This document shows, one piece after another, positions 1 through 64,000 of a stretch of 64,000 nucleotides of DNA. The translations under genes were made by a program, and so were the position numbers. Positions within the stretch are counted from its first letter, which is position 1; every line of letters begins with the position of its first letter. The stretch spans positions 186,001 to 250,000 of the forward strand of contig CAMAPL010000001.1 in NCBI GenBank assembly GCA_945860165.1, in the 5' to 3' direction. The DNA comes from Rhizobium sp. Q54. GTDB lineage: Bacteria > Pseudomonadota > Alphaproteobacteria > Micropepsales > Micropepsaceae. The notes under the pieces are model-generated. The model was not told where the DNA came from, made no database searches, and saw only the letters and a program-made list of their open reading frames with translations.

Positions 1-64
1 TCGCGGCAACGCCGACGCCGATGGCGGCGCCCGCCAGCAGAAAATCGCGCTTCTTGATGTCCAT
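1..64 (-). CDS. N-terminus of an exported protein, cut by the window edge
   Basis: Only the first 21 codons are visible, reading from an ATG at 64 down to the edge. They encode MDIKKRDFLLAGAAIGVGVA and one more Ala. A charged KKRDF stretch followed by a small hydrophobic segment resembles a Tat-type signal, although the first Arg of the twin-Arg pair is Lys. An AG-rich stretch precedes the ATG. It lies downstream of nusB on the same strand, about 165 bp away. The function cannot be told from this fragment. Confidence 0.55.
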   Translation of the reverse strand, partial: MDIKKRDFLLAGAAIGVGVAA

Positions 65-136
65 GTGCGCCCCCTCAGCGTTTGATTTTGAGGGATGCTC
101 GCATGGCCCTGAGAGCGCTAGCAAGCCACGAGCCGT

Positions 137-156
137 CACTTCGCAAATGCGAAGTG
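137..156. repeat. 8-bp inverted repeat downstream of nusB
   Basis: CACTTCGC and GCGAAGTG are separated by AAAT. The hairpin sits between the end of nusB and the next minus-strand gene. No clear T-run follows on the minus strand, so it may be a weak terminator or processing hairpin rather than a classical intrinsic terminator. The rest of the 65-229 gap shows nothing recognisable. Confidence 0.4.
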
Positions 157-229
157 CTAAAAGTCCAATTCGCATTCAGTAAGGAGCATCGGGCAGCCAA
201 GCGAAGCGGAGGCATCGCCCGTGCGACCA

Positions 230-706
230 TTAAAAATCTAATTCCCCTTCGGGAATTGGAAGGCCGAATTCAGCCGCCCGTTTGCGTTTGGCAATCGTAT
301 CAAGCGCGCCATTGACGAAACCCGGTTCGTCGCCGCCGAAGAAGGCGCCCGACACCGCGACATACTCATCGATGATGACCTTGGCCGGAACGTCGCGCCG
401 CGCAACCAGTTCGAACACGCCGCAGCGCAGAATCGCGCGCAGGATCGAGTCCACCCGTTCCAATCGCCATTTTTCCGACAGGGAGGCGACAATGGCGCGG
501 TCAATTTCCACCTGGTGCTGCGGCACGCCGTTCACGATGGCGGCGAAGAATTCCTCATCAGGGGCCGCGGGCAGTTCTGCGAAACGATGCTCGGCAAACT
601 CCTGCGCCACTTCCTCAGCGCCGCTGCCCGACATTTCCATCTGGTACAACGCCTGCACAGCGCCCAGGCGCGAAGCATGGCGGGCGTCCGCCCTGCCCTC
701 GCTCAT
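230..706 (-). CDS. nusB: Transcription antitermination factor NusB
   Basis: A 158-residue protein of normal NusB length. It starts [20 protein letters not shown], with the typical R-x-A-x-Q-A-L-Y-Q element of the first helix, and has a conserved C-terminal stretch around FVNGALDTIAK. NusB binds the rRNA boxA RNA with NusE (S10) and takes part in antitermination. The start overlaps the end of the ribH-like gene by 4 bp (ATGA type), so the two are probably translationally coupled. It is the last gene of the glyA-nrdR-ribH-nusB run, an arrangement common in alphaproteobacteria. Confidence 0.95.
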   Translation of the reverse strand: MSEGRADARHASRLGAVQALYQMEMSGSGAEEVAQEFAEHRFAELPAAPDEEFFAAIVNGVPQHQVEIDRAIVASLSEKWRLERVDSILRAILRCGVFELVARRDVPAKVIIDEYVAVSGAFFGGDEPGFVNGALDTIAKRKRAAEFGLPIPEGELDF

Positions 707-1128
707 GGCAGGTATCCCGCGCGCTGGGCGAAGGCGACCAGTGTCAGGCTTGCGCGTGCCGCGTCACCGCCGACATCTAGCGTTCCAGCCTGATCCAGCG
801 CGGCGCACTCATCGGCCGCCAGCACGATGCCGCTGCCGATGGCCAGGCCCTGGGTGCCGAGCTGCATCAGGCCGCGCACCGTTTCTTTATAAAGTGTGTC
901 GGCAATTCTGCTGTCCGCCAGCACACAGCCCAATGCGACATAGCCGTCAAATTTCTTTTCGCCGCGCGCGGCAATGGCGATGGCGGCCGGAATCTCCAGC
1001 ACGCCAGGCAGGGAAACAAGCTCGAACCGCGCCCCGCCCTTTTCCAGCGCGCCGGTGGCACCGTCCACCAGCGCGTCAGCGACGGCCGGGTGGCAGCGCG
1101 CGTCAATAATCAGAATGTTCAAGCTCAA
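703..1128 (-). CDS. ribH: RibH-like lumazine synthase protein with degenerate active site
   Basis: A 141-residue protein matching the 6,7-dimethyl-8-ribityllumazine synthase fold in length and framework: NILIIDAR at 4-11, [12 protein letters not shown] at 40-51, GYVALGCVL at 62-70 and [10 protein letters not shown] at 94-103. The functional motif I know from the family, roughly VIRGxTxHF/Y, is here [11 protein letters not shown] (69-79), so the Arg-Gly pair and the catalytic His are absent. The later EQAxxR signature reads ECAALDQ. It is coupled to nrdR and nusB by 4-bp overlaps, the usual ribH position. It may be a non-catalytic or neofunctionalised RibH. The family assignment is firm; lumazine synthase activity is doubtful. 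Confidence 0.8.
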
Positions 1129-1586
1129 ACCTTGTCGTCGCCTTCGAGCTCGCCTATCAGCGCCTCAAAATCGCGCGTCTCGCGGAAATTGCGATAGACA
1201 GAGGCGAAGCGCACATAGGCGACCTTGTCCAGCGACGCCAGCGCCTGCATCACAAGTTCGCCGATCACATTGGCGGGAATTTCATTCTCGCCCATGGATT
1301 CCAGGCGGCGAACGATGCCGGTGATGGTACGCTCGACCCGTTCGCGTTCGACGGGACGCTTGCGCAGCGCGTGGGTGATGGAGCGTTCCAGCTTGTCGCG
1401 GTCGAAGGATTCGCGTCGGCCATTCTTCTTGACCACGACCAGCTCGCGCAGCTGCACCCGCTCGAAGGTGGTGAAGCGGCCGCCGCATTCCGGGCAATGC
1501 CGACGGCGGCGAATGGCGGAATTGTCCTCAGAAGGACGCGAGTCCTTTACTTGGCTGTCGTCATGTCCGCAGAAGGGGCAACGCAT
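1125..1586 (-). CDS. nrdR: Transcriptional repressor NrdR
   Basis: A 153-residue protein of standard NrdR length. The N-terminal zinc ribbon is visible as CPFCG at 3-7 and CPECG at 31-35, followed by FTTFERVQ and then an ATP-cone domain (about 48-140) containing [16 protein letters not shown]. NrdR senses ATP/dATP and represses ribonucleotide reductase genes. Its stop overlaps the start of the ribH-like gene by 4 bp, and it follows glyA by about 9 bp, so the four genes are likely one transcript. Confidence 0.96.
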
Positions 1587-1595
1587 GGCTGGTCC

Positions 1596-2894
1596 TTATC
1601 GATAGATCGGGAAGCGGGCGCAGAGTTCGCTCACACGGCGTGCGACGCTCTGCTCGATCTGCGCGTCTCCCGCTTCATTCTTGGCGACGGCATCCACCAC
1701 TTCCACGATCAGCTTGCCGATTTCGCGGAATTCGGTGACGCCGAATCCTCGCGTGGTCCCGGCGGGCGAGCCCAGGCGAATGCCCGAGGTGATGACGGCT
1801 TTTTCCGTGTCGAAAGGCACCGCATTCTTGTTGCAGGTGATACCGGCGCGGTCGAGTGCGTGTTCGGTGGGACGGCCCTTGGCGCCCTTGGGACGCAGGT
1901 CCACCAACATCAGATGGGTTTCGGTGCCGCCGGTGACGATATCGAGACCGCTGCCCTTGAGAACTTCGGCCAGCGCCTTGGCATTCTCGACCACGTTCTT
2001 CGCATAGACTTTGAATTCCGGCTTCAGCGCCTCGCCGAAAGCCACGGCCTTGGCGGCGATGACATGCATCAGCGGGCCGCCCTGCAGGCCCGGGAAGACG
2101 GCCGAGTTTATCTTCTTGCCGAGGTCCGCATCGTTGGAAAGAATCATGCCGCCGCGCGGTCCGCGCAGCGTCTTGTGGGTGGTGGTGGTCACCACATGGG
2201 CGTGCGAGATGGGGCTGGGATGCACGCCGCCCGCCACTAGGCCGGCGAAATGCGCCATGTCGACCATGAACAGGGCACCCACTTCATCGGCGATCTTGCG
2301 GAAGGCCGCGAAATCGATAGTGCGGGCATAGGCGCTGCCGCCAGCCAGGATCAGTTTGGGCTTGTTCTCACGCGCCAGGGCGGCAACCTGATCCATGTCG
2401 ATGCGTTGGTCGTCACGGCGCACGGTGTACGGCACAGGCTTGAACCACTTGCCGGAATAATTGGCGGGATGGCCGTGGGTAAGATGCCCGCCCGCCGCCA
2501 GATCGAGGCCCATGAAAGTGTCGCCCGGCTGCAGCAGGGCATAAAACACCGCCTGGTTGGCATTGGCGCCGGAATGGGGCTGCACATTGGCGAAGCTGGC
2601 GCCGAACAGCTGACAGGCGCGATCGATCGCAAGCTGTTCGGTGACGTCGACATATTCGCAGCCGCCATAATAGCGCTTGCCGGGATAGCCTTCCGCATAC
2701 TTGTTGGTCAGCACTGAGCCCTGCGCTTCCAGCACCGCTTTGGAGACGATGTTCTCGCTGGCGATCAGTTCGATCTTGTCGCGCTGGCGGTTCAGTTCGT
2801 CCTGGATGTTGGAAAAAACGGCCGGGTCAGCGGTCTGCAGATCATTCGTGAAAAAGCCGGGATTGCGGTCCACGGGGTTGGCGACAGCCGACAT
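1596..2894 (-). CDS. glyA: Serine hydroxymethyltransferase
   Basis: PLP enzyme interconverting serine and glycine with tetrahydrofolate, supplying one-carbon units. The PLP-lysine motif [16 protein letters not shown] is present, as are the N-terminal [16 protein letters not shown] and the [18 protein letters not shown] region. The protein is about 432 residues, normal for GlyA. I chose the ATG at 2894 because GAGGG at 2903-2907 lies 8 nt upstream; an ATG at 2900 is too close to it. glyA heads the run to nrdR, ribH and nusB. The 2925-3162 gap to mucR carries no gene I can support and probably holds divergent promoters. Confidence 0.96.
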
Positions 2895-3162
2895 GCTCAT
2901 TTCCCTCAAGGGGCCTCTTTGCAACTGAAACGTGTATGGGGCCGCTTCTAGCGCCCCCGCGCAGGAATGGCGGATTTACCCCTTCCCCGGCACCAAATCT
3001 AGCGTTTCCGCCCTGAAATTAAGACCTTCGCGCAAAATGCCGGAAATCCTGAACTTTCCGCTGTTGCCCCCTACCCTTATAGTGGCCAGAAGGGAGGGCC
3101 GCAGCCGCAATTAGGCCGCGATCCTTCCCGACAACGGGTGAAACGCGACAAATGGCAGGGTT

Positions 3163-3591
3163 ATGGGCAAAGAAAACGACGAGTACCTCCTCAAGCTGGT
3201 GACGGAAATCGTCTCCGCCTATGTCAGCAAGAATCCGGTGGCGGCCAGCGATCTTCCGGCCCTCATCAAGAATGTCCACGCCACCCTGGGCGGTTTTTCC
3301 GGCCGCGCCCCCGAAGGTGGCACCGCGCCGCGCCCGCCCGCCGTGCCGGTGAAGAAATCGGTGACCCCCGATCACATCATCTGCCTGGAAGACGGCAAGA
3401 AACTGAAGATGCTGAAGCGCTACCTGCGCTCGCGCTACAAGATGGCGCCCGAAGAATACCGCGCCCGCTGGAACCTGCCGCCCGACTATCCGATGGTGGC
3501 CCCCAACTATGCGGCGCGGCGCAGCGAGTTCGCCAAGAAGATCGGCCTGGGCAAGGGCGGCACGTCCAAGGGCAAGCGCAAGAAAAGCTAG
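3163..3591 (+). CDS. MucR/Ros family transcriptional regulator with degenerate zinc site
   Basis: A 142-residue protein with MucR architecture: an N-terminal helical region (5-45), a Pro-rich linker, then the DNA-binding domain with CLEDGKKLKMLKRYL (74-88), EEYRARW and LPPDYPMVAPNYA. MucR proteins are AT-hook-like global regulators of alphaproteobacteria. The Ros zinc finger uses Cys plus two His. Here only C74 (with acidic D77) remains, and the expected His of KRHL is Tyr87, with no His following. The basic tail (GKRKKS) is typical. The gene ends tail-to-tail with the amidase, overlapping by 4 bp. Confidence 0.88.
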   Translation: MGKENDEYLLKLVTEIVSAYVSKNPVAASDLPALIKNVHATLGGFSGRAPEGGTAPRPPAVPVKKSVTPDHIICLEDGKKLKMLKRYLRSRYKMAPEEYRARWNLPPDYPMVAPNYAARRSEFAKKIGLGKGGTSKGKRKKS

Positions 3592-5030
3592 GCGCGCAGC
3601 AGCGGCGGCAACACATCCGCCGTCCAGTTCTTCGCCTGCTCATAGGCATGGGCCAGTTTCAGGCAATCCATGTCGTGATGGATGGGCGCGATGATCTGCA
3701 GCCCCATTGCCTGGCCCTGCGCGCCAAACCCGGCCGGCACCGCCAGGGACGGACACCCCGCCAGACTGATCAGGCAAACCGCCTTCATCCATTCGTGATA
3801 GGTCCGCATGGCTTGGCCTGCGATCCGGTGCGGCCAGTCTTGCGCGATGTCGAACGCGAAGACCTGTGCAGTCGGCATCAGCAGGAAATCATGATCGCGG
3901 AACAAGTGCTGCATGGCATTCGACCACCGCGTGCGCGCCGCCGACGCGTTGGCGACATCGAAGGCCGATAGCTTCATGCTTTCTTCGACCTCCCAGATGG
4001 CTTCTGGCTTGAGCAGGGCGCGGCGGGCTGGGTTGTTGTAGTGAACCTGGAAGCTGGGCCCCTGCTGCCACTGGCGAATCTTGATGAAGGCCTTCCACCC
4101 CTGTTCCGGTGGGGCATCCGGCATGGCGGCCTCGACGCGCGCGCCCAGGCTTTCAAATGTTCTGAGCGCCTGTTGGCAAACCTCCAGCACACCCGGCTCA
4201 TACGGCGCCCAGCCGTTCAGGTTGCCCAGCCAGCCGATCCGTGCGCCCTTGAAATCGCCGTCCAGGGCGGTGAGGAAGCGCGCGCCCGAACCCGGCAAGG
4301 ACTGAGGCGCGCGCGGATCATGACCGGCCTGCACCGACAACAGCAGCGCCAAGTCGGAAACCGTGCGCGCCATGGGACCGGCAACACTGATGCTGGGCGA
4401 CCAGACATCCTCGCCCATCATCGGCACCAGTCCGGCGCTGGTGCGAAGGCCCAGGACATTGTTCCAGCCGGCGGGATTGCGCAGGCTGCCGCCATAATCG
4501 GTGCCGTCGGCCAAGGGTAGCATGCGCAGCGCCAGGGCCACCGCCGCGCCGCCGCTGCTGCCACCGGCGGATTTGTCCAGATCGTAAGCGTTATGGGTGG
4601 CGCCATGGAGCGAATTGACGGTGTGCGAGCCCAGGCCGAATTCCGGCGTGTTGGTCTTGCCGATGAATATGGCGCCTGCCGCGCGCATGCGTTCGACCGG
4701 CAAGGAATCCTGACTCGGTACGAAATCCTTGAAGATCGGCGAGCCATAAGTCATGGGCAGGCCCTTGACCGCCAGGATGTCCTTCACCGCATGGGGCAGG
4801 CCATGTAGCGGCCCCATGATTTCACCGCGCGCGACTTGTTCGTCACGCGCGCACGCCTGCGCCAGAAGGCCGCCGCGCTCCTGCAGCGCGACAATGGCAT
4901 TGCACCGCGGATTGAAGCGTTCGATGTGATCCAGATAGGCTGTCATCACTTCGGCGCAGGACAATTTCCGCGCCGCGATGGCACCCGACAGACTGCGCGC
5001 ATCCATCATCACAATGTCGGAATTCTGCAT
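3588..5030 (-). CDS. Amidase signature family amidohydrolase
   Basis: A 480-residue protein with the complete amidase signature triad: Lys in HAVKDIL (about 83), the cis-Ser in SAGGSSGGAA (about 159) and the nucleophile Ser in DGTDYGGSLRNPA (about 182). It would hydrolyse an amide bond; the substrate cannot be read from sequence, and GatA is unlikely without gatB/gatC context. I chose the ATG at 5030 because AGGA lies 7 nt upstream. It shares one base (TGATG) with the stop of the preceding 56-codon gene, so they are coupled. The length is normal for stand-alone amidases. Confidence 0.88.
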   Translation of the reverse strand: MQNSDIVMMDARSLSGAIAARKLSCAEVMTAYLDHIERFNPRCNAIVALQERGGLLAQACARDEQVARGEIMGPLHGLPHAVKDILAVKGLPMTYGSPIFKDFVPSQDSLPVERMRAAGAIFIGKTNTPEFGLGSHTVNSLHGATHNAYDLDKSAGGSSGGAAVALALRMLPLADGTDYGGSLRNPAGWNNVLGLRTSAGLVPMMGEDVWSPSISVAGPMARTVSDLALLLSVQAGHDPRAPQSLPGSGARFLTALDGDFKGARIGWLGNLNGWAPYEPGVLEVCQQALRTFESLGARVEAAMPDAPPEQGWKAFIKIRQWQQGPSFQVHYNNPARRALLKPEAIWEVEESMKLSAFDVANASAARTRWSNAMQHLFRDHDFLLMPTAQVFAFDIAQDWPHRIAGQAMRTYHEWMKAVCLISLAGCPSLAVPAGFGAQGQAMGLQIIAPIHHDMDCLKLAHAYEQAKNWTADVLPPLLRA

Positions 5031-5200
5031 CACTTTTTCCTGAGCACGTATACCAGCTCCCTGCGCGCCGCCTGCGCCATAGCCGACTGCGGCGCATTGG
5101 CGGGGCCGATCACACTGGCTTCGACGCCCGTAGCCGGATCAATCGCAGTCCCCTTGGTGGAATTTCCGAGAATAATAAATTCGACGTAAATTTCTTTCAT
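5030..5200 (-). CDS. Small DUF6898-like protein upstream of amidase
   Basis: A 56-residue open frame beginning MKEIYVEFIILGNSTKGTAI and ending REELVYVLRKK-like (RRELVYVLRKK). It contains a VTAIDPxTG-type element (GTAIDPATGVEASVIGPA). From memory this resembles the short alphaproteobacterial family DUF6898, of unknown function, but I cannot run a search. The stop codon shares one base with the amidase ATG, indicating translational coupling. No signal peptide or membrane segment is visible. It is easily missed by length filters. Confidence 0.72.
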   Translation of the reverse strand: MKEIYVEFIILGNSTKGTAIDPATGVEASVIGPANAPQSAMAQAARRELVYVLRKK

Positions 5201-5246
5201 TGGTCGCGCGATCTAATGCAGATCGCGCTCCCGGGGTCGCCAGCCA

Positions 5247-6464
5247 TTAAGCCGCGCGGGCGATCTTGTAAGCGTCCCACACCAGGACCAGTGCCTCGAC
5301 CAGCGCCTCCATCATGGCGTCGGTATGGGCGGGCGATGGCGTGAAGCGCAGCCGCTCGGTGCCGCGCGGCACGGTGGGATAGTTGATCGGCTGCACATAG
5401 ACGCCATGGTCTTTCAGCAGCGAGTCCGAAACCGACTTGCACAGCGCGGCATCACCCACCATCAGGGGTACGATATGGCTGGTGCTTTCCATCAGCGGCA
5501 GCCCGGCGGCAGCGAATTTCTTCTTCAGGGTCGCGGCGCGTTCGGCCAGCTTATCGCGTTCCACGTCGCTGGACTTGAGATGGCGGATGCTCGCCAGGGC
5601 GCCCGCCGCAATGGCCGGGGCCAGCGAGGTGGTGAAAATGAAGCCGGGCGCGAAGCTGCGGATACAGTCCACCAGATCGGCGCTGGCGGCGATATAGCCA
5701 CCCATCACTCCGAACGCCTTGGCCAGCGTACCCTCGATAATGTCGATGCGATGCATGGTGCCGTCGCGCGCCGCAACACCGGCGCCGCGCGGACCGTACA
5801 TGCCGACGCTGTGAACTTCGTCGATATAGGTCAGGGCGCCATATTTCTCAGCTAGATCGCATATCGCGGCGGTGGGTGAAAATTCGCCCTCCATGGAATA
5901 GACGCTCTCGAATGCGATCAGCTTGGGCACGGCGGGGTTGGCCGCCGCCAGCAATTCTTCCAGATGCGCCATGTCGTTGTGGCGGAAAACATACTTGGCG
6001 GTACCGCCATGGCGGATGCCTTCGATCATCGAGGCATGGTTGAGTTCGTCGGAGAAGATGATCAGGCCCGGCAGAACCTTGGAAAGGGTCGACAGCGTGG
6101 CATCGTTGGAGACGAAGCCGCTGGTGAACAACAGCGCCGCGTCCTTGCCGTGCAGGTCGGCAAGTTCCCGCTCAAGCTCGACATGATAATGGGTGGTACC
6201 GGAGATATTGCGGGTGCCGCCGCTGCCGGCGCCCACCGCATCCACGGCCTCATGCATCGCCGCCAGCACCTTGGGATGCTGGCCCATGTTCAGGTAGTCG
6301 TTGGAGCACCAGACGGTGATCGGCTTGCCGCCGGAGTCCGTATGCAATCCTGCCTTGGGATAGGCACCGCGCTCACGCAGGATGTCGGCGAAGACGCGAT
6401 AGCGGCCTTCGCGCTTGATGGCGGACAGTGCATTCTGGAAGCTGGGTTTGTAGGAAAACGCCAT
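5247..6464 (-). CDS. hemA: 5-aminolevulinate synthase (C4 pathway)
   Basis: Condenses glycine with succinyl-CoA to 5-aminolevulinate, the first step of haem synthesis in alphaproteobacteria. The protein is about 405 residues, the usual size. Diagnostic motifs are [19 protein letters not shown], the PLP-contacting [17 protein letters not shown] and the PLP-lysine in [14 protein letters not shown]. Two in-frame ATGs lie at 6470 and 6464; GAGAA upstream is better spaced for 6464. hemB, the next step of the pathway, lies 2.6 kb away in this window. DUF1295 is divergent. Confidence 0.96.
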
Positions 6465-6551
6465 GAACATAGTTCTCGGGGATGCTTTCAGGGGCCCTCA
6501 TTTGGGTAACCATAGCCCAGAACAAGTCCCTGATTCCATGCAATTTGTCAC

Positions 6552-7316
6552 ATGACAGCGCCACTCTGGGGCCTGGTTTTCGTCGGTGTTTGTGCGGTCC
6601 TTTTGTGGCTGGTTTCACTGCGGATCCGCGACGTCAGCATCATCGATATCTTCTGGGGACCCGGGATAGCCGGGGTAGTGGATATCGCCGCAATCCTGGG
6701 CCAGGCCAGCGGCCCACGGGTTTCAACCGCGATTTTTCTGGTGAATCTGTGGGCTGTTCGGCTGGCCCTGCACATCTTTGCCCGACATCACGGCGAGGAT
6801 CACCGCTACGCCGCCATGCGCCGGCAGTTCGGCCCGCGTTGGTGGTGGTGGAGCCTGGTGCAGGTGTTTTTGTTGCAAGCGATTCTCATCTGGTTCATTG
6901 CCGCCCCGCTGGTCGCCACGATGCTGTCCGGGCCGAGCCCACTGGGGATGCTGGACTATCTGGGCATTGCCATCGCCACGGCAGGGTTGCTCTGCGAGGT
7001 GCTGGCGGATTTCCAGCTGGCGCGGTTCCACCTAAATCCGGCCAATAAGGACAAGGTTATGGACAGGGGCCTGTGGGGCTGGTCGCGGCACCCCAACTAT
7101 TTCGGCGAGGCCATGCTGTGGTGGGGATTTTTCCTGGTCGGTTTTTCCGCCAGCCATGCTTTGTGGCTGGTGCTGATCCCGCTGGTCGTTACCGTGCTGC
7201 TGCTGAAGGTATCAGGGGTGAGTTTGATGGAAGACAAGATCGAAAACCGCCGTCCGGGCTATGCCGATTATAAGCGCCGGGTCAGCGCCTTTGTGCCGAT
7301 GCCGCCGCGAAGTTGA
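6552..7316 (+). CDS. DUF1295 family integral membrane protein
   Basis: A 254-residue polytopic protein of the steroid 5-alpha-reductase/isoprenylcysteine methyltransferase-like superfamily (DUF1295). Typical signatures are IIDIFWG near residue 30, RLALHIFARHHGEDHRY at about 75-90, and the C-terminal DRGLWGWSRHPNYFGEAMLW (about 175-195) followed by LMEDKIENRRPGYADYKRR. About six hydrophobic segments are visible. The exact substrate is unknown. It is divergent from hemA and ends tail-to-tail with a DUF1345 remnant. Confidence 0.88.
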   Translation: MTAPLWGLVFVGVCAVLLWLVSLRIRDVSIIDIFWGPGIAGVVDIAAILGQASGPRVSTAIFLVNLWAVRLALHIFARHHGEDHRYAAMRRQFGPRWWWWSLVQVFLLQAILIWFIAAPLVATMLSGPSPLGMLDYLGIAIATAGLLCEVLADFQLARFHLNPANKDKVMDRGLWGWSRHPNYFGEAMLWWGFFLVGFSASHALWLVLIPLVVTVLLLKVSGVSLMEDKIENRRPGYADYKRRVSAFVPMPPRS

Positions 7317-7317
7317 T

Positions 7318-7416
7318 CTAGCCAGCTAGGCTGACGCCTGCGTTGACAGCCTTCGCGATGAACACCGTGTTGAAAAAGAACGAGACGATGCCGTGCAGCA
7401 GGACGGTGCGGCGCAT
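7318..7416 (-). pseudogene. C-terminal remnant of a DUF1345 membrane protein
   Basis: The minus strand encodes RRTVLLHGIVSFFFNTVFIA then KAVNAGVSLAG and a stop, 32 residues from a chance ATG. The SFFFNT-x(6)-N-x(4)-L pattern at the extreme C-terminus is what I recall for DUF1345 inner-membrane proteins of about 200 residues. Everything upstream of this tail is missing; the sequence runs directly into a decayed MarR gene. I read it as a deletion scar that removed the MarR end and most of the DUF1345 gene. Confidence 0.6.
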
Positions 7417-7419
7417 GCC

Positions 7420-7844
7420 GCATTACCCACTGCTTCCAGAGATGCCAGGTGGCGGTCGAACAATTCGCGCAGCATATCACGGACAGCCTCGCCCTTGCGG
7501 GTCAGCCGCACCAGCACTGAGCGGCGGTCGGCTTCCGAGCGTTCATGGTGGATGTATCCGCCCTCAACTAGCTTCTTGAGATTTTAGGAGACATTGGAGC
7601 CGAGATAGTGGCCGCGCGTGCGCAGTTCGCCCGCCGTTAGTTCCTGGTCGCCGACATTGAACAGCAGCAGCGCCTGAACCGAATTGATCTCGCGTTCGTC
7701 GCGCCTATCGAGTTCATCCTTGATCACATCGAGAAGCTGACGATGCAGCCGCTCAACGATATTGAGATTCTCGAGATAATATTTGCGAACCGAGGAAGCG
7801 CTACTCAGCGCCTCCGCGACTTGCGGTTTGGCCATCACCGTCAT
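7420..7844 (-). pseudogene. MarR-family regulator interrupted by an in-frame stop and truncated
   Basis: The N-terminal 86 codons give an LdtR-like MarR N-terminus (SVRKYYLENLNIVERLHRQL, then HYLGSNVS). A TAA at 7584-7586 interrupts, and the same frame continues NLKKLVEGGYIHHERSEADR then RSVLVRLTRKGEAV. The stop stands where relatives have Tyr (NVSYNLKKLVEGG), within the recognition helix. The frame then runs into nonsense after LEAVGN at the junction with the DUF1345 remnant. Translated as is, the product lacks the wing and the dimerisation C-terminus, so it is almost certainly inactive. The 160 bp upstream shows no gene. Confidence 0.82.
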
Positions 7845-8005
7845 TTGCTTTCCCCGCGTTTTGCGAGGCCCACCTTGTTGTTAGGATAAGACTAGGCGTG
7901 ATGTCTTAAAGACGCGCAAAATACGATGGCTGCGCAGCAATACTTCTCTAGTTGGCACGGTCATGTCGTGTAATGGCAAACAAAGCGTAAATGGCTTTGT
8001 GAAAA

Positions 8006-10694
<2,689 letters not shown>

Positions 10695-10709
10695 GTCATG
10701 CCTCGTACT

Positions 10710-11594
10710 TTATCCCTTGTTGCCTTTTCGTGCGGTCTCCTGGCGCACGAAAAGGCTGGAAGTATCCCAACGCTTGCCCCCAAGGTTTTCGACTTCGGCG
10801 TAAAACTGATCCACCATCGCGGTCATGGGCAGGCTGACTTCCTGCTTGCGCCCCTCGTCCAGCCCGATCGCCAGATCCTTGCGCATCCATTCCACCGCAA
10901 AGCCGTGATTGTATTCATTGGCATTCATGGTCTTGTAGCGATTGTCCATCTGCCAACTCTGCGCCGCGCCCTTGGAAATCACTTCCACCACCGCTTCAAC
11001 ATCCAGTCCGGCGGCGCGCGCCAGACTGAAGGCTTCCGCCATACCCTGCACGATACCCGCGATGCATATCTGGTTGGCCATCTTGGTGAGCTGGCCCGAA
11101 CCCGCCGGACCCAGCCGCTTGGCAACCTTGGTATAGACCGCCATCACCGGCTCGGCGCGGGCAAAGGCCGCTTCGCTGCCGCCGCACATGATGCCCAGCT
11201 TGCCGTTGACCGCGCCCGCCTGACCGCCGGAGACCGGCGCATCAATAAAATCAAAACCACGCTTTTGCGCTTCGGCATCAAGCTCGCGCGCGATGCTGGC
11301 CGAGGCGGTGGTATGATCGACGAACAGCCCGCCCTTCTTCATCGCGCCAAACGCGCCATTCTCGCCCAGGGTCACCTGGCGCAGGTCGGAATCGCGGCCG
11401 ACGCAGCAGAACACGATGTCGACCTTGGACGCGGCTTCTGCCGGGGTCGGGGCGGTGTCGCCGCCATACTCGTCCTTCCACTGCTTCGCCTTAGCGGGAT
11501 TGCGGTTATAGACCACCACATCGTGGCCGCCCTTTTTCAGATGGCCCGCCATCGGATAGCCCATCACGCCCAGGCCAATGAATGCTGTTTTCAT
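10710..11594 (-). CDS. NAD-binding 3-hydroxyisobutyrate dehydrogenase family oxidoreductase
   Basis: A 294-residue beta-hydroxyacid dehydrogenase. The Rossmann motif GLGVMGYPMAGHL lies at 7-19, the substrate-site signature FIDAPVSGGQAGA about 115-127, and the catalytic-lysine region GPAGSGQLTKMANQI about 160-174. The substrate could be 3-hydroxyisobutyrate, which suits the HIBCH-like gene nearby, or a related tartronate/glyoxylate-type acid; sequence alone does not decide. I chose ATG 11594 because the Rossmann fold begins there (MKTAFIGLG); the longer frame adds an unlikely leader. It is probably co-transcribed with the TetR gene. Confidence 0.9.
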   Translation of the reverse strand: MKTAFIGLGVMGYPMAGHLKKGGHDVVVYNRNPAKAKQWKDEYGGDTAPTPAEAASKVDIVFCCVGRDSDLRQVTLGENGAFGAMKKGGLFVDHTTASASIARELDAEAQKRGFDFIDAPVSGGQAGAVNGKLGIMCGGSEAAFARAEPVMAVYTKVAKRLGPAGSGQLTKMANQICIAGIVQGMAEAFSLARAAGLDVEAVVEVISKGAAQSWQMDNRYKTMNANEYNHGFAVEWMRKDLAIGLDEGRKQEVSLPMTAMVDQFYAEVENLGGKRWDTSSLFVRQETARKGNKG

Positions 11595-11768
11595 ATTAGT
11601 GCACCATCTTAGAGTTTGCGCCGGCTGCAACAGACGGCCGCGTCAAATGCAGGCAGGGAAGAATCAGAACCATGAAAAGGAATCGTTGGAGCAGGCCTGC
11701 GCTTGCGCGCGGCATTCTATGAAAGAATTTCGGTTTGCCAACCCTATGAGGCCCTTGATCGCAGGCAT

Positions 11769-12218
11769 CTATTCGCCCGCCGCCACGATTCTGTCCACGG
11801 GTTCGGTGGTCAGGCGAGCCTTCATGTACAAGAGCGCGTGGGTCACGAGCGCAATAGTCTCTTCATCCAGACCGACAGTGAGTTCGCCCAGCAGATCGTT
11901 CTTGTAGCGTTGGATCTCCGCCAGGATCGGCTGCGCCGCCGGCAGCAGGTGCAAACGGCGAATACGCCGGTCGGCGGGATCGAGACGGCGCTCCAGCAAG
12001 CCGCGCGCTTCCAGCCGGTCGACCAGCCGCCCCACCGTGATGGGTTCGACTTCGCAGATGCCGGCCATTTCGTTCTGGGTCATGCCGGGCTGGCGCGACA
12101 GCCGCGCCAGGATCACGCCCTGGGCGCGGGTCATACCATAGGTGCGCGCCCAGCGATCGAAGCGGGTGCGCATCAGCCGGGCGACGTCATACAGCTCAAC
12201 GAGCAGTTCGGGTTTCAT
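11769..12218 (-). CDS. MarR family transcriptional regulator
   Basis: A 149-residue winged-helix protein of ordinary MarR length. The DNA-binding core is GMTQNEMAGICEVEPITVGR, then LVDRLEARGLLERRLDPADR, with the wing residues D-x-R-D-R equivalent (DPADRR). The N-terminus VARLMRTRFDRWARTYGMTR is typical. It stands alone between the dehydrogenase gene and the pst terminator. No effector can be inferred. The 11631-11768 gap downstream carries no recognisable feature. Confidence 0.9.
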   Translation of the reverse strand: MKPELLVELYDVARLMRTRFDRWARTYGMTRAQGVILARLSRQPGMTQNEMAGICEVEPITVGRLVDRLEARGLLERRLDPADRRIRRLHLLPAAQPILAEIQRYKNDLLGELTVGLDEETIALVTHALLYMKARLTTEPVDRIVAAGE

Positions 12219-12304
12219 ACCGAAAACATAAGCAGCGTTATAATAACGCGCAAGAACATAAGGCAGCTTTTCCGGCAGGCCCCCCTATGCATTTTGGCGC
12301 GGAA

Positions 12305-12341
12305 TCAAAGAAAAAGGCCGGCGCAGTTGCCCGCGCCGGCC
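12305..12341 (-). terminator. Intrinsic terminator of pstS
   Basis: On the minus strand a perfect 9-bp stem GGCCGGCGC / GCGCCGGCC with an 8-nt loop is followed immediately by TTTTTCTTT. It lies about 20 bp beyond the pstS stop codon, a textbook rho-independent terminator. Confidence 0.92.
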
Positions 12342-12362
12342 TGAGTTAGGGGAGTAAGAAGC

Positions 12363-13394
12363 TTACATTCCGGAGCCCTGGATACCCTTCCAGCTGGCGG
12401 TGATCGCCTGGATGGCTGTATCGGGGAGCGGGACATAGTCGAGGCCCAGCGCCATCTGATCGCCCTTCTCGAAGCTCCATTGGAAGAACTTCAGGGTGTC
12501 AGCGGTGGCGGCCTGGTCCGGCGGATTCTTGTAGACCAGGATGTAGGTCGTGGCGGTGATCGGCCAGCTCTGCGCGCCAGCCTGATTGGTCAGGATCACG
12601 TAGAAGCTGTTCTTGGCGGCTGCGGCCCAGTCGGCACCCGTAGCGGCGGCGCGGAACGAGTCGACGGTGGGAGCGACGGTTTGGCCGGCGCGGTTGACCA
12701 GCTTCACATGCGCCAGCCGGTTCTGCTTGGCATAGGCATATTCGACATAACCGATCGAACCGCCGATCTGGGCCACATTGCCCGCCACGCCTTCATTGCC
12801 CTTGGCGCCGATGCCGGTGGGCCAGTCAATCGCCGTATCGGCGCCGATATCAGCCTTCCACTCGGCGCTCACCTGACCCAAATAAGTCGCCAGGATGAAG
12901 GTCGTGCCCGAACCGTCCGAACGATGCACCACGGTGATGGCGCGGTTGGGAAGATTGACACCCGGATTGAGCTTGACGATGGCCGGATCGTTCCAGCGCG
13001 CGACTTTGCCCATAAAAATGTTGGCCAAGGTTGGACCGTCCAGGGTGAGCTGGCCCGGGGCGATGCCCGGTACGTTGATCACCGGCACCACGCCGCCGAT
13101 CACGGTGGGGAACTGCGCAAGACCAAAAGCATTTAGCTCCTTGGGCGTCAGCGGCTTATCGGTGGCGCCGAACGCAACCGTCTTGGCCTTGATCTGGGCT
13201 ATACCGCCGCCCGAACCGATGGACTGGTAGTTCAGGCTGGTGCCCGACTGGCCCCTATAGACCGCCGCCCACTTGGCGTAGATCGGGAAGGGAAAGCTGG
13301 CGCCAGCGCCGGTGATTTCCGCAGCGAAGGTCGCGGTGGCGACCAGCGCCAGACCAGCGACGGCGCCCATCAGGGCCTTGTAGTTCATTTTCAT
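12363..13394 (-). CDS. pstS: Phosphate ABC transporter substrate-binding protein PstS
   Basis: A 343-residue periplasmic protein. The signal peptide (KALMGAVAGLALVATATFA) is cleaved before AEITGAGASFPFPIYAKWA. Phosphate-contact motifs include GAGASFP, IGSGGGIAQI, FGATDKPL and HRSDGSGTT. The start at 13394 has GGAGAAG about 8 nt upstream. It lies just downstream of the porin gene in the same direction and behind the same Pho box, and ends at a strong terminator. The pstCAB genes are not in this window, so this pstS forms a separate unit with the porin. Confidence 0.96.
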   Translation of the reverse strand: MKMNYKALMGAVAGLALVATATFAAEITGAGASFPFPIYAKWAAVYRGQSGTSLNYQSIGSGGGIAQIKAKTVAFGATDKPLTPKELNAFGLAQFPTVIGGVVPVINVPGIAPGQLTLDGPTLANIFMGKVARWNDPAIVKLNPGVNLPNRAITVVHRSDGSGTTFILATYLGQVSAEWKADIGADTAIDWPTGIGAKGNEGVAGNVAQIGGSIGYVEYAYAKQNRLAHVKLVNRAGQTVAPTVDSFRAAATGADWAAAAKNSFYVILTNQAGAQSWPITATTYILVYKNPPDQAATADTLKFFQWSFEKGDQMALGLDYVPLPDTAIQAITASWKGIQGSGM

Positions 13395-13410
13395 CGTGTC
13401 TTCTCCATTT

Positions 13411-13426
13411 GGGAGCAAGCGCTCCC
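13411..13426 (-). promoter_or_regulatory. Intercistronic hairpin between porin and pstS
   Basis: GGGAGC and GCTCCC flank a 4-nt loop in the 40-bp gap. No U-run follows, so it may stabilise one message part or attenuate read-through rather than end transcription. Its position just before the pstS ribosome-binding site suggests differential expression of the two genes; this is inference. Confidence 0.4.
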
Positions 13427-13434
13427 GGTTCAGA

Positions 13435-14139
13435 TTAGTTCGCGAATTGCAGACGCACGCCCAGGATGTTGAGGTCCTGGCTCGCGTTGGTTGAGAGCAG
13501 GGCGGTACCCTTGTCGACCGAGACGAAGCTGTTATGAACCTGCAACTTCACATTGCGGTTCATGTACCAGTTGACGCCGATGTCGAAGATGCGCTGCCGG
13601 CCGCCCACGATGCCAGCCAACTGGGTCGTGGTCTGAACCTGGCGGGGATTCCAGTCCAGATCCATGTCGCTGTAACGCGCCACCAGTTCCCAGGCCCCCC
13701 AGCTGTCGCCGCGCAGCGAGAAGGGACGGGACGGAACCGGCTGCTGGAAGCCGCCGATTTCATTGTTGAGCGCGGCGACCGTGTAGGGCTTGGTTTCGCC
13801 GGTGATGATCCACGAGGCGTGCAAATACCAGCCGCCAAAGGTGGGATTATCGGCAATGGCGCGGAAGGGCTGGCCGGCGCAAACGCCACCGTTGAAGGTG
13901 GCGGTGGCAGTGCCGCAGCGGCGGTCCACGGTGAACTGGGTCAATTCGCCGCCCATGTAGAAGTTCTGGTAATTGCCGGCCAGGTCGAATGACAGCAGAT
14001 CGCCGCTCTGGGCATTGATGGCGCCCGTGGAGATCAGGCGGGTGCCGTCAACGCGGATATGCGGGCGATCCTGAAGGTTCATGGTCGCCGAGCCGCCGCC
14101 GGCATCGGTGCCGCTGTTGAAAGCATGCGCGACGCTCAT
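13435..14139 (-). pseudogene. C-terminal part of phosphate-selective porin, separated by frameshift
   Basis: This frame (234 codons from a chance ATG) continues the beta-barrel of the porin at 14136-15050. Upstream of its ATG the same frame reads RLGNRVWSDGPSNLAWG before MSVAHAFNSG. It ends LNILGVRLQFAN, a typical outer-membrane C-terminal strand with terminal aromatic/Asn. Sequence such as GELTQFTVDRR, WELVARYSDMDLD and GVNWYMNRNVKLQVH is characteristic of OprO/OprP-like porins. It would not be translated on its own unless the frameshift is a sequencing error. Confidence 0.8.
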
Positions 14140-15050
14140 GCCCCAGGCCAGGTTGGACGGGCCGTCGGACCAGACGCGGTTGCCCAGACGGAAAAAAGCT
14201 GGGACTGCTCATCGCCGCCATTGCCGTGACCGAGAGCGGAATGGGACTTGCCGCCAGTGAAGTAGACGGTGGCGTTGACCGCGTCCCCTGGCCAGAACAC
14301 ATCGGCCTTGGCCCAGCCGATTTCGGCGCCGCGGCGCGCATCGTTGCCGCCGAAAATGTCGGCGCCGATATTCACGGTTTCCGGACGTTCCAGGAACATC
14401 AGATTGCCCGACGACGTGGTGCCTTCAAGCTGGAAGGCCGGCTCGATGATGCCCAGGCTGAAATGCCAGTTGGGAATGCCGATGTAATGGACAACGGCCT
14501 TGCTGAGTTCGAGACCTTCAACGCTGCTGCCGCCGACATTAATGCGGAATTCATAGGCGAAGTCGTTATAGGCCTTGCCTTCGATACCCAGATAGGCGCG
14601 GCGCATGCCCATGCCACTGGCCAGGTCGCGCGGCCCCGCAAACGAGGCAGGCTTCTGGTCCTGCGAGAAGCCGGCAAAGTCGGTCTGGAAGCGGGTGCGC
14701 AGCGACATGGTGAAACGGCCGTCGCCGGTCTGGAAGGTCGGGCGGCCATTGTCGTACAGCAGGTTGGCGTAGCTATACTGCTGTTCCAGGGTGGAAAGGC
14801 GGGTGCGGTCGGACTGAATGCGCTCATCACGGGCGACCAGTGCGTCTTCCAGCGCCTGCACGCGCATCGCAAGTTCGCTTGTGGAGGAATAGTTGGGTGA
14901 TGCCTGCGGCGTGATCTGCGCCAGCACCAAGTTTGGACGCACGACCTGCTCGGCCTGCGTGTCTTTCTTATTTTCGTCGGCGAAAGCCCCCGTGGCTGCC
15001 ATTGCGGAAACTGCAACGCCTGTCATCAGGGCTAGTTTCCCAATTCTCAC
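14136..15050 (-). pseudogene. N-terminal part of OprO/OprP-type phosphate-selective porin (frameshifted)
   Basis: Begins with a GTG at 15050 preceded by AGGAG at 9 nt, then a signal peptide (ALMTGVAVSAMAATGAFA), a short coiled coil (MRVQALEDALVARDERIQSD) and porin strands such as MGMRRAYLGIEGKAYNDFAYEFRIN. After GDEQSQLF the frame shifts by one base next to a run of six A (14192-14197 on the plus strand) and ends after SVWATASGP... The continuation is in the next frame. The intact protein would be about 535 residues. A true mutation or a homopolymer sequencing error are both possible. Confidence 0.85.
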
Positions 15051-15101
15051 TATCTATAACTCCTAAGTAATTCAAAGCCTTTACATTATTATTAAGTTTC
15101 A

Positions 15102-15119
15102 GTGACGGTTACGTGACAG
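15102..15119 (-). promoter_or_regulatory. Pho box (PhoB binding site) upstream of porin-pstS
   Basis: On the minus strand CTGTCACGTAACCGTCAC contains two 7-bp direct repeats, CTGTCAC and CCGTCAC, spaced by 4 bp, matching the known Pho-box layout (CTGTCAT-N4-CTGTCAT, 11-bp period). An AT-rich TAATAATAATG element follows about 8 bp downstream as a likely -10 region, and the porin start is about 50 bp away. It fits phosphate-starvation control of the porin and pstS. Confidence 0.8.
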
Positions 15120-15281
15120 TCTCCGCGGGGCGCAGCGAAATCCGCGCTCCGGACAAAGTACGCTGTGGACAGCTTCAAACGTATCTCAACAGACACAGGT
15201 CAGCCTCCCCTGCGCGTGCGTCAGCAAACAGGCGGAAGATCTGACCGTAGCAGTGCTTGAGATGCGAAGGCCGGAGGGGGA

Positions 15282-15767
15282 TTAGGAGCGCGCAAGCGCG
15301 CCGTATTTGCCCTGGAAATAGACCAGCGGCGCGCCCGCACCGTCATGCTGCGCGAAACGCAGTACGCGCCCAATCAGGATCGCATGATCGCCCGCATCCT
15401 GCACGCTTTCACGGGTGCATTCGAAGATCGCAAGTGCGTCCGCCAGCGCGGGTGGACCCAACTCGGTGGGAAACAGCGCGATGCCGTCCAAATTATGCTC
15501 GCCCGCGCCGGCCAGCCGCGACGACACGGCCTGGTGGTTGGAGGCGAGGATGGAAACGGTGAAACCCGTGGCATTGGCGAAGGCGGGATAGCGCCGCGAG
15601 CGGCGGTCTATGCACCACAGCACCAGCGGCGGGGCGAGAGAGACCGAAGTGAAGGAATTGACGGTAATCCCGATATGGGACGCTTCGTCAGAGGATGCGG
15701 TCATCACGGCGATGCCGGTGGGAAAACAGCCCAGCGCATTGCGAAAACCGCGGATATCAAAGGTCAT
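15282..15767 (-). CDS. Flavin reductase domain protein (FMN-binding)
   Basis: A 161-residue protein of the flavin reductase-like, FMN-binding split-barrel family. It begins FRNALGCFPTGIAVMTA and contains ITVNSFTSVSLAPPLVLWCI and a later HNLDGIALF, all family landmarks. Such proteins provide reduced FMN/FAD to two-component monooxygenases such as HpaC-type systems. No partner oxygenase is adjacent, so the substrate system is unknown. The gap to the porin promoter (15121-15281) shows no further gene. Confidence 0.9.
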   Translation of the reverse strand: MTFDIRGFRNALGCFPTGIAVMTASSDEASHIGITVNSFTSVSLAPPLVLWCIDRRSRRYPAFANATGFTVSILASNHQAVSSRLAGAGEHNLDGIALFPTELGPPALADALAIFECTRESVQDAGDHAILIGRVLRFAQHDGAGAPLVYFQGKYGALARS

Positions 15768-15904
15768 AGCCGTCCCAATCAGCCCCGCTTCACACTCGGT
15801 TAAGAGGGAGTATGCATGATCGTCAAAGGTTAGGCGACCCGGCGAAAAGACCGCAAGCCAAAACCGGGTGATTAAGTCATTGATCTTTGGCAGGTGGGCG
15901 TATC

Positions 15905-16801
15905 ATGGCTGGCAATAACGCGGTTGTTATCAAGCGCCTTAAGAAGGGCGGGCATAGCGGCCATCACGGCGGCGCCTGGAAAGTCGCCTATGCGGACTTC
16001 GTCACCGCGATGATGGCCTTCTTCCTGCTGATGTGGCTGATCAACACCACCACCCCCGAACAGAAACGCGGCATAGCTGACTATTTTGCGCCCCAGTCCA
16101 TCGCCCAGACCATGTCCGGTTCGGGCGGCGTCCTCGGCGGCAAAGTTATGGGCGAAGATAGCGCCCATGCTGGCGGCGCCCAGTCGGTGATGCAGAAACA
16201 GTCTCCGCCCGCGCACTCCTCCACCCAGAAGTCGCTGGCCGCCGGCGCCACCGAAGGCGGCGCCAGTTCCAGCACCGACAGCAATTCGCAGGCCCGTTCG
16301 AGGCAGGATGGCGAATTCGCCCATGCCGTCGAAGCCATTCGCCAGGCGATACAGGACAATCCCGACATCGCCAATCTTTCGCATCAGGTGATCCTGGAAA
16401 ACACGCCCCAGGGCCTGCGCATTCAGCTGGTGGATCAGGATGGCCGCCCGATGTTCCAGCAGGGCTCCAACCAGCCCATGCCCTATGCCCGCAAGTTGCT
16501 GGCAGCGGTGGGCGGCATCGTCTCGCAGCTTCCCAACCGGGTTTCGATCAGCGGCCATACCGGCGGCAATGACGTGAATGCCACCGGCGGCGCCTGGGAA
16601 TTGTCCGCTTGCCGCGCCAACCAGGTACGCGCCGTGCTGCAAGCGGGCGGGCTTGGCTCGGACCGCATCTATGAAGTGGCGGGCAAGGCCGGCTCCGAAC
16701 CGTTGCTGCCCGAAGACCCCAATGCCAGCGCCAACCGGCGTCTTTCGATCCTGCTGGTGCGCGAATCCCCGCCCGTACCCACAAATACCGGGCTGAATTA
16801 A
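15905..16801 (+). CDS. motB: Flagellar motor stator protein MotB
   Basis: A 298-residue protein. The N-terminus GGHSGHHGGAWKVAYADFVT leads into a single membrane helix MMAFFLLMWLINTTTPEQKRG. The proton-binding Asp is D31. A plug/linker of low complexity (80-140) precedes an OmpA-like peptidoglycan-binding domain (about 165-290) ending NRRLSILLVRE. The usual GHTD motif reads GHTGG (217-221), so the conserved Asp is missing. No motA lies adjacent. The start is supported by AGGTGG 7 nt upstream of ATG 15905. Confidence 0.92.
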   Translation: MAGNNAVVIKRLKKGGHSGHHGGAWKVAYADFVTAMMAFFLLMWLINTTTPEQKRGIADYFAPQSIAQTMSGSGGVLGGKVMGEDSAHAGGAQSVMQKQSPPAHSSTQKSLAAGATEGGASSSTDSNSQARSRQDGEFAHAVEAIRQAIQDNPDIANLSHQVILENTPQGLRIQLVDQDGRPMFQQGSNQPMPYARKLLAAVGGIVSQLPNRVSISGHTGGNDVNATGGAWELSACRANQVRAVLQAGGLGSDRIYEVAGKAGSEPLLPEDPNASANRRLSILLVRESPPVPTNTGLN

Positions 16802-16900
16802 CTTCTTTCCGTCAAAAAACCGCCCTGCCCGCGAATAAAAGCTGCGCTCCGCCGCGCCGCTTGTCATAATTGAGTCGGGAGCGGGCAGGTTTTTGGGTAC

Positions 16901-17623
16901 GTGACAGACCAGCGCAACACACGCATACCGCAGTTTTTCCTGACGCCCGGCGGGCCATGCCCATATTTGCCCGGCCGCACAGAACGCAAGGTCTTTGCCC
17001 GGCTGGGCGGCAACCTGGCCCAGCCTTTGTCCGAAGCCCTCACCCATTCCGGTTTTCGCCGCAGCCAGTCCATCGCCTATCGCCCGGCCTGCGAAGGCTG
17101 TTCGGCCTGTGTCTCGGTGCGCATCAAGGCCAGCCAGTTTGAGTCCAGCCGCAGCCAGAAACGCATCCTGAAGCGCGGCGACGATCTGGTGCGCGCCGAA
17201 GTGACGGCGGAAGCCACCCGCGAACAGTTTGCCCTGCTGCGGACCTATCTGGATTCGCGCCATCCCGGCGGCGGCATGAGCGACATGGGCCTGTTCGACT
17301 ATGTCGCCATGGTCGAGGAAACGCCGGTGGACACCCGCATTGTCGAATATCGCGGCGCCGGCGGCGCCCTGATCGCCTGCGCCCTGACCGACCGGCTGAA
17401 GGACGGGCTGAGCATGGTCTACAGCTTCTTCCATCCCGGCGAGGACGCACGCAGCCTGGGCACCTTCATGATCCTGGATCATGTCCGCGCAGCGCAGGCG
17501 CAGAATTTGCCCTATGTCTATCTCGGCTACTGGGTGCGCGGCAGCGAGACGATGGACTACAAAATCCGTTTCACGCCGCTGGAGGCCCTGGGCCAAAATG
17601 GCTGGGAACCGCTGACCGTCTGA
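16901..17623 (+). CDS. bpt: Aspartate/glutamate leucyltransferase (arginyltransferase family) Bpt
   Basis: A 240-residue protein of the bacterial leucyl/arginyl-tRNA--protein transferase family, which adds Leu to N-terminal Asp or Glu and feeds the N-degron pathway. Family landmarks are [13 protein letters not shown] (20-32), [20 protein letters not shown] (51-70), the late [20 protein letters not shown] and the C-terminal GWEPL. The start codon is GTG at 16901, which gives the family N-terminus ([15 protein letters not shown]); the ribosome-binding site is weak. The 99-bp gap to motB holds nothing recognised. Confidence 0.94.
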
Positions 17624-17677
17624 AACCCGGCACAGCGAACACGCAGACCTCTTTTTGCCTGCCTCTGGCGCCTCAGA

Positions 17678-19195
17678 TCAGCGCTTGCTGACGTCGGCCA
17701 CCTGTGTGGGAACCGCTTCGTTGCGCACCTGTTTGTCGGGCTGAGGCTTGGGCTTGGGCACCTCCAGGGGATCATCAAAAATGGCGCCCCGCCCGCGCTT
17801 CAGGATCGCGGCCTCAATATCCTTGTCATAGTGCGGCCGGTCCAGGGTTGTCAGGAAGAAATCCTTGCTCGGCAGGCCATCGACATTGCGTTCCAGGGCC
17901 GGGAAGGCGCCTTCCGAGGTGCCCGGCGGTACGCCCTGCACCGTCTTGGTCAGGGTGGACCTGATGGTGGCCGCGCGAATGGTAAGGAACGAATTCTTGC
18001 GCCGCTCATCCGCCGCTATGACCGTAACGCCAACCGGCTTTTCGGGATCGACCACATAAGCCGGCATGGCGGTGATGCGGTAGGTGGAGGAAATGCCCAT
18101 CTTCTCGCCGGTCCTGGGATCGGGCGTGCCGTCGGCATTGCGCTTCAAGGCATAATAAAGCGCGACATGGTCTTCATGCTCGCGGATGCCCTGCTGTCCA
18201 CCGTCCTGGGAGAAAGTATTCTCAGTATATAATTCGCGCCAGTTGCGATAGCCGCCGATCAGGCCCTTGGCATTGCCATCCGCGCCGATCTCCAAACGGA
18301 TCTTGCCCTTGCGGATATCGACGTCGCCGACATGGTTGTACCACCAGGCGATGCGGGGTGCATGTAGTTCGGCGACCTGTTCGGTCTCGACCACCCCATT
18401 GCGTATCTTGGCCTTCAGCTTGGTGTACTGCTCGCTTTTGAGGATGCGATAGGAATAGTCGGTTGCCACGTCGCCGCGCGCATTCTTGGTGATCTTGTCC
18501 GGCGAATAGCCGATCTCGACGGTGGCATTGTCGTCATTCATCGGATCCTTGCTGCCGGAGACGCGAATAACCATGGTGTAAAGCCCACCCTGCATCTTGT
18601 CATTGGCGCGAAGATGCAACGTGGCATTGCCATTGCCGCGCCAGGGCGCGTCACAACCCCAGGCACGGTAGAGGGCGTGATCGATACCCCTTTCGCCGTC
18701 CTCAGCAACAAAACCACCAGTGTTGGAATCGTTGTCCAGATTAAACCCGGTGGCGATCTTGCTGGTCACTTCGGGCTGGCCGGGATCTTCCGCCGCCCAG
18801 GGGTTCACATAGGTCTCGATGCCGCGTTTCCAGGCGCGATAGGTGATGGCGCGATTCCAGATTTGAAATCTTGTCTCAACCGGTGCCCGGACCTGGTCCA
18901 GCCCCGGCGGCCTGGCGATGCTTGCGATCTCATACTGACTGCGGAATGGCTGCTTCAGCGCCGCTTCGGTATTCTTGTCATTGGCAAAATGAACGCTGTT
19001 GCCATGACGGCAATCCGAGCCCGGCTCGATATCTCCGGCGCGTTCAAATCCCGCGCGGCCGCCATAGCGGAAGGCATACTCATAAGTGGCGACGACATAT
19101 CCGCGCGACCAGGGAGCCGCAGTCGCGGGCTGTATCATGGCGGCGAGTGCCACAGTGGCCACGGAGCAAAGCAGAACGCGTTTTTGCAGGATCAT
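17678..19195 (-). CDS. Exported protein of unknown function (505 aa)
   Basis: I do not recognise this family. A strong GGAGG lies 5 nt before the ATG at 19195, and the N-terminus MILQKRVLLCSVATVALAAM followed by IQPATA-A is a clear Sec signal peptide. The mature protein is polar, rich in Asn/Asp and aromatic residues (NPWAAEDPGQPEV, GFNLDNDSNTGG, WWYNHVGDVDIRKGKIRLEI), with no membrane segments. It resembles a beta-rich secreted domain. The final 40 residues are Pro/Lys-rich (VPKPKPQPDKQ). Only one extra Cys pair (SDCRHG and WGCDAP) is obvious. It stands alone, without operon context. Confidence 0.8.
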   Translation of the reverse strand: MILQKRVLLCSVATVALAAMIQPATAAPWSRGYVVATYEYAFRYGGRAGFERAGDIEPGSDCRHGNSVHFANDKNTEAALKQPFRSQYEIASIARPPGLDQVRAPVETRFQIWNRAITYRAWKRGIETYVNPWAAEDPGQPEVTSKIATGFNLDNDSNTGGFVAEDGERGIDHALYRAWGCDAPWRGNGNATLHLRANDKMQGGLYTMVIRVSGSKDPMNDDNATVEIGYSPDKITKNARGDVATDYSYRILKSEQYTKLKAKIRNGVVETEQVAELHAPRIAWWYNHVGDVDIRKGKIRLEIGADGNAKGLIGGYRNWRELYTENTFSQDGGQQGIREHEDHVALYYALKRNADGTPDPRTGEKMGISSTYRITAMPAYVVDPEKPVGVTVIAADERRKNSFLTIRAATIRSTLTKTVQGVPPGTSEGAFPALERNVDGLPSKDFFLTTLDRPHYDKDIEAAILKRGRGAIFDDPLEVPKPKPQPDKQVRNEAVPTQVADVSKR

Positions 19196-19375
19196 GGACG
19201 CCTCCTCAGAGCCGGACTTGTGCCGACCTTGGTTGAAACATCCGGCAATTCGCCGCGGCTGACAAGGATGGACCTGCTTTTCTAATCGCCCGGTTCCCTG
19301 GCGCCGTCTCCTTAGCCAGCGCCACAGTGCGCCAAACACCTAACGGTTTCAGCGGGATAGATTCATGTCGGGCAG

Positions 19376-19567
19376 TTAAAGATCGGCCAGGCGGATCCAG
19401 CCTGCCACCGCCGCCGAGACCAGCAGTCCGGCGCCCATAATGACCGGACCGTCAAAACCCAACTCCCGAGTCACCGCCATCCAGAGCGCCATGCTGGCGA
19501 TGCCCACCACGATTCCGCCGATGAGACTGGCCTTCCCAGGCGTTATCCGGGCGCGCGATGCACTCAT
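19376..19567 (-). CDS. Small two-helix membrane protein
   Basis: A 63-residue protein starting MSASRARITPGKASLIGGIV and ending WIRLADL. Two hydrophobic segments are visible (SLIGGIVVGIASMALWMAV and VIMGAGLLVSAAVAGWI). Its ATG overlaps the stop codon of the fatty acid hydroxylase gene in an ATGA arrangement, implying translational coupling and perhaps a shared role in the membrane. The family is not recognised. Confidence 0.65.
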   Translation of the reverse strand: MSASRARITPGKASLIGGIVVGIASMALWMAVTRELGFDGPVIMGAGLLVSAAVAGWIRLADL

Positions 19568-20328
19568 GGCGATGCGGGCCCCGCCTGCCCGGCCGACGCG
19601 TCGCCGCGCGCCCGCTTCAGGTCGCGGCGCACCGCGCTGGTGTCGTAGCCGTTGAAGATGTGTTTCAGCAGGCCGCACCGCAGATCAGAGGTGCCAAAGA
19701 ACCAGTCCGCGACGGGATAGGTCAGGTTGAAGTTGCGCTCCATCATGATCGCCGGATTGTGATGGGCGATATGGTGGCGGCGAATGGAATTCACCAGCGG
19801 GATGCGCCGCACCAGGCTGTCATTCTTCACATGGCAGCAGTAGTGGAACAGCTCGTAATTCAGATAAAGCCCGACATTGGTGATCATGAGTAGCCAGCCG
19901 GCATTGGACAGTCCCACAAGGCTCAGGATGACGGCCGGGACCAGCGAAATGACCATGAACGCCACCAGCGCATAGGGCGGGAAGAACACGATGCGGAAGT
20001 CGCGTGTATTGTCGAACGTCGGTTCCACATCGGTGAAGAATTCGTGATGCGCCAGCGTGTGGCGCTTGTAGATGCCCATCAGGCCCTTGACCGGGCGGTG
20101 CATGACAAAGCGGTGGAGCCACCATTCAAACACGTTGGACACGCCCAATGCCAAGGGGATCACCAGCCACTCATACCAAGCCGGCGCCGAGACCTGACGC
20201 AAGAAATACCAGATCGCAGCACCACCCAGCACGGCGATAAGCGCCACATGCATCCAGCCGGCATAGGCCGGAGCGATGAGCGTGCGGAAGTCGGCGCGGA
20301 ACGCGGCCTGGCGTGGCGGCATGGTCAT
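19564..20328 (-). CDS. Fatty acid hydroxylase superfamily membrane protein
   Basis: A 254-residue integral membrane di-iron protein. His clusters are visible: HRFVMH and KRHTLAHHEFF (about 72-97), HYCCH near 168 and RRHHIAHH near 184. These match the 8-His pattern of sterol desaturase/fatty acid hydroxylases. Four hydrophobic segments surround them. The likely reaction is O2-dependent lipid hydroxylation; the substrate is unknown. The start at 20328 has AGGGG 7 nt upstream. It is coupled to the 63-residue membrane protein and divergent from the TRIC-family gene. Confidence 0.88.
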   Translation of the reverse strand: MTMPPRQAAFRADFRTLIAPAYAGWMHVALIAVLGGAAIWYFLRQVSAPAWYEWLVIPLALGVSNVFEWWLHRFVMHRPVKGLMGIYKRHTLAHHEFFTDVEPTFDNTRDFRIVFFPPYALVAFMVISLVPAVILSLVGLSNAGWLLMITNVGLYLNYELFHYCCHVKNDSLVRRIPLVNSIRRHHIAHHNPAIMMERNFNLTYPVADWFFGTSDLRCGLLKHIFNGYDTSAVRRDLKRARGDASAGQAGPASP

Positions 20329-20423
20329 CTGCTTACCCCTTCCTGGACGAACGATAGGGCCGCATTCGGGGCGAGGACAAGTGCTTTGGCGGCGGCGGTC
20401 AACCCGTATAGGCTGCCGCACGG

Positions 20424-21050
20424 ATGTCCTTCCTTCAATTTCTCACATTGACTGGTGTCGCTGTCTTTGCCGCCAGCGGCGCACTCGCGGCCGGACGCAG
20501 GTCGCTCGACCCGATCGGCGTCATGGTGCTGGCGATCGTCACTGCCACGGGTGGCGGCACACTGCGCGACGTCCTGATGGACCGTCATCCCGTCTTCTGG
20601 ATTTCCGATCCCTCCACCATCGGCGTGTCCGTCGTAGCGGCGGCCGTGACCTGGCTTTGGGTCCGCCGCTTTCCGCCGCCGGACAAGGCGCTGCAATATG
20701 CCGATGCGCTGGGCCTCGCCTTCTTCAGCATCGCCGGCACGCGCATCGCGGAAGTCGCCGGCCTGTCCCCGTTCATCTGCGTCATCATGGGTGCGCTTAC
20801 GGGGTGCGCCGGCGGCCTGATCCGCGATGTTCTGGTGGCGGAGGTGCCGCTGATCTTCCGGCAGTCGGAATTGTATGTGACCGCATGCCTTGCGGGCATC
20901 GGCGTCTATCTCGCGCTCGGCGCCCTCGCCGTGCCGCCGGAAGTCGCCAGCATGACGGGCATTGTTGCCATCGCGCTGATCCGGATCGTGTCCATCCGCT
21001 GGCGGATCACCCTGCCCGTGCTGCAGATTCCGCCCCGGCCGGACGCCTGA
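20424..21050 (+). CDS. TRIC/UPF0126 family cation channel protein
   Basis: A 208-residue membrane protein with two internal repeats, each carrying the family signature: ATGGGTLRDVLMDRHPVFWI (about 41-60) and a degenerate GCAGGLIRDVLVAEVPLIF (about 128-146). About seven hydrophobic segments are visible. Prokaryotic members of this family form trimeric K+ permeable channels. It is divergent from the hydroxylase gene and ends 8 bp from the convergent ankyrin gene. Confidence 0.9.
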   Translation: MSFLQFLTLTGVAVFAASGALAAGRRSLDPIGVMVLAIVTATGGGTLRDVLMDRHPVFWISDPSTIGVSVVAAAVTWLWVRRFPPPDKALQYADALGLAFFSIAGTRIAEVAGLSPFICVIMGALTGCAGGLIRDVLVAEVPLIFRQSELYVTACLAGIGVYLALGALAVPPEVASMTGIVAIALIRIVSIRWRITLPVLQIPPRPDA

Positions 21051-21058
21051 CCTTTCGG

Positions 21059-22480
21059 TCAGTTTGCGGCGTTAACCGCGGAAGCATTCGCCGGACCCAG
21101 GCGATCCAGATCGAGACCGCGCTGCTTGAGCTGGCTATTGTAGAATTCCCGGATGTTTTCCTGGACGAAATCGGAAGGCGTGCGCCCCCTGTTGTCCTTG
21201 GCATCCAGCTTTGCGCCCTTGTCCGCTAGATACGCGATAACGGCCTCGGCTTTCGGCGACTGCGGATTCGACACCGCCATGTGCATGAGGCCCTTCCCGC
21301 TCTCATCCTTGACCGCGACATCGGGATTAAGCTCCAGCGCGTACTTCACGGCGTCCAGGTTGCCGCCATAGGCCGCGGCCATGGTGAGGTTCATGCCGTC
21401 CTGCGCCCGGATGTCCGGCTTGGCGCCGCCCGTCACAAGCGCCTTCATGACATCGGCCGAACCCGCCTTTGCCGCGAACAGCAAGGGCGGCGTGGGATAC
21501 AGCACAACAGGCGGGGCCTTGATCGCGCCGTCCGCAATCGCAAGGCCCTTGGCCCCGGTACCACCACCGCCGCCACCAGCACCGGCCACCTGGACCGGCG
21601 CAGCCCGGCGCGGCGGGGCCGGCGCGGGCTGGCTCAAAACATTCGCGTCCGCGCCTTTGGAGAGCAGGAAGGTCACAAGCTCCGGGCTGCCACTCGCCGC
21701 AGCGACATGGATCAGTTGCCGTCCCTCACCGTCACGCTGGCTCATATCCGCACCCAGGGTGACGACCCGTTTGGCGAAATCAATGTCATTTTTCAGCACG
21801 GCGGCCTCGGCCACGGTTGTGCCGTCCGGCAGCCTTGCTTTAAAATCAGCGCCCGCATCCAGCAGAGCCACCGGCGCCTTTGGGTCCGTGCTTTTCAGCG
21901 CAAAGAACAGCGGCGTAAAGCCCTTGGCGGCGACCGCGTTCGGGTTGGCGCCATGCTTGACCAGGAAGGTGATGGTGTCCGCATTGCCCTTTGCCGCCGC
22001 CCACATCAGGGGCGTCAGCCCCTGCGTATCGGCCCCATTCACTTTGGCGCCTTTTGCGATCAGCGCGCCGACTGCCGCCGGCCTGGATGTTCCCGCACAC
22101 AGCGCGAGAGCCGAGGTCCCGTCCGGGCGTACCGTCCCGGCATTGGCGCCGGCGTTGATCAGGCTGACGACAATATCGGGATTTCCCAGCTCGCAGGCCA
22201 CGGCCAGAGGCGTGGCGCCTTGAATATCGGCCACATTGGGCTTGGCACCCGCCGCCAGCAGCAGTCGCACCGACTGCGCGTCCTGACGGTCTATGGCCCA
22301 GAGCAAAGGCGTGGATTTGTCCGCCAACGGCGCGTTGGGATTGGCCTTGTTCGCCAGCAGGCTCTTGACGAGCGCATGCTCATTTTCCCGCACCGCCTGC
22401 GCCAGCCGCTCCTCCGGAACACCGGCCGCCGCCGGGGCGGCTCCCAGGACAAGGACAGCAAATCCGAGCGCTTTTTTCAT
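21059..22480 (-). CDS. Exported ankyrin-repeat protein
   Basis: A 473-residue protein with a signal peptide (MKKALGFAVLVLGAAPAAAG) and at least nine ankyrin repeats, for example STPLLWAIDRQDAQSVRLLL, ATPLAVACELGNPDIVVSLI and LTPLMWAAAKGNADTITFLV. A glycine-rich insert (GAGGGGGGTGAKG) splits the repeat array near residue 300. It is the distal gene of a run with the DUF1552 and DUF1592-type genes (12-bp gap), so it probably scaffolds an extracytoplasmic complex with them. That grouping is seen in other genomes from memory; the partner is unproven. Confidence 0.9.
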   Translation of the reverse strand: MKKALGFAVLVLGAAPAAAGVPEERLAQAVRENEHALVKSLLANKANPNAPLADKSTPLLWAIDRQDAQSVRLLLAAGAKPNVADIQGATPLAVACELGNPDIVVSLINAGANAGTVRPDGTSALALCAGTSRPAAVGALIAKGAKVNGADTQGLTPLMWAAAKGNADTITFLVKHGANPNAVAAKGFTPLFFALKSTDPKAPVALLDAGADFKARLPDGTTVAEAAVLKNDIDFAKRVVTLGADMSQRDGEGRQLIHVAAASGSPELVTFLLSKGADANVLSQPAPAPPRRAAPVQVAGAGGGGGGTGAKGLAIADGAIKAPPVVLYPTPPLLFAAKAGSADVMKALVTGGAKPDIRAQDGMNLTMAAAYGGNLDAVKYALELNPDVAVKDESGKGLMHMAVSNPQSPKAEAVIAYLADKGAKLDAKDNRGRTPSDFVQENIREFYNSQLKQRGLDLDRLGPANASAVNAAN

Positions 22481-22492
22481 GTCGGCATCCAA

Positions 22493-23836
22493 CTAAGCGG
22501 TCAGCCCGGCGAGGCGACCGGTGCTGTCGCCGAGCCGGTCCTGTTTCACGCCCAGCGTATCCATCATCGAAAGCATCAGATTGGTCATGGGCGTATCGTC
22601 CGAAACCACCATGTGGCGATTGCCCTTGACCAGTCCGCCCGCGACGATGACCGGCAGATTGGTGTGCTGGTGCGTGTTGGAATCGGCCAGGCTGGCGCCG
22701 GCCAGCAGCAGGGAGTGATCCAGCAGCGTGCCCTCGCCGTCTTTCGTTTCGCTCATCCGCTTCAGATAATAGGCGACCTGCTCCATGTGCAGGACGTTGA
22801 TCTTCGTCAGCTTGGCGATCTTTTCGGGATCATTGCCATGGTGGCTCAACGGATGGTGCGCGTCGGCAACGCCGATTTCCGGATAGCTGCGGCCACTGAC
22901 CTCGCGGCCGACCATGAAGGTTCCGACCCGTGTCATGTCCGCCTGATAGGCCAGGACCTGCAGATCAATCATCATGCGCGCATATTCCTCGAACGAATCC
23001 GGGATGCCGGACGGCCGGGCATAGGCCGGCAGCGCGGCGGCGCTGGGACCGCCCTGTTCCATCTTCTGGATGCGCCGCTCGATATCCCGGATGGACTGCA
23101 TATATTCTTCGATCTTTTTCTTGTCATCAGCGCCCATGGAGCCAGACAGATGCCGCGCATCCTCCGCCACGGAATCCAGAATGCTGGCCTGGCGCCTCAG
23201 CCGCACAAGGCGGGTCTTGGCATCCAGACTGTCGCCGTCGCCGAATATGCGCTCGAAGACTTCGCGCGGATTGATGGTGACAGGCAGCGGAGTGGAGGCA
23301 GTCCGCCAAGACAGGGTGTTCGTGTAGGCGCAGCTGTAGCCGGTGTCGCAGCTTCCCACCAGACTAGGTGGATCAAGGCCCAGCTCCAGTGATGGAATCT
23401 GGGTCTGTTCGCTGAATTGCTGGGCAACGATCTGGTCCAGCGAAGGTCCCGAGGTGATGTCGGCGCCTTCGGTCTTCTTGACATGGACGCCCGTCAGATA
23501 CGAGCCGCAGGAGCGGCCGTGATCGCCGCCGCCGTCTCCCAGTGCCTCAGCCTGCTTGTGCGCAAGCCCGCTGATAACCGTGAATTTTTCCCTGTAAGGC
23601 TCTAGTGGCTTGAGGATCGGGGTCAGCGCGTAGCCATCGCCCTTCTGGGCGGGCGTGAAGTTCGGCATCATCATGCCGTTGGGCATGTAGATGACCTGCA
23701 ACCGCATCCGTGCCTTTGCAGCGGTTTCCGCCGCGCTGGCGCTAGTCATCATGGCTTCCAGCAAAGGGAGCGCCAGCGTGGCGCCCATGCCACGCAATAC
23801 GGTGCGGCGTCCCATGGGTTTGCGTCGAATAATCAT
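22493..23836 (-). CDS. DUF1552 exported protein
   Basis: A 447-residue protein with a Tat-type leader (GRRTVLRGMGATLALPLLEA). DUF1552 landmarks include YMPNGMMMPNF, DHGRSCGSYLTGVH, SLDQIVAQQ, SLELG, HPLSHHGNDP and LAGASLADSNTHQHTNLPV. DUF1552 proteins belong to a sulfatase-like (alkaline-phosphatase-superfamily related) group with no proven activity. The start overlaps the upstream DUF1592-type gene by 4 bp, indicating coupling. Such pairs are known especially in planctomycetes, acidobacteria and some proteobacteria. Confidence 0.9.
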   Translation of the reverse strand: MIIRRKPMGRRTVLRGMGATLALPLLEAMMTSASAAETAAKARMRLQVIYMPNGMMMPNFTPAQKGDGYALTPILKPLEPYREKFTVISGLAHKQAEALGDGGGDHGRSCGSYLTGVHVKKTEGADITSGPSLDQIVAQQFSEQTQIPSLELGLDPPSLVGSCDTGYSCAYTNTLSWRTASTPLPVTINPREVFERIFGDGDSLDAKTRLVRLRRQASILDSVAEDARHLSGSMGADDKKKIEEYMQSIRDIERRIQKMEQGGPSAAALPAYARPSGIPDSFEEYARMMIDLQVLAYQADMTRVGTFMVGREVSGRSYPEIGVADAHHPLSHHGNDPEKIAKLTKINVLHMEQVAYYLKRMSETKDGEGTLLDHSLLLAGASLADSNTHQHTNLPVIVAGGLVKGNRHMVVSDDTPMTNLMLSMMDTLGVKQDRLGDSTGRLAGLTA

Positions 23837-26283
23837 CGTTCCGGGGTCCTTCTCATAGCAAAGGGCACGCTTTGGACAATTTCCATGATGATCGTGTTCA
23901 TCCGGAAATCATCCTTGGCGGCCGCGTATCGTACCTTGCGCACAGCCGGCATGTCATAGGCCTCCAGACCTCTTCCAAGCCCATACGTCATCAGTCGTTC
24001 GGTAAAGGCTTCGACGAACTGATCCTTGCGGGCCAGCAGAATGCCTTGGAGACCCTTGGGGCCCTCGAACTTTGTTCCGTCCGGCAATACCGCCGTGACG
24101 TCCAATTTCTGGCCAGCATAACCGGTCCGCCAGGCACCGACCGCATCGTAATTTTCCAGACTGAAGCCCAGCGGGTCCATTTTGGAGTGGCAGGAGGCAC
24201 AGATCGCATTGCTCCGATGCAAATCCATCTGTTCGCGCACGCTCAGCAGCTTGCCATTCTTGGCTTCGTTCAGGGCGGGAATGTTCGGCGGCGGCGGCGG
24301 CGGCGGCGCGGCGAGCAGATTGTCCAAAATCCACTTGCCACGCAGCACCACAGAAGTGCGATCATTGTAGGAGGTGACAGTCAGGATGGCGCCTTGGCCC
24401 AGCAGTCCGCCGCGATGAAGCAACGGGGCCAGCGTCACCTTGCGGAACGACGTGCCATAGATGCCGGAAATGCCGTAATGCTCGGCCAGGCGCTGGTTCA
24501 CATAGGTGTAATCGGCATCTAAGAAATCTAGCGCACTCCGGTTTCCCCGAACAACGCCTTCGAAAAACATCTGCGTTTCCGTCAGCATCGCTGTGCGCAG
24601 ACGCTCGTCAAAGCCTGGGAAATTCCGCCGGTCCGGCCGCTGATATTCCAGCCGGCGCAGATGCAGCCACTGGCCGGCGAAATTCTGCGTCAGGGCTTTG
24701 GCCCTGGGATCCGCGAGCATGCGCGCGACCTGTTGCTTCAGGACCGCGGGCTTGCCCAGCTGTCCACGGTCCGCAAGCGCGAGTAGCTGGCTGTCGGGAA
24801 TACTGCTCCACAGGAAGAAAGACAATCGGGTCGCAAGCTCGAAATCGCTGATCCGGTGGACGCTGCCCGGCGCGCTTTTCGGCGGAGTGCTTTCACGCAT
24901 GAAGAGGAAGTTCGGCGATACCAGGACTTCTTCCAGCGCCGCCTCGATGCCATGTTCAAACCCGCCGTCCTGGCGGCCGGCATCATAGGTTTTCATCAAC
25001 CGGCCGATGTCCCTCGCCGTCACCGGACGGCGATAAGCGCGGCGGGCCAGCGATGTCAAAATCCTCTCGGCGCAGGCCGCTTCCGTCACTTCCGCGGACG
25101 GGCGGCAGATAAAGATGGTGCGGCGGCTGGCGGTATTGCCGGGGGCCTTCACATTATACGGTCCGGCGACGGAAATCTGCATGATGTCGCGCATGTAGAA
25201 ATCCTGCGCGACATTGGGACCCTGCGCGACCGATGGCACCGTGATCTGCTTCACCAGAGCGCCATCGACCTGCACGTCGAGCGGAAGCTGCAACACCGTT
25301 GCCGATGTGCCGACGCGCGGGCCCTTGGTCGTTCTGGGAATCAGCACCTGATCCAAGGTCAGCTTGCGGGGGAAGGAAGCCCCGATGATGCGCGGGCCGG
25401 CCTTGAGGAAGGTCTTCACCTCATGCCGGTTGTTGGCGTCGATCTCGGACTCAGTTTGCGTACCGGCATTCAGATACAGCTGGATCGTATAAGTAGCGTC
25501 ATACGGCGCGTAGAACTTGAACGATCCGCCGCCGCGTGAATCCACCGGAAGGTCGTCGCTGGCGCGCTCGTTATAGGCCGCAATACCGAAGGCATTCTCG
25601 AACAGGTCCTTGGTGACTTTATAATCCGTGGTGACCGGCGTGCGCGACGCCAGACCGGTGGCAAGGCGGCTGACCTTGCCGGCGACATTGATGTAGCGGT
25701 CCATCAACGTCGGCGAGACGGTCAGGACGTCAGCGATGTTGTCGAAACCATAGCCCATGTCATCGACCGGCAAATCCTTGCTCAGATCGATATCCAGCCC
25801 CAGAAGATCGCGCACCGCATTGCCGTATTCTGTGCGGTTCAGGCGTCGCAAGGTAGCGCGGCCCGGGTTGGGGGCGGCAGAAGACATGCCGTCCATCGAG
25901 GTCGCCAGCCAATGCGTGAAATCAGCGATCTCTTCTTTGGAGGGGCGCTTCATGCCCCGGGGCGGCATCTCGCCTAGGCTGACGCGGCGCAGGATTTTTT
26001 CCCATACGTCGTTGTGCGCGCCCAGACGGTCGGCATCCAACGGCAGCACCGACATGCCCGCGGTCTTCGCCTTGTCATTGTGACAACCCGAGCAATATTG
26101 CACGAGCATGGCTTTGCGGGCGGCCGTCGGGGTGGCCGACAAAGGCTGCGGCGCGGCTTGGGCGACCCGGGTCGCGGGCGGCAGGGTATCGGCGGTGGCG
26201 TTTCCTAACAGCGCAATGCCGGCAAGGCCCGCACAGGCAACAATGCCCATGGCAAATCCGCCGCGCTTTATCATCGGTGACAT
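23833..26283 (-). CDS. DUF1587/1592/1588/1585 family c-type cytochrome-like protein
   Basis: An 816-residue exported protein. A leader (MGIVACAGLAGIALLGNATA) precedes an N-terminal CSGCH haem motif (about 69-73). Then follow RATLRRLNRTEYGNAVRDLLG (DUF1587), a beta-rich carbohydrate-binding-like region around 250-390, ELATRLSFFLWSSIPD (DUF1592), LLGQGAILTVTSYNDRTSVVLRGKWIL (DUF1588) and a second haem motif CASCH with KMDPLGFSLENYD (DUF1585). It appears to be a periplasmic di-haem oxidoreductase of unknown substrate. It heads the operon with the DUF1552 and ankyrin genes. A PPPPPPP run precedes the DUF1588 end. Confidence 0.9.
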   Translation of the reverse strand: MSPMIKRGGFAMGIVACAGLAGIALLGNATADTLPPATRVAQAAPQPLSATPTAARKAMLVQYCSGCHNDKAKTAGMSVLPLDADRLGAHNDVWEKILRRVSLGEMPPRGMKRPSKEEIADFTHWLATSMDGMSSAAPNPGRATLRRLNRTEYGNAVRDLLGLDIDLSKDLPVDDMGYGFDNIADVLTVSPTLMDRYINVAGKVSRLATGLASRTPVTTDYKVTKDLFENAFGIAAYNERASDDLPVDSRGGGSFKFYAPYDATYTIQLYLNAGTQTESEIDANNRHEVKTFLKAGPRIIGASFPRKLTLDQVLIPRTTKGPRVGTSATVLQLPLDVQVDGALVKQITVPSVAQGPNVAQDFYMRDIMQISVAGPYNVKAPGNTASRRTIFICRPSAEVTEAACAERILTSLARRAYRRPVTARDIGRLMKTYDAGRQDGGFEHGIEAALEEVLVSPNFLFMRESTPPKSAPGSVHRISDFELATRLSFFLWSSIPDSQLLALADRGQLGKPAVLKQQVARMLADPRAKALTQNFAGQWLHLRRLEYQRPDRRNFPGFDERLRTAMLTETQMFFEGVVRGNRSALDFLDADYTYVNQRLAEHYGISGIYGTSFRKVTLAPLLHRGGLLGQGAILTVTSYNDRTSVVLRGKWILDNLLAAPPPPPPPNIPALNEAKNGKLLSVREQMDLHRSNAICASCHSKMDPLGFSLENYDAVGAWRTGYAGQKLDVTAVLPDGTKFEGPKGLQGILLARKDQFVEAFTERLMTYGLGRGLEAYDMPAVRKVRYAAAKDDFRMNTIIMEIVQSVPFAMRRTPER

Positions 26284-26506
26284 TTAGCCAATCCAGCCCC
26301 TTGATATTATAGCACTATATTTCCCAAGATTACGCTGTGATTCAGATGCGGTCCAGCGCAGTGGCGGCGGGCGAAATTCGGGGTTTCTGGCCCTTCGGGC
26401 AACCGGCCTAGCGCTTGATCCCGGCCGCGTCACACAAGGTTCAATGGTCTTGTCTAGCGTTGCATAGGCTGAGTCTGTTCGCGGCCAGGCATGGAAGGAT
26501 CAGGTA

Positions 26507-26608
26507 ATGGCAACCGCACTGACTTGGATCGGAAATTTCACCGTGTTCCTGGGTTCCGTGGCTCTCATCGTGGCCACGTTCTCAAACCTAGGCGAACGCA
26601 AATATTGA
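26507..26608 (+). CDS. Candidate 33-residue single-helix membrane peptide
   Basis: The frame ATG 26507 to TGA 26608 encodes MATALTWIGNFTVFLGSVAL then IVATFSNLGERKY. AAGGA lies about 7 nt upstream. One hydrophobic segment of roughly 18 residues fills most of the peptide, with a charged C-terminus, as in known small membrane proteins. It sits in the otherwise empty 26284-26622 interval, between two genes running the other way. I do not recognise it, and a chance ORF cannot be excluded. The 26284-26506 part shows nothing else. Confidence 0.5.
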   Translation: MATALTWIGNFTVFLGSVALIVATFSNLGERKY

Positions 26609-26622
26609 TAACCGTGCCCGCG

Positions 26623-28356
26623 CTACTGCGCAGCAGCGTCTGAGCCGCCAAACCTGCTCTTCCATTCCGCAATCTGCTCGTCAGTGATCTTGGCGATCAG
26701 GATTTCGGGCGCTTTGATCGGCTGTCCGTGCGTCAGGTCGTCCAGCAAGGTCGCCATCCCTTCCGACGGAAAGGGAATAATGCCACCACGATAGCCCACC
26801 GGCTGGATGCATTCATGGATGGTTTTGGCGAAGGACGGCATGATCGGCCATAGCAGATGGGCGAACTGGTGGATCAGGTTCAGGCCCACCCGCACCCCCA
26901 CCGCCGCCCTAGCGCGGTCGGTCTTGATATGGGTCCAGGGCGCGGCCTTGGTCATGTATTCGTTGCCCGCCACCCAGATGGCCCGCATTTCGCCCATCGC
27001 CTTGCGGAATTCCGCATTCTCCATGTAGTTGGCATACTGCGCGATGCGCTTGTCGAGTTCGGCGATCAGCGCCTTTTCCTCGTCGCCATATTCGCCCTCG
27101 CCCGGCACCTGGCCATCGAAGCGCGCAACGCAGAACTTGGTCACCCGGTTGACGAAGTTGCCCAGCACGTCGGCCAGGTCCTTGTTGATGATGCCGGCGA
27201 ACTGTTCCCAGGTGAAATTGCTGTCCGAGCCTTCGGGTGCATTGGCGATTAGGTAATAGCGCCAGTAATCGGCGGGCGCGACCTCCAGCGCTGCGTCCAT
27301 GAAGATGCCGCGCTTGCCCGAGCTGGAGAATTTTCCGCCGTCATAGTTGAGCCAGTTGAAGCCCTTCAGCCGGTCGACCAGCTTCCAGGGTTCGCCCGAG
27401 GCCATGATGGAGACGGGGAAGCCCACCGTGTGGAAAGGCACATTGTCCTTGCCCATGAATTCCCAATAGGTGACGTCATTGGCCGCCTCGCCGTACCACC
27501 AGTCTTTCCAGGCATCGCCCTTATTGTTCTTGTCGGCCCATTCCTTGGTGGCCGCGATGTACTCGATGGGCGCGTCGAACCAGACGTAGAAGACTTTTCC
27601 CTTCAACTGGCCGTCGGCGATATCGTCCGGCACCGGGATGCCCCATTCCAGGTCGCGGGTAATGCCGCGATCCTGCAAGCCTTCGTCGAGCCACTTGTAG
27701 GCGATGGAGGTTACCAGCGAGGGCCAGTCATTCTTGTGGCTGTCGATCCAACTGCGCAGCCGGTCAGAGAATTGCGACTGTTTCAGGAACAGATGGGTGG
27801 AATCGCGGATCTCGATATCGGCGGCGCCCGACACCGCCGAGCGCGGATTGATCAGGTCGATGGGATCTAGCACGCGGGTGCAATTCTCGCACTGGTCGCC
27901 GCGCGCCCGATCATAGCCGCAATGTGGACAGGTGCCGATGACATAACGGTCGGGCAGGAAGCGTTTGTCGGTGGGCGAATAGGCCTGCTTGGTGACGCGG
28001 ATTTCCAGGAAACCGTTCTTCCAGAGCTGGCGAGCGAAATGCAGGGTCAGTTCATGGTTCTGCGGCGATGACGAACGCCCGAAATTGTCCCAGTCCAGCG
28101 CGAAGCGGTCGCCCAGATCCTTCTGCACCCCATGCCACTTGGCGGCATACTCAGCGACCGGCGTGCCCTCTTCCAGCGCCGCCAGTTCCACCGGTGCGCC
28201 ATGCTCGTCCGTCGCGCAGATCGCCAGCGTGTCGTAGCCGCGGCTGCGGCAATAGCGGGCGAAAATGTCGGCCGGGAGCATGGAGCCCACCAGGTTTCCC
28301 AGGTGCTTGACCCCGGCGACATAGGGGATGGCGGACGTGATGAGGATGCGTTTCAT
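26623..28356 (-). CDS. metG: Methionyl-tRNA synthetase
   Basis: A 577-residue class I aminoacyl-tRNA synthetase. The HIGH-equivalent is within PYVAGVKHLGNLVGSMLPAD, the zinc knuckle is CPHCGYDRARGDQCENC (about 141-157), and the KMSKS loop appears as GGKFSSSGKRGIF (about 340-352). The KFS-type loop is a known variant of one MetG clade rather than a defect. A C-terminal anticodon-binding helical domain is present; no tRNA-binding EMAPII-like extension follows. It is divergent from the four-paralogue cluster. Confidence 0.94.
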   Translation of the reverse strand: MKRILITSAIPYVAGVKHLGNLVGSMLPADIFARYCRSRGYDTLAICATDEHGAPVELAALEEGTPVAEYAAKWHGVQKDLGDRFALDWDNFGRSSSPQNHELTLHFARQLWKNGFLEIRVTKQAYSPTDKRFLPDRYVIGTCPHCGYDRARGDQCENCTRVLDPIDLINPRSAVSGAADIEIRDSTHLFLKQSQFSDRLRSWIDSHKNDWPSLVTSIAYKWLDEGLQDRGITRDLEWGIPVPDDIADGQLKGKVFYVWFDAPIEYIAATKEWADKNNKGDAWKDWWYGEAANDVTYWEFMGKDNVPFHTVGFPVSIMASGEPWKLVDRLKGFNWLNYDGGKFSSSGKRGIFMDAALEVAPADYWRYYLIANAPEGSDSNFTWEQFAGIINKDLADVLGNFVNRVTKFCVARFDGQVPGEGEYGDEEKALIAELDKRIAQYANYMENAEFRKAMGEMRAIWVAGNEYMTKAAPWTHIKTDRARAAVGVRVGLNLIHQFAHLLWPIMPSFAKTIHECIQPVGYRGGIIPFPSEGMATLLDDLTHGQPIKAPEILIAKITDEQIAEWKSRFGGSDAAAQ

Positions 28357-28438
28357 ATCTGCTATATAAGTGCCAAAATCAGGAAAAAGGACCAGCCCTC
28401 ATACAAGGGGTTGGCCGGGGAAGCGAGGGGATTTCAAG

Positions 28439-29509
28439 ATGGGTAAAATTCGGAATTTCACCATGGCGGCAATGGGATCGGCGGCCATTCTCACAGGTGT
28501 TGCCATGGCCCAGAACCGTGCCGCCCCGCCGCCCGCCGCCAGCGTCATTCCCGCCAGCGCGCTGGACAACCTGCCCCACCGGGACATCTCCAACGGTATC
28601 ATCTCGGCCAAGGCGTATATCCCTGGTCCCGGCGGTCTTTATCGCGGCACCCGCTTCGACCGCGCCGGCGTTATCGCCCAAACCACCTACAAGGGCACCA
28701 ATTTCGGCCAGTACTGGTTCTCCAGCTATTCGCCGCATGTGCGCGACTTCATCTGGCAGGATGGCCAGGTGACGGTGCATCCCGCCAGCGGTGCGCCGGG
28801 TCCGGTGGAAGAATTCGCCGCCGTCGGATTCGACGAAGCGGGGATGGAGGGGCGCTTTCTCAAGATCGGCACCGGCATCCTGAAGCGCGATACCGCCACT
28901 TACGACTATGTCCATAACTATCCGGTGCTGAACGAAGGTAAGCGCGGCTTCAGCGCGACCAAGTCCAGCGCCCGCTACACCCAGAATGTCAGCGGCGATG
29001 CGTCGGGCTACGGCTATTCCTATGTGAAGACGGTGCGGTTGCCGGCCGGCAAACCGCAAATGCTGATCGAGCATGTGCTGACCAACACCGGCAAGAAGGA
29101 CATCGTCACCAGGGTATATTGCCACAACTTCCTGACCCTGGGCACCGGTAACGAAAATGTCACCATCACCGCCCCCTTCGACATCAAGGCGGAGCGGCCC
29201 TTCGCGGCCGGCGCCGCCGCGGTGGATGGCAAGACCTTCCGTTACCTGCGCGCGGTCCAGGAAAACGAAAGCGTTACCTCGCCCATCACTGGCTTTGGTG
29301 ATTCCGTCAGCGATTACGACTTCAAGATCGTCAACACCCAGACCGGCTTTGGCCAACGCATCCGCGCCGACCAGCCCCTGGCGCAGATCAACTTCTGGTC
29401 CATCCGGACCAATGTGAGCTGGGAGCCATACATCGCCATCTCGCTCAAGCCCGGCCAAACCAAGCGATGGACCTACACCTACGACTATTTCGGCCCGGGT
29501 GAAGGCTGA
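28439..29509 (+). CDS. Paralogue 1 of 4: exported galactose-mutarotase-like protein
   Basis: A 356-residue protein with signal peptide (MAAMGSAAILTGVAMA-Q). Conserved blocks shared by all four tandem genes: ISNGIISAKAYIPG, YRGTRFDRAGVI, GPVEEFAAVGFDEAGM, FLKIGTGIL, DASGYGYSYVKTV, YCHNFLTLG, TGFGQRIRAD and WEPYIAISLKPGQTKRWTYT. The layout of a central His (HNF) and a late Glu in EPYI-x-I-x-L-x-PG recalls GalM-type sugar mutarotases, and similar proteins are annotated as hypothetical in acidobacteria. No biochemical role is known to me. GAGGGG precedes the ATG. It is first in the four-gene unit, with 1 bp between it and the next gene. Confidence 0.85.
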   Translation: MGKIRNFTMAAMGSAAILTGVAMAQNRAAPPPAASVIPASALDNLPHRDISNGIISAKAYIPGPGGLYRGTRFDRAGVIAQTTYKGTNFGQYWFSSYSPHVRDFIWQDGQVTVHPASGAPGPVEEFAAVGFDEAGMEGRFLKIGTGILKRDTATYDYVHNYPVLNEGKRGFSATKSSARYTQNVSGDASGYGYSYVKTVRLPAGKPQMLIEHVLTNTGKKDIVTRVYCHNFLTLGTGNENVTITAPFDIKAERPFAAGAAAVDGKTFRYLRAVQENESVTSPITGFGDSVSDYDFKIVNTQTGFGQRIRADQPLAQINFWSIRTNVSWEPYIAISLKPGQTKRWTYTYDYFGPGEG

Positions 29510-29510
29510 G

Positions 29511-30542
29511 ATGCGGCGCATCCTTCTCGCGCTTCTGGCAGGCACGGCGCTGACTGCGCCAGCGTCCGCCCAGCCGGGAACGCAGCCCACCAGCGTTCTG
29601 GATCAGTCGCCGCATGTGGTGATCTCCAACGGGCTGGTGTCCGCCCATGTTTTCCCGCCGGGCGAGAATTCGCTCTACAAGGGCACGCGCTTTGACCATG
29701 CCGGCGTGATGTTGCACGTCACTTATAAGGGCCAGGATTACAGCGATTACTGGTTCGACCGCTTCGTGGTCGATCCGCGCGACACCAGTCGCCATGCCAG
29801 CGGTACGCAAACCGCCTGCTGCGCCGTCAGCGGCCCGGTGGAAGAATTCGGTGTTGTCGGATTTGAAGAAGCCGGCATGGGCGGGCGCTTTCTTAAGCCC
29901 GGCGTCGGCATCTTCAAGCGCGACGGTGATAATCCAACCCAGCATCCTACCTTGCCCCTGCTGAATGCCGGGGCGCGCAGCTTCAAATCCAGCGAGACCG
30001 GCGCGCAATTCGTCCATGACCTTAAAGATACGGCCAGCGGCTATGGCTATCACTATGCGAAAAACGTGGAGCTGGTGGAGGGCAAGCCACAAATGACCAT
30101 GTCCCACGAGCTGAAAAACATCGGCAGCAAGCCCATCGTCACCACGGTCTACAATCATAACTTCCTGACCCTTAGCCCCGGCAGCGAACATCTGACCATT
30201 ACTGCGCCCTTCAACTGGTCCGCGGCAGTGCCGCTGCAACCCGAGCTAGTGAAGCTGGACGGCAAAACCATCCGCTACATCGCCCCAATTCCAACAGGCG
30301 TGACCACCCAGAGCGTGATGACCGGCTTCGGGACGCGCGCGTCCGATTATGATTTCCGCGTCACCAACACCAAGACCGGTTTCGGACAGCGCATCCGCGG
30401 CGACCTGCCGATCGCGAAGATCAACATGTGGTCTATCGTCACCAACTATAGCCTGGAACCCTATATCGCCATTTCCCTCAAGCCCGGCGAGACCAAACGC
30501 TGGACTTACACCTATGATTTTTATGGACCTGGAGAAAAATGA
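29511..30542 (+). CDS. Paralogue 2 of 4: exported galactose-mutarotase-like protein
   Basis: A 343-residue protein with signal peptide (MRRILLALLAGTALTAPASA-Q). The same blocks are present: ISNGLVSAHVFPPGE, YKGTRFDHAGVML, GPVEEFGVVGFEEAGMGG, DTASGYGYHYAKNVE, YNHNFLTLSPG, MTGFGTRASDYDF, TGFGQRIRGDLPIAKINMWS and LEPYIAISLKPGETKRWT. It differs in FLKPGVGIF, where the others have KIG, and in a TQTACCAVSGPVEEF insertion carrying a Cys pair. A GAAGG Shine-Dalgarno lies inside the end of gene 1. Its stop shares a base with the gene 3 start region. Confidence 0.85.
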   Translation: MRRILLALLAGTALTAPASAQPGTQPTSVLDQSPHVVISNGLVSAHVFPPGENSLYKGTRFDHAGVMLHVTYKGQDYSDYWFDRFVVDPRDTSRHASGTQTACCAVSGPVEEFGVVGFEEAGMGGRFLKPGVGIFKRDGDNPTQHPTLPLLNAGARSFKSSETGAQFVHDLKDTASGYGYHYAKNVELVEGKPQMTMSHELKNIGSKPIVTTVYNHNFLTLSPGSEHLTITAPFNWSAAVPLQPELVKLDGKTIRYIAPIPTGVTTQSVMTGFGTRASDYDFRVTNTKTGFGQRIRGDLPIAKINMWSIVTNYSLEPYIAISLKPGETKRWTYTYDFYGPGEK

Positions 30543-31618
30543 TGCGTAAAAAAATCATCACGGCTGGTCTTATCCTGGGGTGCACAGGCGCGGCCATCGG
30601 CACCGTCTATGCCCAGGGCAACGCGCCCTTCGTGCCGCCGCCCGCCAACAGCACCAGTCCGGCCAGCCTGCTGGACGACATGCCGTCCAAAACCATTTCC
30701 AACGGCATTATCAGCGCCAAGGTCTATGTCCCGAACAAGTTCGGTTTTTACCGCGCCACCCGCTTTGACCATGCCGGCATGATCACCCACCTGACCTACA
30801 AGGGGCATGACTATGGCCGCTACTGGTTCGTCAAGACCTCGCCCAATGTGCGCAACTTCACCTATGACCAGGACGGGCTGGTGGCGCATAGCAACAATAT
30901 CGCAGCGGGCCCGGTGGAAGAGTTCGGCGAGAACGGCTTTGAAGGGGCCAGCCGCGGCGGGCGCTTCCTGAAGATCGGCGTCGGCATACTGGAGCGCGAC
31001 AACGATATCTATGACCGCTTCCACACCTATCCCATCCTGAATGAAGGCAGGCGCACCACCCGCGCCACCGCGAACAGCATCCGCTTCACCCAGGATGTTT
31101 CCGGAGATCTGTCGGGTTACGGCTATAGCCACACCAAGACGGTGACCATGGTGCCAGGAAAATCCCAGATGACTATCGTAGTCCGACTGAAAAACACCGG
31201 CAGCAAACCGATTGATACAACTGTCTACAACCATCATTTCACCACCCTCAGTCCCGGCAATGAAGCCATCGAACTGACTGCGCCGTTCAAGCTGACCAAT
31301 GTGCGCCCCATGCCCTCGGACGTGATAAAGTTTGAAGGTCCGCGCATGACCTACTTGCGCGCCATCACCGGGCAGGAACAGGTTGCCAGCGATCTGACGG
31401 GTTTCGGCGCTAGCGCCAGCGACAATGATTTCCGCATCACCAACACCAAGACCGGTTTCGGCGTGCGCCTGCGCGCCGACTTGCCGGTCGCGCGACTGCT
31501 GTGGTGGTCGGTGCCCAGCACATTGAGCCTGGAGCCCTATATGGAGATCAAACTGCAGCCGGGCGAGGAAAAGCGCTGGACCCACACGCTGGACTATTAC
31601 GGTCCCGGAGATAATTGA
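30542..31618 (+). CDS. Paralogue 3 of 4: exported galactose-mutarotase-like protein
   Basis: A 358-residue protein with signal peptide (IITAGLILGCTGAAIGTVYA-Q). Shared blocks: ISNGIISAKVYVPNKFG, YRATRFDHAGMI, GPVEEFGENGFEGASRGG, FLKIGVGILERD, DLSGYGYSHTKTV, YNHHFTTLSPGNEAIELTAP, TGFGASASDNDFRI, TGFGVRLRADLP and LEPYMEIKLQPGEEKRW. The ATG at 30542 overlaps the preceding stop (TGATG) and has GGAG 7 nt upstream; an ATG at 30539 is an alternative. The final residues YYGPGDN encode the ribosome-binding site of gene 4. Confidence 0.85.
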   Translation: MRKKIITAGLILGCTGAAIGTVYAQGNAPFVPPPANSTSPASLLDDMPSKTISNGIISAKVYVPNKFGFYRATRFDHAGMITHLTYKGHDYGRYWFVKTSPNVRNFTYDQDGLVAHSNNIAAGPVEEFGENGFEGASRGGRFLKIGVGILERDNDIYDRFHTYPILNEGRRTTRATANSIRFTQDVSGDLSGYGYSHTKTVTMVPGKSQMTIVVRLKNTGSKPIDTTVYNHHFTTLSPGNEAIELTAPFKLTNVRPMPSDVIKFEGPRMTYLRAITGQEQVASDLTGFGASASDNDFRITNTKTGFGVRLRADLPVARLLWWSVPSTLSLEPYMEIKLQPGEEKRWTHTLDYYGPGDN

Positions 31619-32676
31619 TGAAACGGGCTATCATCGCCATCGCCACACTGATGGCAAGCGCGGCGATGGCCCAGCCTGTCCAGCCGCCGCCCCCGCGCAG
31701 CTATCCGGTGGAGCGCGCGCTGGCCGCCGCGCCCTTCATTACGTTGCGCAACGAGCGCATCACCATGACGGTGACGCCGCCCGATCTTAAGCGCGGTTTC
31801 TTTCGCGGTACCCGCTTTGACCAGGCCGGGGTCGTCACCAGCCTGAAGTTGAATGGCAAAGAGTTCTACGGGCCCTGGTTCAGCCGCACCGCGCCCGAAG
31901 TGCTGGATTACACCTATACCGAGGACGGTCTGGTGGCCGGCCCAGACAGCGCCGCCACCGGGCCGGTGGAAGAATTCGCAGCTATCGGTTTCGACGACGC
32001 CAAGCCGGGCGGCACATTCCACAAGATAGGCGTTGGCGTGCTGCGGCGGCCCGACGACAAGGCTTACGACAAATACTGGCATTACGAGATCGCGGACTGG
32101 GGCAAGCGCACGACGCGCCATACCCGCAGCAGCATCACTTTCACCCAGCGCATCGCCGACCCTGCGTCAGGCTATGGCTATGGCTATGGCTATGACTATG
32201 AGAAGACGTTGCGGCTGGTGCCCGGCACCACCCAGCTGGTAATCGAGCATGTGCTGAAGAATACCGGCACTCGGCCGATCAGCTCCAATGTCTATGACCA
32301 CAACTTCCTGCGCCTGACACCGGGCAATGACGGTATCAAGGTGACGTTCCCCTTCCAGCTGGCTGCCGCAACGCCGCCTGCCGCCGACATGATCCGCATC
32401 GAGGGCAACACGATGACCTACCTGCGGCCGATGGCTTACAAGGAGCGCATTTCCTTTATTGTAACAGGATTCGGCGCGAGCGCTTTGGATTACGACATCT
32501 CCATCTCTGACAGAATCGGCGCCGGGGTGCGTATGGTGGGCGATCAGCCCATGACCCGGATCAACATTTTCTCCATCGACACGACTCAGTCGGTCGAGCC
32601 CTACATCGCCATCGAACTGGCGCCGGGGGCGGAAAAACGCTGGACTTACACCTACACATTTACAGCGCCTCAATAG
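31618..32676 (+). CDS. Paralogue 4 of 4: exported galactose-mutarotase-like protein
   Basis: A 352-residue protein and the most divergent member, with signal peptide (AIIAIATLMASAAMA-Q). Shared blocks are weaker at the start (ITLRNERITMTVTPPDLKRG) but clear after: FRGTRFDQAGVV, GPVEEFAAIGFDDAKPGG, HKIGVGVL, YDHNFLRLTPGNDGIKV, TGFGASALDYDI, GAGVRMVGDQP and VEPYIAIELAPGAEKRWTYT. A GGCTAT hexamer expansion lengthens the SGYGY block. Its start overlaps the gene 3 stop (TGATG) with GGAG 7 nt upstream. It is followed 41 bp later by tRNA-Thr. Confidence 0.85.
   Translation: MKRAIIAIATLMASAAMAQPVQPPPPRSYPVERALAAAPFITLRNERITMTVTPPDLKRGFFRGTRFDQAGVVTSLKLNGKEFYGPWFSRTAPEVLDYTYTEDGLVAGPDSAATGPVEEFAAIGFDDAKPGGTFHKIGVGVLRRPDDKAYDKYWHYEIADWGKRTTRHTRSSITFTQRIADPASGYGYGYGYDYEKTLRLVPGTTQLVIEHVLKNTGTRPISSNVYDHNFLRLTPGNDGIKVTFPFQLAAATPPAADMIRIEGNTMTYLRPMAYKERISFIVTGFGASALDYDISISDRIGAGVRMVGDQPMTRINIFSIDTTQSVEPYIAIELAPGAEKRWTYTYTFTAPQ
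32170..32193 (+). repeat. GGCTAT x4 microsatellite inside paralogue 4
   Basis: Four perfect GGCTAT units, followed by a degenerate GACTAT, encode GYGYGYGYDY. The equivalent position in the other three paralogues reads only SGYGY plus two residues, so paralogue 4 carries about 12 extra in-frame bases. Confidence 0.9.
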
Positions 32677-32680
32677 GAAC

Positions 32681-32709
32681 TTGCCATTAACGTGGGCTGT
32701 GGCTATCTC
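32681..32709 (+). promoter_or_regulatory. Probable sigma-70 promoter of tRNA-Thr
   Basis: TTGCCA (32681-32686) and TATCTC (32704-32709) are separated by 17 bp and end 8 bp before the mature tRNA 5' end. The -35 is near consensus; the -10 is weak. Confidence 0.45.
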
Positions 32710-32717
32710 AAGGGATG

Positions 32718-32793
<76 letters not shown>

Positions 32794-32994
32794 TTTCTAT
32801 CAATAAAAACTAGATATTAAGACGTGGCGGACATTTCCTCCGTCACGATTCTATTTTTTCGGACCTGCAGCGGACCCGCTGTGACTTGATCGCGTTCTAC
32901 ACTTACATGCGCAACCAAATTGAACGCAAAAGCCAGACTAACCAGCCCCCCACACAGTCCTGACCAGCCACCCTCCAGGCTAGCACCTAGCCTT

Positions 32995-35919
32995 CTATGC
33001 CAAATGCGCCGCCAGCAGGCTGGCGACATGGACCGCCTTACGGTTCGCGCCGCTTTCGATCTGGTGGCGGCAGGAGGTCCCGTCCGCCACCAGCACGGTA
33101 TCAGCACTTGCCGCCCGCGCCGCCGGCAGCAGCGACAGTTCGCCCATCGCCAATGAAACATCGGCAGTTTCGGCCTGATAGCCGAAGGCGCCCGCCATGC
33201 CGCAGCAGCTGGACTCGATGTTTTCCAGCTTAAGGTCAGGGATCAGGCGCAACGCTTCTTCCACCGCACCCATGGCGCCGAAAGCCTTCTGGTGACAATG
33301 GCCGTGCAACAGGGCCGTGGCCGCAGCGGGCTTGAGATCGGGCTTAAAGCGGCCCGCCTTGGCCTCGCGGGCAATAAACTCCTCGAACAGCAGCGCATGG
33401 GCGGCGGCGCGCTTGCTTTGCGCCCCCGGAAGCATCGCCAGCGCCTCGTCGCGAAAGGAGAAAAGGCAGCTCGGCTCCAGCCCCACCAGCGGCACGCCGC
33501 GCGCGAAAAAAGGGTCCAGCGCCTGAAGGGTGCGGGTCATTTCCGCCCTGGCGGCGTCAACATTGCCGACTGCCAGATGGGTGCGGCCGCAACAGAGCGG
33601 GCGTGTTCCGCCGTCGGCCGGCGCGGCGACATGGACACGATAACCGGAGGACGTGAGAACCTTCAGCGCATCATGCAGAATTTCCGGCTCAAAAGCGGCG
33701 TTGAAACTGTCGGCCCACAGAACGACTTCGTGACCACCCTCCGGTCCCATGCTTGTGCCCGGCATGGCGAAACGGTCGGAACGCCACACCGGCAAGTCGC
33801 GCCTGGCGCTGAAACCGGCGATCTTCTCGGACAGCCAGCGCAGCAGACCAATGCGATTGCGCAAGTTCAAAAGCGGCGCGAACTTCGCCGCCAGTGGGGC
33901 ATAGTGCGGCAGGTTGGCCACCAGCTGGTCGCGCAGGCTGTAGCCGCGATCCTTCGCCCGCGCCGATAACACTTCGATCTTCATCCGCGCCATGTCCACG
34001 CCGGTGGGGCATTCGCGCTTGCACGCCTTGCAGGAGACACAGAGCTTCATCGTCTCCATCATCTCGTCAGAGGTAAATGCATCGGCCCCCAACTGTCCTG
34101 ACAGCGCTAGTCGCAGCGAATTGGCGCGGCCGCGCGTGACGTGTTCTTCGTCGCGAGTGACGCGATAGGAGGGGCACATCGCCCCGCCTTCGGCTTTGCG
34201 GCAGGCGCCGTTGTTGTTGCACTGCTCGGCGGCGCCCTGGAAGCCACCGACGGCACCGGGATATTCCGACCAGTCTAGCGCGGGCGCGAAATCGCGCACC
34301 TTATAGTCCGGCGCATAGCGGAACAGGTTGCGGCTATCGAACTTTGGGCTACGCACGATCTTGCCCGGGTTCATCATGCCGACGGGATCGAACGTGTCCT
34401 TGACCTCTTCGAAAGCCGAGACCAGGCGCGGCCCGAACATCTCTTCATGGAATTCGCTGCGCACCAGCCCGTCGCCATGCTCGCCGGAATGCGAGCCTTT
34501 ATACTGGCGCACAAGCTCGAAGGCCTCTTCGGCGATGGCGCGCATCGCCTTGACGTCTTTTTCTAGCCGCAGGTTCAGAACGGGCCTCACATGCAGGCAG
34601 CCTTCGCTGGCATGGGCATACCAGGTGCCGCGCGTGCCATTGCGCTCGAAACATTCGGTCAGCTTGGCGGTGTATTCCGCCAGATGCGGCAGCGGCACGG
34701 CGCAATCTTCCACGAAGGAGATCGGTTTGGCCTGCTCCTTCATAGACATCATGATGTTGAGGCCGGACTTGCGCAGTTCGGTGATTGCGTTCTGCAAGGC
34801 GGGATCATAGACCTCGACCACCCCGCCCCACTTGGCGCCGCTGTGCGAGAAATCCACGCCCAGATCGCCCATCATCTGCGACAGCGCGGCCATGCGGCGG
34901 CGATTCTCCTCCTCGCCGGAATCGAATTCCACCAGCAGGATAGCTTGGGGCGAACCCTTCAGCATGGCGGCCAGGGTGGAATGGAACATGGGTATTTCCG
35001 CCGCCAGCACCAGCATGGTGTCGTCCACCAGCTCCACCGCGATGGGTTTGAGAGTCACCAGATGCTGGGCCGCATCCATCGCCGTATGGAACGATCCGAA
35101 ATGGCAGACGCCCAGCGCCCGCTTGCCCAGAACCGGCGACAATTGCAGTTTGATGGCGGTGGAATAAGCCAGCGTGCCTTCCGATCCCACCAGCAGATGC
35201 GCCAGGTTGATGCGGTTGTTGCGCGGGTTCAGGGCGTCGATGTTGTAGCCGCCGACCCGCCGGTGCACCTTGGGAAAACGCGCCTCCACTTCGCCGGCTT
35301 CCCGCGCCCCGATCGCCAGCAGCTTTTCCGCCAGCGGACGCTGGGCGGCACTGACATCGGACATGTCGGGTGACACTTGGCCGAAATGCATTACCGTACC
35401 GTCGGCCAGCACCGCGTCAATCGCCAGCACATTGGCGCGCATGGTGCCGTAACGGATCGAACGGCCGCCGCAACTGTTGTTCGCGGTCATGCCGCCGATG
35501 GTGGCGCGCGAGGCGGTCGAAACGTCCACCGGAAACCACAAACCATGCGGCTTCAGTTGCCGGTTGAGATCGTCCAGAACAATGCCGGGCTCCACCGTGA
35601 CGGTGCGCCCCTCCACATCCAGCGACAGGATGCGGTTTAGATACTTGGAACCGTCGATGATGAGGCCCGAATTGACAGTTTGTCCGCACTGGCTGGTGCC
35701 GCCGCCCCGCGCCGTGACCGGCAAACCCTCTTCGCGCGCCAGCGCCAGCGCCGTCACCGCGCCATCCATGTTGCGGGGAACAACCACGCCCGCCGGGATC
35801 ATCTGGTAATGGGACGCGTCGGTGGCATAGCGCCCGCGCGAAAAGCTGTCGAAGAGCACGTCGCCCTGGAGATGGGCCTTGAGCCGCCTTTCCAGGCCAG
35901 GATGCGCGGCAAATGCCAT
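32995..35919 (-). CDS. FAD-linked oxidase with C-terminal Fe-S/CCG domains (D-2-hydroxyacid dehydrogenase type)
   Basis: A 974-residue fusion. The N-terminal half is a PCMH-type FAD domain (VVPRNMDGAVTALALAREEG, then GGGTSQCGQ and TIGGMTANNSCGGRSIRYGT) plus a GlcD-like cap with HSGEHGDGLVRSEF. The C-terminal half has ferredoxin-like cysteines (CNNNGACRKAEGGAMCPSY and CVSCKACKRECPTG) and CCG redox motifs (LCCGRTHLAVG and ESSCCGMAGAFG). This YdiJ-like architecture oxidises D-2-hydroxyglutarate or D-lactate-type acids and passes electrons through Fe-S centres. I chose ATG 35919 because the homologous start is MAFAAHPGLERRLK. It is divergent from the aminotransferase operon. Confidence 0.93.
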   Translation of the reverse strand: MAFAAHPGLERRLKAHLQGDVLFDSFSRGRYATDASHYQMIPAGVVVPRNMDGAVTALALAREEGLPVTARGGGTSQCGQTVNSGLIIDGSKYLNRILSLDVEGRTVTVEPGIVLDDLNRQLKPHGLWFPVDVSTASRATIGGMTANNSCGGRSIRYGTMRANVLAIDAVLADGTVMHFGQVSPDMSDVSAAQRPLAEKLLAIGAREAGEVEARFPKVHRRVGGYNIDALNPRNNRINLAHLLVGSEGTLAYSTAIKLQLSPVLGKRALGVCHFGSFHTAMDAAQHLVTLKPIAVELVDDTMLVLAAEIPMFHSTLAAMLKGSPQAILLVEFDSGEEENRRRMAALSQMMGDLGVDFSHSGAKWGGVVEVYDPALQNAITELRKSGLNIMMSMKEQAKPISFVEDCAVPLPHLAEYTAKLTECFERNGTRGTWYAHASEGCLHVRPVLNLRLEKDVKAMRAIAEEAFELVRQYKGSHSGEHGDGLVRSEFHEEMFGPRLVSAFEEVKDTFDPVGMMNPGKIVRSPKFDSRNLFRYAPDYKVRDFAPALDWSEYPGAVGGFQGAAEQCNNNGACRKAEGGAMCPSYRVTRDEEHVTRGRANSLRLALSGQLGADAFTSDEMMETMKLCVSCKACKRECPTGVDMARMKIEVLSARAKDRGYSLRDQLVANLPHYAPLAAKFAPLLNLRNRIGLLRWLSEKIAGFSARRDLPVWRSDRFAMPGTSMGPEGGHEVVLWADSFNAAFEPEILHDALKVLTSSGYRVHVAAPADGGTRPLCCGRTHLAVGNVDAARAEMTRTLQALDPFFARGVPLVGLEPSCLFSFRDEALAMLPGAQSKRAAAHALLFEEFIAREAKAGRFKPDLKPAAATALLHGHCHQKAFGAMGAVEEALRLIPDLKLENIESSCCGMAGAFGYQAETADVSLAMGELSLLPAARAASADTVLVADGTSCRHQIESGANRKAVHVASLLAAHLA

Positions 35920-36019
35920 GTGAAGCGTTCGTCCTTCGCTGATTTTGTTCGGACTTTTTGCCGGTTCCGGGCTAAAAGCAATGCAAATATAAAGCGCCCG
36001 GTGGGGCCCGAGGAATGAC

Positions 36020-37204
36020 ATGACCCAAGGACCGCATTTTCTGCAAATTCCCGGACCCAGCCCGGTGCCGGAGCGCATCCAGCGCGCTATCGACCGCCAG
36101 GTAATCGACCATCGCGGACCGGATTTCCAGAAACTGGGTCACGAGGCGCTGGAAGGCATCAAGCCGATCTTCGGCACCACCCAGCCGGTCATCATCTATC
36201 CTGCCTCAGGCACCGGGGCGTGGGAGGCGGCCATCGTCAACACCCTGTCGGCCGGCGACCGCGTGCTGATGGCCGAAACCGGCCAGTTCGCCACTTTGTG
36301 GCAGAATCTGGCGGCACGCTGGGGCGTCACTGTCGATTTCCTGCCCGGCGACTGGCGGCATGGCGTCGATGCCGCCGCTATCGAGGCCAGGCTGGCGGAC
36401 GACAAGTCGCACACCATCAAGGCGGTTATGGTGGTGCACAACGAGACCTCCACCGGTTGCCTTTCCGACATCGCCGCAGTGCGCAAGGCGATGAATGCCG
36501 TCAAGCATCCAGCACTGCTGATGGTCGATACCATCTCCTCGCTGGGCTCCGCGCCCGTCAAGCATGACGGCTGGGGCGCCGACGTCACCGTGTCGGGCTC
36601 GCAAAAGGGCCTGATGCTGCCGCCAGGCCTGAGTTTCACCGCCGTCTCGCCAAAAGCGCTGGCGGCGTCCAAGACCAACACGCTGCCGCGCGCCTATTGG
36701 GACTGGCAGGAAATGATCGCCTTCAACGCCAAGGGCTTCTTTCCCTACACGCCCGCCAGCACGCTGCTCTATGGCTTGCGCGAAGCCCTGATAATGCTGA
36801 ACGAGGAAGGGCTGGAGAATGTTTTCGCCCGCCACCAGCACCTGGCCGCCGCCTGCCGCGCCGCGGTTCGCGGCTGGGGCTTGGACGTCCTGTGCGCCGA
36901 TCCCAAAGTCACCTCGCCCATCCTGACCGGCATCCTGATGCCGGCCGGGCATGACGCTGACAATTTCCGCAAAGTCGCGCTGGAGAATTTCAACATTTCC
37001 TATGGCGCCGGTCTGGGCAAGGTCGCCGGCAAGGTGTTCCGCATCGGCCATCTGGGCGACTGCAACGAGTTGACCTTGATGGCGGCGCTATGCGCCACCG
37101 AAATGTCGCTGACCCTGGCGGGCGTGCCGCACAAGGCCGGCGGCGTGGCCGCCGCCATGGCCAGCTTTACCGAAGATAACAAGAAGCTGCGCCTGTCGGC
37201 GTAG
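36020..37204 (+). CDS. Class V aminotransferase (serine/alanine--glyoxylate type)
   Basis: A 394-residue PLP enzyme of the alanine/serine-glyoxylate aminotransferase family. Visible: the N-terminus HFLQIPGPSPVPERI, the turn YPASGTGAWEAA, VHNETSTGCLSDI, the PLP-contacting Asp in MVDTISSLGSAP and the PLP-lysine in VSGSQKGLMLPPGLSF, and the C-terminal RIGHLGDCNELTLMAAL. It probably transfers amino groups to glyoxylate or a related 2-oxoacid. It begins 100 bp from the divergent 2-hydroxyacid dehydrogenase, and is followed 25 bp later by an MFS transporter, suggesting a shared substrate pathway. Confidence 0.92.
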   Translation: MTQGPHFLQIPGPSPVPERIQRAIDRQVIDHRGPDFQKLGHEALEGIKPIFGTTQPVIIYPASGTGAWEAAIVNTLSAGDRVLMAETGQFATLWQNLAARWGVTVDFLPGDWRHGVDAAAIEARLADDKSHTIKAVMVVHNETSTGCLSDIAAVRKAMNAVKHPALLMVDTISSLGSAPVKHDGWGADVTVSGSQKGLMLPPGLSFTAVSPKALAASKTNTLPRAYWDWQEMIAFNAKGFFPYTPASTLLYGLREALIMLNEEGLENVFARHQHLAAACRAAVRGWGLDVLCADPKVTSPILTGILMPAGHDADNFRKVALENFNISYGAGLGKVAGKVFRIGHLGDCNELTLMAALCATEMSLTLAGVPHKAGGVAAAMASFTEDNKKLRLSA

Positions 37205-37229
37205 ACGTCGGAAGAACACGGGGTTGAGT

Positions 37230-38483
37230 ATGAAGCGGCTGTACAGCGTGCCGAACATCGTGCTGGCAGTGCTGTGCCTGATGTACTTCATCACCTATGT
37301 CGACCGCGTCAATATTTCCACCGCTGCCAGCGAAATTCAGGCCGAGTTCGGCTTCAGCAATACTCAGCTGGGGCTGATCTTCTCCGCCTTCGCGTATCCG
37401 TATCTGTTGTTCCAGGTGTTCGGCGGCTGGGTGGGCGACCGCTTCGGTGCGCGCAAGACGCTGTTCTGGTGCGGTATGGTCTGGGCGCTGGCCACCATGC
37501 TAACCGGCTTTGTGAACGGGCTGGTCTCGCTGTTCATCGTGCGCGTGCTGGTAGGGCTGGGCGAAGGCGCCACCTTCCCCACCGCCACAAGGGCGATGCA
37601 AAACTGGACTTCGTCAGCCAAGCGCGGCTTCGCGCAAGGTATCACCCATGCCTTCGCGCGCCTGGGCAATGCCATCACGCCGCCGGTGATCGCGCTTTTG
37701 ATGGCGGCCTTCACCTGGCGCGGCACCTTCGTGCTGCTGGGCGCGGTCAGCCTGATCTGGGTTCTGCTCTGGGTCCTGTATTTCCGAAATCATCCCAAGG
37801 ACCATCCGCATATCACCCAGGCCGACCTGGACGAGATACAGCCGCGGGCCGATGCGGGCGAACGGCCCCAGATTCCCTGGGGGCCGCTGATGAAGCGGAT
37901 GTGGCCGGTGACCCTGACCTATTTTTGTTACGGCTGGACCTTGTGGCTGTATCTCAACTGGCTGCCGCTGTTCTTCAAGACCAATTATGGCATGGACATC
38001 CGAAAGTCGGCGATCTTCGCTTCGGGCGTATTCTTCGCCGGCGTGGTGGGCGACACGCTGGGCGGGGTGCTGTCCGACTATGTGTTGAAACGCACGGGCA
38101 ATCTGAGGCTGGCGCGGATCGGCGTGACGGTGTTCGGCTTTTGCGGCGCCTTCCTGTCGCTGCTGCCAATCCTGTATGTGCGCGATCCTGCGATCGTCGC
38201 CTTGTGCCTGTCCGGCGGCTTCTTCTTCGCCGAACTGGTAATTGGCCCGATGTGGGCGGTGCCGATGGACATAGCACCGCGCTATGCTGGCACCTCGGCG
38301 GGCTTGATGAATACCGGCTCGGCTTTTGCCGCCATCGTCTCGCCGCTGGTCGCCGGCTATGTGATCGACGTGACCGGCAACTGGTACCTACCCTTCCTGA
38401 TGTCCATGGGACTGCTCGCGTTGGGCGCCATGACCGCCTTTCTGATGCATCCAGAAAAACCATTCGAGGAGACCGCCCCATGA
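37230..38483 (+). CDS. MFS transporter, ACS (anion:cation symporter) family
   Basis: A 417-residue transporter with twelve likely membrane helices. ACS-type signatures are YVDRVNISTAASEI in helix 1, YPYLLFQVFGGWVGDRFGAR after helix 2 and VLVGLGEGATFPTATRAMQN in helix 4. The family takes up organic anions such as hexuronates, galactonate or tartrate. The start is ATG 37230. It overlaps the cupin gene by 4 bp (ATGA), so transporter and exported cupin are co-translated with the aminotransferase upstream. The exact substrate is unknown. Confidence 0.92.
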   Translation: MKRLYSVPNIVLAVLCLMYFITYVDRVNISTAASEIQAEFGFSNTQLGLIFSAFAYPYLLFQVFGGWVGDRFGARKTLFWCGMVWALATMLTGFVNGLVSLFIVRVLVGLGEGATFPTATRAMQNWTSSAKRGFAQGITHAFARLGNAITPPVIALLMAAFTWRGTFVLLGAVSLIWVLLWVLYFRNHPKDHPHITQADLDEIQPRADAGERPQIPWGPLMKRMWPVTLTYFCYGWTLWLYLNWLPLFFKTNYGMDIRKSAIFASGVFFAGVVGDTLGGVLSDYVLKRTGNLRLARIGVTVFGFCGAFLSLLPILYVRDPAIVALCLSGGFFFAELVIGPMWAVPMDIAPRYAGTSAGLMNTGSAFAAIVSPLVAGYVIDVTGNWYLPFLMSMGLLALGAMTAFLMHPEKPFEETAP

Positions 38484-39346
38484 AACGCCTTGCCCTCATC
38501 ACTGCCCTCCTGCTCGCCAGCACCGCCGCCCAGGCCCAGCTGGCTTCGAAGATCACCCACCACGATCCCAACAAGACCCGGCTTCTCACCTCGGTGCACA
38601 AGGGCGCCGGCTCCATGCGCTATGCCGGATTGATGGATGCCAAGACGCTCTCGACCAGTTTCATCTTCCTGCACCGGGGCGTGCTTCTGCCGGGCGGCGG
38701 CATCGGTCAGCATTTCCACAATCACTGCGAGGAAATGTTCGTTATCCTGGATGGCGAAGCCGAGTTCACCGTCAACGGCCGCACCTCCACATTAAAAGGC
38801 CCTGCCGGCGCGCCCAACCGGATGGGCGCCTCCCACGGCATCTACAATGCCACCGACAAGCCGGTGGAATGGATGAACATCAATGTCGGCACCTCGAAGG
38901 TCTATGACGCTTTCGACCTTGGCGATGACCGGGTCGGCGCGCCCAAGGACACCATTCCCCAATTCGTCACCATGAAACTGGACAAGTCGCTGCTGAAACC
39001 GGCCGCCGCCGGCACCGGCGTCACCCGCCGCCGGGTGCTGGGCCCCAGCGTCTTCTTCTCGCCCTGGGCCTATTACGATCATGTGCTTATCGCGCCGGGC
39101 GGCAGCACGGTTTCCACCACCGTGTCCGACATGAGCGAATCCTATTACGTCATTTCCGGTGACGGCAACGTCACCGTGAACGGCGAAACCGTCGCCATCA
39201 AGAAGGGCGATGCTATTCCCGTGGATATCGGCCAGAGCAAAAGCTTCAAGGCCGGCGCCACCACGCTTGAGCTGATGATTATTGGCGTCGCCAAGGACAT
39301 CGAGGCCAAAAAAGCCTTCATGAACGTGGCAGCCAATGCCGACTAG
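38480..39346 (+). CDS. Exported bicupin protein
   Basis: A 288-residue protein with signal peptide (MKRLALITALLLASTAAQA-Q) and two cupin domains. The N-terminal one (about 55-130) has HFHNHCEEMF and a later ASHGIYN His, a full metal-binding set. The C-terminal one (about 190-270) has SESYYVISGDGNVTVNGETV but few His, so it is probably structural. GAGGAG lies 8 nt upstream. The product would act in the periplasm on the compound that the adjacent MFS transporter imports; the reaction is unknown. Confidence 0.88.
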   Translation: MKRLALITALLLASTAAQAQLASKITHHDPNKTRLLTSVHKGAGSMRYAGLMDAKTLSTSFIFLHRGVLLPGGGIGQHFHNHCEEMFVILDGEAEFTVNGRTSTLKGPAGAPNRMGASHGIYNATDKPVEWMNINVGTSKVYDAFDLGDDRVGAPKDTIPQFVTMKLDKSLLKPAAAGTGVTRRRVLGPSVFFSPWAYYDHVLIAPGGSTVSTTVSDMSESYYVISGDGNVTVNGETVAIKKGDAIPVDIGQSKSFKAGATTLELMIIGVAKDIEAKKAFMNVAANAD

Positions 39347-39378
39347 TTATTGATGGTCGCGCCGCGAGGCGGTCGCTT

Positions 39379-40383
39379 CTAGCGGCGATAGTACAGCGGA
39401 ATCTGGCCCGGCACCTTGGTGCCCAACCGATAGACGCTGCTCGTGGCGGTGAGATAGACCGTCTTGCCGTCGTCCGCGAAGGCCAGGTTGGCGACCACTT
39501 CGGGCAACACAATCCGGCCCAGAATCTTGCCCTGCGGCGAAATTATGCTGACACCGCCCGGTCCTGTGGCCCAGATGTTTCCGATACTGTCCACCTTCAA
39601 CCCGTCCGGCACGCCTTCGCCCAACGCCTTTTTCCAGCGATACAGAATACGCCTATTGGAAAGCTCGCCATCCGTGCCAACGTCATAGGCGCGCAGCACC
39701 ATGTCCGGCATGGAGTTCGAGACATAAAGCATTTTGCCGTCGGGCGAGAAGCCCAGGCCATTGGGCTGGACCATATCGGTGATCATCGCCGTCAGCTTGC
39801 CGCCGGCATAGCGATAGACGCCGTTGAACTTGGTTTCCTTCTTGGGGTCAGCATCCATCTTGGGCAAGCCAAAGGACGGATCGGTGAACCACAAGGCGCC
39901 GTCCTTTGCGAAGACCAGGTCGTTGGGGCTGCTCAGCCTCTTGCCGTCATACTTGGACAGGAGCGGCTTCAGTCCGCCCTTTTCATCCAGCCTCTCGATG
40001 GTGCCGATGCCCATTCGGGTGACCAGGATAGTGCCGTCCTTGTCGGTGATCAGGCCGTTGGAGCCGGCATTCGAGCCCTTGGGCGGGTTGGTAAGCCCGC
40101 CGGAAGCTTTCAGCACCACCACCACATTGCCCATTCCGTCGAGGGCGCGAATGTTGTTGTCTACTACATCTGAGAAATAAAGCCGGCCGTTCTTCCACAC
40201 CGGCCCTTCGACAAAACCAAAGCCGCCTGCAACGCGACCCACGCGAGTGCCCGGCGCGATCACCGCATCAAGCGCCGGATCAACACGGACGACACGCATT
40301 ATGTCGGCCTTCATGGCGTTCTGGGCAAAGGCAGGTGCGGCCAGCAGGCACAGCGCTGGCAGGGTATACTTCAGAATGGTCAT
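39379..40383 (-). CDS. SMP-30/gluconolactonase-like exported protein
   Basis: A 334-residue protein with signal peptide (ILKYTLPALCLLAAPAFA-Q) and a six-bladed beta-propeller. Metal/active-site landmarks of the SMP-30/Gnl family are visible: FVEGPVWKNGRLYFSD, SPNDLVFAKDGALWFTDPSFG, QPNGLGFSPDGKMLYVSNS and PDGLKVDSIGNIW. It likely opens a sugar-acid lactone in the periplasm. It converges on the aminotransferase-MFS-cupin operon. The 40384-40630 gap upstream holds no recognisable gene. Confidence 0.92.
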   Translation of the reverse strand: MTILKYTLPALCLLAAPAFAQNAMKADIMRVVRVDPALDAVIAPGTRVGRVAGGFGFVEGPVWKNGRLYFSDVVDNNIRALDGMGNVVVVLKASGGLTNPPKGSNAGSNGLITDKDGTILVTRMGIGTIERLDEKGGLKPLLSKYDGKRLSSPNDLVFAKDGALWFTDPSFGLPKMDADPKKETKFNGVYRYAGGKLTAMITDMVQPNGLGFSPDGKMLYVSNSMPDMVLRAYDVGTDGELSNRRILYRWKKALGEGVPDGLKVDSIGNIWATGPGGVSIISPQGKILGRIVLPEVVANLAFADDGKTVYLTATSSVYRLGTKVPGQIPLYYRR

Positions 40384-40630
40384 GCATCACGCCCCAATTT
40401 GCGCGGGAGCTTAGGTCTGAAGAATGGTGTTGGGCAACCGGTTCTTTGGCACAACAGTAGCGGAAAATGGCGCGCCATCGGCGCCTAGAGCAGCGGCATT
40501 TCCCGCTAACGGGAGACATCGCGTGCCAGCACGGTGCTACAAACGGCGCAATTTAAGGACAAATTAAAACGTCCTTTATACGAGCCACCCCGGCGTGCTA
40601 TGCTGGACGTTCAAAAAAGGGAAACGAACC

Positions 40631-41158
40631 GTGGAAATACTTGTCGAAAAAATGCTGTCGGATTTCGAGCGCGGCGTTCTTAGCCGCCGCCAGTTAGCAG
40701 CCACGCTGGCCGGATTGGCCACCACCGCTGCGACCATGCCTGCCGCCCTCTCTGCAGCAACAAAGGCCGCCCCCAGCCAGAAGGCGATCTCCCTGAACCA
40801 TGTCACGGTGAAAGTTCCCAACCTGCAAAAGACCTCCAAATTCTATCAGGAGCTTTTCGGCATGAAACTGGCGCAACAGTCCGAAACCATCCACATTCTC
40901 AGCGTCGGCAACAGCTTTTTCGGCATCGAGCAGAAGCCCGGCCCGGCGGGCCTGGACCATTTCGATTTCGGGCTGGAAGGCTGGGATGCGGCGGTGATGC
41001 ACGCCAAGCTCAAGGCCCTGGGCCTCGCGCAAACACCGAATTCACGCGGTGATGCCGAGTCTTTCAAATTCACCGACCCGGACGGTTTCGTGGTGCAGGT
41101 CAATGGCCCGGAATACACCGGCCATGTCGGCGCCGATGCGAAGGGCCGCAAGGGCTAA
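40631..41158 (+). CDS. Exported VOC-family (glyoxalase/dioxygenase-like) protein
   Basis: A 175-residue protein. I chose the GTG at 40631 because AAGGGA lies 8 nt upstream. The leader LSRRQLAATLAGLATTAATM is Tat-like. A single VOC module follows (ISLNHVTVKVPNLQKTSKFY, then EQKPGPAGLDHFDFG and FTDPDGFVVQVNGPEY), with putative metal ligands His (LNHV), His (DHFDF) and a C-terminal residue near QVNGPE. The substrate is unknown. The gene ends tail-to-tail with the TPR/oxygenase gene, overlapping by 4 bp. Confidence 0.85.
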   Translation: MEILVEKMLSDFERGVLSRRQLAATLAGLATTAATMPAALSAATKAAPSQKAISLNHVTVKVPNLQKTSKFYQELFGMKLAQQSETIHILSVGNSFFGIEQKPGPAGLDHFDFGLEGWDAAVMHAKLKALGLAQTPNSRGDAESFKFTDPDGFVVQVNGPEYTGHVGADAKGRKG

Positions 41159-42636
41159 CCCTTCTCCCGCCGGCCATAGAGCAAGGTCACGTTGATGCGG
41201 CGGTTCTCATAGCCGTCCTTGAAAAGGATCGTGTCGGTTTCGTGGAACAGGTCAGAGTCGAAAATCACCGCTCGGTTGGCGCGGTACGGCACCGTCACTG
41301 ATGTCGCGCCCGCGCTTTCCAGGAAGGCGCGGGGCGAATCCACGTCACCATTGTATTTGTCGAAGTCCCAGTCCAGCGGCGCGACCTTGTCCCACACCAC
41401 CAGCCCGCCATGCGCGGGATCGAGATTGGCGTCATCCGGCGTGATCCAGAAATTGACGTTCACCGCCGCCTCGTCGGCATGGATCTTGATGCCGCTCATC
41501 TGCGAGTCGTACTTGAACGCCCAGAGATAACGCAGCGGATGGCCGCCGAAGATGGCGGGGAAAATATCGCGGAATTCGTCGGCGATCTGCGCCAGCAGCG
41601 GCGCGGCGAAGCCATGCTCAGGAAAAGCGCCCAGATAGCCATCGTTATAAGCCTGCCGCCAGACATTAGACCCAAGACAGAAGCGCCGCAACTGCGCCAG
41701 CGCCTCTGGGGTCAGCAGGTTATCGATCACCACCAGCTGCTGGTTGCTGGCGCGCCATTGGGCCGAGACCTTTTGCGCATTGGCCGGATTGATCGCCGGC
41801 CCTTCCAGCCTGTCGCCAACGTCCAGAAACAGCGGTCCGTCCACCCGCGCGCGGCTTCCCAGCCAAGCCTGCTGCTCGGCGTCATGGCGCGCCTTATGCG
41901 CTGGCAGATCGGTATGGGCCGCGCCGCCACTTTGCGCCGCCCGCCGGAAGACGGCTAAACCGTCCGCCACCCGGTCGCTTTCGCACAGGACGTGACCGGA
42001 ATAATTCAGCACCTCCCGGTCGCCCGGCCGCAGGGCAAGGGCACGGTCAAAACTGGCCAGCGCATCCTCGAAGCGCCCCAGCACCCGCAAAGTGATGCCG
42101 CGATTTTTCCAGGTCTCGGCATTGTTCGGGTTGCCGACCAGCGCACGATCAAAACTGGCCAGCGCCTCGTCCTCGCGTTTGAGTTCATGCAGCGCATTGC
42201 CGCGATTGACCAGCGCCCCTTCATGGTCGGACCGCAGCGCCAGCACGCGATCATAACTCGCCACGCCTTGCGCGAAGCGCTTCATCTCGCGGCAGGCATT
42301 CCCGCGATTGAAAAGCGCATCGGCGAAATCCGGACGTGCAGCCAGCGCCTTGTCATAGCTGGCCAGCGCCTCTTCGAAGCGGCCCATATTCTTGAGGACG
42401 TTTCCGTAATTGAGCAGCGCTTCGGGAACGCCGGGGCTGATCTCAAGGGCGCGCCCGATCAGCGCCAGCGCTTCGGCGTTGCGCCCCTGCTGCGCCCGCA
42501 CCACGCCCAGCAGATGCCGCGGCGCGAAGGCTTCGGGCGCGGCATCCATCAATTGCAAATACAGCCGTTCGGCTTCCGCCAGCTGGCCGCGCTGGTGCGC
42601 GCCCACCGCCTGTTCGTGAAGGAAAGACAAATCCAT
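41155..42636 (-). CDS. TPR protein fused to a 2OG-Fe(II) oxygenase-like domain
   Basis: A 493-residue protein. Residues 5-235 contain six to seven tetratricopeptide repeats (RFEEALASYDKALAARPDFA, then RFEDALASFDRALALRPGDR). The C-terminal 220 residues look like a prolyl-4-hydroxylase-type dioxygenase: iron ligands H386 and D388 (HADEAAVNVNFWITPD), H465 (FDSDLFHETD) and a 2-oxoglutarate-binding Arg at 479/480 (ENRRINV). No signal peptide is seen, so it is cytoplasmic. It probably hydroxylates a protein or small molecule recruited through the TPRs; the target is unknown. Confidence 0.88.
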   Translation of the reverse strand: MDLSFLHEQAVGAHQRGQLAEAERLYLQLMDAAPEAFAPRHLLGVVRAQQGRNAEALALIGRALEISPGVPEALLNYGNVLKNMGRFEEALASYDKALAARPDFADALFNRGNACREMKRFAQGVASYDRVLALRSDHEGALVNRGNALHELKREDEALASFDRALVGNPNNAETWKNRGITLRVLGRFEDALASFDRALALRPGDREVLNYSGHVLCESDRVADGLAVFRRAAQSGGAAHTDLPAHKARHDAEQQAWLGSRARVDGPLFLDVGDRLEGPAINPANAQKVSAQWRASNQQLVVIDNLLTPEALAQLRRFCLGSNVWRQAYNDGYLGAFPEHGFAAPLLAQIADEFRDIFPAIFGGHPLRYLWAFKYDSQMSGIKIHADEAAVNVNFWITPDDANLDPAHGGLVVWDKVAPLDWDFDKYNGDVDSPRAFLESAGATSVTVPYRANRAVIFDSDLFHETDTILFKDGYENRRINVTLLYGRREKG

Positions 42637-42673
42637 GGCGCTTTTTGGGACCTGGCCACGGTGTTGACAAGGC

Positions 42674-43363
42674 TCAACATTCCGACAGGCGCAGGGTTAG
42701 ACCAAGCCCGCGCCAGGCCCAATCCGGCTTCAGCGCCCGGGTGAGGAAACGGGTGAGGTTTTCCACCAGCTGGGCGCGGGAGCGCCCGGCGTGCTGGGCG
42801 CGGGAGCGCCCGGCGTGCTGGGCTTCGCGGCTGGTCTGGTGCAGCGCACCCACGATGGCCTGGCCGATGATCTCTGCCTGGTAGGAGCTGCAGACGCTGC
42901 CGTCGCGCGCGCCATCGCGGATCATCACGGCCCATTCCTGGCCCCATTGCATCAGAAGGGACTGAACCTCGACGCCTTCCGCATCGATCACCGCCTCATC
43001 GGTCATGGCGGCGCGCAGCAAGCCGGGATGATGATCCGATTAATCATAGATCGCGTTGAGGGTAGCGGCGATGCGCTGTTCCAGCGTCTGGCCCGGGCGG
43101 CGATGTGCACCGACATGGGAATTCAGCTCCTGCCGCGCATCCTCGACGAAGGACATGAAACAGGCGCGTTTGTCAGGGTAATGCAGATAAAACGTGCCGT
43201 GGCCGAGCCCTGCTTCGCGCGCGATGTCCTGCGGCCGTGTCGTATCATAGCCGCGCTCGACGAATAATTTTCGCGCGGCCTGCTTGATGTACGCAAGGCT
43301 TTCCGGCCTCCGGCGATTACTGGAAAGCGGGAAAAAATCGAGAACAATAGCGTTACCGGACAT
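42674..43363 (-). pseudogene. TetR-family regulator interrupted by an in-frame TAA
   Basis: The first 107 codons give a TetR helix-turn-helix (RRRPESLAYIKQAARKLFVE, then DIAREAGLGHGTFYLHYPDK). A TAA at 43040-43042 follows NAIYD; the same frame then continues SDHHPGLLRAAMTDEAV and a full ligand domain to LTLRLSEC. Relatives commonly have an aromatic residue at this point before HPGLLR, so one substitution probably created the stop. As written, the product has a DNA-binding domain with no dimerisation domain. A 24-bp tandem duplication also lies in the second half. Confidence 0.82.
42770..42823 (-). repeat. 24-bp tandem repeat (about 2.25 copies) in the TetR pseudogene
   Basis: The unit beginning CTGGGCGCGGGAGCGCCCGG on the plus strand is repeated perfectly at 42770-42793 and 42794-42817, with a partial third copy. 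It preserves frame and encodes AQHAGRSR twice. The unit itself contains a short inverted repeat (GGGCGC/GCGCCC), a likely cause of slippage. Confidence 0.9.
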
Positions 43364-43439
43364 GGGTTGACTTCACGCGCAGCACAGCCGGAAGTCCACG
43401 GCTCAAATTCTTTAAGTGTATACAGGGCGAGGGAAAACC

Positions 43440-44061
43440 CTATTGCACCTGCATAACGGCGCGCAGCCAGCCGCGATGCAGACGATCGCGTTCGGCCTTT
43501 TTCATCGACGGGCGAAAACGCCGGTCCAGCGCCCAGCGGGCGGCGATATCGCGCTGATTGCGGAAAAATCCCGCCCCCAATCCCGCCAGATAGGCCGCGC
43601 CCAGCGCGGTGGTTTCCGTCACCACGGGCCGATCCACCGGCAAACCGGTCAGGTCGGCCAGCCGCTGGCAGAACCAGTCATTGGCCACCATGCCGCCGTC
43701 CACCTTCAATGTGCGCAGACGCGAAAGCCCCGCCGCCACCATGTCGCGGCGCATCGCATATGGCATTGTGCAGCGGCGCGCCGGTCTTGCGATCCCAGAT
43801 CACCGAGGTTTCGCGCTGGTTGCTGATGCCGTTCGCCGCAACATCGCCGGCCTCCACGCCCTTCAGAACGGCGCGATCGCAGGCCAGAACCGCCTGCCAG
43901 ATCTCACTCGGATCATGCTCCACCCAGCCATTGTCGGGATAAATCTGGCGCAGGCCCACGGCATGACTGCGGACAGGCCGTCCCTGGGCGTCGAACAGGA
44001 TGGCGCGGGTCGAGGTGGTCCCCTGATCTAGCGCTAGAATAAAAAAATTTGTGCTGTTCAT
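43440..44061 (-). pseudogene. glpK: Glycerol kinase gene with large internal deletion
   Basis: The N-terminal 98 or so residues are clear GlpK ([53 protein letters not shown]). The sequence then jumps, with a frame change near 43760, to the GlpK C-terminus ([40 protein letters not shown]). About 300 codons, including most of the ATPase fold, are absent compared with the usual 500-residue enzyme. It is non-functional. The neighbouring TetR gene is also broken. Confidence 0.88.
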
Positions 44062-44246
44062 GGGGGAAAAGAGCACACCAGTTCGCCCCCCGGGTGCAAG
44101 ACTTGATCAGCTTTCAACGGGCGCCCTGATAAAAAAACACGGAATGTGCTACGTTCGTACGTTGGCGCCACTCCTCCCCTTGCCGCACTTCGTGCGAATG
44201 AGTAGGCGGACATGTGTGTGCGGAAGGAACATGCTAGAGTGCCCCC

Positions 44247-44999
44247 ATGACCAAACTGCATTTCACCGCCGCAACAGATGCCACCCAGGCATTGGACGCC
44301 ATGCGCGCCCGTCACGACGATGCGGGTCCCGAGGCCGCCGACATCGTCATCGCGCTGGGCGGTGACGGCTTCATGCTCCAGACCCTGCACACCTTCACCG
44401 ACAAGGGAAAACCGATCTATGGCATGAACCTGGGCTCGGTCGGTTTCCTGATGAACGAGTACCGCCAGGAAGACCTGCTGAAACGGCTGGCCGCCGCCGA
44501 AAAGGCCGAGATCCACCCCCTGATAATGCAGGCGCACACCGCCAAAGGCATCACCGAGGCCCGCGCCTTCAACGAAGTCTCGTTGCTGCGCCAAACCCGC
44601 CAGGCGGCCAAGATCCGCATCATGGTGGACGGCAAGCCTCGAATTTCCGAACTGATCTGCGATGGCGTGCTGGTCTCCACGCCCGCCGGCTCCACCGCCT
44701 ATAATCTTTCCGCGCACGGCCCCATCCTGCCCATTGATGCGGCACTGCTGGCGCTGACGCCCATTTCGGTCTTTCGCCCCCGCCGCTGGCGCGGGGCGCT
44801 GCTGCCACACCGCGCCAAGGTGCAGTTCGAGATCCTGGAAAACGGCAAGCGGCCGGTCAGCGCCGTGGCCGACGATTTCGAGGTGCGCGACGTGATCGCC
44901 GTGGACGTGGCCGAGGACAGGTCCACCGCTATGACCATGCTGTATGATGCCGGACATAACCTGGACGAACGCATCCTGTCGGAGCAGTTTTCCGACTGA
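44247..44999 (+). CDS. nadK: NAD kinase
   Basis: A 250-residue protein phosphorylating NAD to NADP. The GGDG catalytic motif is at 38-41 ([11 protein letters not shown]), the NE motif in [10 protein letters not shown] near 108, and the glycine-rich [20 protein letters not shown] region follows. It lacks a long N-terminal extension, like other alphaproteobacterial NadK proteins. It stands alone; the 44062-44246 gap upstream shows no gene, and the IS remnant follows downstream. Confidence 0.94.
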
Positions 45000-45118
45000 T
45001 TGGGGCGAAAGCCTGCGCCAAAATGGTCTATTTAACCAAGCCTTAACGCCCGTTTATTTAACTTGCATGAACAGCGCCCCATCCAGGGCTGTGCGGGTAT
45101 TGGCCTCAGCCCTATCTT

Positions 45119-45522
45119 TCATGCATTTGGAGATAGAGCCCTGCCTTTATTTGAGCCTTGTTGGCTCGGTGATGCAAAAAGGCGGGGCGCGGAGCCCCAC
45201 GGCAGCTCAGGCGACCCGACCCATTGCATCACGGGATCGCTGAGTTTGGCGTAAACGGCAGGCGGCACGTTGCCGATGGCGCTGTGCGGCCTGACGGTGT
45301 TGTAGTCATTTTTCCAATCGGCCAGTGCCTCCCGGTCATGATCGAGCGAACCGAACAAGGTCTCGTTCAACAGTTCGTCCCGCAGCCGCCCGTTGAAGCT
45401 CTCGATGAAGGCGTTTTGGGTGTGCTTTTGCCAGGTGCGATGTAGTACCCGCCGATCTGGGTATCCTGCGACCAGACCAGGATCACCATGCTGGTGAACT
45501 CGGTCCCATTATCGCTGATAGC
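45119..45522 (-). mobile_element. Remnant of an IS3-family transposase (OrfB C-terminus)
   Basis: The minus strand gives SDNGTEFTSMVILVWSQD in one frame, then after a frame change near 45430 QNAFIESFNGRLRDELLNET and LFGSLDHDREALADWKNDYN, TVRPHSAIGNVPPAVYAKL. These are the second Asp and the Glu of the DDE catalytic core and the conserved C-terminus of IS3 OrfB. The first Asp, OrfA and the left end are absent, so the element is dead. I see no clear terminal inverted repeats or target duplication. Its 5' edge abuts a transglycosylase fragment near 45520. Confidence 0.85.
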
Positions 45523-45837
45523 AGCGCCAAGATGGACTGTTTCTGCGCTGCATCAGCGCTATAGAAGCCATTAGCATCGCGGGTGATGGCGCTCGCCAGA
45601 TTGCCGATGCCGTGCTGGGCGCCATGCTCCTTCATCACTCCCAGCCAGGTTTGGTCGATGAACTGGAACAGGCCGGTGGCCGATGACGTCGAAGATTGGG
45701 CATTGGGCTTGAGGCTGGATTCGCGCATCGCGGTTGCCCAGCAGGTAATGGAAATCTGAACCCGTCGCGGCCGCCGCATGTTTCAGCGCGGCCAGCACGG
45801 ATGAACGGTCTGCTGCCCCTGCGGCTTCTGCCTGCAT
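45523..45837 (-). pseudogene. Lytic transglycosylase fragment, frameshifted and truncated by the IS remnant
   Basis: The first frame (from ATG 45837) reads SSVLAALKHAAAATGSDFHY then LLGN; near 45733 the frame changes to TAMRESSLKPNAQSSTSSAT and GLFQFIDQTWLGVMKEHGAQ, the catalytic-Glu (MRESS) and SSATGLFQFI motifs of SLT transglycosylases. The sequence ends at KQSILAL, where IS3 sequence begins. The C-terminal part is missing. It may once have been a flagellar-type or general muramidase; now it is inactive. Confidence 0.75.
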
Positions 45838-45879
45838 GGGCCGACTGTCAGGCTTTATGGTTAACCGTTCCTTACCGCC

Positions 45880-46275
45880 CTACTTCAGCGCAAGCGCCAG
45901 CGGCGCTTCGGCAGGCTTGGGCCAGGGCTGCGGATCGCTATGCCCCCAGACCGGTCCCGGCCAGGCGGGATCACCCTTGCGGCGGCCGATCACATGGACG
46001 TGCAGCTGCGGCACCATGTTGCCCAGATTGCCCACATTCAGCTTCTCCACTCCCGGCAGGGTACGGATCGCATTTGACAGATTGACGATCTCCGACATGA
46101 GTTGCGCCTGGTCCTCGGACGACAGATCGCACATCTCGATGATGCCGGGACGGCGCGGAACCAGCAGGCCCCACTGATAGCGGGCGTCATTGTAAAGAAA
46201 GACGCGGCACAGCGGCCAGTCGGCCAACTGGTGGGTCAGCGAAGCGATAACGGTGTCCACCGCGAAGTGGGTCAT
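45880..46275 (-). CDS. HIT family protein
   Basis: A 131-residue histidine-triad-superfamily protein. The C-terminal motif reads QLHVHVIGRRKGDPAWPGPVWG, with two of the HxHxH histidines visible; the third position is Ile, an arrangement found in one HIT branch. It probably acts as a nucleotide hydrolase or transferase on an unknown dinucleotide. GAGGAG lies 6 nt before the ATG at 46275. It follows thiO by 10 bp on the same strand, so the two are likely co-transcribed. Confidence 0.88.
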   Translation of the reverse strand: MTHFAVDTVIASLTHQLADWPLCRVFLYNDARYQWGLLVPRRPGIIEMCDLSSEDQAQLMSEIVNLSNAIRTLPGVEKLNVGNLGNMVPQLHVHVIGRRKGDPAWPGPVWGHSDPQPWPKPAEAPLALALK

Positions 46276-46285
46276 GCAAATCTCC

Positions 46286-47362
46286 TCATACAAATCTTGG
46301 GGCAAATCTTTGGGGATCGAAGGCCGGGATTATTTTGGTTTTCCCCAGCACCATGTCTGCCATCAATTGCGCGATGGCGGGCGCCAGCAGGATACCATTG
46401 CGGAACTGCCCGCTCGCAACAAAAATATTTCCGCTTCTGACGGGACCCAACAGCGGCAAGCCGTCAGGGCTTTTGGGCCGCAGACCCGCCCAATGGTCCG
46501 CCAGCACCCACTGTTTCAAAGCCGGGATCAGGCTTTGCGCGCCTGCACGCAACTGGTCACGCACATCGGGCGAAAGGCTGGTGTCGAATCCCGCCTCCTG
46601 CATAGTGGCGCCGACCAGAAGAAGTTTTTGACCGCCCTCGTCGCGCGGCACCAGATAAACTCCATTCCCCCAGATCACGGGACCGGGCAATTGGGCGCCC
46701 GCGGGCGGCGCCAGCGCGATCATCTCGCCCTTAACCGGCGTGATGGGAATATCTCCCAGCAACCCGCTCCAGGCGCCGGCCGCGATTACAAAGGCATCAG
46801 CGTGATAGCGATGACGGGGGGTCAGCACACAGACCGCCGCCCCGCTTTTTTGTTCGATTCTCACCGCCGCCGTCTGCGGCACCAATGCCCCCCCCGCCTT
46901 TACGTAGGCGATGGTCATGGCTTCGCCTAGCCTGCGGTTGTCGACATGGGCTTCGTCCGCCGCCCACAGCCCCCCGGCAATGCCGTCTGCCAGCAGCGGA
47001 ACCAGAGCCCGCGCCCCTGCGGCATCCAGAACAGGCCCACGGGCACGCATCGCGTCCAGCGCAGCGGCGTCCGGGGCCAGCAGCAGCGCGCCGCTGCGGA
47101 CAAAGCCGACCGGCACGCCGCTTGCCTGCTCGACCTCGGAGGCGAAGCCGGGCCACAGGGCGTTGGCGTGGAGGGCAAGGTCGCGTTCGGCGGCGTGGGC
47201 ACCTTCCAACTCGGCGGTTACCGCCAGCATGCCGGCCGCCGCCCAAGTCGCGCCGTGCGCCGGCTGGGCCCGGTCGAGGATCGTCACGGTCGCTCCGGCC
47301 TGCAAAAGCCGCCAGCCGATGGACAGTCCCGCCACCCCGGCACCGATGATGACGACTTTCAT
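46286..47362 (-). CDS. thiO: Glycine oxidase-type FAD oxidoreductase ThiO
   Basis: A 358-residue DAO-fold flavoprotein. The FAD-binding GxGxxG is VVIIGAGVAGLSIGWRL (3-19); HGATWAAAGML (36-46) is typical of ThiO, and the C-terminus has WAGLRPKSPDGLPLLGPV and FRNGILLAPAIA. ThiO oxidises glycine to iminoglycine for thiazole synthesis; related D-amino acid oxidases are an alternative, because no other thi gene is nearby. Its ATG overlaps the stop of the upstream frameshifted membrane gene (ATGA). Confidence 0.87.
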   Translation of the reverse strand: MKVVIIGAGVAGLSIGWRLLQAGATVTILDRAQPAHGATWAAAGMLAVTAELEGAHAAERDLALHANALWPGFASEVEQASGVPVGFVRSGALLLAPDAAALDAMRARGPVLDAAGARALVPLLADGIAGGLWAADEAHVDNRRLGEAMTIAYVKAGGALVPQTAAVRIEQKSGAAVCVLTPRHRYHADAFVIAAGAWSGLLGDIPITPVKGEMIALAPPAGAQLPGPVIWGNGVYLVPRDEGGQKLLLVGATMQEAGFDTSLSPDVRDQLRAGAQSLIPALKQWVLADHWAGLRPKSPDGLPLLGPVRSGNIFVASGQFRNGILLAPAIAQLMADMVLGKTKIIPAFDPQRFAPRFV

Positions 47363-47847
47363 GTCCAGCCTTTAGTAGCGCACTGTCCAGTCCAAATAAA
47401 TACTATAATACCAATAGTATAGGCCAAGATACTAAAGCAATCTGGGAAAATGCAGGCGGCTAGAAATGCCGCTGCGGTCAGCCCGGTGACAATAGAAACA
47501 TGCGCCTTGCCGAGGATAGTCAGGACCGTCAGGGCGAACATCGGAAACATCGCCGCCAGCGCCCGGTCCGGCGACGCCATGGCAAAACCGAAGGGGGATC
47601 GCCAGCAGGCCCAGCGGCAGTATCGGGAGACCGAGCTTGCCGTCGCGGCGGGCGCGGGCCTCGCCTGCCCCGGCCGTGGTCGTACCCGCCAGCAGCAGCG
47701 CCGCGCCCACCCACGGCTTCCCCAAAGCGATGGCCGCCGTCGCCGCCAGCAGGCCGGAAATGGCACCGGCCCGCCAGCCCCAGCCGGGACCTCCGGCAAG
47801 CGGGGAGCCAGCCGGTCGAACAGCAGATCGGGGTTTGGGAGGGGCAT
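47359..47847 (-). pseudogene. Membrane protein gene with two compensating frameshifts
   Basis: Read through in three segments, the minus strand gives MPLPNPDLLFDRLAPRLPEV, then in a second frame GWRAGAISGLLAATAAIALG and KPWVGAALLLAGTTTAGAGE, then back in the first frame GFAMASPDRALAAMFPMFAL and SIVTGLTAAAFLAACIFPDC. Frame changes lie near 47784-47796 and at a run of five G at 47593-47597. The reconstructed protein has about five hydrophobic segments and distantly suggests a CDP-alcohol phosphatidyltransferase-like or other polytopic protein; I do not recognise it. Sequencing error at both sites is possible. Confidence 0.6.
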
Positions 47848-47927
47848 GGGCTTCTATAGCGTCCTGCGCGCACTATGTAACGGATTGGCCCCTCAGCCGT
47901 ATTAGGGGGGGAGCGAAGGAGCGGATG

Positions 47928-48419
47928 ATGGAAAAGTCACTTTTCGGCGCGGGATGCTTCTGGGGCGTGGAGGACTTCTTCCTGCAGGTACCGGGCGTCA
48001 GCAACGCGGTCAGCGGCTATGCCGGCGGCACCACCGACAATCCCACCTACCGGCTGATCTGCGCCGGCGACACCTATCACGCGGAAGTTGTGGAGGTGAC
48101 GTTCGACCCGGCCCACCTGTCCTATGGCGCGCTGGTGGACCTGTTCTTCCGCATGCACAATCCCACCACCCGCGACCGCCAGGGTCCGGACCACGGCACC
48201 CAGTACCGCTCGGTGATCTTCACCCATGGGCCGGAACAGGCACGCATTGCTGCCGAGCGCAAGGCCGCAGTGGATGCATTGGGAAAGTGGAAGACGCCAG
48301 TAGTCACCCAGATCGAGCCAGCACCGACCTTCTGGAAGGCCGAGGAAAACCATCAGCGCTATTTCCAGAAACATGGCGGGCATTGCCATGTCAGCTATGC
48401 CGAGCTGGCGGCGGAATAG
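47928..48419 (+). CDS. msrA: Peptide methionine sulfoxide reductase MsrA
   Basis: A 163-residue protein. The catalytic motif GAGCFWGVEDFF (8-19) opens the domain, followed by GYAGGTTDNPTY, YHAEVVEVTFDP, FFRMHNPTTRDRQGPDHGTQ and YRSVIF. It reduces methionine-S-sulfoxide in proteins. The C-terminus GGHCHVSYAELAAE contains one Cys, but not the usual distal recycling pair, so the resolving chemistry may differ. The start at 47928 has AAGGAG 7 nt upstream; ATG 47925 is also possible. It ends directly against the convergent PCu(A)C gene. Confidence 0.95.
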   Translation: MEKSLFGAGCFWGVEDFFLQVPGVSNAVSGYAGGTTDNPTYRLICAGDTYHAEVVEVTFDPAHLSYGALVDLFFRMHNPTTRDRQGPDHGTQYRSVIFTHGPEQARIAAERKAAVDALGKWKTPVVTQIEPAPTFWKAEENHQRYFQKHGGHCHVSYAELAAE

Positions 48420-48842
48420 TTATTTTCCGCTGGCGCCGCGAACCGCAAAAGCCGCCGCCACCCTGGTGCCATCCGAAAGATTCAGCACCACCGGCACCTT
48501 GCCGCCGATCTTCATCAGCGCGGTGGGACGCTGGCACATCAGGTGATAGCCGCCGGGCGCGAAACTGACCTTACCACCCGCCGGCACATCCACCTGATCG
48601 ACCATCTCCATCCGGGCCATGCCGCCGGTGTTGCTGGATTTGTGCATCATCACCGTGCTGCAGCCAGCGGACTGCGCGCCCAAGATGGCGACATCGCTGC
48701 GGGTAGTGTTGTGGCTTGTGAAATAACCGGCCGCCGGAAGTTTGCCCGGCAGGGCGCGAAACCAGGCATCGGTGACGTTGAAGGGCGCAGCCGAAACCGG
48801 CGCCGTCAGGATCAGCAAGATTACAAGACTAAGCCGCTTCAC
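48420..48842 (-). CDS. Periplasmic copper chaperone PCu(A)C
   Basis: A 140-residue protein with signal peptide (RLSLVILLILTAPVSAA-P). The Cu(I) site is visible as MMHKSSNTGGMARMEMV and, after about 20 residues, PGGYHLMC, close to the H-M-x10-M-x21-H-x-M consensus. It delivers copper to the Cu-A site of cytochrome oxidase. I chose the GTG at 48842, which overlaps the upstream CtaG-like gene by 14 bp; an ATG at 48860 is also in frame. It belongs with the CtaG-like and SCO genes. Confidence 0.9.
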   Translation of the reverse strand: MKRLSLVILLILTAPVSAAPFNVTDAWFRALPGKLPAAGYFTSHNTTRSDVAILGAQSAGCSTVMMHKSSNTGGMARMEMVDQVDVPAGGKVSFAPGGYHLMCQRPTALMKIGGKVPVVLNLSDGTRVAAAFAVRGASGK

Positions 48843-49731
48843 GTTCCGCCTTCTCCTCATTTAGCCGCATCGTCACCAGCACCACGATCATGGCGGCAAA
48901 GCTGGTGAGCGTGCCCGGCAGCCAGATAATCAGCCCGCCATAATGCTGATCGTTCAGGGCCGTCATGTCCATGACCCGTCCGCAGATTGTATAGACCGGA
49001 TAGATGTCGCGCTCTGTCAGGGACAGGATGGCGCCCAGCACCATCTGCGGCAGCTCGATCATCAGGATCAGCAAGGCCCGCATCAGGTGCGACAGGCGGG
49101 CCGGCGGCTTGGCGCGCGAATCCAGGATCAGCGCCCAGAACATCACGCCATTGATCGCCATGGTCCAGTTCATGAACTCGTAGATATTGGCGTCCAGCAT
49201 CACCCGGGTATGGATTTGCGGGATCAGCCAGAAATAGAGCAGCGCCACGAACAGAAACGGCGCCATAACCGGATTCTGCAGGAAGGATAGCGCCACCTGC
49301 ACGGGCCGCGCCTTGAGCAGCGGTTTGAGGAAATCTGGCATACCGGCCAACAGCACCCGCCCACTCATTCCCAATGCGATGAAGAAGGCGCCGAAATGAT
49401 GAAGCACAAAATGCGCCGCCCGGTGCACGAAGAACATGTGCTGGGCGTAATAGTCGATGCGGGTCTGCAGCACGACCCAGAAACTGACTATGCCCAGGAC
49501 AAAGCAGAGACTGCGCCACAGCGGCGGATGCTGGTCCTTCGGCAGCACGCAAAGCCCGCGCGCGAACCAGCCCAAGGTCAGGCCGGTGGCCAGATAGATC
49601 GGCCAGGAAAATTCCCATGGGAGCAAGAATGGCAGGTCGGCAGGATAAAAACGGCAGAGCCACCAGATCAATGCACCCAGAACCAGCAGCGCGGCGTACC
49701 AGAACCATTCGCTTATCAGGCCTTTAGTCAT
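48829..49731 (-). CDS. CtaG-like cytochrome c oxidase assembly protein (caa3_CtaG family)
   Basis: A 300-residue membrane protein with about seven hydrophobic segments. Landmarks of the caa3_CtaG family are visible: FFVHRAAHFVLHHFGAFFIA (about 99-118), NPVMAPFLFVALLYFWLIPQ and YEFMNWTMAINGVMFWALI with the late DQHYGGLIIWLPG. His-rich membrane edges suit copper handling in oxidase assembly. It overlaps the PCu(A)C gene downstream and the truncated PaiB-like gene upstream by 8 bp, so all three are on one transcript. Confidence 0.88.
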   Translation of the reverse strand: MTKGLISEWFWYAALLVLGALIWWLCRFYPADLPFLLPWEFSWPIYLATGLTLGWFARGLCVLPKDQHPPLWRSLCFVLGIVSFWVVLQTRIDYYAQHMFFVHRAAHFVLHHFGAFFIALGMSGRVLLAGMPDFLKPLLKARPVQVALSFLQNPVMAPFLFVALLYFWLIPQIHTRVMLDANIYEFMNWTMAINGVMFWALILDSRAKPPARLSHLMRALLILMIELPQMVLGAILSLTERDIYPVYTICGRVMDMTALNDQHYGGLIIWLPGTLTSFAAMIVVLVTMRLNEEKAEREAA

Positions 49732-50119
49732 CGGCTTGGGCCATCAGGCGCGACAATTCTTCATGACCGCCCTGCTGAAAACCGCCCTGCACCGCTGCCC
49801 GGCCTGCCGCCTCACGGTTCTGGCTGAGCTTCCATTTGCCGTCGAGGCTGGTGATGGACAATTCGAATCCCACAATCGCGCGCAGCAAACCGTCAACATA
49901 GCTGGAAGGTGCATCACTCACCTTCCACGGCTCGTCTCTTGGCGCTCCATGCATGTCGCTGAGCGCGGTGACATGGGCGCGCAACACGCCGCCCTCCAGC
50001 AGCATGGGAAGGTGGTTGGCCTGCAAACCCTGCGTTACCAGCGTGGCAAAGCCGATCTGCCGCACCGCCTGGTGCAGCACATCGGCGCGGTCTTCACGAA
50101 AATGATCCGGCACATACAT
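49724..50119 (-). pseudogene. PaiB-type FMN-binding regulator with internal deletion
   Basis: A 131-residue open frame. The N-terminus MYVPDHFREDRADVLHQAV and LVTQGLQANHLPMLLEGG and the C-terminus PWKVSDAPSSYVDGLLRAIV and GFELSITSLDGKWKLSQNRE are clear PaiB. The family is about 205 residues; here LRAHV joins directly to TALSDMHGAPRDEPW, so about 65-70 residues with the GPQAYISPSWY and VPTWNY core are gone. The reading frame is kept, so a short protein may still be made, but FMN binding is unlikely. It overlaps the CtaG-like gene. Confidence 0.75.
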
Positions 50120-50173
50120 GGACGCGATCTTATGCGCCTAGGCCCGCCGCGCCCAGCGTGATAAGGACGCGCC

Positions 50174-50728
50174 ATGCGCATCTCTGCCCTGATTTTCGCT
50201 CTTATAGCCTGCGTCAGCTGCTCTAAACCCAGCTGGCACATGACCGATATTTCCGGCGGCATGCCGAAGTTGAAATTCCACATGACCTCGGGCGGAAAAC
50301 TGGTCACGGCGGAGGATTTTCGCGGCAAGGTGGTGGCGCTCTATTTCGGCTTCACGCATTGTCCCGATGTCTGCCCCGCCACCCTGGCCAACCTGACCGA
50401 CATGCTGGCCAAGGTGAACCATCCCGACCTGCGCATCCTGTTCGTTACGGTGGACCCGGACCGCGATACCGATGTGGTGATGAGCGACTATGCCGCCGCA
50501 TTCTCGCCGCAAATGGTGGGCCTGCGCGGCGGGCGCAACGAACTGGCCAATCTGGCCCGCACCTGGCGCATCGCCTATTCGGTCGAGAAAGGTCCGCCTT
50601 ACGAGGTGAACCATTCCAATGCAGTGTATTTCTTCGATCGTGAAGGCATGACACGGCTGGTCACCACAGACACCAGCAACACCTCGGCCGTGGCCGGGGA
50701 TGTGACAAGGTTATTGCGGCGGCAATAA
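50174..50728 (+). CDS. SCO1/SenC family copper protein
   Basis: A 184-residue thioredoxin-fold protein. The N-terminus MRISALIFALIACVSC has a probable lipobox cysteine. The copper motif is C63-P-D-V-C67 in YFGFTHCPDVCPATLANL, with the distal His H147 in YEVNHSNAVYFFD; VTVDPDRDTDVV is also typical. It loads copper into, or acts as thiol reductase for, the Cu-A site. It is divergent from the PCu(A)C/CtaG-like run, completing an oxidase-assembly set. The last 12 codons lie inside a perfect 26-bp inverted repeat. Confidence 0.92.
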   Translation: MRISALIFALIACVSCSKPSWHMTDISGGMPKLKFHMTSGGKLVTAEDFRGKVVALYFGFTHCPDVCPATLANLTDMLAKVNHPDLRILFVTVDPDRDTDVVMSDYAAAFSPQMVGLRGGRNELANLARTWRIAYSVEKGPPYEVNHSNAVYFFDREGMTRLVTTDTSNTSAVAGDVTRLLRRQ

Positions 50729-50747
50729 CCTTGTCACATCCCCGGCC
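50692..50747. terminator. Perfect 26-bp inverted repeat overlapping the sco stop codon
   Basis: The left arm 50692-50717 and right arm 50722-50747 are exact reverse complements around a 4-nt loop (GGCG). The arm begins GGCCGGGGATGTGACAAGGT. The left arm is coding sequence of sco. No T-run follows on either strand, so it may be a strong bidirectional stop or stabiliser between convergent sco and lpdA rather than a classical intrinsic terminator. Confidence 0.7.
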
Positions 50748-50812
50748 GATAGAAGCGAAAGCTTCGCGAGGGGAACAGGGTCCAGGTGGAGCCCGCCCAC
50801 GGACAGGTGGGG

Positions 50813-52210
50813 TCAGATGTGCAGCGCGGCCTTGTCGGCTGCCAGTACCGCTTCGTGCATCATCTCGGAAAGCGTCGGATGCGGGAAGATGGTATGCGAC
50901 AGTTCGGCATCGGTCAGTTCGCCCGACTTGGCCACGACATAGCCCTGGATCAGCTCGGTGACTTCGGCGCCGATCATGTGCGCGCCCAACAACTCGCCGG
51001 TGGTCTCGTCGAAGATGGTCTTGACCAGGCCCTCCGACTCGCCCATCGCAATTGCCTTGCCGTTGGCCATGAAGGGAAACTTTCCCACCTTGATCTTGCG
51101 GCCGGACTCTTTTGCCTTGGCTTCGGTCATGCCGACGGAGGCGACCTGCGGCCAGCAATAGGTGCAGCCCGGCACGTTGGCCGTATTGAGCGGATGCACC
51201 CCCTTCACGCCCGCGATCTTCTCGGCAACGATCACGCCTTCATGCATCGCCTTGTGCGCCAGCCAGGGACCGCCGACCAGATCGCCGATCGCCCAAACAC
51301 CCTCCACGCCGGTCTCGCCATACTTGCCGGCGACGATATGGGTCTTCTCGACCTTGATGCCCGCCGCTTCCAGGCCGATATTCTCGACATTGCCGACAAT
51401 GCCCATCGCCAGGATGACGCGGTCGACCGTGACCTCTTCGGTCGTTCCGGCCTTGTCCTTCAGGGTGCAGGTGACATTGTCCGCGCCATTTTTCAGCGCC
51501 GTCACCGTGGTGCCGAGCTTGAGCTTCATGCCCTGCTTGGTGAAGGCCTTGGCGGCCAGCGCCGAAATTTCCTCGTCTTCCACCGGCATCACGCGGTCCA
51601 TCACTTCAACCACGGTCACGTCCGCGCCCAAGGTGCGGTAGAAACTGGCGAACTCAATACCGATGGCGCCGGAACCGACAACCAGAAGCGATTTGGGGAA
51701 GGACGGCGGCACCATCGCTTCGCGATAGGTCCAGACCAGCAGGCCGTCCGGCTCCAGCCCCGGCAAGGTGCGGGCGCGGGCGCCCGTCGCCAGCACGATG
51801 TTCTTGGCCAGATATTCTGCCGGCTTGCCATCCTTGGTCACCGACAGCTTGCCCTTGCCAGCCAGCTTGGCCTCACCCGCGATCACGGTGATCTTGTGCT
51901 TCTTCATCAGGCCGGCAACACCGTTGGACAGTTGCTGCGACACGCCGCGGCTGCGTTCGACGATCTTTGAGATGTCGAACTTGAAATTGTCGGCGCTGAT
52001 CCCAAACTCGCTGAGCCGGTGCAGCATGTGCCAGACTTCGGAGGAGCGCAGCAGAGCCTTGGTCGGAATGCAGCCCCAGTTCAGGCAGATGCCGCCCATG
52101 CGGTCTCGTTCGACCACCGCGGTCTTCAGGCCCAGCTGGGCGCAGCGGATGGCGCAGACATAGCCGCCCGGGCCGCCGCCAATCACGATCACATCATAGG
52201 ACTCAGCCAT
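50813..52210 (-). CDS. lpdA: Dihydrolipoyl dehydrogenase (E3)
   Basis: A 465-residue FAD/NAD disulfide oxidoreductase. The FAD site is VIGGGPGGYVCAIRCAQLG (11-29), the redox pair is in GGICLNWGCIPTKALL (about 40-55), NAD binding is at VVGSGAIGIEFASFY, and the C-terminal catalytic His-Glu is in HTIFPHPTLSEMMHEAV. It reoxidises lipoyl groups of the pyruvate (and possibly 2-oxoglutarate) dehydrogenase complex. It lies about 70 bp downstream of pdhC on the same strand, forming pdhA-pdhB-pdhC-lpdA. Confidence 0.97.
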   Translation of the reverse strand: MAESYDVIVIGGGPGGYVCAIRCAQLGLKTAVVERDRMGGICLNWGCIPTKALLRSSEVWHMLHRLSEFGISADNFKFDISKIVERSRGVSQQLSNGVAGLMKKHKITVIAGEAKLAGKGKLSVTKDGKPAEYLAKNIVLATGARARTLPGLEPDGLLVWTYREAMVPPSFPKSLLVVGSGAIGIEFASFYRTLGADVTVVEVMDRVMPVEDEEISALAAKAFTKQGMKLKLGTTVTALKNGADNVTCTLKDKAGTTEEVTVDRVILAMGIVGNVENIGLEAAGIKVEKTHIVAGKYGETGVEGVWAIGDLVGGPWLAHKAMHEGVIVAEKIAGVKGVHPLNTANVPGCTYCWPQVASVGMTEAKAKESGRKIKVGKFPFMANGKAIAMGESEGLVKTIFDETTGELLGAHMIGAEVTELIQGYVVAKSGELTDAELSHTIFPHPTLSEMMHEAVLAADKAALHI

Positions 52211-52279
52211 GCAAGCGATCCTTCGCCAGGTTCAGGATGATGACCGAGCGCGTGATGTACCCCTGAGCCTGGCGTAGGG

Positions 52280-53584
52280 TCATAGCAGCATGGAGGCCGG
52301 TTCCTCGATGAAGGCCTTGAGGGTCTGGAGGAACTTGGCACCGGTGCCACCATCCACCACGCGGTGGTCGGCCGACATGGTCACGGTCATCACGGTGCCG
52401 ATCTCGATCTTGCTGTTCTTGACGATGGGGCGCTCTTCGCCCGCACCCGCCGCGATGATGCAGCTTTGCGGCGGGTTGATGATGGAGGTGAAGTTCTTGA
52501 TGCCGTACATGCCCAGGTTGGAGACCGAGAAGCCGCCGCCCTCATACTGGTTGGGCTTGAGCTTCTTTTCCTTCGCCAGCCCCGCCAGCGTCTTGACCTC
52601 GTTACTGATCTCCACCAGCCCCTTGGTCTGGGCCTTGAAGATGATGGGCGTGATCAGGCCAAAATCCAGCGCCACGGCGACGCCGACATCGGCATCCTTG
52701 TGGCGCAGGATGGCGGTATCGGTCCAGGAGGCGTTGACGTCCGGATGCTTCATAAGCGCCATGGCCGATGCCTTGATGATGAAGTCATTGACCGACAGCT
52801 TGTAAGCCGGGTCCTTGTCTTTGCCCTTCGGCGCAGCGGCGTTCATTTTTTCGCGCACCGCCATCAGGGAATCCAGATTGCAGTCCACCGTCAGGTAGTA
52901 ATGCGGGATCAGCGTCTTGGCGGAGGTCAGGCGCTTGGCGATGGCCTTGCGCATGGAATCGTGCGGGGTCTCTTCATAGCTGCCCGCCGGATAGAGCAGA
53001 CGCGCATCGGGCAGCGGCGCAACACCCGGGACGCCGGCGGCGGGAGCGACCGCAGCGGCAGGATTGGCCCCGCCCGGCTTGGCATTTTCAACATCAGATT
53101 GGACGATGCGGCCGCGCGGGCCGGTGCCGGACAGAGCGGAAAGATCAATGCCCTTACTGGCGGCAATGCGCCGGGCCAGGGGCGACGCGAAGATGCGCAC
53201 GCCATCGGCTTTGGCGGCAGGCGCGGCGACGGCTTTCGCCGCATCGGCTTTCGGTACGGCGAAAGCCAGGACTTCGGCTTTCATCGCAGCCTTGATGTCT
53301 TTCATGGCAGCGGGAATATCAACCGCTGCGCCAGCTTCCTCGCCTTCCGCCAGCAGCACGGCGATGGGATCATTGACCTTCACGCCTTCGCTGCCTTCAG
53401 CGACCAGAATCTTGCCGATGGTGCCTTCGTCCACCGCCTCGAATTCCATCGTCGCCTTGTCGGTTTCGATCTCGGCCAAGATGGTGCCAGACTTGACGGC
53501 GTCGCCTTCCTTGACCAGCCACTTGGCCAGCTTGCCCTCTTCCATGGTGGGCGACAGCGCGGGCATGAGAATGTTCGTCGCCAC
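52280..53584 (-). CDS. pdhC: Pyruvate dehydrogenase E2, dihydrolipoamide acetyltransferase
   Basis: A 434-residue protein with one N-terminal lipoyl domain (lipoyl-lysine in [14 protein letters not shown], about residue 43), an Ala/Pro-rich linker, a peripheral subunit-binding domain (FASPLARRIAASKGIDLSAL), and a catalytic acetyltransferase domain with the DHRVVDGG active site near 405. It transfers acetyl groups to CoA at the core of the complex. It starts 3 bp after the pdhB stop. The lipoyl-coding DNA is nearly identical to that of pdhB. Confidence 0.97.
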   Translation of the reverse strand: MATNILMPALSPTMEEGKLAKWLVKEGDAVKSGTILAEIETDKATMEFEAVDEGTIGKILVAEGSEGVKVNDPIAVLLAEGEEAGAAVDIPAAMKDIKAAMKAEVLAFAVPKADAAKAVAAPAAKADGVRIFASPLARRIAASKGIDLSALSGTGPRGRIVQSDVENAKPGGANPAAAVAPAAGVPGVAPLPDARLLYPAGSYEETPHDSMRKAIAKRLTSAKTLIPHYYLTVDCNLDSLMAVREKMNAAAPKGKDKDPAYKLSVNDFIIKASAMALMKHPDVNASWTDTAILRHKDADVGVAVALDFGLITPIIFKAQTKGLVEISNEVKTLAGLAKEKKLKPNQYEGGGFSVSNLGMYGIKNFTSIINPPQSCIIAAGAGEERPIVKNSKIEIGTVMTVTMSADHRVVDGGTGAKFLQTLKAFIEEPASMLL

Positions 53585-53587
53585 GTT

Positions 53588-54955
53588 CTATTCCTTGTAG
53601 CTGACGGCCTTGACCGCCGCGATCAGGTCATCGACCGTCGGCAAGGCAAGCTTTTCGAGATTGGCGGCATAGGGCATCGGCACGTCCTTGCCCGCCACCT
53701 TGGTCGGGGGCGCATCGAGATAATCGAACGCCTCCTGTGCCACGCGGGCGCAGATTTCCGTGCCGATGGAGCAGACAGGCCAGGCCTGTTCCATGGTGAC
53801 GATGCGGTTGGTCTTCTTCACCGAGGCAATAACCGTGTCCATGTCCAGCGGGCGCAGGGTACGCAGGTCTATCACTTCGGCGTCGATGCCCTCGCCCGCC
53901 AGTTTCTCGGCGGCTTCCAGCGCCTGGCCGACGGTGATCGAGTAGGCGACAATGGTAACGTCCGTGCCGGGGCGCACAATGCGCGCCTTGCCGATCGGCA
54001 GCACGAAGTCGTCCAGCTTCGGAACTGGGAAGCTCTTGCCGTAGAGGATTTCATTTTCCAGGAATATGACAGGGCTGCCATCGCGAATCGCGGCCTTGAG
54101 CAGCCCCTTGGCGTCGGCAGCGGAATAGGGCGCGATCACTTTTAGGCCCGGCACCGAGGCATACCAAGCAGAAAAATCCTGGCTGTGCTGCGCGCCGACA
54201 CGGGCGGCGGCGCCGTTTGGGCCGCGGAAGACGATAGGACAGCTCATCTGGCCGCCCGACATGTACCGCGTCTTCGCTGCGGAGTTGATGATCTGGTCCA
54301 TCGCCTGCATGGCGAAGTTCCAGGTCATGAATTCCACGATGGGCCTGAGGCCGTCAAAGGCCGCGCCCACGGCGAGGCCGGTAAAACCATGCTCGGTGAT
54401 AGGGGTGTCGATCACGCGGCGATCGCCGAACTCGTCCAGCAAGCCCTGCGAAATCTTGTAGGCGCCCTGGTACTGGGCAACTTCCTCGCCCATCAGGAAC
54501 ACCAGCTCGTCGCGGCGCATTTCTTCGGCCATGGCGTCACGCAGTGCGTCGCGCACGGTCTGGTTGACGAATTCGGTGCCGGGGGGGACTTCCGGATCGG
54601 CAGCGACTTCGACTTTCGGGGCTTCAGACTTTTCGGCGGGTGCTTCCGACTTTGTTTCCTTCGGCGCGTCTTTCTTCGCCGACTTCTTGGAGGGCGCCGC
54701 GCCAGCAGCTTCGCCCTCGGCCAGCAGGGTGGCGATGGGCGAATTGACCTTAACGCCTTCGGTGCCTTCGGTGACTAGGATCTCGCCGATGGTGCCTTCG
54801 TCCACCGCTTCGAATTCCATCGTCGCCTTGTCGGTTTCGATCTCGGCCAGGATGGTGCCGGATTTCACCACATCGCCGGTCTTCACCAGCCACTTGGACA
54901 GCTTGCCCTCTTCCATGGTGGGCGACAGGGCGGGCATCAGGATTTCGGTGCTCAT
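53588..54955 (-). CDS. pdhB: Pyruvate dehydrogenase E1 beta subunit with N-terminal lipoyl domain
   Basis: A 455-residue protein. Residues 1-80 form a lipoyl domain ([14 protein letters not shown]), followed by a charged Lys/Ala/Glu/Pro linker (80-125), then the E1-beta transketolase fold ([60 protein letters not shown]). A lipoyl-bearing E1-beta is known from some alphaproteobacteria, so this is genuine domain architecture. The start ATG 54955 shares a base with the pdhA stop (TGATG). A longer upstream open frame is a shadow of pdhA. Confidence 0.95.
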
Positions 54956-55929
54956 CAGGCGTAAATGTCCGTGTAAAGTTCGTCGAGGCCCGGCTCCGGG
55001 CTTTCGGTGGCGAATTCGGCGGAAGTGATGACAGCGGCCTTGATCTGATCGTCCAGCGCCTTCATGTCTGCTTCGGTCATGATGCCGCGCTCGAGCAGCT
55101 TCCTGCCGAAATTCTCGATCGGGTCGCGCTTCTCGCGCACCTCGGTCAGCTCTTCCTTGCTGCGATACTTGGCCGGATCGGACATGGAATGGCCGCGATA
55201 GCGGTAGGTCTTCATTTCCAGGATGATCGGGCCCTTGCCGGCGCGGCAATGCGCCATCGCATCTTCGCCGGCCTTCTGCACCGCTTCCACATCCATGCCG
55301 TCCACCTGGACGCCGGGAATGCCGAAGGACGCGCCTCGCTTGGAGAAATCGGACACAGCCGACGAACGCTCGACACTGGTGCCCATGGCGTACTGGTTGT
55401 TCTCGATCACATAGATGACCGGCAGCTTCCACAGCTCGGCCATGTTGAAGCTTTCATAGACCTGGCCCTGGTTAGCGGCGCCATCGCCGAAATAGGTCAG
55501 ACAGATACTTTTGTTGCCGCGATACTTGTTGGCGAAGGCTAGGCCCGTGCCGATCGGCACCTGGGCGCCGACAATTCCGTGGCCGCCATAGAATTTCTTC
55601 TCGATCGAGAACATGTGCATCGAGCCACCCTTGCCACGCGACAGGCCGGTGGAGCGCCCCGTAAGCTCGGCCATCACCGCCTTGGGATCGATGCCCGCCG
55701 CCAGCATATGGCCATGGTCCCGGTAGGCGGTGATTTGCTGGTCGCCTTCCTTGGCGGCGCCCATCAGGCCGACCACCACGGCTTCCTGGCCGATATAGAG
55801 GTGGCAGAAGCCGCCAATCAGGCCCATGCCGTAAAGCTGTCCGGCGCGTTCTTCGAACCGGCGGATCAACAGCATGTTCGCATAGAGTTTTTTGAGGGAG
55901 TCGGAATTGCTTTTTGGAGCGTCGGACAT
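54955..55929 (-). CDS. pdhA: Pyruvate dehydrogenase E1 alpha subunit
   Basis: A 324-residue thiamine-diphosphate enzyme subunit. TPP-binding is visible as [20 protein letters not shown] and [15 protein letters not shown]; the phosphorylation-loop region reads [21 protein letters not shown] chose ATG 55929 ([20 protein letters not shown]), since the longer frame adds a 43-residue leader not expected in the family. It decarboxylates pyruvate and passes the acetyl group to E2. It is the first gene of the pdh run, about 170 bp after ftsB on the same strand. Confidence 0.96.
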
Positions 55930-56102
55930 GGGCGGTTGCGGTGCCGTTTCTTGATTTTTGAAAGCCGGAAAAATGGTTGTTGCAAGCTCCGGCAGGCTTG
56001 GCAAGAGTATTGTTATTTTATTGCGCCGCGAAAACGAACACACTTCGCAGTTGCGCAATAGCCTTCACAATAGGGGGCGGGTGAAAGCAATTTTCGGAAG
56101 GT

Positions 56103-56420
56103 TTAGTGACCGGTTCTTGAAACGGCGACCTGGTTGGGCGCGGCGGTCATCAATTCGGTGCGGGCCAGTTCCTCGACCAGATCGGGGTCGGCACCGTTCT
56201 TCTCCATCAGGCCGATGCGATGCTCCAGCCGGGCGCGGCTGCCCTGGAGTTGAACCAACTGCTGCTGCTGGATGCCCAGTCTGGCCTGGCTGTCTTCCAA
56301 GGCTAGGATACCGCGATTGCCCCAGATGGCGTAGCTGCCGAAGTAACCGACCACGGAAAGACTGATGGCGGGGACGATCAGGACACTGAAAAAACGGGTG
56401 ACGGAACGCTTGATTCGCAT
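56103..56420 (-). CDS. ftsB: Septum formation initiator FtsB/DivIC family
   Basis: A 105-residue bitopic membrane protein: a short basic cytoplasmic end (MRIKRSVTRFF), one membrane helix (VLIVPAISLSVVGYFGSYAIWG), then a coiled coil (ALEDSQARLGIQQQQLVQLQ) and the family tail ADPDLVEELARTELMTAAPN. It is part of the FtsQLB divisome subcomplex. Its place between eno and pdhA is conserved in alphaproteobacteria. Five GANTC sites cluster at its start and promoter. Confidence 0.9.
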   Translation of the reverse strand: MRIKRSVTRFFSVLIVPAISLSVVGYFGSYAIWGNRGILALEDSQARLGIQQQQLVQLQGSRARLEHRIGLMEKNGADPDLVEELARTELMTAAPNQVAVSRTGH

Positions 56421-56492
56421 TCGCTCAACGAATCACACAGTGATTCGCCCGGTCAAGAGAAAATCGGTCAAAGATTCAATTAATTTAGATTC
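56412..56492. promoter_or_regulatory. Cluster of five GANTC sites at the ftsB start/promoter
   Basis: GATTC at 56412-56416, GAATC at 56430-56434, GATTC at 56442-56446, GATTC at 56473-56477 and GATTC at 56488-56492. Two of them form the palindrome CGAATCAC-ACA-GTGATTCG (56429-56447), 8 bp upstream of the ftsB ATG. GANTC is the CcrM methylation target, and GcrA/CcrM control of division genes is established in Caulobacter. Random expectation is about one site per 256 bp. Confidence 0.65.
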
Positions 56493-56608
56493 GCCCGCAT
56501 TAGCATCTAGGCGCTCGGAATTTTGGTCGTCCGGGCAGGAGCCCGCGCGGAGCGTGCGAGACGCATGTGAGCACAGGCGACGAACCCGGCGGCCAAAAGG
56601 ACCGCGCC

Positions 56609-57895
<1,287 letters not shown>

Positions 57896-57965
57896 TTAGT
57901 CTTGCCGGGTTCTAAGCGAGTGCCGCCCGCCAAACAAGGCGCGCGGGCTCATCTGGGGGAACATC

Positions 57966-58379
57966 ATGATGCTTGCCGCGCCCGCCACCACCCTGACCGC
58001 CATCGTCACCTTGCTGGCGATCCTGATCTCCATGGCCTTTGTGATTCAGGTGGGCCGCGCCCGCCAACGGACCCGGATCGATGCGCCCACCATGACCGGT
58101 GCGCCAGCATTGGAGAATGCCGTACGGGTCCAGGCCAATACCGTCGAGCAAATCGTGATCTTCCTGCCGGCCCTGTGGCTGGCGGCGCTGTATTTTCAGG
58201 GCTGGGTGGTGCCGATCATCGGCCTAGTCTGGTGCCTGGGCCGCATTCTCTATGCGTTCAGCTATGGCGATCACAAGGCGCGCATGCCCGGCTTCGCGCT
58301 GACCATCTTCCCGACTTTGATTCTTGTGATCCTGTCCGCCATCGGCCTGTTCGGCGCATGGACAGCCAGTGCGGTTTAA
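57966..58379 (+). CDS. MAPEG family membrane protein
   Basis: A 137-residue protein with four hydrophobic segments. The family motif region AVRVQANTVEQIVIFLPALW (about 53-72), with R-x-x-x-N-x-x-E-Q, and the later GRILYAFSYGDHKARMPGF are typical of MAPEG proteins, which include glutathione transferases and eicosanoid enzymes. In bacteria the role is unclear, possibly glutathione-linked detoxification. GGGGGA precedes the ATG. It is divergent from eno. Confidence 0.88.
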   Translation: MMLAAPATTLTAIVTLLAILISMAFVIQVGRARQRTRIDAPTMTGAPALENAVRVQANTVEQIVIFLPALWLAALYFQGWVVPIIGLVWCLGRILYAFSYGDHKARMPGFALTIFPTLILVILSAIGLFGAWTASAV

Positions 58380-58431
58380 TTTTGGTCGCTCGCTCGTCCA
58401 TACGCTGACGCTATGGACCCCGCCGACGCTC

Positions 58432-59271
58432 CTAACGTTTCACGACGGCATCGATCTCGACCAACTGCTCGAGTAGGCGAGGAAAATCCTTGAGCTTGAC
58501 CATGTTGGGACCGTCCGATGGCGCATGGTCTGGGTCCTGATGCACTTCCATAAAGACGCACGCGACCCCTGCCGCCACCGCGGCGCGCGCCAGATACGGC
58601 ACCATGGTGCGGTCGCCGCCTGACGTGTCGCCCTGTCCGCCTGGCTGCTGCACCGAATGGGTGGCGTCGAACACTACCGGCGCACCGAACGCGGCCATGA
58701 TGGGAAGCGCGCGCATGTCCGACACCAGCGTGTTGTAACCGAAAGTCACGCCACGTTCGGTGACCAGAACGTTGAGATTGCCCGCGCCGGTGATCTTGGC
58801 GATCACATTCTTCATGTCCCAGGGCGAAAGAAACTGGCCCTTCTTCACATTGACGCACTTGCCGGTATGGGCGGCGGCGACCAAGAGGTCAGTCTGGCGC
58901 GACAGGAAGGCCGGGATCTGCAGCACGTCGACCGCCTGCGCCACGGCGGCGCACTGGTCGCGCTCATGCACATCGGTCAGCACCGGCAGCCCAAACTTGG
59001 AACGGATGTCGGCAAAGATCGGCAGGGCATTTTCCAGCCCCATGCCGCGCGCCGTGGCGGCGCTGGTGCGGTTGGCCTTGTCGAAACTGGTCTTGTAGAT
59101 CAGGCCGACGCCCAGCTTGCTACAGGCTTCCTTTAGCGCACCCGCCATGTCGAAGGCGTGGCTGCGGCTTTCCAGCTGGCAGGGCCCGGCGATGATGGTG
59201 AGCTTGCGAGCGTTGCCGATCTCGACGGGATTCGACGCCGGACCAAGCGTGACGATGCTGTTGGGGTTCAT
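58432..59271 (-). CDS. kdsA: 3-deoxy-D-manno-octulosonate 8-phosphate synthase
   Basis: A 279-residue aldolase-type synthase condensing PEP with arabinose 5-phosphate for LPS Kdo. Motifs include LTIIAGPCQLESRSHAFDMA, YKTSFDKANRTS, VLTDVHERDQCAAVA, and FDATHSVQQPGGQGDTSGGD. The Cys in AGPCQLES is the metal ligand position that distinguishes metal-dependent KdsA from the E. coli type with Asn. I chose ATG 59271, preceded by AAGGG. It stands between the MAPEG and polysaccharide-export genes. Confidence 0.95.
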   Translation of the reverse strand: MNPNSIVTLGPASNPVEIGNARKLTIIAGPCQLESRSHAFDMAGALKEACSKLGVGLIYKTSFDKANRTSAATARGMGLENALPIFADIRSKFGLPVLTDVHERDQCAAVAQAVDVLQIPAFLSRQTDLLVAAAHTGKCVNVKKGQFLSPWDMKNVIAKITGAGNLNVLVTERGVTFGYNTLVSDMRALPIMAAFGAPVVFDATHSVQQPGGQGDTSGGDRTMVPYLARAAVAAGVACVFMEVHQDPDHAPSDGPNMVKLKDFPRLLEQLVEIDAVVKR

Positions 59272-59335
59272 GGCCGCCCTTTTAAGGGACGCCGGAGCGG
59301 GGAGCAAATCTCTCCCCCGGGCGCGAAGCGCCCCT

Positions 59336-59360
59336 TAAAAATACTGCGCGCTCTGCGCGC
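59336..59360 (-). terminator. Intrinsic terminator of the polysaccharide export gene
   Basis: On the minus strand, GCGCGC-AGA-GCGCGC is followed within 3 nt by TATTTTT. It lies about 30 bp beyond the stop of the Wza-like gene and before kdsA. Confidence 0.7.
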
Positions 59361-59387
59361 GGGGGGCAGCGAAGACCGGATGGGCAA

Positions 59388-60461
59388 TTAGCGGACGACG
59401 AAAGCGCCGGCGGCAATGCCGAGCGGGCCGGTCAACGGACCGAACAGATTCATCGCATCCCAGAAGTAGGTGTTATCGACCCGCACCACGTCGCCAGGAT
59501 TGATCCGGGTCGAGCGGTCTGTCGGCATCTTCACTTCGGTGTTGCTGCCTTCACGGCGCAGATAGATCGTGCTTTCCACCGCGCTGGGGGTGAAGCCGCC
59601 GGCCAGCGCGATGGCGTTCAGTGCATTCATGTGATTGACGTAGGGATACTCGCCGGGCTTGGTGACGGCGCCGATGATGTAGAATGGCCGGTAGGTCGAA
59701 ACCTGCACCGAGACGCGCGGCTGCCTGAGATAGCCCCGCGCCAGCGTGCTGCCGATGGCGGCTTCCAGTTGCTGCGATGTGAGGCCGGCAGCGCGCACCT
59801 GCCCCACCAGCGGCAGACGGACATAGCCCGAACCATCGACCGTGTAATCGCCGGAAAGATCGGCTTCCTCGAATACGGTCAACCGCAGCTTGTCGCCGGA
59901 GCCCAGCACATATTCGGGATTCGCGCGCGGCGCACTGCCCTGTTGGTAAGCGGCGGTTTGAAAATAGGCGTAAGCCGAATCCTGCGGCTGGGTTTGCGCC
60001 GGCGCCTCCATGCCCTGGCCCGCGCGATAGCCATAGGCTGTCGTCGCGGCGACTTGCGGTTGATAAGCCGGCTGCGGCGCAGTGGCGGTAGCGGCAAATT
60101 GCGGCTGCGGCGGACCAGCATTGAAGCCGCCGGATGCCGGCGCATAACCGTCGGACATCGGCGCACCCTGAGCGAGCGCGGCGCCATAGCCACCGACCTG
60201 TGGGGGATAATAGCCGCCGCTGACCGGCGCGGCATTGTAGCTGTTGTTGGCGGCAGCGGCGGGATTGTAGCCGCCAACGCCAGGCACGGGTTCCGGCACG
60301 GGTACGCGGCCGTAATTGGAAATTTCGCCGCCCGCCACCGGCTTGATGCCATAGCCGTCCAGGTTTTCGGCGCGCACCGGGGCGAACGCTGCGAACAGCA
60401 GCATTCCCGCCGCAACAATGCTGGCAGCGCGCACGAGCGTTAAAGAGGTGGACTGGCCCAT
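59388..60461 (-). CDS. Wza-like polysaccharide export protein
   Basis: A 357-residue exported protein with signal peptide (SIVAAGMLLFAAFAPVRA-E). Residues 40-165 are a low-complexity Pro/Gly/Tyr/Ala/Gln stretch (GGYYPPQVGGYGAALAQGAP). The polysaccharide biosynthesis/export domain follows (EYVLGSGDKLRLTVFEEADL, DYTVDGSGYVRLPLVGQVRA) and then an SLBB-like domain (FYIIGAVTKPGEYPYVNHMN). There is no lipobox cysteine, unlike E. coli Wza. It probably forms an outer-membrane or periplasmic channel for exopolysaccharide; the other export genes are not in view. Confidence 0.9.
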   Translation of the reverse strand: MGQSTSLTLVRAASIVAAGMLLFAAFAPVRAENLDGYGIKPVAGGEISNYGRVPVPEPVPGVGGYNPAAAANNSYNAAPVSGGYYPPQVGGYGAALAQGAPMSDGYAPASGGFNAGPPQPQFAATATAPQPAYQPQVAATTAYGYRAGQGMEAPAQTQPQDSAYAYFQTAAYQQGSAPRANPEYVLGSGDKLRLTVFEEADLSGDYTVDGSGYVRLPLVGQVRAAGLTSQQLEAAIGSTLARGYLRQPRVSVQVSTYRPFYIIGAVTKPGEYPYVNHMNALNAIALAGGFTPSAVESTIYLRREGSNTEVKMPTDRSTRINPGDVVRVDNTYFWDAMNLFGPLTGPLGIAAGAFVVR

Positions 60462-60548
60462 GGGCCGATCCTATAGGTGCGCTTCTTACTTATTTCCTAC
60501 GCCCTTTAAGGTTGCAGTTAAGGAACCATTAAATTCTATAAACCGGTC

Positions 60549-61088
60549 ATGACCCTTTCAAAATTGTTCGCGGTTTACCTGGGCGGCCGGGCGCCCAAGG
60601 CCAATACCGAACTGCATGACTTGGTGTTCGTAACGGGCGCGCGGATCGAGGACACCTATGTCCAGCTACTGGACAAATGGTTCGGCGATTCCAAAAGCCT
60701 GCATATCGACAGGTGGCTGGAGCTGGACATGTTGGATGGCTGGCGCGTCACGCTGTCGGACACACAATCACCCGCCACCGGAAAACTGTTCTTTGTGAAT
60801 CTGGGCGCCTATCGCGATGGTGAGTTCACCGAGCTTCATGCGATGGGATTTTACGTCGCTCCGTCCGCGCTGGGTGCCAAGAAACGCGCTTTGACCGAAC
60901 TTTTTTCCGACCGCATTCAGCAGAAACACAAGGGCGACTTGCACACGATCGACGACTGCATCCCGGTGGACGCAATCAATGGGTTGCACGTGACGCTGAC
61001 AAAAACCGGCGAGACATCAGACGCCAAGCCCAACAACGGCTATTACATCATTCCGAAGGAAGTGGTCGCGGCGCACCTGGCGCGCTAG
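60549..61088 (+). CDS. DUF1543 domain protein
   Basis: A 179-residue protein with two copies of the DUF1543 module. The first is FAVYLGGRAPKANTELHDLV, then ARIEDTYVQLLDKWFG and LHIDRWLELDMLDGW. The second is LFFVNLGAYRDGEFTELHAM, then GDLHTIDDCIPVDAINGLHV. No signal peptide or membrane segment is seen. The function is unknown. It is divergent from the Wza-like gene and overlaps the convergent broken gene at CTAG. Confidence 0.85.
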   Translation: MTLSKLFAVYLGGRAPKANTELHDLVFVTGARIEDTYVQLLDKWFGDSKSLHIDRWLELDMLDGWRVTLSDTQSPATGKLFFVNLGAYRDGEFTELHAMGFYVAPSALGAKKRALTELFSDRIQQKHKGDLHTIDDCIPVDAINGLHVTLTKTGETSDAKPNNGYYIIPKEVVAAHLAR

Positions 61089-61386
61089 CCCGCAACGCCG
61101 GTCGCGGTCAGCACGGCGCCTGCCGTGAAGGCCGAGATGCTCAGCATGCTGGCCGCGATCGCGACGAGGCGAAGCCGCTTCGATGCCGGCGGGATCGTGC
61201 CGCCGCCGCGCTCGGTGGTGATCATCTGGGTGAGATACGCCAGCAAGCACGTGACCACCGCCAGGCCAGGTCGGTGAGAAAGAACAGCAAAGACCAGAAC
61301 AGAATTTTGGCCATGGCGGAGCCGTTATGCTGGTCGTTGGCCCAGACCTGCCCGACAAAAGGTCAGCAGCGCGATCACCGCCGCTT
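61085..61386 (-). pseudogene. Degenerate small membrane protein gene
   Basis: The 337-bp interval before pyrG encodes, in three successive frames on the minus strand, AAVIALLTF, then VGQVWANDQHNGSAMAKILF and WSLLFFLTDL, then AVVTCLLAYLTQMITTERGG and LRLVAIAASMLSISAFTAGA to a stop at 61085. Frame changes fall near 61355 and 61265. Read as one protein it would have about four hydrophobic segments. I do not recognise the family. It may be a real pseudogene, or a gene with assembly errors. Confidence 0.5.
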
Positions 61387-61425
61387 AGAACATATGCTGC
61401 GGGAATTCGTCCGGCGGTTGCACCA

Positions 61426-63060
<1,635 letters not shown>

Positions 63061-63095
63061 TCACCATCATCAAACAGGCACGCGCACGCAAGCGC

Positions 63096-63116
63096 AAAAC
63101 GCGAAAAAATTTCGCG
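63096..63116 (-). terminator. Probable intrinsic terminator after secG
   Basis: On the minus strand CGCGAAA-TTT-TTTCGCG is followed by TTTTGCG. It sits in the 79-bp gap between secG and pyrG, so pyrG may rely on read-through or its own promoter. Confidence 0.55.
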
Positions 63117-63133
63117 CGCTAACAACTATGCAA

Positions 63134-63484
63134 TTACTGAGGCTTGGGGACGGACGGCCCGGTCGGCAGTGGCACGGCTGGCGCCGCGGGCTTGGCCGGG
63201 GCAGAGGTGGCCGGCGCCGAATCGAGGATGGAACGGGTGTCGCGGCCATGCAGCGCCAGCAGGTTCAGACCGATACAGGTCAGGAAGAACAGGCCGGCCA
63301 GAACCGCCGTGGCGCGGGTCAGGGTATCGGCCGCGCCGCGCGGGCTGAAAAGGCCACCCATGCTACCACCGCCGCCACCACCACCACCCATGCCCAGGCC
63401 ACCACCTTCGGACCGCTGCAGCAGCACGAAAATAATCAGCGCGATGGCAATAAACAGCTCGGCGACAAGCAAAAGGGTCTGCAT
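63134..63484 (-). CDS. secG: Preprotein translocase subunit SecG
   Basis: A 116-residue protein with two membrane helices (LLLVAELFIAIALIIFVLLQ and TAVLAGLFFLTCIGLNLLAL) joined by the SecG loop QRSEGGGLGMGGGGGGGGSM and FSPRGAADTLTRAT. An Ala/Pro-rich tail follows, typical of alphaproteobacterial SecG. It assists SecYE in export. Confidence 0.93.
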   Translation of the reverse strand: MQTLLLVAELFIAIALIIFVLLQRSEGGGLGMGGGGGGGGSMGGLFSPRGAADTLTRATAVLAGLFFLTCIGLNLLALHGRDTRSILDSAPATSAPAKPAAPAVPLPTGPSVPKPQ

Positions 63485-63634
63485 GGGGGATTCCTGACTT
63501 CCGGGGGGTCTTTAGAACATTGGCTTTGAAATGGGAAGCCAAAGCCAGAAATCCAGCCAAATCCTTCCCAAGCGAGGATTTTTGGGGGTTGGGCAGGCTT
63601 ACCCGGCGGCAGCGCAGGCAACGCGCGCCCCGGA

Positions 63635-64000
63635 TTAGCTGGCTAGGGCTTCGACCTGGTAGCGCGCCCGGATAATGTTCACGGTTGCGTCGATTTCCGA
63701 CAGCTGGTCGGCGGCCGATTTTTCCGGGTGGAAAACCTGGTGCAGGCTCAGCGCCCCATGCCCCAAAAGGTGCATCGAGGCATTGCGGTCCACGCCCAGG
63801 CTCAGTCCTTCGGCGGCCGCCATCACCGACACGCACCATTCCACCGCCGGCTGGAATTCGGTGTCGCGGCTGCGCGTTTCGATGGACTTGGTCAGGGTCA
63901 GCAGCTTGGCCAGGTCGGGCGGGATCTGCCCGGCCACGATGGCCTGCTCCTGCATCAGGCGCCACAGAATGCATATCTGGAAGGAATCGCGGCGCAGCTT
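63635..64000 (-). CDS. Protein of unknown function, 5' end beyond the window
   Basis: The open frame continues past the window edge upstream of the internal Met at 63955 (KLRRDSFQICILWRLMQEQA), so the true start is outside. The visible 121 residues end IIRARYQVEALAS. The protein is soluble and helical (DLAKLLTLTKSIETRSRDTE), with no recognised motif. It is on the same strand as secG, 150 bp upstream. The gap 63485-63634 shows no further gene. Confidence 0.7.
   Translation of the reverse strand, partial: KLRRDSFQICILWRLMQEQAIVAGQIPPDLAKLLTLTKSIETRSRDTEFQPAVEWCVSVMAAAEGLSLGVDRNASMHLLGHGALSLHQVFHPEKSAADQLSEIDATVNIIRARYQVEALAS

Follow-up and report, generated by a model that had tools for sequence, protein, structure and literature searches.

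We find that a porin gene and pstS probably form a two-gene transcription unit activated by PhoB, a reading to which we assign a probability of about 0.85. The window, by which we mean the whole 64-kb stretch of DNA that was analyzed, lies on contig C1 of a 2.48-Mb alphaproteobacterial assembly in 42 contigs. Sequence, synteny, and promoter conservation all support a PhoB-type box in front of a porin-pstS unit located apart from pstCAB; PhoB binding, induction, and a single mRNA for porin and pstS are what we infer from them. A preliminary description of this locus had proposed a compact phosphate-scavenging operon. The box, the porin-pstS order, the terminator, and the synteny support that proposal in part, but the porin is frameshifted in the assembly. 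The features discussed below are collected in Table 1.

Table 1. Coordinates of features in the window.
Feature	Position	Strand	Basis or detail
Pho box core, two 7-nt half-sites 11 bp apart	15102..15119	-	CTGTCAC-N4-CCGTCAC; top scorer in the window with the relatives' matrix
Two weaker half-sites, same 11-bp register	15080..15097	-	ACTTAAT 15097-15091, ATGTAAA 15086-15080
Porin N-terminal part, 304-aa ORF, GTG start, AGGAG at 15064-15060	14136..15050	-	Porin_O_P, PF07396 E 6.7e-12
T6 run, place of the porin frame break	14192..14197	-	Three-frame translation; alignment with three open relatives
Porin C-terminal part, 234-aa ORF, different frame	13435..14139	-	Porin_O_P, PF07396 E 7.9e-21
G+C hairpin between porin and pstS, GGGAGC-4 nt-GCTCCC	13411..13426	-	Counts across relatives' gaps
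pstS, periplasmic phosphate-binding protein, 343 aa, ATG 13394, GGAG just 5'	12363..13394	-	NF008171, TIGR00975
Intrinsic terminator, 12-bp stem, 4-nt loop, T tail	12311..12342	-	Folding

The Pho box and its conservation

A review describes the Pho box as two 11-nt direct repeats with seven well-conserved positions each (PMC4415409). The minus-strand letters at 15119-15102 are CTGTCACGTAACCGTCAC; the two half-sites are separated by GTAA and stand in an 11-bp direct-repeat register with a TGTCA-type core, reading CTGTCAC and CCGTCAC where the review has CTGTCAT. Compared with the E. coli consensus CTGTCATN4CTGTCAT, the site carries three mismatches. Because matches of this quality occur four times in the 64-kb window, against a mean of 3.30 in shuffled sequences, consensus matching alone is insufficient to identify a Pho box, and we rejected the E. 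coli consensus as the sole judge of the site. Once the seventh base of a half-site may be either C or T, the site scores 13/14; when the 320-bp upstream region was dinucleotide-shuffled 200 times, no shuffle reached this score. Using an 18-mer matrix built from 19 homologous porin promoters of relatives, with the window left out, the site ranks first on both strands of the 64 kb at 26.8 bits (next site, 10.7), and with a 29-mer matrix it scores 33.4 bits versus 9.9 for the next best in the window; these scores owe something to descent and selection, since the 19 promoters are homologs that we took from the better-scoring among 36 loci. The relatives' matrix confirms the near-consensus PhoB-type site with 11-bp periodicity that had been described previously, and on the strength of sequence comparison we regard the predicted Pho box as real.

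The position of the box is shared by most relatives. In 27 of the 36 loci with upstream DNA, an 18-mer matching at least 11 of 14 positions lies no more than 320 bp from the porin start as aligned (the other nine fall below that score), and the promoter site has a shuffle p value of at most 0.02 in 24. Many of these boxes consist of three or four half-sites, often with a CTGTAG ending, unlike the two-repeat box of the review (PMC4415409). The third and fourth half-sites are weak in the window, whereas they are stronger in many relatives. A putative -10-like hexamer, AATAAT, seen by eye at 15090-15085, overlaps these weaker half-sites 11 nt past the core box. The distance from the box to the porin GTG is 51 nt, and the window is without approximately 30 bp of leader common to the relatives. 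A generic sigma-70 scan of positions 13000-20000 found no promoter, and an Rfam search of 11000-17000 returned no match.

We also considered whether the box could be a chance match or a site for another OmpR-family regulator. The chance-level agreement with the E. coli consensus would allow this, as would the 21 places in the genome matched by the PhoB model, of which one is over the cut-off. However, the conserved position among relatives, the rank of the box as the top-scoring site across the window, and the phosphate genes lying downstream of it make this explanation very improbable.

The porin-pstS unit and its counterparts

The pstS product exceeds the cut-offs of both PstS models (NF008171, 409.8 bits against 339; TIGR00975, 374.6 against 205) and matches solved PstS structures with a best E value of 1.7e-119. 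The gene starts 40 nt after the end of the porin. As previously proposed, a strong terminator follows pstS: its 12-bp stem is followed by T's, and the 81-nt stretch has a folding energy of -29.8 kcal/mol (z -3.41). A terminator scan of 13000-20000 detected none, the terminator 3' of pstS falling outside that range. In the gaps between porin and pstS, a stem of five or more G-C pairs occurs in 11 of 31 cases compared with 0.16 expected from mononucleotide shuffles (10 of 30 when L122, where the scored stretch extends beyond the pstS start, is omitted), a count to which common descent among close relatives adds and which uses a threshold chosen after a first look at the data. The sequence of the stem varies among relatives, about a third of which have the hairpin. 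As a guess, it may act by stabilizing or cutting the mRNA, with more PstS than porin as the outcome.

Relatives of PstS were found in 24 of 41 genomes searched, 23 of them labeled as the same genus as the window, and relatives of the first piece of the porin in 21 of 41, 19 of them so labeled. Of 20 stretches taken from relatives, mostly around pstS, 18 show pstS together with the preceding gene, which is a porin of this type in nine and not in the other nine; because half of these pstS-picked relatives are without the porin, the pair, though common, is not general. A porin-led search of named genomes produced 74 loci, and we examined the closest 37 (31-100% identity to the query), among which are the contigs carrying each of the nine pairs from the pstS-led sample. 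When loci are sampled by the porin in this manner, pstS lies within about 100 nt 3' of it in 30 of 33 testable loci. Four other loci stop at a contig edge, two have pstS at 0.3 and 1.4 kb followed by pstCAB, and one pairs the porin with sulfate genes. Among the 30 porin-pstS loci, a flavin-reductase gene is located upstream in 25, and pstCAB falls within the fetched stretch in two (L121 and L122); phoU-pstCAB is directly 5' of the porin in L125. Rhizomicrobium electricum DSM 21034 (L127), placed in Micropepsaceae in the NCBI taxonomy, is among the relatives at this locus. Judged by gene order, the porin-pstS layout is ordinary among relatives.

Several loci contain additional genes. Tandem pstS copies are seen in two relatives (L087:6059-8219 and L088:6421-8658), and in L087 and L092 a Pfam search assigned no family to the ORFs that precede the pstS copies, leaving a Porin_O_P identity unsupported. 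The interval between flavin reductase and porin holds TonB-dependent receptors at L104:4111-6549, L108:4233-6752, and L117:4441-6639, and a CLC-type channel at L106:4917-6752. At L110:4289-6766 the same interval contains genes for an HTH regulator, a low-molecular-weight-phosphatase-family protein, and an SBF-family transporter, a set that by eye looks like an arsenic operon. A 547-aa protein with no Pfam family adjoins the porin-pstS unit at L080:4499-6142 and is matched in eight of 37 relatives' loci, a count that takes in its own contig.

A search for pstS in the genome gave one match. Contig C2 carries the pstC-pstA-pstB genes and contig C5 the phoR-phoU-phoB genes, so the separation of pstCAB from porin-pstS noted in the preliminary description holds as a location on different contigs (C2 and C1) of a draft assembly. 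PhoB is present (TIGR02154, 351.9 bits; cut-off, 296.2), and the best model for the PhoR-like kinase, TIGR02966, scores 312.8 bits, below its cut-off of 334.2. Control stretches from the same genome (L014, L015, and L102) have maxima of 11.7 bits for the 18-mer, 15.2 for the 29-mer, and 7.1 for the 40-mer. A site before phoU, at 15.1 bits (18-mer) and 20.7 bits (29-mer), exceeds both corresponding maxima, whereas a site 91 bp before pstC scores 10.0, 15.4, and 16.4 bits with the 18-mer, 29-mer, and 40-mer, respectively. The 15.2-bit control 29-mer, at L015:8743, falls within a sulfatase-like ORF and presumably matches by chance. Because its score is about equal to that of the pstC site, only the 40-mer (16.4 versus 7.1) supports the latter, and we rejected it as a clear Pho box. 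By these scores the candidate phoU site looks good and the candidate pstC site is weak. The porin-pstS, pstCAB, and phoR-phoU-phoB loci may be co-regulated in trans.

Parts of this arrangement have precedents. In Caulobacter crescentus, pstS is reported to be separate from pstCAB-phoUB, and both are activated by PhoB (PMC11208175). This alphaproteobacterium therefore resembles the window's genome in having pstS apart from pstCAB, and the separation is not distinctive. In the window's genome, however, pstS follows a Porin_O_P gene (we compared C. crescentus by pst/pho layout only), and phoR-phoU-phoB and pstCAB are on different contigs, unlike pstCAB-phoUB of C. crescentus. The porin belongs to the same Pfam family as OprP and OprO of Pseudomonas aeruginosa, and a profile of nine relatives' porins matched, at E values of at most 0.01 among solved structures, only OprP (2o4v, E 6.1e-16) and OprO (4rjw and 4rjx). 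The likeness is distant, consisting of two short matching stretches, and the window's porin differs in being paired with pstS in the genome. Because the split pstS of Caulobacter, the 11-nt-repeat box, and the OprP/OprO match precede it, the unit is of an already known kind. A literature search of open-licence PMC papers found no report of this porin-pstS pairing, and the word "porin" is absent from the main text of a paper on Xanthomonas PhoX (PMC5439949).

The frame break in the porin gene

Both pieces of the porin score above the PF07396 gathering cut-off of 20.9 bits (N-terminal piece, 45.8; C-terminal piece, 75.2), and the GTG aligns with the ATG start in three relatives. In this assembly the frame is broken at 14197-14192 and there is no single intact ORF; the 304-aa ORF ends soon after the T6 run and overlaps the 234-aa ORF by 4 nt. 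The earlier designation of the gene as OprO/P-like thus stands insofar as each piece carries the Porin_O_P domain, but it does not stand as the description of an ordinary porin, since the frame is split, and this genome should not be credited with an intact outer-membrane channel. Three aligned relatives (L110, L111, and L113) are open across the break and do not have the T6 run. More broadly, 36 of the 37 relatives' porins extend to the break site (L134 stops at a contig end before it), and all 36 are open there. The porin of L138 is interrupted too, but past this site and at an NN gap in the assembly, and we do not count it as a second natural frameshift. In comparisons with three relatives, pN/pS is 0.20-0.28 for the N-terminal piece and 0.23-0.31 for the C-terminal piece, and these similarly low values mean that the break is either very recent or an artifact.

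Three explanations divide the frameshift question among themselves, none of which competes with the Pho-box reading. We give even odds to a sequencing or assembly error that conceals an intact gene, as would fit a break on a short homopolymer in a 42-contig draft with purifying selection on either side of it; the sole other interruption among the 37 relatives' porins falls at an assembly gap, whereas the compared neighbors pstS, flavin reductase, motB, ate, and marR are without frameshifts. Somewhat short of even odds, though a serious contender, is a genuine frameshift that has made the porin a young pseudogene in this strain and left the promoter serving pstS only. Several observations favor this reading: pstS retains its own ribosome-binding site, there is a second Porin_O_P gene, and the window contains another broken gene, a glpK-like FGGY kinase with N- and C-terminal pieces but no middle. 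The T6 run is a plausible place for a genuine break, but a single-base homopolymer error in a draft assembly accounts for it equally well; the low pN/pS of both halves would require a real break to be very recent, and the second porin, being in a sulfate operon, may be no replacement. We find it scarcely credible that both ORFs are functional, with a full or two-piece porin arising through a change of frame at the T6 run or through re-initiation at ATGA (14139-14136). Although the 4-nt overlap at ATGA and the coincidence of the run with the break would suit such a mechanism, neither the run nor the break occurs in the three aligned relatives, and the ATG is a plain methionine codon found also in L110 and L113. 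We know of no split porins in the Porin_O_P family.

The FGGY-kinase remnant lies at 43440-44076 on the minus strand, with its two pieces in different frames; the N-terminal piece corresponds to profile positions 2-97 of 245 and the C-terminal piece to 148-196 of 198.

Proposed mechanism and anion partners

In the proposed mechanism, phosphate scarcity would lead PhoR to phosphorylate PhoB, which would bind the tandem box and recruit RNA polymerase, with transcription starting shortly ahead of the porin gene. The resulting mRNA would be laid out for an OprO/OprP-type anion porin, allowing phosphate passage across the outer membrane, followed by PstS, which would capture periplasmic phosphate and pass it to PstCAB made from a separate locus. 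Transcription would end at the hairpin 3' of pstS. Because the porin frame is broken as assembled, only PstS, with its own ribosome-binding site, would be expected as a full-length product.

The porin of the window may be selective for phosphate, a suggestion for which the neighboring pstS is the one basis. The second Porin_O_P gene of the genome, at L014:3743-9348 on contig C2, is flanked by genes for an Rrf2-type regulator and for a sulfate-binding protein, CysT, and CysW, after which comes an ABC ATPase gene, and its locus has no Pho box (the best 18-mer in 12 kb scores 6.2 bits). In nine of 19 short loci from relatives the porin is accompanied by a sulfate-binding-protein match, as it is in 16 of the 46 loci L131-L176, several of which are from Verrucomicrobia. 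Because such genes accompany many Porin_O_P loci, the label "phosphate-selective" in the name of the family is not to be read at face value. We tentatively suggest, while considering it rather doubtful, that a Porin_O_P protein, here and outside this group, is a partner dedicated to the adjacent periplasmic binding protein, whether PstS with a Pho box or a sulfate-binding protein with Rrf2, and that the intergenic hairpin tunes the ratio of porin to PstS. If this partner reading is true, "phosphate-selective" mislabels many Porin_O_P proteins and the neighboring gene predicts the anion; the G+C hairpin, whose sequence drifts, would have its effect on the ratio in some members of the group. The sulfate-linked paralogue offers a simple way to test what Porin_O_P porins select.

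For this assembly, the porin should not carry an annotation as intact. More generally, the locus documents a phosphate-uptake system whose genes are divided among several loci, in a group represented mostly by uncultured genomes, and the Pho box pattern common to these relatives could be used to map the regulon of the group.

Follow-up and report, generated by a model that had tools for sequence, protein, structure and literature searches.

Four tandem genes for predicted exported proteins of an uncurated galactose-mutarotase-fold family form a conserved array in one alphaproteobacterial lineage

Mutarotases are usually seen as single housekeeping accelerators. Among the closest described counterparts of the locus reported here is GalM, the aldose 1-epimerase (PF01263), represented by the proteins of L. 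lactis (1l7k) and E. coli (b2544, 3nre). The active site of L. lactis GalM comprises Arg71, His96, His170, Asp243 and Glu304 (PMC5622589). Sulfoquinovose mutarotase (HsSQM, YihR), a one-sugar specialist acting within a pathway and encoded by one gene of a sulfoglycolytic operon, keeps His92, His162 and Glu254 (PMC5902678). The galactose-mutarotase-like superfold is also adopted by a non-enzyme, the periplasmic domain of the membrane insertase YidC. The four array proteins described here are predicted to have the fold in common with GalM, and they appear to resemble it in placing a His within an NH.(Y/F)F-type strand and a Glu within an LEP-type strand, and in a C-terminal L.PG(E/Q) strand. In contrast to GalM, they show sequence similarity to it only below detection, lack a recognisable counterpart of His96, carry invariant motifs of their own (TRFD.AG, GPVEEF, FLK.G.G and YxYxK) and are encoded in a tandem array. 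A conserved Glu and one His are common to the family and HsSQM, but the array has no sulfoglycolytic operon partners. With the YidC domain the array proteins would share the superfold and an extracytoplasmic place, whereas an insertase domain is absent from them.

The array lies in a 64,000-nucleotide stretch of contig CAMAPL010000001.1, hereafter the window, to which all coordinates refer unless stated otherwise. Its four genes are on the + strand. Gene 1 (P1, 28439..29509) starts with ATG at 28439 and encodes 356 aa, predicted as an exported galactose-mutarotase-fold protein; the products of the other three are predicted to be exported paralogues of it. Gene 2 (P2, 29511..30542; 343 aa) starts with ATG at 29511, a GTG at 29499 being a possible in-frame upstream alternative. 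Gene 3 (P3, 30539..31618) encodes 359 aa, or 358 aa from an alternative ATG at 30542, and gene 4 (P4, 31618..32676; 352 aa) starts with ATG at 31618. The first-pass annotation had described four consecutive paralogous genes, each with a signal peptide, with junctions that overlap or lie 1 bp apart and Shine-Dalgarno sequences inside the previous gene, and each of these features was recovered, in ORFs of 343-359 aa. The start of gene 2 lies 1 bp past the stop of gene 1, genes 2 and 3 are joined by an ATGA overlap and genes 3 and 4 by a TGATG overlap. Purine-rich Shine-Dalgarno-like stretches are found within the preceding gene ahead of genes 2 (GGTGAAGG), 3 (GGAG) and 4 (GGAG). The four genes probably constitute one operon and would be co-transcribed; promoter and terminator scans remained at chance level. 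The locus is bordered on the left by divergent metG, encoding methionyl-tRNA synthetase (26623..28356, - strand), and on the right by tRNA-Thr (TGT) (32718..32793, + strand). Whether or not a relative has the array, metG marks this left border; it is a boundary marker with no part in array function. The tRNA gene likewise adjoins metG in single-gene and empty-site relatives.

Inspection by eye and hydropathy analysis of the four N-termini revealed a positive n-region followed by a hydrophobic core (mean KD 1.7-2.3) and sites of the A-x-A↓Q type (AMA↓Q, ASA↓Q, VYA↓Q and AMA↓Q for genes 1-4), suggesting a periplasmic or extracellular location of the proteins. At the protein level, identity to gene 1 is 51% for genes 2 and 3 and 43% for gene 4, and the genome contains exactly these four members of the family. 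The ordered motifs previously listed as common to the four proteins are all present with slight variation (RFD.AG, GPVEEF, SGYGY, H(N/H)F, TGFG, EPY..I.L.PG and KRWT.T).

None of the four proteins matches a Pfam or NCBIfam model above threshold, and profiles built from the four or from 66 family members retrieved nothing usable among PDB sequences; the family is thus uncurated. All four fall below the curated cut-off of PF01263, for which the best of the 66 members reaches E 0.016, and below that of DUF4432 (PF14486), to which 4 of the 66 members show weak similarity (best E 0.032). Aldose_epim and DUF4432 are both among the sub-threshold Pfam matches of single members. Two further matches were dismissed as chance: one of gene 3 to TmpA in NCBIfam, whose 14 bits (E 0.014) fall far below the cut-off of 400, and one to ribosomal protein L43 among PDB sequences (E 0.71). 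A DUF4432 protein of the same genome contains an LLYHTNF strand similar to that of the array family, but the profile comparison is not significant (probability 0.9%, E 0.062). This protein (locus L054, 1402-2628 of that locus, - strand) has a signal-peptide-like start and adjoins an ORF that by eye resembles a TonB receptor.

The AlphaFold2 models of genes 1 and 4 are almost entirely beta, with pLDDT values of 91.2 and 92.9 and pTM values of 0.87 and 0.90, respectively. In Foldseek comparisons of both models with the PDB, galactose mutarotases and their structural-genomics relatives rank first (3dcd, 3k25, 3nre, 1l7k, 3q1n and 4bze), with E-values of about 1e-8 to 5e-10 (best 5.5e-9 for gene 1 and 4.8e-10 for gene 4) at a probability of 1.00; the TM-scores, at about 0.5, are moderate and the rmsd is large. 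The YidC periplasmic domain is also among the matches. The models thus support the galactose-mutarotase-like fold (beta-supersandwich) that had earlier been proposed for these proteins.

Comparing the family profile with three canonical GalM-type proteins encoded by the array genome placed VYcHNF on NHAYFN and SxEPY on cLEP, so that H229 (gene 1 numbering) would correspond to GalM His170 and E329 to Glu304. The E-value of this alignment is 0.0077 but its probability is low, and it therefore counts as supportive only. Of the 66 members, 65 have H229, and E329 occurs in every member having that column, which is missing from one truncated row; both candidates are kept in all four paralogues. R72, conserved in 65 of 66, may correspond to GalM Arg71, and R72, H229 and E329 are accordingly listed as the candidate active-site residues of gene 1. 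D292/D294 (50-51 of 66 members) is a weak candidate for Asp243. For His96 no conserved His was found in the 66-member alignment, where only columns 229 and 212 hold His in more than 60% of the family, and the His at 212 has been lost in the P3 group. Invariant residues of the family are F73, D74, G77, G121, K142, G144, G146, Y193, K197 and F231, with E124 nearly so. Among these, the polar set D74, E124, K142, Y193 and K197 has no obvious GalM counterpart. Judged from these residues, epimerase activity is likely; the reaction may be plain mutarotation or, given the missing His96 counterpart and the invariant residues peculiar to the family, a different one.

In the phylogeny, each array position forms its own orthologue group across genomes with strong support. 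P4 branches off first, then P3, and P1 and P2 are sisters, the pattern expected of serial tandem duplication. The search of other genomes for the same array, which the first-pass annotation had proposed, found the order 1-2-3-4 in six further loci of relatives. Two loci (L013 and L018) hold two-gene arrays of P1 and P4, and one (L007) a three-gene array P1-P2-P3 that is bounded by tRNA-Thr, so that P4 is absent there. On contigs of sufficient length, divergent metG and tRNA-Thr(TGT) usually flank the locus. In six relatives this site is empty, with 108-303 bp from metG to the tRNA gene. A single family gene occupies it in another (G445), directly adjoins metG in a further genome (G006), and is found alone at locus L019. 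All 13 sampled genomes with at least two copies fall into one clade of the metG tree (100/98); an empty-site genome paired with a single-gene genome is sister to this clade. Most simply read, the amplification took place once, in place between metG and tRNA-Thr(TGT), and was then retained, with some later losses.

The four groups are under purifying selection, with dN/dS values against orthologues of 0.09-0.25; together with the order kept in relatives, this argues that the array is not a chance pattern. Sixty-three positions are fixed within all four groups, and 21 of them differ between groups. P3 and P4 are the most distinctive, with nine private states each. In the P3 group His212 is replaced by Asp or Val, HHF mostly stands where the others have HNF, and Leu replaces Tyr at 348; P4, the most divergent paralogue, has Phe instead of Trp at 320. 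An old expansion with lasting divergence of the copies is supported.

Scanning genome contigs located 35 family loci. Within the genus, the family was found in 19 of 69 genomes, and in a class-wide sample of 385 alphaproteobacterial genomes from 276 genera no other genus had it; the array carriers are alphaproteobacteria from freshwater and soil. Members beyond close relatives occur in Planctomycetota (Gemmataceae, Isosphaera), Bacteroidales, Acidobacteriia, Opitutales and a Roseobacter MAG. Elsewhere the family is almost exclusively single-gene: outside the genus there is one copy per genome searched, except in the Roseobacter MAG, which has a second, weaker match, and the two matches in one Bacteroidales MAG are two pieces of one ORF. 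Signal-peptide-like starts are also seen in the Planctomycetota, Opitutales, Acidobacteria and Roseobacter MAG members, and most gut Bacteroidales members seem to be devoid of them.

No sugar-catabolism partner consistently accompanies the array across the genus. An FAD-linked oxidase, a class V aminotransferase, an MFS transporter, a cupin and an SGL protein were considered as operon partners and rejected because they lie beyond the tRNA gene and are not constant in relatives. The oxidase is fused to a 4Fe-4S domain (1027 aa; window 32995-36078, - strand), and homologues of it occur near the array at three other loci (L006, L007 and L015). On the far side of metG, window 21059-26283 (- strand) encodes a DUF1552 (HXXSHH) protein adjoining an 816-aa planctomycete-type cytochrome c protein (DUF1587/1592/1595/1588/1585), followed by an ankyrin-repeat protein. 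This module is best known from Planctomycetes and is present here in an alphaproteobacterium.

Outside the genus, sugar-related neighbours point to carbohydrate: GH127, GH3, GH20 and MFS proteins in Bacteroidales, an enolase-superfamily enzyme and MFS in Opitutales, and an FGGY kinase in the Roseobacter MAG. Seven Bacteroidales loci (L025, L028 and L035-L039) mostly encode proteins lacking a signal peptide; the annotated neighbours at two of them (L025 and L039) also include DUF4855 and a phosphodiester glycosidase, and these neighbourhoods may offer a route to the substrate of the whole family. The three canonical GalM-type aldose 1-epimerases of the array genome (L050, L051 and L052) are full-length and have signal-peptide-like starts, so mutarotase export seems general in this organism. 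One of them (L050) adjoins a putative alpha-L-arabinofuranosidase.

Our preferred reading, to which we assign a probability of roughly 0.55, is that the four genes encode exported mutarotase-like enzymes of an uncurated family that have become specialised, with different sugars as their probable substrates. Each protein would act outside the cytoplasm, interconverting the anomers of a free aldose or sugar derivative through His229 and Glu329 as a putative acid/base pair like His170 and Glu304 of GalM. Anomers would thereby be equilibrated before uptake or oxidation, and anomer-specific uptake or oxidation would no longer be held back by the slow pace of spontaneous mutarotation. Serial tandem duplication in one lineage would have produced the four copies before they specialised. 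Against this proposal stand the TM-scores and the YidC match, the lack of a His96 counterpart, the polar set foreign to GalM, the absence of a syntenic sugar-catabolism partner across the genus and the presence in this organism of three canonical GalM-type proteins and a DUF4432 protein besides the array.

Some of these points would fit a different carbohydrate reaction on the mutarotase fold, for example epimerisation or a lyase-like reaction on an oligosaccharide or uronide, with catalysis through D74, E124, K142, Y193 and K197 together with H229 and E329. The distinct polar set, the missing His96 position, similarity to canonical mutarotases below all thresholds, and the glycoside hydrolases and sugar-acid-type enzyme among neighbours outside the genus make this possible, if doubtful. 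However, the His/Glu pair is kept in a mutarotase-typical context, and the array proteins are single-domain, whereas lyases and hydrolases of this fold have a second domain. The YidC match could also indicate exported sugar-binding or chaperone-like proteins devoid of catalysis, which appears quite improbable given that charged and aromatic residues, His and Glu included, are invariant across phyla and that gene contexts in other taxa involve carbohydrate. Conserved gene order, overlapping starts and stops and the loss of His212 in the P3 group could be explained by an obligate hetero-oligomer of the four, translationally coupled in fixed order. Single genes (L019, G006) argue against it, the natural two- and three-gene arrays disfavour an obligate four-part complex, and with H229 and E329 kept in all four groups, none of these looks like a dead structural subunit; we regard such a complex as very improbable. 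A broader proposal seems unlikely, in which exported mutarotase-fold enzymes with a non-canonical active site, expanded within one genus into a co-translated set of four, act together through a chemistry unprecedented among mutarotases, whether on four different sugars freed at the cell surface or assembled into one hetero-oligomer.

The locus had been put forward as an undescribed system. This stands insofar as no curated model covers the family and the array is apparently unreported: no description of such an array was found in the literature searched, whose coverage was incomplete. It does not stand insofar as a family otherwise encoded by single genes, with members also in Planctomycetes, Bacteroidales, Acidobacteria and Opitutales, has here been duplicated in one lineage. 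The array is real, conserved and unannotated. It is best described as the expansion, in a single lineage, of an uncurated family that belongs to a known fold; it makes a good target for enzymology but does not constitute a new type of system. Although the family has members in at least five phyla, none of them is recognised by a Pfam or NCBIfam model and no related solved structure is detectable by sequence, so that one structure and one assay would make it possible to annotate many proteins. For the organism, four diverged exported paralogues in conserved tandem suggest that extracytoplasmic anomer conversion may be worth duplicating and specialising.
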